Below, piece after piece: positions 1 to 35,153 of a stretch of DNA of 35,153 bases. The translations under genes and the position numbers were made by a program. How positions within the stretch are numbered: the stretch's first letter is position 1; each line of letters begins with the position of its first letter. The stretch spans positions 1 through 35,153 of the IMG/VR virus record IMGVR_UViG_3300027608_001389; one strand, written 5' to 3'. The notes below the pieces were generated by a model. It was given only the letters and a program-made list of their open reading frames with translations. It did no database searches and had not been told where the DNA came from. Source of the stretch: a virus.

Positions 1-57
1 AACGACTACGGTGTAGTCAAGAAAGACATCTTTGCACAAACATACGAGAAAATGTAA
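1..57 (+). CDS. C-terminal end of an unidentified phage protein (partial)
   Basis: An open frame runs from the window edge to a TAA at 55-57, giving 18 residues that end in DIFAQTYEKM. Its stop overlaps the next start by one base (TAATG), the tight packing seen throughout this genome, so the two are probably translationally coupled. The tail vaguely resembles small phage proteins that end in a 'PDIFxxTYE' sequence, but 18 residues are too few to assign a family. Confidence 0.55.
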   Translation, partial: NDYGVVKKDIFAQTYEKM

Positions 58-887
58 TGAGAAAAAACTATTGGTCATGCAGTAAATTTGCAGACTGGGT
101 TCGAGGAACACCTAAACGAGGTGCACTAACCTCGGATGGATGGCACGAATGGGAAGTTGAAGCAAAAAGCTACAATCCTGTTCGTTATTGGATTGCGGAA
201 GAGGCCCTAGATGCAATCCAAAATTTTATATGGTGGCCTGTGGATCAATTATATGCTGTCAAATATTATATCAACAACCGATTTGTTTCTCGTACTCATA
301 GCCTTACCGCTCATCCCCGGGATATTAAGCCTGGCCAGTGGCAAGACGTGGGGAACCGCTTTTTGCCTTGCCTATTCAATGAGCTTGTTGATTTTGTTGA
401 AATAGAATCAGCTTGGAGTCACATTGCCTGGGGCGATAAAGAAGCTTGTGCCAAGTACAATCCTCCCTTCTGGGCAAGTGGTTGGTTCCGTTGGCGCACT
501 TGGCGTTGTCCACAAGCAGGTCTCGATCACTTAGATTGGGCAATGACACTGACTAACACTGACTGGTGCGAACCTAATCATCCAGAATATGGAACCCCTA
601 CATCACAAGCAGAACGTGCAAAAGAAATCAAAGAACTCTACACCTGGTGGACTGTGACCTATCGCAATCGTCCTGACCCTTACGATGCAAGTGGCTGGAG
701 TGAATACTGCGAAAAGACTCGCGAACTCAACGATGGCAGACTATTTGGTAGCAAAAAGACTCCCGAACTTGAAGAACTTAGCACACGATCACATAAACTG
801 CTACAGAAGATTGAAGCAGACTATGCGGCAGAAGACGAAGCTATGATGATTCGTCTGATTAAAGCTCGTGACAGTCTTTGGACTTAA
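57..887 (+). CDS. Conserved phage protein of unknown function, 276 aa
   Basis: Full-length frame starting one base inside the preceding stop codon. It is soluble, with no signal peptide or membrane segment, and unusually rich in Trp and Tyr (for example FWASGWFRWRTWR near residues 138-150). It contains long conserved-looking blocks such as YYINNRFVSRTHSLTAHPRD and DVGNRFLPCLFNELVDFVE. From memory this pattern recurs as a conserved hypothetical protein in T4-like cyanophages and related marine or freshwater myoviruses; no biochemical role is known to me. The frame opened at 211 (hydrophobic, 64 aa) lies wholly inside this gene and is taken as a shadow. Confidence 0.8.
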   Translation: MRKNYWSCSKFADWVRGTPKRGALTSDGWHEWEVEAKSYNPVRYWIAEEALDAIQNFIWWPVDQLYAVKYYINNRFVSRTHSLTAHPRDIKPGQWQDVGNRFLPCLFNELVDFVEIESAWSHIAWGDKEACAKYNPPFWASGWFRWRTWRCPQAGLDHLDWAMTLTNTDWCEPNHPEYGTPTSQAERAKEIKELYTWWTVTYRNRPDPYDASGWSEYCEKTRELNDGRLFGSKKTPELEELSTRSHKLLQKIEADYAAEDEAMMIRLIKARDSLWT

Positions 888-932
888 TTTGCCAAACTGT
901 GTCAACGAATCTTAGGGCTACCGCGTTATATA

Positions 933-957
933 TATGTAGGATATAAATTTCTACATA
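933..957 (+). promoter_or_regulatory. Candidate late promoter (TATAAATT, 942-949) inside an inverted repeat
   Basis: TATAAATT at 942-949 is one base from the T4 late consensus TATAAATA and lies 28 nt before the ATG at 978. It sits in the loop of a perfect 7-bp inverted repeat (TATGTAG 933-939, CTACATA 951-957). Promoter function is inferred. Confidence 0.4.
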
Positions 958-977
958 ACCTAAAAGGAAACTTTATC

Positions 978-1184
978 ATGAAATTGATCGCAACTTTAAT
1001 CGCAACCTTGTTTGCTGCCACTGCATTTGCTCAAGCACCTGCCGCTAAAAAAGAAGAAAAGAAAGCTGATGCCAAGCCTGCTGTTACAGCACCAGCACCA
1101 GCACCAGCAGTTGTTGCGCCAGCAACGCCTGCCAAAAGTGAGCCTGCTAAGAAAGACGACAAGAAAGAGCCAGCTAAGAAGTAA
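978..1184 (+). CDS. Small exported Ala/Pro/Lys-rich protein, 68 aa
   Basis: Begins with a clear Sec signal peptide: MKLIATLIATLFAATAFA, followed by a likely signal peptidase I site (AFA|QA). The mature part of about 49 residues is low-complexity, alternating Lys/Glu/Asp clusters with an Ala-Pro stretch, and ends KKEPAKK. It is probably periplasmic and intrinsically disordered. The start is supported by AAAAGGAAA about 7 nt upstream. The signal peptide style and composition resemble small secreted proteins of Betaproteobacteria, so acquisition from the host is plausible. The last 15 nt, including the stop, are identical to the end of the exported gene at 1412-1672. An open frame with good coding character continues in another frame straight after its stop. 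Confidence 0.7.
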   Translation: MKLIATLIATLFAATAFAQAPAAKKEEKKADAKPAVTAPAPAPAVVAPATPAKSEPAKKDDKKEPAKK

Positions 1185-1365
1185 TCCAAAGGGTCTAGAC
1201 GATAGTGACTTTGAAGTTGACGACGAAGTCACTTTTGGTCGTAATCGACAAGCAACAAAATTTGGTAAAGTCGTTGAAGATGATGACCTATCAGATCATG
1301 TAAAATTTAGATTATGGCTAGCTAGACAAATTGCATTAGCAAAATACAGAGAAGTCCATGGTTAA
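1183..1365 (+). pseudogene. Coding-like segment without its own start (frameshift product or 5'-truncated gene)
   Basis: This frame encodes an acidic then amphipathic sequence (LDDSDFEVDDEVTFGRNRQ, later DHVKFRLWLARQIALAKY) that looks like a real cytoplasmic phage protein. Between 1183 and the TAA at 1363-1365 there is no ATG, GTG or TTG in frame. Upstream in-frame starts (ATG 1012, ATG 1066, GTG 1138) would run through the 978 gene out of frame, give a Lys/Leu/Gln-rich artefact-like sequence, and lack a convincing ribosome site. Options are a +1 frameshift at the end of the 978 gene, loss of the 5' end by recombination when that gene was inserted, or an assembly indel. An 8-bp inverted repeat (1204-1211 with 1226-1233) lies just downstream of the 978 stop. 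The boundary given is that of the coding-like part. Confidence 0.5.
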
Positions 1366-1366
1366 T

Positions 1367-1381
1367 AGCCCTGGGCTTTTT
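1367..1381 (+). terminator. Weak Rho-independent terminator
   Basis: AGCC (1367-1370), a 3-nt loop and GGCT (1374-1377) are followed by a run of Ts. It comes directly after the stop at 1365. The stem is short, so efficiency is doubtful. Confidence 0.4.
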
Positions 1382-1384
1382 GTG

Positions 1385-1390
1385 TAAATA
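1385..1390 (+). promoter_or_regulatory. Late promoter motif TAAATA for the gene at 1412
   Basis: GTGTAAATA ends 21 nt before ATG 1412, with AAAGGAG between, so a transcript starting a few bases after the motif would carry a normal short leader. It is assigned by similarity to the T4 and cyanophage late motif. Confidence 0.5.
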
Positions 1391-1411
1391 AATAATCAAA
1401 AGGAGACTGCT

Positions 1412-1672
1412 ATGAAATTATTAGCCGCGTTAGTATTAGGATTATCGTTAGGTCTAGCACAAGCTAGCGAACCAGCAAAGAAGCCAGAAGGCGAAACTAA
1501 AGATGTTAAAGCCAATGGCAAAACTGTAGAAGTACGTGTACCAAAATCGGCTCATATTGACTGCAAAGACAAGGCCAATGCAGACAAGACTGAGTGCAAG
1601 AAACAGCCAAAAGAAATGCCAAAAATTGACAAGCCTGTAGTAGAAAAGAAAGCTGAACCAGCTAAGAAGTAA
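1412..1672 (+). CDS. Small exported Lys-rich protein with two cysteines, 86 aa
   Basis: The N-terminus MKLLAALVLGLSLGLAQA is a good Sec signal peptide with cleavage expected at AQA|SE. The mature domain is Lys-rich and contains two cysteines (HIDCKDKANADKTECKK) spaced to form one disulfide in the periplasm. It ends EPAKK like the exported protein at 978-1184, with a shared 15-nt 3' end (1658-1672). AAAGGAG 5-6 nt before the ATG supports the start. A late promoter motif lies upstream and a strong terminator downstream, so this is probably a single-gene late transcript. No family was recognised; a role at the cell envelope late in infection is a guess. Confidence 0.75.
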   Translation: MKLLAALVLGLSLGLAQASEPAKKPEGETKDVKANGKTVEVRVPKSAHIDCKDKANADKTECKKQPKEMPKIDKPVVEKKAEPAKK

Positions 1673-1682
1673 AATAACACGG

Positions 1683-1726
1683 CCCTAACCTCTGCGGATT
1701 GATCATCCTGGCACGTTAGGGTTTTT
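1683..1726 (+). terminator. Rho-independent terminator
   Basis: CCCTAAC (1683-1689) pairs with GTTAGGG (1715-1721), followed by TTTTTC. The loop is 25 nt. It separates the exported-protein gene from the promoter at 1745. Confidence 0.75.
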
Positions 1727-1744
1727 CTTTTGGCTAAAAATCCG

Positions 1745-1773
1745 TTGACATATAAGTAGATTGACTGTATAAT
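1745..1773 (+). promoter_or_regulatory. Exact consensus sigma70 promoter
   Basis: TTGACA at 1745-1750, a 17-nt spacer and TATAAT at 1768-1773 match the bacterial housekeeping consensus in all 12 positions. The expected start is near 1780, giving a leader of about 26 nt to ATG 1806. It should be used by unmodified host RNA polymerase, hence early. Confidence 0.85.
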
Positions 1774-1805
1774 ATACATATTGTTTAACGCAAAGGAGCA
1801 CTTAA

Positions 1806-2981
1806 ATGGCAACTAAACTCAAAAAAGAATCTATCGCACTTCGTGAAAAAGCCAAACGTGACTACAGTCCAAGCTGGGTTGGTTGCGAAGCATGGGACGA
1901 GAATCAGTTTCTGCGTTACTTCCATAGTGCTATGAAGTACTATCGTATGGAAGCCAGCGGTAAAGAACTCAAAGTTAAAGTTATTGATTGGATGGGTAAA
2001 AATGGTTACGACAAAACGACTATCCAAAGTTTTAAGAAAACCAAAGACAATCGTTGTTCGTTGACTGTTGGCTCAATTGCTGCCTGCTTGCTCAAAGGTA
2101 TGCAAAGCACACGTCCAGACTTTAACAACGGTCGTGACACTGCCACTTGGTTGGGTGCAGAAATTGCCAAGATTATTGATGAAGGCAAAAACGACATTGA
2201 TGAAGACGCAGTTGTAGTCGATGACAAGCCTGCAGTTTATACCCCTAGCATTCAAGAACGTACTCGCGATGCAGCCTTGTTAATGACTGAAGAGATCGAA
2301 GACGCTTACGAGAGCTATCAAGCTGATCCAGAAAACTTTGACCCGAAAGCATTTAAGATGCTTAACTTGCTCAAAGGTAAAGGCGCAAAGGCAGCTCACG
2401 CACGTATCATTCGTGACTTCTATGCAGGCGATCTTGCAGAGCTAAATGAGCTAGCTAGCGGACAAGGTGATGAACAGTTGAAAGAAGGTTACAAGCACCG
2501 TACTCGTAAGCAGATCAAGAACTTTATTGCATTTTTACAAGAGATTGAATCAGCCTGTAACATGCTCATGCAAGAAGCCAAAGTTAACAAAAAGCCTCGC
2601 AAAACTAAAGCAGTTAGCAAAGACAAACTTGTTGCTAAACTTAAATTTAAGAAAACTGACGAGCCCCTAAAGTTGGTTAGTGTTAACCCTGCAGACATTA
2701 TTGGTGCTCAGGAACTGTGGGTGTTTAACAGTAAAACACGCAAGTTGGGCAAGTATGTTGCTGAGGAGTTTAAAGAACTTGGCGTTAAAGGCACTACAAT
2801 TACGGGTTTTAGTGAAATGAAATCTGTACAAAAGACTCTACGCAAGCCTGTAGAACAGTTGGCGGCCTTTAAAGCGGCTGGTAAAGTAGTGCTACGCAAG
2901 TTCTTAGAAGATATTAACGCCGTAGATACTAAAATGAACGGTCGTTTAAACGAAGAGACTCTTCTTCTTAAAGTAGCATAA
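1806..2981 (+). CDS. Conserved phage protein of unknown function, 391 aa
   Basis: Start chosen at the ATG with AAAGGAG 8 nt upstream, directly behind a perfect sigma70 promoter and a terminator, so it is an isolated, probably strong early unit. The protein is soluble and Lys-rich. Residues 1-60 hold a compact N-terminal block (SWVGCEAWDENQFLRYFHSA). An acidic linker lies near 130-150, the middle is helical, and a Lys-rich linker spans about 255-280. The C-terminal domain (about 290-391) contains WVFNSKTRKLG, VKGTTITGF and NGRLNEETLLLKV. Similar proteins are, as I recall, common conserved hypotheticals in T4-like phages of aquatic bacteria. The function is unknown; nucleic-acid binding is possible from the basic composition but unproven. 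Confidence 0.8.
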   Translation: MATKLKKESIALREKAKRDYSPSWVGCEAWDENQFLRYFHSAMKYYRMEASGKELKVKVIDWMGKNGYDKTTIQSFKKTKDNRCSLTVGSIAACLLKGMQSTRPDFNNGRDTATWLGAEIAKIIDEGKNDIDEDAVVVDDKPAVYTPSIQERTRDAALLMTEEIEDAYESYQADPENFDPKAFKMLNLLKGKGAKAAHARIIRDFYAGDLAELNELASGQGDEQLKEGYKHRTRKQIKNFIAFLQEIESACNMLMQEAKVNKKPRKTKAVSKDKLVAKLKFKKTDEPLKLVSVNPADIIGAQELWVFNSKTRKLGKYVAEEFKELGVKGTTITGFSEMKSVQKTLRKPVEQLAAFKAAGKVVLRKFLEDINAVDTKMNGRLNEETLLLKVA

Positions 2982-2990
2982 AACAATTAG

Positions 2991-3030
2991 GGCCGTGGAT
3001 AAATACTCAAAAGAGAGTATTTCCATGGCC
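2991..3030 (+). promoter_or_regulatory. Late promoter motif within a start-codon-sequestering hairpin
   Basis: GATAAATA at 2998-3005 matches the late motif. It is embedded in a long inverted repeat: GGCCGTGG (2991-2998) pairs with CCATGGCC (3023-3030, one G-U) and AAATACTC (3001-3008) pairs with GAGTATTT (3015-3022), with a 6-nt loop and a 2-nt bulge. The ATG at 3025-3027 and the purine-rich ribosome site at 3011-3017 lie inside the hairpin. A late transcript starting about six bases after the motif would lack the 5' arms. Confidence 0.65.
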
Positions 3031-4365
3031 TTAAACATTTTCGAACCGTTAAAATTTAGTACTCAAGGAATTAACGACCTTGCTACACAAGAAACACTCG
3101 TTATAACCAACGGTAAAATTACTGTTGATATAGTCGAACCTAAACGATCATTAACCTTTGCCGGCGGCAATTTTACCGATGTTAATAGCAAGGGTATTAA
3201 ATGGACCGACGGGCGCAAGAGTAAAACACTAGCATACAAAGATTCTACATTATGGACTGATCTAAGTGTTAATCTTGCAGAAGAATTAAGTTATCAAATT
3301 AACGACACTTTGGTGTTGTCTTTTACTGAATTAGGTTCTACTGTTACTAAAAGTAATTTAAAAACAGTAGGTATTCTTAAATCTTTAATTGTAGCAGGCA
3401 CTGCCGAGTTTGGCGGGTTTGCCTATGCTGTTAGCGATCTTAATAGATTTGGTATTAACACAGACTCCCCGGCGGCGGCTCTAGGTATTAACGAAAACGG
3501 TGTCGGTATTGTTATCGGCAGCACAAAAGCCAGTACAGCAGTTATTGGTACAAACACAAACGATAATTTAGAAATTGTCACCGATAATACCGCAAGAATA
3601 ACAATTTCAAACAGTGGCGATGTTAGAGTGCATGGAAAAATCTATGCCGACGAGGTCATTACACATAGATCTAGTCCGGTAGTGTTTAAAGCTTCTGATA
3701 CAGACAGTATCTACGGAAAAGGCATGGTTTGGTCAGCACCGTTTGAACCTAATAAACAATTCATATATTATGCCGACCCTGACAGAATTTGGTCAACAGA
3801 GATAATTGATCTAGCACCAGAAAAATATTTCTCAATTGAAAACAAAATGGTTCTAAGTAAAACTATGCTAGGATCAACTGTTGTAGAAAGTAGTCTTAAA
3901 AAATTAGGTGTGCTGACTGAATTACAAGTAGCAGGCGATGCCGCGGTAACTAGAACGCTGTCTACTAGTAAAATTGAAATTGGAAAATTCTCCGTCAACG
4001 AAAATAATCTAACAGTCACTGACGAATTTAATGTTATCAGAGGTAACACTAGTGAGTTAAAATTAGGCGCTGACATTACTATTGGTACTTCCGATAATAA
4101 TAACAGAACTGTATCTGTATATGGTAAATTAGCAGTTGGTGTTGCAAATCCCAAAGAAGATGTAAGTTTAACAGTAGCAGGATCAGTAAGTTTTGATAAC
4201 AAAAAATTTACCACAGGCGATAGTAAACCTACACTGGGAAATTACAACAAAGGCGATATTGTGTGGAACACCGATCCAAAAGCAACCGACTACATTGGAT
4301 GGGTATGTGTAACTGCAGGTAGTCCAGGTGCGTGGTTACCATTCGGTTCTATTGCAAGACAATAA
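3025..4365 (+). CDS. Fibre-like structural protein, 446 aa
   Basis: Start chosen at ATG 3025, behind AAGAGAG. An upstream in-frame GTG at 2995 is rejected because it precedes the late promoter motif. The sequence has the Gly/Thr/Asn-rich beta pattern of phage fibre or appendage proteins. It contains an internal duplication of about 75 residues: nt 3190-3420 (KGIKW...LSFTELGSTV...LIVAGTAEF) and nt 3718-3950 (KGMVW...LSKTMLGSTV...LQVAGDAAV). The C-terminal part (GDIVWNTDP, IGWVCVTAGSPGAWLPFG) is the kind of ending often seen on phage tail fibres and surface-binding proteins. A virion role is inferred from these features and the late promoter; the exact position in the particle is unknown. Confidence 0.7.
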   Translation: MALNIFEPLKFSTQGINDLATQETLVITNGKITVDIVEPKRSLTFAGGNFTDVNSKGIKWTDGRKSKTLAYKDSTLWTDLSVNLAEELSYQINDTLVLSFTELGSTVTKSNLKTVGILKSLIVAGTAEFGGFAYAVSDLNRFGINTDSPAAALGINENGVGIVIGSTKASTAVIGTNTNDNLEIVTDNTARITISNSGDVRVHGKIYADEVITHRSSPVVFKASDTDSIYGKGMVWSAPFEPNKQFIYYADPDRIWSTEIIDLAPEKYFSIENKMVLSKTMLGSTVVESSLKKLGVLTELQVAGDAAVTRTLSTSKIEIGKFSVNENNLTVTDEFNVIRGNTSELKLGADITIGTSDNNNRTVSVYGKLAVGVANPKEDVSLTVAGSVSFDNKKFTTGDSKPTLGNYNKGDIVWNTDPKATDYIGWVCVTAGSPGAWLPFGSIARQ

Positions 4366-4950
4366 GTGAATATCTGGGTTATAGGTAACGGCGAAAGTCG
4401 TAGAACTTTCGCCCTTAATCAAATAAAAGATCTAACAATAGGCTGCAACGCAGTTCACAGAGATTTTAACTGTGATAGATTTGTAGCTGTAGATCGACGC
4501 ATGGTTGAAGAAATACTTAGAAATGATGCTGTGACTAATAGTGCAGTCTATACTAGGCAAGACTGGTATAAGGAATGGTGTAGTGATCGAGTGCGGTCTT
4601 TACCAGATTTACCATTTGAGGGGACTGATAAAGTAGACAAACCGTTTCATTGGAACAGTGGTCCTTATGCAGTATTGTTAGCATCGATGATGTTGCCACA
4701 ACAAATACATTTGTTAGGTTTTGATCTTTGGAGTGTAGACGGGTTAGTTAATAATTTTTACAAAGGTACATCTAACTATTCTAAAACAGATTCCAAAAAA
4801 GTCATGCCAGACTTTTGGATTTACCAACTGGCAAAAGTTTTTAATTATTATAGTCAAATAGAGTTTATACAACATCAACAACAAGATTGGCGAATTCCAG
4901 ACAGCTGGTTGGCTATCAAGAACTTGACAATTGTCTACGATATAGTATAA
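4366..4950 (+). CDS. Putative sialyltransferase-like (GT42/DUF115-type fold) protein, 194 aa
   Basis: The frame begins with GTG immediately after the previous TAA, so it may be translated by re-initiation. Visible landmarks are VIGNGESRR near the N-terminus, IGCNAVHRDF, VAVDRRM, HWNSGPYAVLLASM and LLGFDLW. Their order matches the Rossmann-like fold of CstI/CstII sialyltransferases (AGNGPS near the N-terminus, a CN pair, SGVY, then a hydrophobic strand with GxD). Family GT42 enzymes move a CMP-activated nonulosonic acid to a lipooligosaccharide. A nearby kdsA makes an ulosonate, which is also CMP-activated, so a Kdo-type donor is an attractive inference. The similarity is motif-level only, and MptE/DUF115-like proteins share the fold. 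Confidence 0.5.
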   Translation: MNIWVIGNGESRRTFALNQIKDLTIGCNAVHRDFNCDRFVAVDRRMVEEILRNDAVTNSAVYTRQDWYKEWCSDRVRSLPDLPFEGTDKVDKPFHWNSGPYAVLLASMMLPQQIHLLGFDLWSVDGLVNNFYKGTSNYSKTDSKKVMPDFWIYQLAKVFNYYSQIEFIQHQQQDWRIPDSWLAIKNLTIVYDIV

Positions 4951-4988
4951 TTACTGTTAGCGGTCTTTTAACGTCATTCACCCCGCTT

Positions 4989-4996
4989 TATAAATT
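4989..4996 (+). promoter_or_regulatory. Candidate late promoter motif TATAAATT
   Basis: TATAAATT lies 42 nt before ATG 5039 and is identical to the motif at 942-949. It would serve the QueD-like/kdsA/glycosyltransferase run. Just upstream, AGCGG (4959-4963) and CCGCT (4983-4987) could form a weak hairpin. Confidence 0.35.
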
Positions 4997-5038
4997 CTGC
5001 ATGTCGTCAAACTTGCTACCTTACAAAGGAGACTAGAG

Positions 5039-5545
5039 ATGGCAAATCTACAAACAGTACAATACAAGTACACCAGCACCAAAGAGTATATCGATGCATT
5101 CCCTTGCGCTTATCGCCAATGGCGTGCCGATAGTCATTGTAATCTAAATCACGGCTATTCATTTAGTATGAAATTTTACTTTGGCACCAACGACCTAGAT
5201 GTCCGCAATTGGGCGGCAGACTATGGTGGTCTAAAAGAACTTAAAAAGATCCTAGAAGATCAATTCGATCATACTACATTAGTATCTCAGGATGATCCGG
5301 AACTTGAGTTCTACAAAGAAATGGAACGCCGTAAGCTGGCTAAACTTACAATCTTACCTAGAGTAGGATGTGAGAGTTTGGCAGACATGCTTTACAAATA
5401 TGTCAACGGAGTTTACATCCCGGACATGTGGGGAGAGGGAGAAAGCAAACGCTTGTGGTGCTATCGTGTAGAAGTACGTGAAACACAGGCTAATATGGCT
5501 TATCGAGAAGGACACCGTGAATGGAATGAGGATCTCTTTGCGTGA
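5039..5545 (+). CDS. 6-pyruvoyl-tetrahydropterin synthase / QueD-like T-fold protein, 168 aa
   Basis: AAAGGAG (5025-5031) precedes the ATG by 7 nt. The order of landmarks matches QueD/PTPS T-fold enzymes: FPCAYRQW (21-28), Cys34, NHGYSF (37-42), a DYGGLKELK stretch corresponding to DFxxLK, FDHTTLV with Asp77-His78, and VRET with Glu148. QueD converts dihydroneopterin triphosphate to 6-carboxytetrahydropterin in preQ0/queuosine synthesis. Aligned by eye with E. coli QueD, the catalytic Cys, Asp-His and Glu are kept. Two of three zinc ligands are Tyr here: Tyr25 for His of AAH, and Tyr40 for the second His of HGH. HGY is, as I recall, normal in a phage-rich subgroup, but Tyr25 looks atypical. 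It overlaps kdsA by four bases (GTGA). The family is likely; activity is uncertain. Confidence 0.7.
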
Positions 5546-6360
5546 TTACAATAAAAAATATAGAAATAGGCAAGAATAAACCACTTGCCTTAATTGCCGG
5601 ACCATGTCAGATTGAAAGTGCAGCTCATGCTCAAACAATGGCCGGCTCTATTAAAGAAATTGCAGATAAACTCAGTATTCCTTTTATCTACAAAAGTAGT
5701 TTTGACAAAGCTAACCGCAGTAGTGTTAGTACAAAGCGCGGAATTGGGATTGACGAAGGTCTAAAAATTCTCAATGCTGTTAAGCATATTTTCGGTGTTC
5801 CGGTACTTACAGACATTCACGAAAGTTATCAGGCACAGCTAGTTGCAGATGCAGGTATTGATGTAATTCAAATTCCTGCATTTCTATGCAGACAAACTGA
5901 CCTGTTACTTGCGGCTGGCCAAACTGGCAAAACAATTAATGTTAAGAAGGGACAATTCCTTGCACCTCACGATATGAAGAATGTTGCTGAAAAGATTGCC
6001 AGTACAGGAAACAAAAATATATTATTATGTGAAAGAGGATTTACTCATGGATACAACAATCTTGTAGTTGACATGCGTGGATTACCTATTATGGAAAGTA
6101 CTGGTTATCCTGTAGTTTTTGATTGTACACACTCTGTTCAACAACCAGGCGGCCTGGGAGTTGTATCCGGTGGTGATCGCAAGATGGTGCCTTACCTTGC
6201 CCGAGCAGCGGTTGCAACAGGATCAGTAAGTGCAGTGTTCATCGAAACTCATGAGGATCCAGATTCGGCACCTAGTGATGGACCTAATATGATTCCCCTT
6301 AATGAGCTAGAAAATCTGTTAACACAACTTAAAAATATACATGAGCTAGTAAATGGATAA
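5542..6360 (+). CDS. kdsA: 3-deoxy-8-phosphooctulonate synthase (Kdo-8-phosphate synthase), 272 aa
   Basis: KdsA condenses phosphoenolpyruvate with arabinose 5-phosphate to Kdo 8-phosphate, the committed step to the Kdo sugar of LPS. Start is GTG 5542, overlapping the previous TGA (GTGA). The sequence is full length and well conserved: IAGPCQIES (18-26), [11 protein letters not shown] (51-61), [25 protein letters not shown] (193-200), GGDR and FIETHEDP (233-240). Cys22, His197, Glu235 and Asp246 match the four metal ligands of the metal-dependent class (Cys11, His185, Glu222, Asp233 in the Aquifex enzyme), so it is not of the E. coli metal-free type, which has Asn at the Cys position. Its 3' end overlaps the next gene by 8 nt. 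All catalytic elements appear intact. Confidence 0.95.
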
Positions 6361-7048
6361 GTGGATCCTTTGTCTTAAACACGGCACAAAATATTCTGCC
6401 GAGTATGTTAACAAGTTATACAACATGACTACTAGGCATTCTTCCGTGCCTTTTAAGTTTGCATGTATAACAGAAAATGCCGACGGGCTTGATCCAAACA
6501 TTACAGTTATTCCTATACCAAAATACAGCGTATCGGGCTGGTGGTACAAACCTTGGGTGTTTAGCAGTGAATTACCTATTAATGGAACTATCCTATTCTT
6601 AGATTTAGATATTGTTGTAATTAAAAATATAGATTCACTTTGGGATTTTCAACCAGGCAAATTTTGTATCATTAGAGACTTCAATAGATCAATGATTAAA
6701 GATTGGAATAAATTTAACAGCAGTGTTTTTAGATTTGAAAAAGGTAGCCACAACTATGTATGGGATAACCTTGTTAAAGATCTTAGTCAAACTAAACGTA
6801 TGCATGGAGACCAAGATTGGATCTTTAGTCAAATCAAAACTGGATTTGTATTTTGGCCTACAGAATGGATACAAAGTTATAAATGGGAAGTTCGAGATCG
6901 AACTGATCTTATAAAGGTAGGAAATCAGCGTAGATTTAAAGAACGGGCTAGTCCTGTAATAAATGGCAGTACTAATATTCTAGTATTCCACGGCGACCCA
7001 AAACCTAGCGAAGTTGAAGATCTAATAGTTGTTCAAAATTGGATCTAA
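6353..7048 (+). CDS. Glycosyltransferase with DxD motif, 231 aa
   Basis: It starts inside the last codons of kdsA (8-nt overlap), implying coupled expression. The N-terminal half is an alternating beta/alpha nucleotide-sugar fold; [12 protein letters not shown] (79-90) carries the DxD metal/donor-binding motif (Asp84, Asp86) of GT-A enzymes. WYKPWVFS (64-71) and HGDQDWI (151-157) are further conserved-looking blocks. Similar small GT-A proteins occur in phages and in LPS or capsule clusters. There is no membrane segment, so it is cytosolic and presumably uses a nucleotide sugar. Donor and acceptor cannot be read from sequence. Position behind kdsA and the GT42-like gene suggests saccharide modification; DNA-base glucosylation is a less likely alternative. 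Confidence 0.75.
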
Positions 7049-7051
7049 GCC

Positions 7052-7097
7052 TTGACAAAAAATGGACATGGTGTTATAATATACTATGTCCATTTTT
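7052..7097 (+). promoter_or_regulatory. Consensus sigma70 promoter embedded in a 12-bp perfect inverted repeat
   Basis: TTGACA (7052-7057), a 17-nt spacer and TATAAT (7075-7080) are an exact consensus promoter. A perfect 12-bp inverted repeat, AAAAATGGACAT (7058-7069) and ATGTCCATTTTT (7086-7097), brackets the -10 box with a 16-nt centre. The repeat could be an operator or the terminator of the upstream gene (stem followed by Ts). The expected start near 7087 leaves a leader of about 25 nt with no clear Shine-Dalgarno before ATG 7112. Confidence 0.8.
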
Positions 7098-7111
7098 ATT
7101 GATTGTATATT

Positions 7112-8137
7112 ATGAAGAAGATCGGTTTTGCTTGCAAATGGATTGATCACCCTGAACAGGTCAACGGCATTGATAAAAAAGATGATGCTAAACAATATAA
7201 TACTGGCTCTACTACCGTTGCGTGGTTAAATAGACAGAGCAAAGAAGTAGCTGAACAACGTCTATGGGACCTAATGGTAGGTAACATTGAAGCTACTCGC
7301 AAGCTCGTTGAAAAGGTGGGAGCCCTTGATGAAAATCTTAGAATGGTACGACTCAGTAGCGATATACTACCTGTGTATACTCAGCAGGATTGGAGCTGGT
7401 TTTGGCGGCTTCCTGCTACCAGAGAATATTGTGAAAGAGGATTTAGAGCCGTGGGAGATGTGGCTCGCAAGAATAACATTAGGTTGTCTATGCATCCCGG
7501 TCAGTTTACTGTGCTTGCAAGTTGCAACCCAGGTATTGTAGAACGATCAATTGAGGAGTTTGAATATCATGCAGATATGGTCAGGTGGATGGGCTACGGT
7601 AAATCCTTCCAGGATTTTAAAATCAACGTACACATCTCGGGTAAACTCGGTCCCGAAGGCATTCGAGCTGCCTACAAACAGCTTACCCCCGAAGCAAGAA
7701 ACTGCATTACCATTGAAAACGAAGAAAACGCCTGGGGTTTAAATGATTGCCTTTCTCTTAGTGATATTGTCCCTACTGTGCTTGATGTACACCATCATTG
7801 GATCCGAGAAGGGGAGTACATACAGCCGACTGATGACCGTGTTAAACGTGTTGTGGATAGCTGGCGCGGTCTACGCCCTACTATGCATTATAGTGTTAGT
7901 CGTGAAGACTATCTAGTTGATCACAACGCTACTATTGTGCCAGACCATGCAGGTTTATTATCACAAGGCTACAAAAAACAAAAGCTCAGAGCACACTCTG
8001 ATTTTTACTGGAATACAGCAACAAATGAGTGGGCACTGGGCTTTCTAAACACACATGATATCATGTGCGAAAGTAAAGGTAAAAATCTAGCCAGCCGTAC
8101 GTTATACGAACAGGCTAAGGCTCTTACTTTGCTTTAG
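7112..8137 (+). CDS. uvsE: UV damage endonuclease (UVDE/UvsE family), 341 aa
   Basis: UVDE nicks DNA 5' of cyclobutane dimers, 6-4 photoproducts and some other lesions, starting an alternative excision repair. Start is taken at ATG 7112 (MKKIGFACKW); an in-frame TTG nine bases earlier lies too close to the promoter. Family landmarks of the TIM-barrel are visible: MVRLSSDILPVY (78-89), RLSMHPGQFTVLAS (124-137), EYHAD (151-155), INVHISG (171-177), TIENEEN (200-206), and PTVLDVHHHW (221-230). These contain the His, Glu and Asp residues that bind the metal cluster (about His128, His153, His174, Glu202, Asp225, His227/228). The length is typical. It has its own strong early promoter, fitting repair of phage DNA soon after infection. 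The 3' end overlaps the converging gene by 14 bp. Confidence 0.92.
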   Translation: MKKIGFACKWIDHPEQVNGIDKKDDAKQYNTGSTTVAWLNRQSKEVAEQRLWDLMVGNIEATRKLVEKVGALDENLRMVRLSSDILPVYTQQDWSWFWRLPATREYCERGFRAVGDVARKNNIRLSMHPGQFTVLASCNPGIVERSIEEFEYHADMVRWMGYGKSFQDFKINVHISGKLGPEGIRAAYKQLTPEARNCITIENEENAWGLNDCLSLSDIVPTVLDVHHHWIREGEYIQPTDDRVKRVVDSWRGLRPTMHYSVSREDYLVDHNATIVPDHAGLLSQGYKKQKLRAHSDFYWNTATNEWALGFLNTHDIMCESKGKNLASRTLYEQAKALTLL

Positions 8138-8378
8138 GAGCACGTGGCTTTTTAATAGCCGCTGGAGCACGTGGTTTCTTAGTTGGGGAAGGTACTGGTG
8201 CAGTCACTGGCGCTTGCTCAACTATCCCTGACGGTACTACAGCTTCTGGAACAACTACCACTGCGTCAACTGCTGAAGTAGGGGCTGCTTCAACCGGTGC
8301 TGTTTCTACTTTGTATGGTGCCTCTGGGGCTGCTTCTGGCTTTTTGCCTGTGAAGAATTCTGCGATTTTCTTGAACAT
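8124..8378 (-). CDS. Ala/Pro/Val-rich protein with basic KKPRAP tail, 84 aa
   Basis: On the minus strand with an excellent ribosome site (AAGGAGGAA) about 8 nt before the ATG, and an exact TATAAATA late motif 22 nt upstream, so it is very probably real despite its low complexity. The N-terminus MFKKIAEFFTGKK could form an amphipathic helix. The middle is an acidic Ala/Pro/Val linker. The C-terminus has two KKPRAP units and ends in KAK, like histone H1 or nucleoid-protein tails. There is no signal peptide. DNA or membrane association is a guess. It converges on uvsE with a 14-bp overlap. A 6-bp palindrome (8373-8378 with 8382-8387) covers the start codon. Confidence 0.7.
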   Translation of the reverse strand: MFKKIAEFFTGKKPEAAPEAPYKVETAPVEAAPTSAVDAVVVVPEAVVPSGIVEQAPVTAPVPSPTKKPRAPAAIKKPRAPKAK

Positions 8379-8400
8379 TCTATGTTCCTCCTTGGAGTTT

Positions 8401-8408
8401 TATTTATA
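8401..8408 (-). promoter_or_regulatory. Late promoter, exact TATAAATA
   Basis: Reading the minus strand, 8408 to 8401 is TATAAATA, identical to the T4 late consensus. It lies 22 nt before the start of the 84-aa gene, with a strong Shine-Dalgarno between. It is divergent from the late motif at 8424-8429. Confidence 0.7.
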
Positions 8409-8423
8409 ACTAAAATAGCGGGC

Positions 8424-8429
8424 TAAATA
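8424..8429 (+). promoter_or_regulatory. Late promoter motif TAAATA for the superoxide dismutase gene
   Basis: GGCTAAATA ends five bases before ATG 8435. With T4-like spacing, transcription would begin at about the start codon, giving a leaderless or nearly leaderless mRNA. No Shine-Dalgarno precedes this ATG. Confidence 0.5.
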
Positions 8430-8434
8430 CAACT

Positions 8435-8986
8435 ATGAGCTATAATTTTATCAGGTGGAGTATGTTACAAGAATCAAATACCCCAAAAACCCTGGAATTG
8501 TTTAAACTTCCTTATCACAGAGAAGATTTAGATCCAAGCATTAGTTTGGAAACAATGAACTATCACTATGCTAAACTAGCCAAAGGCTATGTTGATCGTT
8601 ATAATGCGGGCGAAGGAGATGCTGATTTTAACGAAGCTGGTGCATACTTGCACAACATATTATTTCCGCAATATAAAAAGTATGCAGGGTCAAATGCACC
8701 TACAGGTGCAGCTCTAGAGTTTATCAACAAGCACCATAAGACCTTTGATCTCTTTAAAGAGAAGTTTGCCAAAGCAGCTATGGGAATACAAGGCTCAGGT
8801 TGGGTCTACCTAGCACGTAACGGTGAGATCAAAACTATCGTTAATCATCAAATACGCAGTGATATTGTACTTTTAGTTGATTGGTGGGAACACTCTTGGG
8901 TTTTAGACTACCAAAGTGATAAAAAGAAATACCTAGAAAATCAATGGAAGATTATTAACTGGGACATAGTGAGTGCAAGAATCTAA
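8435..8986 (+). CDS. Fe/Mn-family superoxide dismutase, 183 aa
   Basis: Dismutates superoxide to oxygen and hydrogen peroxide. The N-terminal block LPYHREDLDPSIS then TMNYHYAKLAKGYV matches the family's LPYxxxxLxPxxSxxTxxxHYxxHxxxYV. GSGWVYL (120-126) and VDWWEHSWVLDY (148-159, the DxWEH signature) follow. The four metal ligands are present: His44, His73, Asp149 and His153. The outer-sphere positions read Gly69 and Gln139, the arrangement of Mn-type rather than Fe-type enzymes; metal choice remains inference. The length is slightly short but complete. An alternative start at ATG 8462 has a GGTGG-like site, but the upstream ATG fits the late motif spacing. No signal peptide, so it acts in the cytoplasm. 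Confidence 0.88.
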   Translation: MSYNFIRWSMLQESNTPKTLELFKLPYHREDLDPSISLETMNYHYAKLAKGYVDRYNAGEGDADFNEAGAYLHNILFPQYKKYAGSNAPTGAALEFINKHHKTFDLFKEKFAKAAMGIQGSGWVYLARNGEIKTIVNHQIRSDIVLLVDWWEHSWVLDYQSDKKKYLENQWKIINWDIVSARI

Positions 8987-8992
8987 TTTAGC

Positions 8993-8998
8993 TAAATA
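8993..8998 (+). promoter_or_regulatory. Late promoter motif TAAATA with hairpin over the HNH gene leader
   Basis: GCTAAATA ends 17 nt before ATG 9016. TCGTG (9000-9004) and CACGA (9009-9013) form a 5-bp stem closed by a GGAA loop that holds the only plausible ribosome-binding sequence (GGGAA). A late transcript starting near 9004 would lose the 5' arm. Confidence 0.5.
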
Positions 8999-9015
8999 CT
9001 CGTGGGAACACGACA

Positions 9016-9486
9016 ATGGCAAAATACGAAACTAAACAACATCGAAAAATTTACGAACAATATCACGGAACAAAAATTCCAGAAGGTATGGAGATTCATC
9101 ATATCGACGGACACCATTCTAATAATGATATTAATAATCTTAAACTTGTCACTTGGCAGGAACACTATGATATACACTACTCCCAAGGTGATTGGGCCGC
9201 GTGTTTATTAATCTCTGGAAGACATTCAATACCCCCAGAAGAGAGAAGTCGTCTTGCATCGTTGGCCGCTACTAAAGCAAACAAAGAAGGTAAATGCGGT
9301 TTCAAATTAGGACATGCATCTAGAGCAGGAAGTATCGGTGGAAAGAAAGGCGGCCAATCTGCTAAAGAAAATAAGACAGGTATCTTTGCTCTTAGCCCAG
9401 AAAAAAATAAACAGCGCCATATGAACTCTGTTATTTCTAAACTGATCAAGAACGGTAAGATGTGTGCGTTTCCTAGAGTCGGCTGA
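9016..9486 (+). CDS. HNH homing endonuclease, 156 aa
   Basis: Residues 24-54 carry an HNH core: GMEIHHIDGHHSNNDINNLKL with the paired His of IHHIDG (27-32), the Asn of the loop, and a downstream His in WQEHYDIHY. The C-terminal half contains GSIGGKKGGQSAKE and a Lys/Arg-rich end, similar to the modular DNA-binding (NUMOD-like) segments of phage homing enzymes. Such enzymes cut a specific site in related genomes and spread themselves by repair. It stands alone between cellular-type genes with no intron visible. The frame at 9002-9211 is an out-of-frame shadow. It ends 14 bp inside the converging 96-aa gene. Confidence 0.85.
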   Translation: MAKYETKQHRKIYEQYHGTKIPEGMEIHHIDGHHSNNDINNLKLVTWQEHYDIHYSQGDWAACLLISGRHSIPPEERSRLASLAATKANKEGKCGFKLGHASRAGSIGGKKGGQSAKENKTGIFALSPEKNKQRHMNSVISKLIKNGKMCAFPRVG

Positions 9487-9763
9487 TATCCGCAGTACTT
9501 GATACTGGCATATCCCATATTAGGCGTCGCTCGACGCCTTTCTTTTGGGCGAAACGTTTGGCATCACAGTGTTCACAACAGTGAAAGTAATTGTTGTTCA
9601 GCCTCTTGGGACTGACCTTTTCTTTCAGTCTACGAAATCCTTCCCCACAGTTATCACAACGAAACACTGCTACTGTTCGAATGCGGTTATATTGGTGCTC
9701 TACTCCTAGCTTGCTGGTCCTAGTGTGGACTGTGATTTCTGTCTCTGTTGTGATAAACATCAT
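9473..9763 (-). CDS. Zinc-ribbon protein of unknown function, 96 aa
   Basis: Minus-strand gene with two Cys pairs: FRCDNCGEGF (Cys36, Cys39) and HCCEHCDAKRF (Cys63, Cys66), about 24 residues apart, a plausible four-Cys zinc site. SPKRLNNNYFHCC and KKGVERRLIW look like conserved blocks of a small phage family I recall only as hypothetical. The start could be ATG 9763 or the next codon ATG 9760; the late motif TAAATA lies one base before the first, so the second is favoured if the mRNA is leaderless. There is no Shine-Dalgarno. It converges on the HNH gene (14-bp overlap) and diverges from the Fe-S carrier gene. A nucleic-acid binding role is possible but unproven. Confidence 0.7.
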   Translation of the reverse strand: MMFITTETEITVHTRTSKLGVEHQYNRIRTVAVFRCDNCGEGFRRLKEKVSPKRLNNNYFHCCEHCDAKRFAQKKGVERRLIWDMPVSSTADISRL

Positions 9764-9764
9764 G

Positions 9765-9770
9765 TATTTA
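9765..9770 (-). promoter_or_regulatory. Late promoter motif TAAATA (minus strand)
   Basis: Minus-strand TAAATA at 9770-9765 is followed by C and then ATGATG, the same arrangement as before the desaturase gene at 21302. The second ATG begins five bases after the motif. It is divergent from the motif at 9795-9800. Confidence 0.5.
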
Positions 9771-9794
9771 CATTAGGGTTACAAAACTAAAAGG

Positions 9795-9800
9795 TAAATA
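9795..9800 (+). promoter_or_regulatory. Late promoter motif TAAATA for the Fe-S carrier gene
   Basis: GGTAAATA ends five bases before ATG 9806, the same spacing as at the superoxide dismutase gene. AAAAGG just upstream of the motif could act as a ribosome site only in read-through mRNA. Confidence 0.5.
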
Positions 9801-9805
9801 TTGAT

Positions 9806-10159
9806 ATGATAACAATTTCCAACTCAGCAAGATTAAAAATTAAAGACCTTCTATACGAAGAAGGTAATCCTAAACTAGCATTACGTACATTTGTTCAAGG
9901 GGGAGGATGTAGCGGATTTAGCTATGGTTTTACCTTCGACGAAGTAACAAACGAAGATGACTTTGAAATTCCTCTAGACGAATTTAAAGTGCTTGTAGAT
10001 GCTATGAGTATGCAGTATCTACAGGGTGCTGAAATAGATTACAAAGACGAACTTATGGGAAGTTCATTTACAATTACGAATCCCAACGCAACTACGACCT
10101 GCGGCTGCGGATCTAGTTTTTCAGTAGCAGATGACTACGTTGATCACTTAGAGGTATAA
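9806..10159 (+). CDS. A-type iron-sulfur carrier (IscA/ErpA/HesB family), 117 aa
   Basis: A-type carriers accept Fe-S clusters or iron and deliver them to apoproteins. The three invariant cysteines are present: [11 protein letters not shown] with Cys35, and [10 protein letters not shown] with Cys99 and Cys101. Length and strand order ([16 protein letters not shown] at the start) match the family. Family members are known in cyanophages and other aquatic myoviruses. It ends one base before the giant fibre gene (TAA 10157-10159, ATG 10161), so both may share a late transcript. The likely role is maintaining host or phage Fe-S enzymes during infection; a structural role next to fibre genes is not supported by sequence. 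Confidence 0.93.
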
Positions 10160-10160
10160 A

Positions 10161-13100
10161 ATGGCAAGACAAAAAATTGATATTGGCGTACAAGGCAATG
10201 ACGGCACTGGCGATAGTATTCGTGAAGCGTTCCGTAAAGTTAACGAAAACTTTCGAGATTTATACGCAGTTTTTGGTTCTGGGGATTTTATTTCTTCTAC
10301 AAACTTAGATGACTTCCCTAATACATATACCAGCAATCAAATATTCATCGTTAATGATCTAGGAGATCAAGTATTAGCTAAAGATCTCGTAGCAGGCGAT
10401 GGTATCATTATAGATCCAAATGGTGAAGACGGTGTTACTATTACTGCGTCTGGCGGCCAGGTAATTTCGGATCCTAGACCAAAGTTAGGTTCTCCATTAG
10501 ATGCACAGAATTTGCCTATAGGTCGAGCTGCGGATCCTAGTGTTCAAAATGCGTTATTATTCAATACTACACACGGCACTACTATTACAGCAGATGCATT
10601 GGTTATTACCAAAGGTTATGCGGATCGCAGATATCTTCAAAGTGGCGGTGGCAGCAGTTCTGCTGGCCAGCTGCGTGTAAGAGATGAGCCTGCAAATCAA
10701 TCCGAATATACAAGAGCTATATCCGGATATATTGGTGGTAATATGAATCTGCCAAACCATGGATTTGATTCTGGCTCTGATGGTATTGCATTTACCTATA
10801 ACTCTACAGGGACGAATGCTGTAGGACTCGCTGAAACTGTAAATGCAGGGAGTTTTGTTGTAGGAAGAACTTATAAAATTAATACAGTAGGCTCAACTGT
10901 TTGGACTAGCATAGGTGCATTAAACAACGAACTTTCTACTGTGTTTACTGCAATAGGTGCCGGATCCGGCAGCGGTGTTGCAACACCTGTGTACCATTTA
11001 AAATATGTTGATGACAACTATGTAAGTGTACACTACAGTGCCGATGATGCTAGAAGTGGTGTAGATAAAATTACTGTATCGGGCGGTACTGGTACACAGA
11101 CACTAGTTGATGCATATTTAGATACTAATCTTGCGGGAAATTATCTAAGTAACGAAGCATTGCCTCGTAAGAGTACTGTACGCAGACAAGGCGATACAAT
11201 GACTGGGCCACTGTACTTAGATGATCACCCTGGACCACTTGCAGGTGCAGGCACTCCAAACGGCGCAGACGATCTGCAGGCAGCTACAAAGTATTATGTT
11301 GATAATTCCAGTTTTGCCAGCCAATTTAATTTGTTTGTGGCAAATTCGGGAGATGACACACAGGCTAATACGCCCGAAGGTAAAGAAGGTGCTGCCTTTG
11401 CCTATGCATATGCCACAGTAGGTGCTGCGTGTCGTAAGGCGGAAGAGGTCATTGAGCTTTACGAAAATGAACCAGGTCCGTATAGACAGCGTATTGCTCA
11501 CACTGTTGCCGGAGAAACAACTAACAGTCAAGTACAAAGTGTTGCATTTAGTGGCGGCAATGCCAGCTGGATCGATGTTGAAGACCTATTAACTCTTAAT
11601 AAAGAGTATATCCAAGCTGAAGTAATTGGATTCATTAATACTACATACCCCACTCTTCAATATGATCAAGATCTGTGTTTTAGAGATGTAGGATATATTA
11701 TTGATGCTGTTCTTATTGACATACTAACTGACAGCAACTATCAATCAGTTAATGCTGGTAAATCATATTTTAAGAATGTCAGTGCAAGAGTCGCTTCTGG
11801 ATCACAATTAGTAGAAACTGCTGCCGGTATTCAATACGCAAAAGTTCTTACTGATTACGTCTTACAAGAAACAAGCCCACCTACTTCTTATCAATCAGTT
11901 TATTCAAGACAGAACAGCATTTATTCTGCTCCAAATTCAACACGCAGATCAGCAGTTGAAAGTAAATTTGACATTGTAATTGATGTACTTAATGATGGTG
12001 TTAGTTCCGCTCCGGAAATTGATTATGGTACTGGAGTTGTGGTTATTACTTTCGACAACGGTGGAACCAGAGTTGATCAAGGTGATCCGGTTAACATTGA
12101 CATTATCCCGGGTAAATTGATTCGAGGAATTAGATCAGGGGCTGTCGGTAGAATTGTAAATTACAACGATAATACTGCTTCAGGCTTTGATACAATTACA
12201 TGTAATTTACTTTCTCCACAAAACTTTGATCTAACTGAAGAATTAGAATTTGCCGAAGCAAACAAAAATGTACAGGTTACTATTCGAGTTGAGAGTGGAA
12301 TTTATTATGAAGATCTACCAATACGAGTTCCGGCTAACGTAACTATCCGAGGAGATGATTTCCGTAGATGTATTGTACGTCCTAAAGATCGTGCAAGCCA
12401 AAGTCCTTGGATTGAAACTTATTTTTATAGAGATACCAGCTTTGACGGATTGGATCTTGCCGCAACTAATTATCCGGATGCAGTTGAATTATTAACATTC
12501 AATAAAGATTATCTAAAGAAAGAAGTTATTGCATGGATTAATCAACAAATTGGAATTGGCACAGGAATATGGGCTGCATTTACCTATAATGACAGCCTAT
12601 TTTCTCAAGATGTTGGGTTAATTGTTGATGCACTAATTGCTGACGTAAAATACGGCGGCAATGCTGAAAGTTTTACCACGGCAAGTTTATACTATAACGG
12701 TGCAATTTTTAAAAATGCAGGACAAGAAGCACAGACATCTGCAGCAGTACTACAACTTAAAAATATTGCTGTTAATTATGTTTTATTAAACACTGCATAT
12801 GCATCTTTACAAGCATCTGAAACTCAAACTATCACTGCTGCTAATGGGGAAACAGCGGCCGTTACAAAAGTTGGCGGATTACTAGACGATATTGCTACAG
12901 TAATTACAACAGGTCTAACAGCATTGACATCTGCATTTGGTGCGTTCTCTAGTCCAAAATATGGTTACCATTACTTAACGAATACACAGGCTGCATACAA
13001 TGTTGGTACTAGTTACGCTAATCCGGGTGAGTATGTAAACGCTGCCAAACTTTTAGAAATTAACAGAAAATTTATACAAGCAGAAGTAGTTGAATACATG

Positions 13101-16100
13101 TTAGTGTACCCAGGAGTAGGAGCTGTTAATCAAGATTTATTATCAAGAGATGCTGGTCTAATTACTGATGCGATTGTTGCAGACTTGATTGCCGGGGGCA
13201 AGGCTAATGTTGTAGATGCTGCATCAAAATACTATACCACTAATCTCGGATTGACTGAAGTTGAACATATTGCAGCTATTAATTACATTAATACAGTTGC
13301 ACAAGAAATAATTGATAATGTATTACTAACAGTGTCCACATCGCCGCCAAAGCGCGGAACTGTTACACAGATTAGAGATCTATCTATTACCAAAGAAGCA
13401 GGGGTTGACCCGGTCATTACTAATCTAGTAGGCAGTGTTACATTTGCATTTGATGTTGCGTATAATCCTCCAAAGAATAATACAGAAATTGACATGTTCA
13501 TGTTTAATGATGCTGTACGTATCAGTAACATTACTGGTCAAGGTCATGGCGGATTTATGTGTGTACTTGATCCTGCAGGACAAATTGGTAGTAAATCTCC
13601 ATATGTTCAGGAAAGTGCTAGCTTCTGTGCAAGTGTGAATAAACAGGCATTCCGCGGCGGTATGTTTATTGATGGGTTCAGTGGACGTTTAACTGCTAAA
13701 ATTACCAGCACTTCTGGATTATTTTTAACCTTAAGTGGATTAACTAGTCGTAGACCTATTGCTCCCACATCGTTCTACTATGCCGGATTTAGATATCAAG
13801 TTGACAACATTGTCAGTTGGAATGGTACTACTGGTGTTACAGTAATCGAACTTAACGCAACCACTCCGTGGAGTAATGGAAACTTAGATATCATTTTAGA
13901 AACTCCGGGCAATCGTTCAATGTTGGCCAACGATTACACACAGGTTAACGATTTAGGTTATGGAATTCTTGCACACAATGCAGGTTTGACTGAACAAGTT
14001 TCTACATTTACCTATTACTGTCACACTGCATATTTTGCCAGCAACGGTGGACAGATTCGTTCAGTTGCAGGATCAAATGCGAACGGTACATATGGTTTAA
14101 GATCCGAAGGTGCTGATCCTACAGAATTACCTGATCAAGTTACGTTATTTGAAAACATGACACAGGTAGGTAAGATTTATCGATTCGATGATTTTAGTAA
14201 CAAAAATTTAAAAAATGATATTTCATTTTACTTAAAGAGATATTCATATATTCCTAATAGTGTCAGTGAGGTTGAAGTTATCCATCCCGATGACACGACA
14301 AGTAGATACGAATTAAGAACAGCAACTAGAACTGGTATTAACTCGAGTACTTACAATTATCGAATTACCAATGCAACTACTGCTAATCCTTGTGTGGTCA
14401 CAGTTAACAGTGAATACTTGCCATTGACTGTGACTAATATTACTAGAAACGATCCTGCTGTAGTAACAGTTACTACTGGTACAGTATCTGCCGGAAGTTT
14501 TATAGCGGGACAAACCTATACAATATTGTCAGGCGGTAATACAGCTTGGCCAACTATAGGCGCAGGGTCAACAGATTTCACTGCTACAATTAGCAACGGC
14601 TCAGGCGGTGCTGGCACTGTTCTTAATGTAACAGTTGCCCCGACTAGTGGTACTGTTCAAGTTGGTATGTACCTAACAGGTTCTGGAGTTACAGCTGGTA
14701 CTAGAATTACTGCATTAGGCAGTGGTACAGGCGGTATTGGGACTTATACTGTAAATACTAGTCAATCAGTACTGGGTGCAGTGGCAATGAAAGGTGTTAC
14801 AGAAGGTACAACATTTAATGCAACTGGTGTTGGATCAGGAACAGGAACGGCTACTCGCAGTCACGGATTAATTGATAGAGATTTTGTGTCTCTCTCTGGT
14901 GTAGTTGGCATGACACAGATTAATGGCGCTAGTTTCTACGTTAAGGCTAGTGGCTATGCTGCTAATCAATTTGCTATCTATACTGATGATACATTAATTC
15001 CTGCAGTAGATTCTACAGTATATAGTACATATCTGTCAGGTGGTACTATAGAGTCCCCAATTAAATTCTATCAAGGAGATAGAATTTTTATCAGCGATGT
15101 TGTAGGAATGACTGAGCTTAACAATAATAGATATTACGTTAAGCCTTTGACTTATAATACGTTTGAATTATATTCAAATAGCACGTTAACTACAGGTGTT
15201 AATTCTTCAGCATACACTGCATTTGTTAAACCTGGCATTGTGGCTGCTGGAGGTTTTGTAACAGGTCGTAGATATACAATTATCACTGCTGGCACTACGG
15301 ATTTTTCAGGGTCACATGGTGCAGCAAACAACAACCCAGGCACACAATTTGTTGCAACTGGCGTAGGGACAGGGACGGGAACTGCCTACTACGGTGGTAC
15401 TGCGTATGAAAGATTTACCTATGCCGTAACTGCGATCACTAAAGCAAGTCCTGCAAAAGTAACATTAGATGCTGCACATCATTACAATGACGGGGATCTT
15501 GTCAATATTAGTGACATAGCAGGCATGACACAGATCACTGGTTTGTACTATGCTAAGGTGTCAACTGCTGGATTAAGTTCATCTCAATTAGAATTGTACA
15601 CTGATCCTACTCTAGTTACTCCTGTAGTTAGCACATCTTACGGTACATTTGCTACAGGTGCAACTATAACAGCTGGCAGTTTTGTTAGAGGCAAAGTTTA
15701 TACTATTGTCAGCACAGGTAGTGGATCAACAAACTTTACGCTAATTGGCTCGTCTAGCAATACTGTAGGCACAGTATTCACGGCTACCGCAGTGGGAACA
15801 GGCACTGGTACTGCCACAGTCACCGGTAATATATACGGTGGTCAAGAAGTATTATTAATTGGACTTACGTCTAATGCTAACGATAACAGGGAAGCTAACG
15901 GTCTTACTTCACAGTTATCGGATCATACTAATCTGATCATTAGAGGTTTACAAAACTTTAGATTTGACAGCATCGACAACGTTAACCCAACTAGACCTAG
16001 TACTGCTTTAGAATTCAGTGCAACTAGTCCGGACATCCTACGTGTTATTGCATATGGGTTATCGTTAGCCGACGGTTCGGTATTACCTGCCAATCAAGCG

Positions 16101-18926
16101 GTATTATCCATTGATACTAGTTTTTCATATTTAAAACCAGTAAGTGATGCAGACAAAGTGTTAACAGTTGATCCCGACAATGGGGCCAAGACGATGGGCG
16201 GCACCATCGGCGATACTAAGATTGCTGTCATTGATATTAGTGGATCAGAAAACGCGGCAAAACGTGATTTATTAAATTCAGGAACATTAGCATTTGCTTG
16301 GAATGGTAAAATACATAGAATTACAGAGTATGTAGCAGCAGCCGGACTTGTTCCTGCGTATATATCATTTGTTGACTATAGCGATAACAATAATTACAGT
16401 CAAACAGCTAGTGGCATTAATAAAGTATTTCCAGATGACGAATCAAGGACACTACGTGCAGGTTTGCCGAGCGGATCTACTGGGGCTGTCACTATTAAAA
16501 TTTCAACTTGTCGAGCTACTGGACATGACTTCTTAGATATAGGCACCGGCGGATTTAACACCAGCAACTATCCAACAACTATTTTTGGTAACCCAAGTCA
16601 AGAACCTAGTCAAGAAAACGAAGTTATTGAAACTAATAAAGGCCGTGTATTCTATGTAACTACAGACCAGGACGGTGTATTCCGTGTAGGACCTTATTTT
16701 ACAGTTGACCAGGGTACTGGTACTGTTACGTTCTCAGCAAGTATTGCACTGAGTAACTTAGACGGTATTGGATTTAAACGTGGTGTTACTGTTAGCGAGT
16801 TCTCCACAGATAACACAATGACCAACAATGCTGCTGACACTGTTCCAGTGCAGTCGGCTATTCGCGGATATATCGATAAACGTCTAGGCTTAGATCATGG
16901 TGGTGGCCTGATTCCAACACCAAACTTGATCGGACCGGGGTACTTACCACTAAACGGTCAATTGGCTATGGTCGGTAATCTTAGCATGGGCGGCAATAAA
17001 ATCATTGGCATAGGTGCGCCTAGTTCCTCAACTGATGCTGCTACAAAAGCCTATGTTGACACGCAAGTTGGACTCAATGATGAACTATCAGAATTAACTG
17101 ATGTTAGTATATTAACTGGCGCAACATTAGCAACATGTACTAATACTACAGTTACAACTAATTTAATTACCTGTGATACAACCGCATACCTAGTAATAGG
17201 ACAGCCAATTAGATTTACGGGTACAACATTTGGCGGTATTAGCGGAAGTCTAACATACTATGTTAAGACTAAACCTAGTGGAACTACATTCACTGTATCA
17301 TTAACACCAGGCGGTTCGGCAGTGACACTATCAACTGCTTCGGGTAGTATGGTATGTGCAAACAACATTACTGGTGAAGTAGTTATTGCTACAGGCGGTA
17401 ACAAGTCAGTCACAACTGCGTCGTTCGGTGGAGACATTACTTCACAGTACACTAGTGTGAATACAACTACTCTAGTAGGTGGTGTAACTAGTTTCCCAAC
17501 TATTGACTCAGGGATAGTTGATGTAGGTCAAATTAACGTTAGTAACGGTATTGTTGTTACTGACATAACTGGTTTCCCAACAAGCGGTACTATTCAGATA
17601 GGTAACGAACTGTTTACCTATACTGGTGTAACACTAGCTTCTAATAGATTTGACAGCGTAACTAGAGGCGTTAAGACTACAACTGCAACTACACACGCAG
17701 CTGGAGCAACAGTTATAGGTGTAAACAATGCTAGACTTGACATGCAGATTGCACCAGAAGTCATTGTTAACGCTGATGTTAGTCCAACTGCTGCTATTCA
17801 ACAGAGCAAACTGTCATTAACTAATGCAACTGCTAATACATCAGGCGCGGCAGTAAAAGGTATTGCAAAATTTGACAGTGCTAACTTTGAAGACGACGGT
17901 GCAGGATTTATCGGTATTAAAGCAGGTGGTGTTGCTGTAACTGAAATTGCCAATATTGGCAATGGCGCAGTACTGGGTAACTTCACTGGCAGCGCAACGT
18001 ATCCTAGAGAACTTACAGCAGAGTCAATTCTTAAGAAGGGAACCTGGAATGAATTTAATGCTTCGGCAACACTAAGTCAACCATATGCATATACGTTTAC
18101 TAAAGGTGCTAGCGAAGTAGCAAGTTCATTTAGTATATCTGCTATCACAACCAACGGTTCTGCAAATTCTCTAGTTAGAACTAAGTCGTCAACTGAAGCT
18201 GGATTTATTGACGTACAAGCAATTCAATTGAATAGTAACACTGTATTAGCATACTCAGGTTCAACACTAGTTGTTAAAACACCAGGCGGTACTGAACTGA
18301 TCAGCGGTATAGGTAGTGCAGATAACTCAACTCCTGTGACCTATAAAGGACAGTGGACTCCGGGAACAAATGCAACATTGGCTGCAACCAGTTCTACAAA
18401 CGTGGCAATTACTAATGATACAACTTCTGCTACAGCCTATGTAACTTTTGTAACTGCTACTAGTGGTAATCAAGGTGTTAGAGTTAATTCTAACATGACC
18501 TACAATGCCAGTACTAATGTATTAACAACAACAGCAACACAGGCAAGATTTGCTGACTTGGCTGAATATTATACAGCAGACAAGGAATACGAACCAGGCA
18601 CTGTGTTGATATTTGGCGGCACTGCTGAAACTACAACTACAAACGTCTTTGGTGATGCAAGACTAGCAGGTGTTGTTTCTACTGCTCCAGGCTACTCAAT
18701 GAATGCTGAACTAGCAGGAACTAGAGCACTAGTAGCACTACAAGGTCGTGTACCATGTAAGGTAGTTGGGCGTGTTAAGAAAGGTGATATGTTAACCACT
18801 GCTGGTATTGTGGGACATGCTGCCAAGGCCATAGATCCTCGAGTAGGTACTATCATTGGCAAAGCACTAGAAGACAAAGACTACACTGAAATGGGTGTAA
18901 TTGAAGTTGCAGTTGGTAGAGTTTAA
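10161..18926 (+). CDS. Giant modular tail fibre/adhesin, 2921 aa
   Basis: One uninterrupted frame of 8.8 kb. Residues 1-60 form the module shared with three later genes ([24 protein letters not shown]). An 'MTGPLYL...ATKYYVD' motif lies at about 345-382. Three copies of a helical repeat follow at about 476, 777 and 963 (LLxxNKxYIxxEVI then RDVGYIxDAxxxD). A right-handed beta-helix-like start occurs near 705-740 ([20 protein letters not shown]). A beta-repeat 'GSFVxGxxYTI...[16 protein letters not shown]' recurs at about 230, 1445, 1697 and 1839. A 'DxVxISDxxGMTxxNxxxYYVK' unit recurs at about 1574, 1640 and 1779. '[13 protein letters not shown]...[10 protein letters not shown]' is at about 2276. 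The C-terminus ([19 protein letters not shown], about 2797) resembles phage fibre domains linked to trimerisation and chaperone-type cleavage. GAGG precedes the ATG. A virion surface role is likely; the receptor is unknown. Confidence 0.85.
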
Positions 18927-18947
18927 AGATAAGGATCGGAGCGAAAA

Positions 18948-20729
18948 ATGACACAAAAAATAATTAATACCGGCACTGCTGATACAGGAAACGGCGATCC
19001 GATCCGCACAGCGTTCGGTAAGGTCAATGATAATTTTACTGAACTGTACACTGCATTAGGATTAGACAACGGCGGAATAAATCTAGGTGCGTTTGAATTT
19101 ACGGGCAGTACGATGAGTACCACTGACAGTTCGGCTATTGTCATCGACCAGGCTGTTACTGTAGCAAGTGAACTGACTATGCAAGGTGATATTGTTCCTA
19201 ATATCGCTAATGAACATAATTTAGGCAGTGCTGCTAGACCTTGGAAGAGTTTATATGTCAGCAACAACACAATCTACATCGGTGGCAATAGTCTAGGAGT
19301 AGATAATAATGGCAGCCTTACTTGGAATGGCAGCACTGTTGCACATGCTGATGGCGAGTTTATTAGACTGGATGCCCTCACTGATGTAAATCTTGGTAGC
19401 CCGCAAGCAGGTGATGTGCTTTCGTATCAAGGTGGTTATTGGACTGCCGCTACCGTTGATAAATTAAAGATCACTGATGGGGTTGAAGTTACCTTGGTCG
19501 GTGGTCCAGGTGTTGCCGATCCTTTTGTTACTTTTCCTGCTATAACTGGTGGTGATCAACTTCAAATTCAAGGAGCAGAAGTCAGCACGATTGCAGGCAA
19601 TCTCGCTCTTACCTCTGTTACAGATATCAACATAATATCAAACGGTTCTGGCGCAGCACCTGGAGGATCAAAGAATTGGACATTTAGTGCAGACGGGTCG
19701 GTGACTATACCCGGAGACATCCGCAGCGAAGGCAACATCAACATTGACATCAACTTGAGTGACTCAACTCTGCGCCGTTGGCAGTTTGGTGAGGATGGCG
19801 ATCTGGAATTGCCGCAAGATGGTGGCATAGTATTTGATCGTGCCGATACAACAATTCGTGTGGGCATGGGATTCCACATTGCCAGCGGTGAAGGTATCAG
19901 TCTTGACGCTATTGATCAAACTGCTATACTAACTCTAAGTGGTGCTGGTAATGGTCCAGTAAATCAAACTTATAACAAAACTAACAATACACTTTATACA
20001 GGTAATGACAACAGTAGTGTCACTGTAGAAAACCTAGGCGGCACTTGGTTTGTATTCATAGATGGTGATGCCAAATACACCAGCAATGATCTCATCGGGT
20101 GGGCTCTAAGTACTGGACCTGGACCTGTGCCAGTTGGAGTATTGTCAAATGGCTATAAGAGTTGGGGATTTTCTTCAACAGGTGAACTGACATTGCCCGA
20201 AGGTGCTGTGGTAAAAAATATATCTGGGAACTTGACCATTGAAGGTGAAAGCTATGTAATTATTGATTCTGCAAATAATGGACAGATTGAGATAGGACGA
20301 AGCAGTGGTGTAGGAGCTGTGATACTAGGTAGTAAATCCAATGGCACTAATGTGGTAGTTGATGATTTATTTGTTGCAAATGGAGTCTATGAATTCTTCA
20401 GTAGTTTGGCAGATGCTACCGGTGTAGTAACACACAACTGCGCCAACGGACACTTATTTTATCATACAAGCCCAGATGCCAACTGGACTGTGAATTTAAC
20501 TAATTTACTTGATACATGGAATAGAGCTACCTCAGTGACCATAATCATAGCGCAAGGCGCTACAGGTTACTATCCTAGTGCAGTTCAGATTGCAGGTGTG
20601 GCACAGACTATAAACTGGCAGGGCAATATCACACCAACACCCAGCACCAACAGAACTGATGTAGTGACATTCAGTATCATAAACAATGCTGGCACTTACA
20701 CAGTGCTGGGACAACTCACAGGATTCTAA
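18948..20729 (+). CDS. Tail fibre protein sharing the N-terminal attachment module, 593 aa
   Basis: Begins 21 nt after the giant fibre stop, with AAGGATCGGAG upstream of the ATG. Residues 1-45 repeat the shared module (TADTGNGDPIRTAFGKVNDN, FTELY). The rest is Gly/Ser/Thr/Asn-rich beta-strand sequence. It includes a motif common in marine phage fibres near residues 87-110 (NLGSAARPWKSLYV, then NNTIYIGG) and several 'LPQDGGIVF'/'LPEGAVV'-like strand repeats. The C-terminal domain (from about 500) carries HTSPDANWTVNL and IAGVAQTINWQGN, a fold I associate with fibre tips. It ends two bases before the small lectin-like gene, whose product may cap or replace this tip. Confidence 0.82.
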   Translation: MTQKIINTGTADTGNGDPIRTAFGKVNDNFTELYTALGLDNGGINLGAFEFTGSTMSTTDSSAIVIDQAVTVASELTMQGDIVPNIANEHNLGSAARPWKSLYVSNNTIYIGGNSLGVDNNGSLTWNGSTVAHADGEFIRLDALTDVNLGSPQAGDVLSYQGGYWTAATVDKLKITDGVEVTLVGGPGVADPFVTFPAITGGDQLQIQGAEVSTIAGNLALTSVTDINIISNGSGAAPGGSKNWTFSADGSVTIPGDIRSEGNINIDINLSDSTLRRWQFGEDGDLELPQDGGIVFDRADTTIRVGMGFHIASGEGISLDAIDQTAILTLSGAGNGPVNQTYNKTNNTLYTGNDNSSVTVENLGGTWFVFIDGDAKYTSNDLIGWALSTGPGPVPVGVLSNGYKSWGFSSTGELTLPEGAVVKNISGNLTIEGESYVIIDSANNGQIEIGRSSGVGAVILGSKSNGTNVVVDDLFVANGVYEFFSSLADATGVVTHNCANGHLFYHTSPDANWTVNLTNLLDTWNRATSVTIIIAQGATGYYPSAVQIAGVAQTINWQGNITPTPSTNRTDVVTFSIINNAGTYTVLGQLTGF

Positions 20730-20730
20730 C

Positions 20731-21123
20731 ATGTTGAGTTCATTCACCGGTTCATTCAAGTTTGGTCGTCGACGACGCCTCTCACTACTGCCAGCAGGCT
20801 ATGTTACTCTAGCTGGCTTGACATGGGCTCCTATGACCACTGGTGGAACTTATGCAGAGGCTCAAACCCACGCCGCAAACTTCACAGGCCTAGGCTTTTC
20901 AGCAGGCACATGGCGAACCGCTACTGTTGCGGAACTTCAAAGTCTCACAGCAGTGCTAAGTTATGCTGATGCTCAAAGTGTTTATGGGTGGGTATTTTCA
21001 AGTCATGCTTACAATATTTGGACTTCAGAGTCTGGGCGTGTGGTTAATTTTTTTACAGGGGCTAATGTTGGAACTGCAAATAGTAATCAATTCAATTTTT
21101 TAGTTTGCAAAACTCCTGCATAA
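20731..21123 (+). CDS. Small C-type-lectin-like (Lcl/DUF1566-like) adhesin, 130 aa
   Basis: Start set at ATG 20731, one base after the preceding stop; the longer upstream frame is inside the fibre gene. After a short basic N-terminal part (FKFGRRRRLSLLPAGYVTL) comes a domain of about 100 residues: GLTWAPMTTGGTYAEAQTHA, WRTATVAELQSL, then IWTSESGRVVNFFTGANVG and NFLVCKTPA. This succession (WxxAxxxEL, later WTSE, VxFxxG and a final hydrophobic strand with Cys) is that of Lcl/DUF1566 domains with a C-type lectin fold, used for binding glycans or surface proteins. It follows a fibre gene, so a separable receptor-binding tip is a reasonable inference. C-lectin proteins are also classic targets of diversity-generating retroelements, but no reverse transcriptase or template repeat is visible here. 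Confidence 0.7.
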   Translation: MLSSFTGSFKFGRRRRLSLLPAGYVTLAGLTWAPMTTGGTYAEAQTHAANFTGLGFSAGTWRTATVAELQSLTAVLSYADAQSVYGWVFSSHAYNIWTSESGRVVNFFTGANVGTANSNQFNFLVCKTPA

Positions 21124-21142
21124 TTGGATACTAACAGAACGG

Positions 21143-21148
21143 TAAATA
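21143..21148 (+). promoter_or_regulatory. Late promoter motif TAAATA without an adjacent gene
   Basis: GGTAAATA lies 20 nt after the lectin-like gene. The next convincing gene starts at 21302, beyond a strong terminator, so this motif would drive only a transcript of about 110 nt. Confidence 0.4.
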
Positions 21149-21153
21149 TACTA

Positions 21154-21265
21154 AAGAGAGCGTGATATCATTCTATAATAGGGTCGGATCTGATAGTTAG
21201 TTTTAATACCTTACCACGTAATTTAACACCAATATCGCACCTTATCTAAAGTGCGATATTTTTTT
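21154..21265 (+). ncRNA. Candidate small RNA between a late promoter motif and a strong terminator
   Basis: From the predicted start, a few bases after TAAATA 21143-21148, to the T-run of the terminator there is no convincing open frame. The best is a 12-codon GTG-initiated one at 21162 after AGAGAG. The unit is defined only by the promoter motif and the terminator, and no known RNA family was recognised. It could instead be the remnant of a deleted gene. Confidence 0.3.
21231..21265 (+). terminator. Strong Rho-independent terminator
   Basis: AATATCGCAC (21231-21240) pairs perfectly with GTGCGATATT (21251-21260) around a 10-nt loop and runs into TTTTTTT. It insulates the desaturase gene from the fibre operon. 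Confidence 0.85.
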
Positions 21266-21294
21266 CTGTATATACTCATGGAATATTTGTAGGT

Positions 21295-21300
21295 TAAATA
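21295..21300 (+). promoter_or_regulatory. Late promoter motif TAAATA for the desaturase gene
   Basis: GTTAAATA is followed by C and ATGATG; the second ATG starts five bases after the motif. The same layout appears on the minus strand at 9765-9770. There is no good Shine-Dalgarno. Confidence 0.45.
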
Positions 21301-21301
21301 C

Positions 21302-22012
21302 ATGATGACTATAATTTTAATAACACTACTACTTACCCACATTACTATCGCCTGCGTTACTCTGTATCTGCATCGCAGCCAAGCACACAGAGCAGTGGAG
21401 TTTAACCCAATAGTTGCACATACCATGCGTTTCTGGCTGTGGCTAACTACTGGTATGATTACTAAACAGTGGGTCGCTATACATCGTAAGCATCATAGAT
21501 TTACAGATCAAGATAGTGATCCTCATAGTCCAGTTACATACGGTATTAAAAATATATTCTTCAGGGGCGTTTACTACTATTATCTAGCGGCAAAAGATGC
21601 ACGTATGACTATAGAATACGGTAAAGGTACTCCGGATGACTGGATTGAACGCAAACTTTATACTCCACACTGCCGCCTTGGTATTCTTCTAATGTTGATC
21701 ATAGATCTTGTGTTCTTTGGACCATGGGGCTTAATTGTGTGGGGTATTCAAATGTTATGGATACCATTCTGGGCAGCAGGTGTTGTCAACGGTATTGGGC
21801 ATTGGTGGGGATATCGCAATGGAGAAACTAAAGATTCTAGCAAGAACATTGTACCTTGGGGTATTATTATTGGTGGAGAAGAATTGCACAACAATCATCA
21901 CCTAGCACCAGCTAGTGCAAAGTTAAGTGTAAAATCCTGGGAATTTGACATAGGTTGGTTTTATATACGCACTTTAAGTATGCTAGGTTTAGCAAAAGTT
22001 AGAACCAGCTAA
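21302..22012 (+). CDS. Membrane fatty acid (acyl) desaturase, 236 aa
   Basis: Inserts a double bond into acyl chains using a diiron centre and oxygen. The histidine boxes are present: HRSQAH (24-29), HRKHH (61-65) and LHNNHH (195-200), plus His167 in NGIGHWWGYRN, the pattern of the delta-9-type acyl-CoA/acyl-lipid desaturase family. Hydrophobic stretches at about 3-22, 42-52, 126-145 and 147-165 fit the family's membrane segments. The length is short (cellular forms run to about 300), mostly through a trimmed N-terminus, but all ligands remain. The start may be ATG 21302 or 21305. It lies between fibre genes behind its own terminator and late motif, a moron-like position. The probable effect is to alter membrane lipid unsaturation late in infection; electron donors must come from the host. 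Confidence 0.9.
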   Translation: MMTIILITLLLTHITIACVTLYLHRSQAHRAVEFNPIVAHTMRFWLWLTTGMITKQWVAIHRKHHRFTDQDSDPHSPVTYGIKNIFFRGVYYYYLAAKDARMTIEYGKGTPDDWIERKLYTPHCRLGILLMLIIDLVFFGPWGLIVWGIQMLWIPFWAAGVVNGIGHWWGYRNGETKDSSKNIVPWGIIIGGEELHNNHHLAPASAKLSVKSWEFDIGWFYIRTLSMLGLAKVRTS

Positions 22013-22015
22013 ATA
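22010..22015 (+). promoter_or_regulatory. Late promoter motif TAAATA for the 602-aa fibre gene
   Basis: GCTAAATA overlaps the desaturase stop codon (TAA) and ends 19 nt before ATG 22035, with GAGAGTGAG as the ribosome site between. This is the standard-leader arrangement. Confidence 0.5.
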
Positions 22016-22034
22016 TAGTAAATGAGAGTGAGAT

Positions 22035-23843
22035 ATGGCCATACAAAATATTAATCTAGGAACTTATGCAAACGATGGTACAGGAGACGATCTACGGGCT
22101 GCGTTTACTAAAGTTAATGACAATTTTGACTATATAGACACTTTTGCAGTAATATCCGGAACTAACTTAGGTGCAGGAGCACCAGTGTTTAAAACTGCAA
22201 ATGGTGGTGCATTACAATTTAGAACTATTGCTGCAGGAACAAATTTAACAGTCAGCTATGATGGTAACGTTATTACCGTGGCAGCAAACAATCCGTTTGT
22301 TGGAAATGTTACAGGCGATGTTAGTGGAAATGCAAGCACAGTTACTAACGGAGTTTACACTACATCTAGTATCAATGCTCTAGCAGATGTTGATACTTCA
22401 ACGACTCCTCCCACTAACGGTCAATCTCTTGTTTGGAACAGCGGAACAAGTCAATGGAAACCGGGAACAGTCAGTGGCGGTGGCGGACTCACTGATATTG
22501 TCAACGATACAACACCGCAGCTAGGCGGTGCATTAGATGTCAACGGTTTCAGTATTGTTTCTACAGGTAATGGAGATATTAATATAGATCCAGCTGGAAA
22601 TGGCGACATTATATTACACACTAGTTTAACAATTAATCCTAATGGTAATATTACAAAAACAGGTGAATTAAATATTAGCCCAACGACAACTACTAGTTTT
22701 GGAAATAACACTACCCTAGTTGACGGTAATGTATATATTGTTAGAAATTCATACTCTAGTGCGTTTGGTAGTGGGCTTACTTTTGCACAACATCATGCAA
22801 CCGCTGATGCAGTAAATTTAAATTTTTTAAGAACAAGAGGTACTGGTCTCGCAATAGCTGCTGTTGCTAACGGAGACGATATTGCTGATTTAAATTTTAT
22901 AGGTCACGACGGTACCAATAGAGTATCAATCGGTAGTATAACTGCTAGAGTTTCTGGAGCTGTGTCACTAGGAATAGTTCCGGGCGAACTTGCTTTTGAT
23001 ACTCGTAATACAGCAGGTGTATTATCAGAAAAAGCAGTATTAACATCACAAGGTGTATGGCGAGTCAATAGCATACAGGCACTTAGCGAATCGACAATGT
23101 CTGTGTTGAGTAACATTAACATAGGAAATAATTTCAGTTTATCCGTAGGTGGAATGACTCTAAGTCAAGATGGCCTAATTACATCAACTTCCAGTAATCA
23201 ATCAATTACCATTAGATCAAATGGTATTGGTAATGTAGCCATTGAAGGTATTAGTATTACTAGTCGACAAATAGCTACCGACGGAAATTTTGCTTTACAA
23301 TTAATGAGTGTACTTCAGCTACCATCGTATGCTAGCGAAGCTACTGCTAATTCTGCAGTTGGTGCATCACCTGTATCCGGAATGATGTATTATGACTCAA
23401 CTGCAAATTCTATAAAAATATATGGACCTAGTTCTTGGCAGATTCCTGGAGCAGGTAGTGGATTGTCTAGCAGGGCAAGTGTTGCCGGAACATCAGCATC
23501 GTTAGCCAGTAATGCATCTGGCAACATAGATATTACTGGATTTAAAGGCTACATGCTTTATAAAATTCAAACTAGCGTTGCATCATGGGTAAGATTATAT
23601 ACCGATTCTACAAGTAGAACTGCTGATGCCAGTAGACTAGAAGGCGTAGATCCTGCGCCAGGAGCCGGAGTCATTGCTGAAGTTATTACTACAGGTGCTA
23701 GTACAATTTTAATTAGTCCGGGAGCATTTGGTTTTAACAACGAAGGTACTCCGACTACTAACATTCCTGTTAGAGTAACTAATAAATCAGGTAGTACTTC
23801 TACTGTCACTGTAACACTTGTTGTCGTACAACTAGAGGCATAA
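22035..23843 (+). CDS. Tail fibre protein with shared N-terminal module, 602 aa
   Basis: Residues 1-42 repeat the shared module (NDGTGDDLRAAFTKVNDNF). The central region alternates Gly-rich strands with phrases such as LADVDTSTTPPTNGQSLVWN (about 116-135), typical of phage fibres. The C-terminal domain from about residue 480 (GFKGYMLYKIQTSVASWVRL, SRTADASRLEG, DPAPGAGVIAEVITTG, ending VTLVVVQLEA) is a compact beta domain found, as I recall, at the ends of fibres in cyanophages and uncultured marine myoviruses. It is followed after one base by the subtilase gene. Probably a receptor-facing fibre; the number of copies and position are unknown. Confidence 0.82.
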   Translation: MAIQNINLGTYANDGTGDDLRAAFTKVNDNFDYIDTFAVISGTNLGAGAPVFKTANGGALQFRTIAAGTNLTVSYDGNVITVAANNPFVGNVTGDVSGNASTVTNGVYTTSSINALADVDTSTTPPTNGQSLVWNSGTSQWKPGTVSGGGGLTDIVNDTTPQLGGALDVNGFSIVSTGNGDINIDPAGNGDIILHTSLTINPNGNITKTGELNISPTTTTSFGNNTTLVDGNVYIVRNSYSSAFGSGLTFAQHHATADAVNLNFLRTRGTGLAIAAVANGDDIADLNFIGHDGTNRVSIGSITARVSGAVSLGIVPGELAFDTRNTAGVLSEKAVLTSQGVWRVNSIQALSESTMSVLSNINIGNNFSLSVGGMTLSQDGLITSTSSNQSITIRSNGIGNVAIEGISITSRQIATDGNFALQLMSVLQLPSYASEATANSAVGASPVSGMMYYDSTANSIKIYGPSSWQIPGAGSGLSSRASVAGTSASLASNASGNIDITGFKGYMLYKIQTSVASWVRLYTDSTSRTADASRLEGVDPAPGAGVIAEVITTGASTILISPGAFGFNNEGTPTTNIPVRVTNKSGSTSTVTVTLVVVQLEA

Positions 23844-23844
23844 C

Positions 23845-26502
23845 ATGTCTATATCAGATTACATTAAAAGAAAAGAATATATTGTAACTGTTAATAACTT
23901 CGAAGATTTAGATAGCTTATATGCTGATTTAGAAACCGAAGGGAAAAGCCCGCCTAATATAGATTTACTAAGAAGTGTAGATTGTCTACACCGTAGAACT
24001 ACTAGTAGAAATACTCATTATTTTTTAACTGAGTTAGAAGTAGAAGAATTAAGAAAAGATCCACGAATTAAAACAATTTCAATTGCTCCATACTATTTAG
24101 GTATCCAAGCAGGAACAACTGCTGTTGAGCAAACTAGTACAGCTTGGGACAAGTCACCTAGCACTAGTGGAACCATGAAAAATTGGGGGCTGTTAAGATG
24201 TGCCGAAGGTACTCAGAGATCAGGCTGGGGAGGTACAGGGTACGAAGGTGACGGCACGGGCACTGCTGCACAGACTGGCACTATAACGCTAACTGAAACA
24301 GGTAATAATGTCGATGTGGTGATTTGTGATACTAATGGTATTGTATGGAATCATCCAGAGTATGCAGTAAACGCCGACGGAACTGGAGGTTCTAGAGCTA
24401 TTCAATACAATTGGTTTCAACATAGTGCAGAGATAGGCAACGGCGCTAACGGTACATATTCTTACGGTGTCGGGGATCACGGAACACACGTTGCCGGAAC
24501 AGTTGCAGGTAATACACAAGGTTGGGCACGTAGCGCAAACATTTATAACTTATACTACGATACTGGTAATCCTGGAAACTTTAGTTATGTATTTGATTAC
24601 ATTCGTGCATTTCACAGAAATAAAGCATCAAACCCTGCCTTAGGAAGAAAAAATCCTACTATTGTTAACAACAGTTGGGGACAAAGTATTTTTCCTAGCG
24701 AATGGTCATTAACTGATATTACCGCCGTAACCTATAGAGGAACTAGATACACTCCTGCAGGGTCAACCGTTTACACAGGATTCAGCGGAGTATGTACTTC
24801 TAATGCAAGATTAGCAACCCTAGTTGGATTTGAAAATGCCGGGAACAGGATAACAACTACTGGGCCTTATACGGCGCCAGGCGGTAGCATCTTAACTAAA
24901 CCGGCCTCATGGACGCAAACTGGAGAACAGGCATATTTTATTGAACTATCACAGCCTAATGCAAGTTATACCATTACAGTACAAGGACCAGCTGACTTAG
25001 ATTTGATTAATAATGTTGCAATGGATGCTGTTTCGGGCTCAATGTCATTAAGTAGTTCTATTGTTATTACACAAGGTGTAACCGCTGTAGCAACATATAC
25101 TGAAGATGCAGGTTCAACAACAAATGGTGGTACGTTAGAAACTGACATTCGAGAAACTATTAACTTACCTAATGCAGCAGTGTATACTATCATATTTAAT
25201 AATACTATCGATATTAGCGGTGCTGGGTCGGTACTGTTTGGAACTGCATTGAGTTTAACAGTAGTAACAGAAAGCACACCGGCTACTGCATCTGTTAGTA
25301 GCATAACAAACTCACTATCTACACCAACGGGATGGACATCCTCAACTACGCCAACAGTTGGTAATAATGATGACGGGTACTGGACACTGGCATTACCGTT
25401 TCCTATTACATATCTCGGAACTACTTATAATGAAGTATATCCTAGCACAAACTTCTACCTAACATTTGGAGCAGGTTCTACAGTATGGTCAACTGTTAAT
25501 CAAAGTTCTCCTAATCTTCCTAAGATCATGTGGAGTGCTGCCGATAACAGTGTACAGAGAATTTATTACACTACACAAGGCACTGCAGGGAGCAGAACAT
25601 TTAATATAAGAATGGAAGGTGCTGCAGGTACTTCTGGTATATTAGGTTCACCAAATATGGTATGTGAGTACGTGTTTTATGAAGCTACTCCAACTCAAAT
25701 TGATTTGCAAGTAGGTGTAAATTCTAGAAAGACAACTGGCGCATTTACTACTGAACAATTAAATGCGTGGGGATTTATCAGTGGTCAGCGTATTCCTGCT
25801 AGAGTAGCTGCATCAGATGTAGATATTGAAGACTTATACGCCGAAGGTATTATTATGGTCGGTGCTGCTGGTAACGGTCGATGGAAACATGATGTGCCAG
25901 GTGGACTAGATTGGAACAACACTTTTGAAATGGCTACTAGATATCCCGATAGTGTAGCACAACCTTATTTCTATATGAGAGGAACTAGCCCAACAGCAAA
26001 TGACAATTCTACAACAGGACAATTTGAACTTCCGGCAATATGTGTAGGATCAATTGACTCTATATCTACAGATCAAAAGGTACAATATAGTGACTGCGGC
26101 CCAGGAGTTGACCTGTATGCACCCGGTACGCATATTGTCAGCGCACTACCTAGCGGCATCGGTGATTCTAGGAATGGAAGTTATTTTATTGGCAAGTTCA
26201 GTGGCACTAGTATGGCAAGCCCGCAAGTATGTGGAGTACTTGCGTGTGCGTTAGAAACATATCCTTATATGAATCAAGTACAGGCCAAAGCCTATATACT
26301 AGGACATGCAAAAGCCAATCAAATAACTACCAACTCGAACGGCCCTACTAACGGTCAGGATCTACAAGGTTCTGCTAATTTATTTTTATATTATAATAAA
26401 GAACGAGCAACGTCAGGAAATACGTTTCCTAAATTAAATTACCAACCTAGACCAGCAACTGGGGCAGTTTACCCAAGAAGAAGAATTAGAAGGACTCTGT
26501 AA
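23845..26502 (+). CDS. Subtilisin-like serine protease (peptidase S8) with large insertion, 885 aa
   Basis: Residues 1-90 resemble an I9-type propeptide (YIVTVNNFEDLDSLYADLE, later RIKTISIAP). The catalytic Asp162 is in VVICDTNGI, His212 in GDHGTHVAGTVAG, the oxyanion Asn275 in VNNSWG, and Ser789 in FSGTSMASPQ. The triad is complete. Between Asn275 and Ser789 there are about 510 residues, far more than the roughly 65 of subtilisin. Part of that, about 320-600, is Thr/Ser/Gly-rich beta sequence like the neighbouring fibres, with YTITVQGPADLDL and FPITYLGTTYNEVYPS. There is no Sec signal peptide, so it is probably carried in or on the virion rather than exported. It lies one base after a fibre gene, and its stop overlaps the next start (TAATG). 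It may mature tail proteins or digest host surface proteins. Confidence 0.88.
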   Translation: MSISDYIKRKEYIVTVNNFEDLDSLYADLETEGKSPPNIDLLRSVDCLHRRTTSRNTHYFLTELEVEELRKDPRIKTISIAPYYLGIQAGTTAVEQTSTAWDKSPSTSGTMKNWGLLRCAEGTQRSGWGGTGYEGDGTGTAAQTGTITLTETGNNVDVVICDTNGIVWNHPEYAVNADGTGGSRAIQYNWFQHSAEIGNGANGTYSYGVGDHGTHVAGTVAGNTQGWARSANIYNLYYDTGNPGNFSYVFDYIRAFHRNKASNPALGRKNPTIVNNSWGQSIFPSEWSLTDITAVTYRGTRYTPAGSTVYTGFSGVCTSNARLATLVGFENAGNRITTTGPYTAPGGSILTKPASWTQTGEQAYFIELSQPNASYTITVQGPADLDLINNVAMDAVSGSMSLSSSIVITQGVTAVATYTEDAGSTTNGGTLETDIRETINLPNAAVYTIIFNNTIDISGAGSVLFGTALSLTVVTESTPATASVSSITNSLSTPTGWTSSTTPTVGNNDDGYWTLALPFPITYLGTTYNEVYPSTNFYLTFGAGSTVWSTVNQSSPNLPKIMWSAADNSVQRIYYTTQGTAGSRTFNIRMEGAAGTSGILGSPNMVCEYVFYEATPTQIDLQVGVNSRKTTGAFTTEQLNAWGFISGQRIPARVAASDVDIEDLYAEGIIMVGAAGNGRWKHDVPGGLDWNNTFEMATRYPDSVAQPYFYMRGTSPTANDNSTTGQFELPAICVGSIDSISTDQKVQYSDCGPGVDLYAPGTHIVSALPSGIGDSRNGSYFIGKFSGTSMASPQVCGVLACALETYPYMNQVQAKAYILGHAKANQITTNSNGPTNGQDLQGSANLFLYYNKERATSGNTFPKLNYQPRPATGAVYPRRRIRRTL

Positions 26503-29063
26503 TGGCATTATCTATCTGGACTGAACGATCTGGTTATAGGTTCAATACTATCCAAGAACGCACTATTATAAATCAGGATCTGCCTGTTAGTTACACTAAT
26601 GGGTTCCAAGATAGTACTAATCTAACATTTACTGTTATATCAGGAAGATTGCCTAACGGTTTGAGAATTGTCGAAGATAAAATAACTGGCACTGCTGCCG
26701 AAGTACCTAGAAGTACAGACTATGAATTTGTTGTTAGAGCAAAATACGGAGAGCAAATTGCAGATCGTACATTTTTCCTAACTGTCGAAGGTGCAGACGT
26801 TCCTATATGGCAAACAGCAGCGGGAAGTCTAGCTGTGTTAAATACCGATCAATACTATGTGCTTGACAGTACATATATTGATTTCCAACTAGTGGCTACA
26901 GATTTCGATACGTCTGCTGGGCAGAGTTTAAAGTATTTTAAAAAATTAGGAGAATTACCTCCTGGTCTTATTTTAACAGAAACAGGTAGAATTGTAGGTT
27001 GGATTCAACCTGCACTAGGAATACCTGAGACTGCAGGTAACGGTGCATATGATACAACTATATATGACGACGTAGCATACGATTTTGGATACCAACCAGA
27101 ATCGGGGTACGATAGTTTTATCAATTATACGCCTAATAAGATCAATAGATACTACGAGTTTATTGTTGTAGTTACTGACGGTGACACTAGTGTTGAACGA
27201 ACATTTAAAATATATGTCATCGGTGATGATTATTTTAGAGCAGACAACATTTCTTTTTATGCAGGTGTGGGTGCATATACAGTAGATACCACATATGTTA
27301 GATCTCCTATTTGGGAAACTGCGTCAGATCTTGGAACTAAGAGAGCTAATAACTATCAAACATTTAAATTAGATGTCTACACAGGAATAGAACTAGGTCC
27401 TATTACTTACGAATTAGAAAATGTAAATCCAAAGATTACCGGAAGAGCATCTACTACATTAAGTACAGAAAATAAAATAACTAGAAACTTGATTAGAATA
27501 AAAGATGCTAGCGGAACTCCAACTACGGGTAAAAAGATCACTCTTAAAAATTATGTTGACGGTGCTGACTCAACTATCTACACTATTACTAATGTATCAA
27601 CTGTAAGTTCGACAGAATTTGTGCTGACAGTTACACCAGTGTTAGCTAAAGCCATTCCCAATGATACATGGATTGCATTAGGAACTACTAGTGAAATACC
27701 TCCAGGTATGCAATTTGATCCAGGAAGTTCTGAAGTGTTTGGCGTATTACCTTATCAGCCTGCCATAACTAAAAGTTACGAATTTACAATTCTAGCCACT
27801 AGATATAGCGATAAACTTGAAAGAGCCAATTCCAGAAGAACGTTTGGTGTACAGATCATTGGTGAAATAGACAGTATTATAACCTGGGTCACTCCTACAT
27901 CTTTAGGAACTATTCAAGCTAACTTAATAAGCACACTGTCACTAAGTGCTGAAACAACATTGGCAAATGCTGTTATACTTTACGTTAAAACTTTAGGTGC
28001 ATTGCCGCCTGGACTTACATTAAATCTTGACGGGGAGATTGTTGGCAAGGTTCGACAATTCGGTACACAAACCGAACCAGGTATTATTACATTTGATAAC
28101 AACAATTTTACTTTAGATTTTAACGAGACAACCTTTGACAAAGAATATACATTCACAGTGGAAGCTAGAGACATTACCAACTACAGTACAGTTTCAAGAA
28201 CATTTACACTTGCAATTGATACTCCTAATGATAGACTTTACAGCAATCTAACTGTTAAGCCATTCTTAAAACAAAATCAAAGAGATTTGTTTAGATCATT
28301 TATCACTGACAATAATGTGTTTACTATCAATTCAATATATAGACCCAGTGACGCAAACTTTGGTATACAAACTGATTTAAGAATGTTAGTGTTTGCTGGT
28401 ATAGAAACAAAATCAGCATCTCAAACAGTTAGTGTGATTAATAGAAATCACAAAGAAAAACGTTTTAAATTAGGCGACATTAAAAAAGCCAAAGCTAAAA
28501 TCACCGGAACTAATGATGTTGTTTACGAAGTTATCTATATAGATGTAATAGATCCGTTAGAAGTAGGCAAGAAATATCTGCCAAGTATGATTAATACATC
28601 ACCCTCACAACGAGCTATTACTACGGATCAAAATAATCAATACTACAACGGACCGTTTGATTTAGATACAAAATATTGGAATGCTCCTGATCCATTTAGT
28701 GCCACTGTAGACCGTTCAGATGTATTTCCTGAAGATCCTTATAGTGCATACAAGTTTCCGTCAAGTGTGTCAATTTGGCGCAAAAGAATAAAAGAATTAG
28801 GGTTAAAAGAAAGAAATTACTTACCGCTATGGATGCGTACTATTCAAGACGGTGAAGTACAAGAATTAGATTACGTAAAGGCAATACCGCTTTGCTACTG
28901 TAAACCTGGTATGGCTGATGATGTTTTGCTGAATATTAAGAATAGAAACTTTGATTTTAGCCAAATAGACTATGTAATTGATAGATATATAATAGATTCT
29001 GTCACCGGGTATTCCGCTGATAAATACATCGTATTTAGAAACGATAGGACAACTATAACATGA
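26502..29063 (+). CDS. Large tail/baseplate protein with putative Ig (He_PIG-like) repeats, 853 aa
   Basis: The ATG overlaps the protease stop (TAATG). At least four 'LPPGLxLxxxGxIxG' units mark He_PIG/cadherin-like immunoglobulin domains: near residues 50 (LPNGLRI), 151 (LPPGLILTETGRIVG), 400 (IPPGMQF) and 501 (LPPGLTLNLDGEIVG). Each is followed by a strand such as YEFVVRAKYG, YEFIVVVTDGD or YTFTVEARD. The C-terminal 170 residues have no Ig pattern and look well conserved (WRKRIKELGLKERNYLPLWM, LDYVKAIPLCYCKPG, FDFSQIDYVIDRYIID), a block I associate with structural tail proteins of cyanophage-like myoviruses. It overlaps the next gene by four bases (ATGA). A baseplate or tail surface location is inferred. 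Confidence 0.78.
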   Translation: MALSIWTERSGYRFNTIQERTIINQDLPVSYTNGFQDSTNLTFTVISGRLPNGLRIVEDKITGTAAEVPRSTDYEFVVRAKYGEQIADRTFFLTVEGADVPIWQTAAGSLAVLNTDQYYVLDSTYIDFQLVATDFDTSAGQSLKYFKKLGELPPGLILTETGRIVGWIQPALGIPETAGNGAYDTTIYDDVAYDFGYQPESGYDSFINYTPNKINRYYEFIVVVTDGDTSVERTFKIYVIGDDYFRADNISFYAGVGAYTVDTTYVRSPIWETASDLGTKRANNYQTFKLDVYTGIELGPITYELENVNPKITGRASTTLSTENKITRNLIRIKDASGTPTTGKKITLKNYVDGADSTIYTITNVSTVSSTEFVLTVTPVLAKAIPNDTWIALGTTSEIPPGMQFDPGSSEVFGVLPYQPAITKSYEFTILATRYSDKLERANSRRTFGVQIIGEIDSIITWVTPTSLGTIQANLISTLSLSAETTLANAVILYVKTLGALPPGLTLNLDGEIVGKVRQFGTQTEPGIITFDNNNFTLDFNETTFDKEYTFTVEARDITNYSTVSRTFTLAIDTPNDRLYSNLTVKPFLKQNQRDLFRSFITDNNVFTINSIYRPSDANFGIQTDLRMLVFAGIETKSASQTVSVINRNHKEKRFKLGDIKKAKAKITGTNDVVYEVIYIDVIDPLEVGKKYLPSMINTSPSQRAITTDQNNQYYNGPFDLDTKYWNAPDPFSATVDRSDVFPEDPYSAYKFPSSVSIWRKRIKELGLKERNYLPLWMRTIQDGEVQELDYVKAIPLCYCKPGMADDVLLNIKNRNFDFSQIDYVIDRYIIDSVTGYSADKYIVFRNDRTTIT

Positions 29064-29620
29064 CCAGTGCAATTTTATATTCAAGCATAGACGAAACATA
29101 CCCAGTTGCGGGGCAAGACAACAACAGTCAAGGGTTTAGAGATAACTTTAATTACATTAAAGCTGGTCTAACTACCGCTGCATCCGAAATTACAGACCTG
29201 CAGACCAATACTGCAAAAACAAATGCCGATAACGATTTTGCATTGAATCTTATTGAAAATTTTGAATATAATAATGCATATGGCACTGTTGCCAGTGTAG
29301 GAACTATTAGCGGTGCAACTAACGTAGAATTAATTGATGGTGTTTATCAAACCTTTACTATAGGTGGTAATTTAACTTTAACCTTTAGAGAATGGGGCGC
29401 TGCAGGAGTGTTATCTAAACTTACAGTAGAATTAAAAAGCGATGGCTCTGCACGTACAGTTACATTTAGCGGATCACCAACTCCAACTATCCTAACAAAC
29501 TTTGGTGCGGTAACATTCACGTTGTCAGCAACTGCAACAACAAGATCAATTTTTAATGTATGGTCTACTACCGGTGGTACTACAGTTTTTATTGAGCACG
29601 TTGGTAACTTTACATTATGA
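29060..29620 (+). CDS. Short fibre-like structural protein, 186 aa
   Basis: Starts in an ATGA overlap. The N-terminal segment (PVAGQDNNSQGFRDNFNYIK, residues 15-34) is a divergent copy of the shared module seen at 10161, 18948 and 22035. A short helical stretch (TTAASEITDLQTNTAKTNAD) that could trimerise as a coiled coil follows. The remainder is a beta domain ending FIEHVGNFTL, resembling the last domain of other aquatic-phage fibres. It overlaps the next small gene by four bases. It is probably a minor fibre or an adaptor for one. Confidence 0.72.
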   Translation: MTSAILYSSIDETYPVAGQDNNSQGFRDNFNYIKAGLTTAASEITDLQTNTAKTNADNDFALNLIENFEYNNAYGTVASVGTISGATNVELIDGVYQTFTIGGNLTLTFREWGAAGVLSKLTVELKSDGSARTVTFSGSPTPTILTNFGAVTFTLSATATTRSIFNVWSTTGGTTVFIEHVGNFTL

Positions 29621-29850
29621 TACACCCCCTAGCGCAAGATTTGTCTAAACTTAAAGATTTGGAAATTGAGTCCAAAATACAAGAGTTAGGCAGAAAGTAT
29701 TGGCAGTCTAAAAATCCCGATGTGCAACAACAAATTTCCTTATTCCTTGACACGTACAATGAGGAATTAAGAGCTCGAAGAATAAAAAATATCGAGCAAT
29801 TGGCTCAAAACAGAGACAAAGATCTTGACAAACTGATTAAAGTTAACTAA
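29617..29850 (+). CDS. Small conserved helical phage protein, 77 aa
   Basis: ATGA overlap with the preceding gene. The sequence is almost entirely helical and charged (LSKLKDLEIESKIQELGRKY, then EELRARRIKNIEQLAQ), likely a coiled coil, and ends DKDLDKLIKVN. I recall close matches to this pattern as unannotated small proteins in T4-like cyanophages next to structural genes. No signal peptide or membrane segment. Function unknown; tail assembly is suggested only by its neighbours. Confidence 0.72.
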   Translation: MIHPLAQDLSKLKDLEIESKIQELGRKYWQSKNPDVQQQISLFLDTYNEELRARRIKNIEQLAQNRDKDLDKLIKVN

Positions 29851-29859
29851 AATAGTTAA

Positions 29860-30360
29860 ATGCAATCAGACAAGTACGGCAATCCTATATTTCAAGACAA
29901 TGATATTATAGACCTTATCTACAAAGGTCATATAGATCAATTAGATCAAATTATTGTAAATGAAACAGTTGGCATTAAACAACTAGCCGAATACTCCGAA
30001 ATTAACTTAAAACTCAATCAAAACTTTGACATTGAAGTAGCCGACTTTGATAAAATTTGTCAGAGTGATTGGTTTATGCCGGAAGAGTATAAAAAATTAG
30101 ACATTGAAGAAATTTTAGTAACGCTATGCCCTAAAGAAAACTATCAACGTCTAATAGAAGAACTAGAAGAATTTAGAGAACGCAATATGCTAGATCTTCT
30201 TAGAGTTCTTAAGTACACAGTAGATACCTTAAAAACTAATAGCATAGTTTGGGGTGTAGGTAGAGGAAGCAGTGTAGCTAGTTACGTGTTATTTTTGTTA
30301 GGTGTACACAAAATTGACAGCGTGAAATATAATTTAGACTGGCGTGAATTCTTGAGATAA
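29860..30360 (+). CDS. DnaE-like fragment (DNA polymerase III alpha motif), 166 aa
   Basis: The C-terminal third reads VWGVGRGSSVASYVLFLLG then VHKIDSVKYNLDWREFL. It aligns by eye with the bacterial PolIII alpha stretch around GPGRGSAAGSLVAYxLGITDIDPLxYxLLFERFL; GVGRGSS is at residues 132-138. The preceding helix (YQRLIEELEEFRERNMLDLL) occupies the place of the DnaE helix before that motif. The protein stops just before the catalytic PDxDxDF aspartates would begin, and there is no PHP domain, so it cannot be a polymerase. It may be a conserved stand-alone derivative. No Shine-Dalgarno precedes the ATG, nine bases after the previous stop. Role unknown. Confidence 0.65.
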   Translation: MQSDKYGNPIFQDNDIIDLIYKGHIDQLDQIIVNETVGIKQLAEYSEINLKLNQNFDIEVADFDKICQSDWFMPEEYKKLDIEEILVTLCPKENYQRLIEELEEFRERNMLDLLRVLKYTVDTLKTNSIVWGVGRGSSVASYVLFLLGVHKIDSVKYNLDWREFLR

Positions 30361-30390
30361 GTACATATATAACACCATAAGGAGAATGTT

Positions 30391-30606
30391 ATGGCAATGA
30401 AACCAGCACCAGCAAAAGTATACAGATCAATGCAAGGTAAAGAAATTGATCTCGATAAGCTAAGAATTAAAAACGAAAACACTCTAGCAGTAGGTAATGC
30501 TCGAATGAACGCTCGTGGTGACGAATTAGGACCAGGTGGCAAAATTGTTCGCAAGCGTGAAGAAGCAAGCACAGAATATCATACAGACAGCAAAGATAGC
30601 AGATAA
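30391..30606 (+). CDS. Small conserved phage protein, 71 aa
   Basis: AAGGAG six bases before the ATG gives a firm start. Sequence MAMKPAPAKVYRSMQGKEID, then LRIKNENTLAVGNARMNARG and DELGPGGKIVRKREE. It is basic, probably extended, with no signal peptide. The same pattern is familiar to me from many T4-like phages of aquatic bacteria as an unannotated gene near the tail and co-chaperonin genes. It is followed after eight bases by the GroES-like gene, so the two likely form one transcript. Function unknown. Confidence 0.75.
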   Translation: MAMKPAPAKVYRSMQGKEIDLDKLRIKNENTLAVGNARMNARGDELGPGGKIVRKREEASTEYHTDSKDSR

Positions 30607-30614
30607 GAGGATTT

Positions 30615-31004
30615 ATGAACGAAACTTTAGGATTTCAAAAAAATGCAGGTGTAAACATCAATGCATGGAAAGTATCTGCTCTTCGACCGCTAACTGATAA
30701 TGTAATTGTAATTGACATGAATTTTGGAGAACAAGTGTCCAGTGGTGGAATTATTCTTCAAAGTGATAACGGCAAGGCACACGGAGTCCATCCTAGATGG
30801 GCTAAAGTATATGCAGTCGGAGATGACCAACAAGATGTCGGTGTAGGTCAATGGGTGTTAATTGAACACGGACGTTGGACACGTGGTATTAAGATCGAAG
30901 ATGATGAAGGTGAGAAAATTATTAGAAAAATTGACACAAAATGTATGTTAATGGTTTCTGATGAGGCGCCGCCTGAAGACGCAATGATTGGAAGAGAGCT
31001 ATGA
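30615..31004 (+). CDS. GroES-like co-chaperonin (T4 gp31 type), 129 aa
   Basis: Caps the host GroEL chamber; in T4 the gp31 co-chaperonin replaces GroES so that the major capsid protein can fold. Visible GroES features are LRPLTDNVIVIDM (23-35), SSGGIILQSDNGKAHGV (42-58, mobile-loop region with the GGI hydrophobic tip), AKVYAVGDD and VGVGQWVLIEHGRW. At 129 aa it is longer than GroES (about 97) and near gp31 (111), with extra N- and C-terminal segments. GAGG precedes the ATG, and its stop overlaps the MazG-like gene (ATGA). Expressed together with virion genes, its client is probably the capsid protein, as in T4 (inference). Confidence 0.85.
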   Translation: MNETLGFQKNAGVNINAWKVSALRPLTDNVIVIDMNFGEQVSSGGIILQSDNGKAHGVHPRWAKVYAVGDDQQDVGVGQWVLIEHGRWTRGIKIEDDEGEKIIRKIDTKCMLMVSDEAPPEDAMIGREL

Positions 31005-31369
31005 CCAATCCGTTTAGAGATCAAGAAAAATTCATGCGGGCCTGTGATCAGGCAGTGGATGCTTATTCAATATCACAATATAAAATGTATTTAAATTTGA
31101 TCGAAGAAGAGCATCAAGAACTTAAAGAAGCAGTTGCTGCCGATGACTTAGTTGAACAGTTGGATGCATTAATTGATATCCTAGTTGTTACTATTGGTGC
31201 TATTCATAGCGCAGGATTCAACGGCGAAAGTGCTTGGAAAGAAGTTATGAGTACAAACTTTGCCAAGATCGACAAAGAGACCGGCAAGGTTCGTAAGCGT
31301 GAGGACGGTAAGGTATTGAAACCCATAGGGTGGACGCCGCCGGAGTTGGCTCCATTTGTGAGCAAATAA
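31001..31369 (+). CDS. MazG-like / all-alpha NTP pyrophosphohydrolase, 122 aa
   Basis: ATGA overlap with the GroES-like gene. Residues 31-62 (LNLIEEEHQELKEA then LDALIDILVVTIGA) hold the ExxE and DxxD metal sites of the all-alpha NTP pyrophosphatase superfamily (Glu36/37, Glu40, Asp55, Asp59). NFAKIDKE and REDGKVLKPIGWTPP complete the pattern seen in phage MazG-like and phosphoribosyl-ATP pyrophosphatase-like proteins. The reaction would be NTP or dNTP to monophosphate plus pyrophosphate. Suggested roles in phages include clearing noncanonical nucleotides or altering (p)ppGpp; the substrate cannot be read from sequence. A composite terminator/promoter follows. Confidence 0.82.
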   Translation: MTNPFRDQEKFMRACDQAVDAYSISQYKMYLNLIEEEHQELKEAVAADDLVEQLDALIDILVVTIGAIHSAGFNGESAWKEVMSTNFAKIDKETGKVRKREDGKVLKPIGWTPPELAPFVSK

Positions 31370-31372
31370 CTC

Positions 31373-31398
31373 AAAGGGTCTTGACAGACCCTTTCTTT
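31373..31398 (+). terminator. Rho-independent terminator whose loop is a -35 box
   Basis: AAAGGGTC (31373-31380) pairs with GACCCTTT (31387-31394), followed by CTTTT. The 6-nt loop is TTGACA, which is also the -35 element of the promoter for the following genes. Confidence 0.8.
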
Positions 31399-31409
31399 TC
31401 CTCTATAAT
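31381..31409 (+). promoter_or_regulatory. Exact consensus sigma70 promoter overlapping a terminator
   Basis: TTGACA (31381-31386), 17-nt spacer, TATAAT (31404-31409). It drives the 45-aa gene, the clamp loader and the DUF2452 gene. The replication role of the clamp loader fits early expression by host polymerase. Confidence 0.85.
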
Positions 31410-31428
31410 AAATGAAAAGGATATTGTA

Positions 31429-31566
31429 ATGTGGAGAGTTAGTTATTATATGGTCGGTGGAACAAGAACAACAAAGTTGTTTCCTACACTGACAGAAGCT
31501 ACACATTTTGTAGTGTATAAAATCCGCACCTGCAATGTTTACGAATTTATAAAGGTTAAAGAATGA
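31429..31566 (+). CDS. Small protein of unknown function, 45 aa
   Basis: Start chosen at ATG 31429 (MWRVSYYMVGGTRTTKLFPT) with AAAAGG about eight bases upstream, just after the promoter. The longer upstream frame would run back through the promoter and terminator. It ends YEFIKVKE in an ATGA overlap with the clamp loader gene. It is short and beta-like, with no signal peptide. Coupling to the clamp loader suggests an early role, but no family was recognised. Confidence 0.65.
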   Translation: MWRVSYYMVGGTRTTKLFPTLTEATHFVVYKIRTCNVYEFIKVKE

Positions 31567-32486
31567 AAGAACTATGGGTTGAGAAATACCGTCCAGATAC
31601 CTTAGACGGATATGTATTTAAAGATGATCATCAACGAGCACAGATTGAAAGTTGGATTGCTGAAGGCAGTATTCCTCACTTGTTGTTTAGTGGCAACGCA
31701 GGCGTAGGCAAAACTACGCTGGCAAAAATTCTTATTAAGATGTTAGGTGTTCAAGACACAGATGTATTGTCAGTTAATGCTAGTAAGGAAGGTCGTAAAA
31801 TTGACTGGCTTAGAGATAAACTAGACGGGTTCTGTCAAACAATGCCGTTTGGTGATTTTAAAGTTGTTATTCTTGACGAAGCTGACTATCTTAATCATCA
31901 GTCAGTGCAGCCAGCTATGCGTAACCTAATGGAACAATACAGTCAGAGTGTAAGATTTATTCTCACCTGTAACTATCCTAACAAGATTATTCCCGCATTG
32001 CATAGTCGTTGTCAGCGTCTGCATATTGAAAAAACAGATATGACAGAATTCATCAAACGTGTTGAAACTATTTTGCAAAAAGAAAACATCGAGTTTGATC
32101 TAGAAACTCTAGCAACTTATGTGTCAGCAACATATCCGGATCTACGCAAGTGTATCAACAATGTACAAATGAATAGTCTAGATGGTAAATTACACAGTCC
32201 CGAATCATCTGACTCAAGCACCGACTATCGTGTAGAAATGATTGATCTGTTTAAGAAAGGCAAGATTAGCGAAGCACGTAAACTAGTATGCGGACAGGCT
32301 AGGCCAGAAGAAATGGAAGACATTTATCGTTGGCTTTATGAGAATGTTAGCATCTTTGGTGAAGAACCTTCACAGGAGAAAGCTATTCTTATTATCAAGC
32401 AAGGACTAGTGGATCATACCTTAGTTAGTGATCCAGAAATTAACCTAGCGGCTACACTGATTAGACTTAGTCACGTTAATGACTGA
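31563..32486 (+). CDS. 44: Sliding clamp loader ATPase subunit (T4 gp44 / RFC small subunit type), 307 aa
   Basis: Loads the sliding clamp onto primer-template DNA using ATP. It opens with the RFC-type WVEKYRPDTLD. Walker A is GNAGVGKT (44-51), Walker B VVILDEAD (101-108), sensor 1 TCNYPNKI (135-142), and the arginine-finger SRC motif HSRCQRL (147-153). A small helical C-terminal collar domain follows. Length is close to T4 gp44 (319). It overlaps the 45-aa gene (ATGA) and the DUF2452 gene (8 nt) in an early operon. The partner subunit gp62, clamp gp45 and polymerase gp43 are not in this window. Confidence 0.95.
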   Translation: MKELWVEKYRPDTLDGYVFKDDHQRAQIESWIAEGSIPHLLFSGNAGVGKTTLAKILIKMLGVQDTDVLSVNASKEGRKIDWLRDKLDGFCQTMPFGDFKVVILDEADYLNHQSVQPAMRNLMEQYSQSVRFILTCNYPNKIIPALHSRCQRLHIEKTDMTEFIKRVETILQKENIEFDLETLATYVSATYPDLRKCINNVQMNSLDGKLHSPESSDSSTDYRVEMIDLFKKGKISEARKLVCGQARPEEMEDIYRWLYENVSIFGEEPSQEKAILIIKQGLVDHTLVSDPEINLAATLIRLSHVND

Positions 32487-32949
32487 CAAAAAATCTAACT
32501 CTGCTAAAGGAAGAACAAGCTATGATTCTACATCAACAGGTTCAGTAATTCCTTTCTTCAATAGGAATGTTTCAGAATATCCCACGGAAGCAGGCGGAGT
32601 TAAATTTGATCTAGTACCTGTTACAAAACAGAAAGATCTAATGATCAATCATGCTAGGATCTATGCTCAACAAGAGTATGATCGTATTATGGAACTAGTA
32701 GCAGTATTAGAAAAGCAGGCGCAGGCAATCAAACGACGACTCGATATAACAGATTTAGTACATGCTGCCGAGTATCAGTTTCAGCTGGTTATGGGTAATT
32801 CTTATTGGCTAGTATGGGATACTCGTAAAGAAAAGATGTTACTAGTACTGACCGGACCCAACGATTGGTCAACTGGTGTTCCCAACAATTATGAATATCG
32901 AGCACAGGTCAAATATATGGGTGATCATACCTGGATGGAAATAGAATGA
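32479..32949 (+). CDS. DUF2452 family protein, 156 aa
   Basis: Overlaps the clamp loader 3' end by eight bases. The N-terminal 40 residues are polar and probably disordered. The remainder carries the block typical of DUF2452: HARIYAQQEYDRIMELVAVL, then KRRLDITDLVHAAEY, NSYWLVWDTRKEKMLLVLTG and GPNDWSTG. The middle helix could form a coiled coil. The family occurs in T4-like phages and some bacteria and has no established function. It occupies the place where gp62 sits after gp44 in T4, but I see no gp62 similarity. A bidirectional terminator follows. Confidence 0.78.
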   Translation: MTDKKSNSAKGRTSYDSTSTGSVIPFFNRNVSEYPTEAGGVKFDLVPVTKQKDLMINHARIYAQQEYDRIMELVAVLEKQAQAIKRRLDITDLVHAAEYQFQLVMGNSYWLVWDTRKEKMLLVLTGPNDWSTGVPNNYEYRAQVKYMGDHTWMEIE

Positions 32950-32950
32950 A

Positions 32951-32976
32951 AAAAGGGGACCTAGTCCCCTTTTTAT
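32951..32976. terminator. Bidirectional Rho-independent terminator
   Basis: GGGGAC (32955-32960) and GTCCCC (32964-32969) form a stem around CTA. It is flanked by a run of As on the left and Ts on the right, so it can stop transcription from both the DUF2452 and phoH sides. Confidence 0.9.
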
Positions 32977-33698
32977 TAATCGTCACCGTAAAGGTCTAGT
33001 ACCTCCTTAACGGCTTTGTGTCTTTCGATATCGTGACTATCAAAATACACTGCATCGATGTGATCTAACCGTTGACCTTTGATTTTGTCAATGAAGTCAA
33101 CTAGGCCGTTATCTTTTAGGCGGTCGGCTTGGTTAAGATCCCCTGTTACTACCATCTTAGAATTTTCACCCAGGCGTGTTAGCAACATTTTCATTTGGTT
33201 CTGGGTAGCATTCTGCATCTCGTCCGCTATAACGTAAGCATTCTTAAACGTGCGGCCGCGCATATATGCAAGCGGGCTTATTTCTATCACTCCCTCATAG
33301 AGCATGTTTTCTATATCTTTCTGCTGATAGTATTCTCCTAATACATCAAAAATAGGTCTTGTCCATGGCGCCATTTTTTCATTAAGCGTCCCTGGTAAGA
33401 ATCCCAAATCCTCATCTACGGAAACGGCGGGTCTTGTGACTATAATTTTATCAATTTTTCCCTCTTGATAAAGTTTGATTCCCATCTGCACCGCCAAGAG
33501 CGTCTTACCCGTGCCAGCTGGCCCGATGGCAAACAAGATATTCTTGTTGTCGTCGTGCAGTTTAAAAAGGTAAGTTTCTTGGTGCTTGTTACGTGGTAAC
33601 AAGGTTACACGCTGCTTTTTTGCAGGTACATGTGCATGAAAGTCAATTACATTCACATCTGAAGTAAAACGTTTTTTCACTCTTGTGTTTTTACTCAT
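32976..33698 (-). CDS. phoH: PhoH-like ATPase, 240 aa
   Basis: The only long minus-strand gene. PhoH proteins are RecD-like P-loop ATPases, often linked to RNA metabolism; they are very common in aquatic phages, where the function is unresolved. Walker A is GPAGTGKT (59-66), followed by VTRPAVSVDEDLGFLPG (87-103), MAPWTRPIFDVL, Walker B YVIADEMQN (155-163) and MVVTGDLNQ (182-190). Start chosen at ATG 33698, with GGGAG nine bases upstream. An in-frame ATG at 33734 would add 12 residues but lies inside a leader hairpin (33726-33768). The terminator at its 3' end is shared with the DUF2452 gene. No phosphate (Pho) box was recognised. Confidence 0.93.
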   Translation of the reverse strand: MSKNTRVKKRFTSDVNVIDFHAHVPAKKQRVTLLPRNKHQETYLFKLHDDNKNILFAIGPAGTGKTLLAVQMGIKLYQEGKIDKIIVTRPAVSVDEDLGFLPGTLNEKMAPWTRPIFDVLGEYYQQKDIENMLYEGVIEISPLAYMRGRTFKNAYVIADEMQNATQNQMKMLLTRLGENSKMVVTGDLNQADRLKDNGLVDFIDKIKGQRLDHIDAVYFDSHDIERHKAVKEVLDLYGDD

Positions 33699-33725
33699 TA
33701 AGGTTATCTCCCACTTTTTAGTAAA

Positions 33726-33768
33726 GTAGGACATGTAGCGACCGCCTCGATAACTACAGAGGTCCTAC
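33726..33768 (-). promoter_or_regulatory. Hairpin in the phoH leader
   Basis: On the minus strand GTAGGAC (33768-33762) pairs with GTCCTAC (33732-33726) and, after an internal loop, TGTAG (33758-33754) pairs with CTACA (33738-33734). The upstream ATG at 33734 lies in the stem, arguing for initiation at 33698. A regulatory role is possible but unproven. Confidence 0.45.
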
Positions 33769-33826
33769 ACTCTTACTTAGTCATTTTGGACTAAAATAAA
33801 CTAGCAACATATGATTTAAAGCCAGC

Positions 33827-33832
33827 TAAATA
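33827..33832 (+). promoter_or_regulatory. Late promoter motif TAAATA for the gene at 33859
   Basis: GCTAAATA ends 26 nt before ATG 33859, with TTAGGA as a ribosome site. A 10-bp palindrome (AGAATATTCT, 33838-33847) lies at the expected transcript start. Confidence 0.5.
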
Positions 33833-33858
33833 AGTATAGAATATTCTTAGGACTAAAA

Positions 33859-34407
33859 ATGCGCGACATTTTAGACGTTATTAAAAATGTAGAAAGTATC
33901 TACAGTACAAACAGCAGTTTAAGCACTCTTAAAGACTTTGAGCGTGTTCTAGACGAGATGAATATGTACGTATATAAAAACTGGCAAGATGGTGAATTAG
34001 CCGAAGGCCCGATAGTTGATAGACACTGGATCAAAGCCAGCTTTATGTGGCCGCATGAAAAAATGCCAGATCCTATGGCTGCTAAAAGATTGTTAGATTA
34101 TGGCTGCAAAGTACGTTATGAAAAAACACATCTTATAGAACCCCGAAAAATTAACAGCCCGGATGATTTCCGTCCAGGTACTCGTAAAGGTAAATTAGAT
34201 CGATTACCAGTTTGGTTAGTAGAAATTACTATGCCTAAAAAATTAGTAACTGAAATCTTTAACGGTTACATGACTAAAATGAAAGAAGGCATGGGCATAG
34301 GAAACGGTAGGGCCGATGCGGCGCCTGCTCAACCAGCAGATCAAGCAGCAGTTGCAGCACCTGCAGTACCAGTAGGGGGAGCACCAAATGCAGCACCAGC
34401 AGCTTAA
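33859..34407 (+). CDS. Conserved phage protein with Ala/Pro-rich tail, 182 aa
   Basis: Start ATG 33859, behind AGGA and a late motif. Residues 1-145 form a folded domain (MRDILDVIKNVESIY, FERVLDEMNMYVYKNWQDGE, DRHWIKASFMWPHEKMPDP, LPVWLVEITMPKKLVTEI). The last 30-35 residues are Ala/Pro/Gln/Val-rich (from about residue 150), a flexible tail. It overlaps the next gene by 20 nt in another frame. The pair is, as I recall, conserved together in T4-like aquatic phages, which with the late motif suggests a virion or assembly protein. Function unknown. Confidence 0.75.
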   Translation: MRDILDVIKNVESIYSTNSSLSTLKDFERVLDEMNMYVYKNWQDGELAEGPIVDRHWIKASFMWPHEKMPDPMAAKRLLDYGCKVRYEKTHLIEPRKINSPDDFRPGTRKGKLDRLPVWLVEITMPKKLVTEIFNGYMTKMKEGMGIGNGRADAAPAQPADQAAVAAPAVPVGGAPNAAPAA

Positions 34408-35128
34408 CGAAGAGCTCATAGCGGGTGACTTAAAAATGTTAGTTGATAACATTTTTGAAATTGATAGCTATGCTTCAAAGATGGGATCAGATAAAGATAT
34501 TGTTGTATTAAGTTTCAATGTTGAAAGTCTAGCACCTGCTAAAGATCTAGTAAGATTTTTAGAACGCGGATACGATTTTGTTCTTGATGCAGATTCAAGT
34601 CCCGGAGAACTTGACGACGGACGTTATAAAGTTTTTGTAGAAATTGAAAGAAACAAACGTATTGCAGAACAGATTTCAGAATTGCTCTACGGGTTAAAAG
34701 AACTAACAGAAGTAGATAATTTTAAATTTAGATACTATAAAAGTTTTCACAGCATTGATGCAGACGAAACTAATCTAAGAGAAACTGTGCCATCTAACAA
34801 AGATGCATACGAACAAAATATTCAAGAAAATACTATGAATAATTTTAGCAACTTCTTTGGACGCAGTTATTTAGAACAGGTGAGTGTTGATCATGAAGAT
34901 ATTGTATTCCAAAAGAAATATGCAGAACCATTGCGTATGCGTATCAAAGACTTCGGCACAACTGCACAGGTCTACAATAACATAGACGGTCCAATTATGT
35001 TAGAAGGTAGTTCTATGAGTGAAGTTATGTACTTTACCAAGTACGTAGGTAACTACAACATTACTAAAATTGGAAATACATTTGTATTTGAGAACGGCAA
35101 GTATGCCGTAGCGTTGGAAAAAGTCTAA
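34388..35128 (+). CDS. Conserved phage protein of unknown function, 246 aa
   Basis: Starts inside the Ala/Pro-rich tail of the previous gene; GGGGGAG about seven bases before the ATG is a strong ribosome site, so both frames are used over 20 nt. The protein is acidic and soluble. Blocks include DLKMLVDNIFEIDSYASKMG (14-33), KDIVVLSFNVESLAPAKDLV, FVLDADSSPGELDDGRYKVF and EIERNKRIAEQISELLYGLK. The C-terminal part (YEQNIQENTMNNFSNFFGRS) is probably an extended region before a beta domain ending YAVALEKV. The N-terminal alpha/beta part has no catalytic motif that I recognise. Its stop overlaps the following start (TAATG). Confidence 0.78.
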   Translation: MQHQQLNEELIAGDLKMLVDNIFEIDSYASKMGSDKDIVVLSFNVESLAPAKDLVRFLERGYDFVLDADSSPGELDDGRYKVFVEIERNKRIAEQISELLYGLKELTEVDNFKFRYYKSFHSIDADETNLRETVPSNKDAYEQNIQENTMNNFSNFFGRSYLEQVSVDHEDIVFQKKYAEPLRMRIKDFGTTAQVYNNIDGPIMLEGSSMSEVMYFTKYVGNYNITKIGNTFVFENGKYAVALEKV

Positions 35129-35153
35129 TGTGGATAGTTAGTCTAATACCAGA
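35128..35153 (+). CDS. Start of an unidentified gene (partial, probable membrane protein)
   Basis: The ATG overlaps the preceding TAA by one base and reads MWIVSLIP up to the window edge. The hydrophobic start is compatible with a small membrane protein of the kind that follows this gene pair in related phages, but eight residues are too few for certainty. Confidence 0.45.

Follow-up and report, generated by a model that had tools for sequence, protein, structure and literature searches.

Introduction

A hairpin mechanism for the timing of phage gene expression has been described for e, soc, 49, I-TevI, I-TevII, I-TevIII, segB and mobE of Aeh1 (PMC3014915, PMC2988022), and a 100-fold repression has been reported for the synthesis of T4 lysozyme (PMC3014915). 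In the literature on such switches only cases from the T4 group were found. In T4, a small number of genes are known to use it, many of which are toxic or mobile. Here, we analyzed a window of 35,153 bases, which represents the whole record of an uncultured virus. An earlier note on this DNA had suggested that a late promoter nested in a hairpin controls a fibre-like gene, and the precedents it named in T4 (e, soc and I-TevI) are correct according to the literature. The hairpin was confirmed as an observation far beyond chance. Its T4-like reading is supported, with mechanism and purpose inferred, and we consider it very probable that this locus carries a cis-acting switch for timing like that of T4 gene e or I-TevI.

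Results

A hairpin over the start of the late gene

Two stacked stems had been noted before, 2991-2998 (GGCCGTGG) with 3023-3030 (CCATGGCC) including one G-U pair, and 3001-3008 (AAATACTC) with 3015-3022 (GAGTATTT). Both pairs of arms are present exactly as noted, and the 3' arm indeed contains the ATG (3025) together with part of the ribosome site (Table 1). In the fold of minimum energy the outer stem extends further than noted, comprising 13 pairs (2987-2999/3022-3034), followed by a 2-nt bulge (3000-3001) and 7 inner pairs (3002-3008/3015-3021) closing the loop. With an energy of -28.1 kcal/mol compared to -10.3 +/- 2.7 for shuffled sequences (z about -6.5; 0 of 200 shuffles as low), the hairpin 2987-3034 is the strongest structure among the approximately 30 gene starts of the window. 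Rfam holds no family for the hairpin element, and no near match was found among named phage records.

Table 1. Positions of the early and late genes, their promoters and the hairpin elements in the window
Feature	Position	Strand	Basis and remarks
Sigma70-type early promoter of the upstream gene, TTGACA-17-TATAAT	1745..1773	+	All 12 consensus positions match
Upstream (early) gene phrog_11903, 391 aa, function unknown	1806..2981	+	PHROG match, E 2.5e-64
Outer stem, 5' arm	2987..2999	+	Fold, covariation; the noted 2991-2998 is its core
Late promoter motif GATAAATA in the 5' arm	2998..3005	+	Most enriched upstream octamer
Inner stem, 5' arm AATACTC	3002..3008	+	Fold, covariation; built from promoter letters and those just after
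Hairpin loop, with the predicted late transcription start (about 3011) inside	3009..3014	+	T4 geometry; start predicted
Shine-Dalgarno-like GAGAG, partly within the inner stem	3013..3017	+	Sequence, pairing probabilities
3' arm shared by both stems, overlapping the start codon and part of the ribosome site	3015..3034	+	Fold, pairing probabilities
Late gene, fibre-like virion structural protein, 446 aa, ATG 3025	3025..4365	+	PHROG matches, 20 relatives

The two transcripts proposed for comparison in the earlier note behave as it had expected. In RNA folded from 1780 the hairpin forms, with pair probabilities of 0.999 for 2998-3023 and for 3005-3018, and all three bases of the AUG are predicted to be fully paired (probability 1.0). 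RNA folded from 3011 is essentially unstructured (-1.1 kcal/mol). The predicted cost of opening the ribosome site is 26.4 kcal/mol in the read-through RNA versus 5.8 kcal/mol in the RNA from 3011. In the long transcript the ribosome site and/or the start codon would be helix-bound, and the late promoter is placed within the 5' strand, such that RNA from the predicted late start would be devoid of that strand.

Promoters, genes and phage context

The early promoter said to read into the late gene is a perfect TTGACA-17-TATAAT element with a predicted start at 1780. It is codirectional with the late gene, and no terminator-like site was found on the + strand between this promoter and the hairpin. 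An early promoter with 10-12 of 12 matches has been kept before phrog_11903 in 44 of 60 clusters of relatives, and a late motif at this position was found in none of the 60. The relatives of phrog_11903 reside in uncultured jumbo phages with contigs of up to 383 kb, and homologues with 26-33% identity are encoded by PA5oct, a cultured jumbo phage, and by phiM12 and Cr30, which are T4-like.

The octamer GATAAATA, previously regarded as a late motif, proved to be a genuine promoter motif, being the top-enriched octamer upstream of open reading frames in related loci (64 occurrences versus 2.1 expected). It occurs 21-26 times per record of 345-383 kb, mostly on one strand, and its reversed form 0-7 times. 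A gp55-like late sigma factor was detected in all four large relatives tested (E 3e-7 to 2e-6); the evidence for a T4-type late sigma comes from these relatives, the window itself being a 35-kb fragment.

The fibre-like character of the late product, also part of the earlier note, is borne out by matches to the virion structural protein family phrog_6002 (E 2e-19) and the short tail fibre family phrog_2617 (E 1e-9). Among the downstream proteins tested in relatives nearly all match these same virion-structural families (phrog_6002 and others), although with differing N-termini. The in-frame GTG at 2995, which is preferred as start by the mechanical list of open reading frames, was ruled out by the starts of the relatives. 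Because the fibre orthologues begin with MALN(I/V)(F/Y)EPLKF and their promoter-to-ATG distance varies between 26 and 28 nt, the ATG at 3025 is the start codon.

Conservation of the hairpin among relatives

The stretch after phrog_11903 was taken from 127 loci and clustered at 90%, yielding 63 clusters. A late motif plus an open reading frame is present in 53 of them and missing in 10, several of which have a queD-type gene next. Forty of the 53 clusters are terminator-free between the two genes, and all 40 possess a hairpin across the predicted late start, with z < -3 in 38 cases and z of -2.8 and -2.9 in the remaining two. Other late promoters of the same phages (n = 88) have a median z of -0.3, and 5 of 88 show z < -3 (Fisher 1.4e-24 versus 38/40, bearing in mind that the clusters are kin, so that simple p-values presuppose more independent observations than there are). 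Moreover, the hairpin is not general to tandem genes, because just 3 of 53 controls with a codirectional frame ending shortly upstream have z < -3. At the terminator-free junctions, the median opening cost of the ribosome site is 18.0 kcal/mol for read-through RNA versus 1.1 kcal/mol for late RNA, and the ribosome site or the AUG is paired across the start point in 24 of the 24 junctions that have a ribosome site.

These controls bear on the idea that the hairpin is a by-product, in which case a shared constraint would make the late promoter AAATACTC complementary to the ribosome site GAGAGTATTT. The inner stem is made of promoter letters in the window's group, as this idea would have it, but such folding is lacking at other late promoters that carry this motif (median z -0.3), the outer stems covary, and in several relatives the promoter is found in the loop and arms of an unrelated design are used. 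Being already contradicted by the controls, such an origin is hardly conceivable.

That every late promoter might carry such a hairpin was tested as well and rejected, since most of the approximately 100 GATAAATA sites fold poorly. A few late promoters elsewhere in these genomes (L179, L191, L198, L104 and L194) likewise possess strong hairpins (z < -3), four of which surround the start codon. The gene order, with a structural gene behind the phrog_11903 homologue, is shared by PA5oct, the closest cultured relative identified, but no hairpin is present there (z -0.8 to -1.0); hence, the device is not universal.

Replacement and covariation of the arms

When read by eye, the arms fall into at least 8 unrelated designs between groups, and complementarity is kept throughout. 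The window's group carries GGGCC(A/G)T(A/G)G, and other groups use TTGCCATAG, CATGGATAAA, CTCTCGTGCTA, GTCTCT, CTGCCATAGTC, TAGTTTGAT or TCTAAGGGTTGA, each with its own complement. The median duplex value was -22.5 for own arms versus -13.0 for arms swapped between phages (p 2e-12), and the difference is also found within each of the two promoter spacing classes (p 6e-8 and 2e-4). Arm changes without compensation in relatives had been named in the earlier note as an observation that would refute its proposal. This check supported the proposal: among the 10 sequences of the window's group, 96.3% of the pair cells are kept. In this group 5 pairs have changed on both sides, none of 500 shuffles attains the covariation score (0/500), and pairing falls to 35-48% when the arms are slid by 1-3 columns. 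Where the 5' arm faces the invariant U and G of the start codon, it varies only between letters able to pair (A/G and C/U).

It might also be assumed that the inverted repeat works as DNA, i.e. as a cruciform or a regulator site at the late promoter, and in many relatives the repeat is centred near the late start. However, the arm sequences are unrelated between groups, and 83 of the 88 other late promoters are without hairpin. Furthermore, in a strict within-helix count G-U pairs exceeded A-C mismatches (19 versus 6; swapped arms 322 versus 329), an excess pointing to coding-strand RNA rather than DNA; a loose G-U versus A-C count gave no signal. A role as DNA element is thus regarded as very unlikely.

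Terminators and displaced genes as natural experiments

The hairpin depends on an uninterrupted junction between early and late gene. An intrinsic terminator is situated between the early gene and the late promoter in 13 clusters (L087 was classed here by eye), and 3 of these 13 show z < -3 (Fisher 8e-7 versus the terminator-free clusters), whereby z overstates hairpin strength in the terminator-bearing clusters because its window can include the terminator stem. On the phrog_11903 tree, supported branches record at least 8 changes of terminator state. In none of 7 independent pairs on this tree did the terminator-bearing side have the stronger hairpin, a tree-corrected result of modest strength with median sign-test p values of 0.03 for accessibility and 0.06 for z.

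A second natural experiment is offered by L003 and L009/L010, in which a convergent gene of approximately 1.4 kb separates the early gene from the orthologue of the window's fibre gene. The hairpin is absent at these displaced orthologues (z +1.1 and -1.4), whereas those still adjoining the early gene have z values of -5.3 to -6.1. The inserted convergent gene in L028/L003 and L009/L010 is itself fibre-like, apparently with divergent late promoters.

The same data are relevant for the possibility that the hairpin serves the 3' end of the early message, for example as exonuclease barrier, processing site or weak terminator of phrog_11903, and overlaps the fibre gene start incidentally. The structure is very stable and in most relatives is at most a few tens of nucleotides away from the early stop codon, which would fit such a function. 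On the other hand, it is not followed by a T run, and after displacement of the fibre gene by the convergent gene it is missing at both places. A 3' barrier would also need neither arms that straddle the predicted late start nor coverage of ribosome site or AUG, as seen in 24/24 cases with a ribosome site. Finally, in L226 and L234 the first 70 nt past phrog_11903 contain perfect 11-bp arms, ATAGTAATGTA/TACATTACTAT, which flank an intrinsic terminator, so that terminator and start-codon sequestration are nested. We consider a 3' element unlikely.

A class of late promoters close to the start codon

Measured from the G of GATAAATA, the distance of the ATG has a bimodal distribution among 141 unique sites, with 49 at 12-16 nt, 1 at 17-23 nt, 84 at 24-36 nt and 7 beyond. 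In the long-spacing class 56 of 60 control sites show a Shine-Dalgarno-like motif. Of the 40 clusters without a terminator at the phrog_11903 junction, 16 fall into the short-spacing class, in which the AUG is mostly found in the hairpin loop and forms exactly the triloop in L094, L208 and L215. This placement of the AUG in a loop instead of a stem counts against the timing switch.

In the T4 late geometry the motif is centred near -10 and transcription starts about 6 nt after TATAAATA. With this geometry, transcripts of the short class (about one third of late promoters; L102-L201 among the loci) would start at or within approximately 3 nt of the AUG, and judged from spacing alone these messages would apparently be leaderless. 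If true, one and the same AUG would be silent in the hairpin loop of the long RNA and active as 5'-terminal AUG of the late RNA. There is about an even chance that in this large clade of jumbo phages the junction between early gene and exchangeable fibre cassette is silenced by interchangeable insulators, namely sequestering hairpins that arose independently, or terminators, and that one class couples this to leaderless late messages.

Other features of the window

A further perfect sigma70 promoter (TTGACA at 7052, TATAAT at 7075) precedes a UvdE-like gene, and its -10 box is surrounded by a perfect 12-bp inverted repeat, AAAAATGGACAT/ATGTCCATTTTT (7058-7069/7086-7097), which might represent either an operator or an overlapping terminator. 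A structured-looking leader, GCGG..CCCGC..AAACTCTGCATGTC..AAGGAG, is located at 4950-5038 before a queD-like gene and represents a riboswitch-like candidate; it is conserved downstream of phrog_11903 in L029, L032, L037, L066, L078 and L100, and gave no Rfam match even at E 10. The listed start of a phoH-like gene (33734, - strand) falls within a predicted structure of -22.6 kcal/mol without a late motif, and the true start of this gene may be further in.

Discussion

The following sequence of events can be envisaged for the locus in the window. Early in infection, the host sigma70 polymerase would start at about 1780 and transcribe phrog_11903, and without a terminator in its path transcription would continue into the fibre gene. 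The long RNA is expected to fold as the 2987-3034 hairpin, burying the start codon along with part of the ribosome site, such that no fibre protein would be made. Later, the phage late sigma factor of the gp55 type would initiate from GATAAATA, and the late RNA, probably starting in the loop near 3011 and devoid of the whole 5' arm, could not fold and would be translated.

In the comparison a single junction can be traced across dozens of phages and carries its own control, the terminator being present or absent and the early gene adjacent or displaced. It represents strong evolutionary evidence that leakage of the fibre gene into early RNA costs the phage, and the hairpin signature might be used to find such switches in uncultured phages. 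The mechanism is already known from T4. New are the fibre-type target, the occurrence in many uncultured jumbo phages of one large clade, the recurrent substitution of the arms, the exchange of hairpins and terminators, and versions that are apparently leaderless.

In architecture the locus resembles T4 gene e, where promoter letters likewise lie in the 5' arm and the ribosome site in the 3' arm, with early genes reading in. Using the same script, the same accessibility contrast was obtained for T4 e, with opening costs of 15.3-15.7 kcal/mol in read-through versus 0.8-4.5 kcal/mol in late RNA. However, the target here is a fibre-type virion gene and not lysozyme, it has one promoter compared to two for T4 e, its AUG is fully paired, and it occurs in other, uncultured jumbo phages with unrelated sequence. 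Similarly to I-TevI, I-TevII, I-TevIII, segB and Aeh1 mobE, where a late (or middle) promoter gives rise to late RNA without the 5' strand of the ribosome-site hairpin (PMC2988022), the late RNA predicted here would lose that strand; those genes encode homing endonucleases, whereas here a virion structural gene is concerned and the junction is kept over many phages while its arms are replaced. T4 soc and gene 49 are comparable in being late genes that are carried on early/middle polycistronic RNA and have structured ribosome sites (PMC3014915, PMC2988022). They represent individual cases for which an exchange of hairpins and terminators was not found reported in the literature examined, whereas at the fibre junction of the jumbo phages this exchange is seen.
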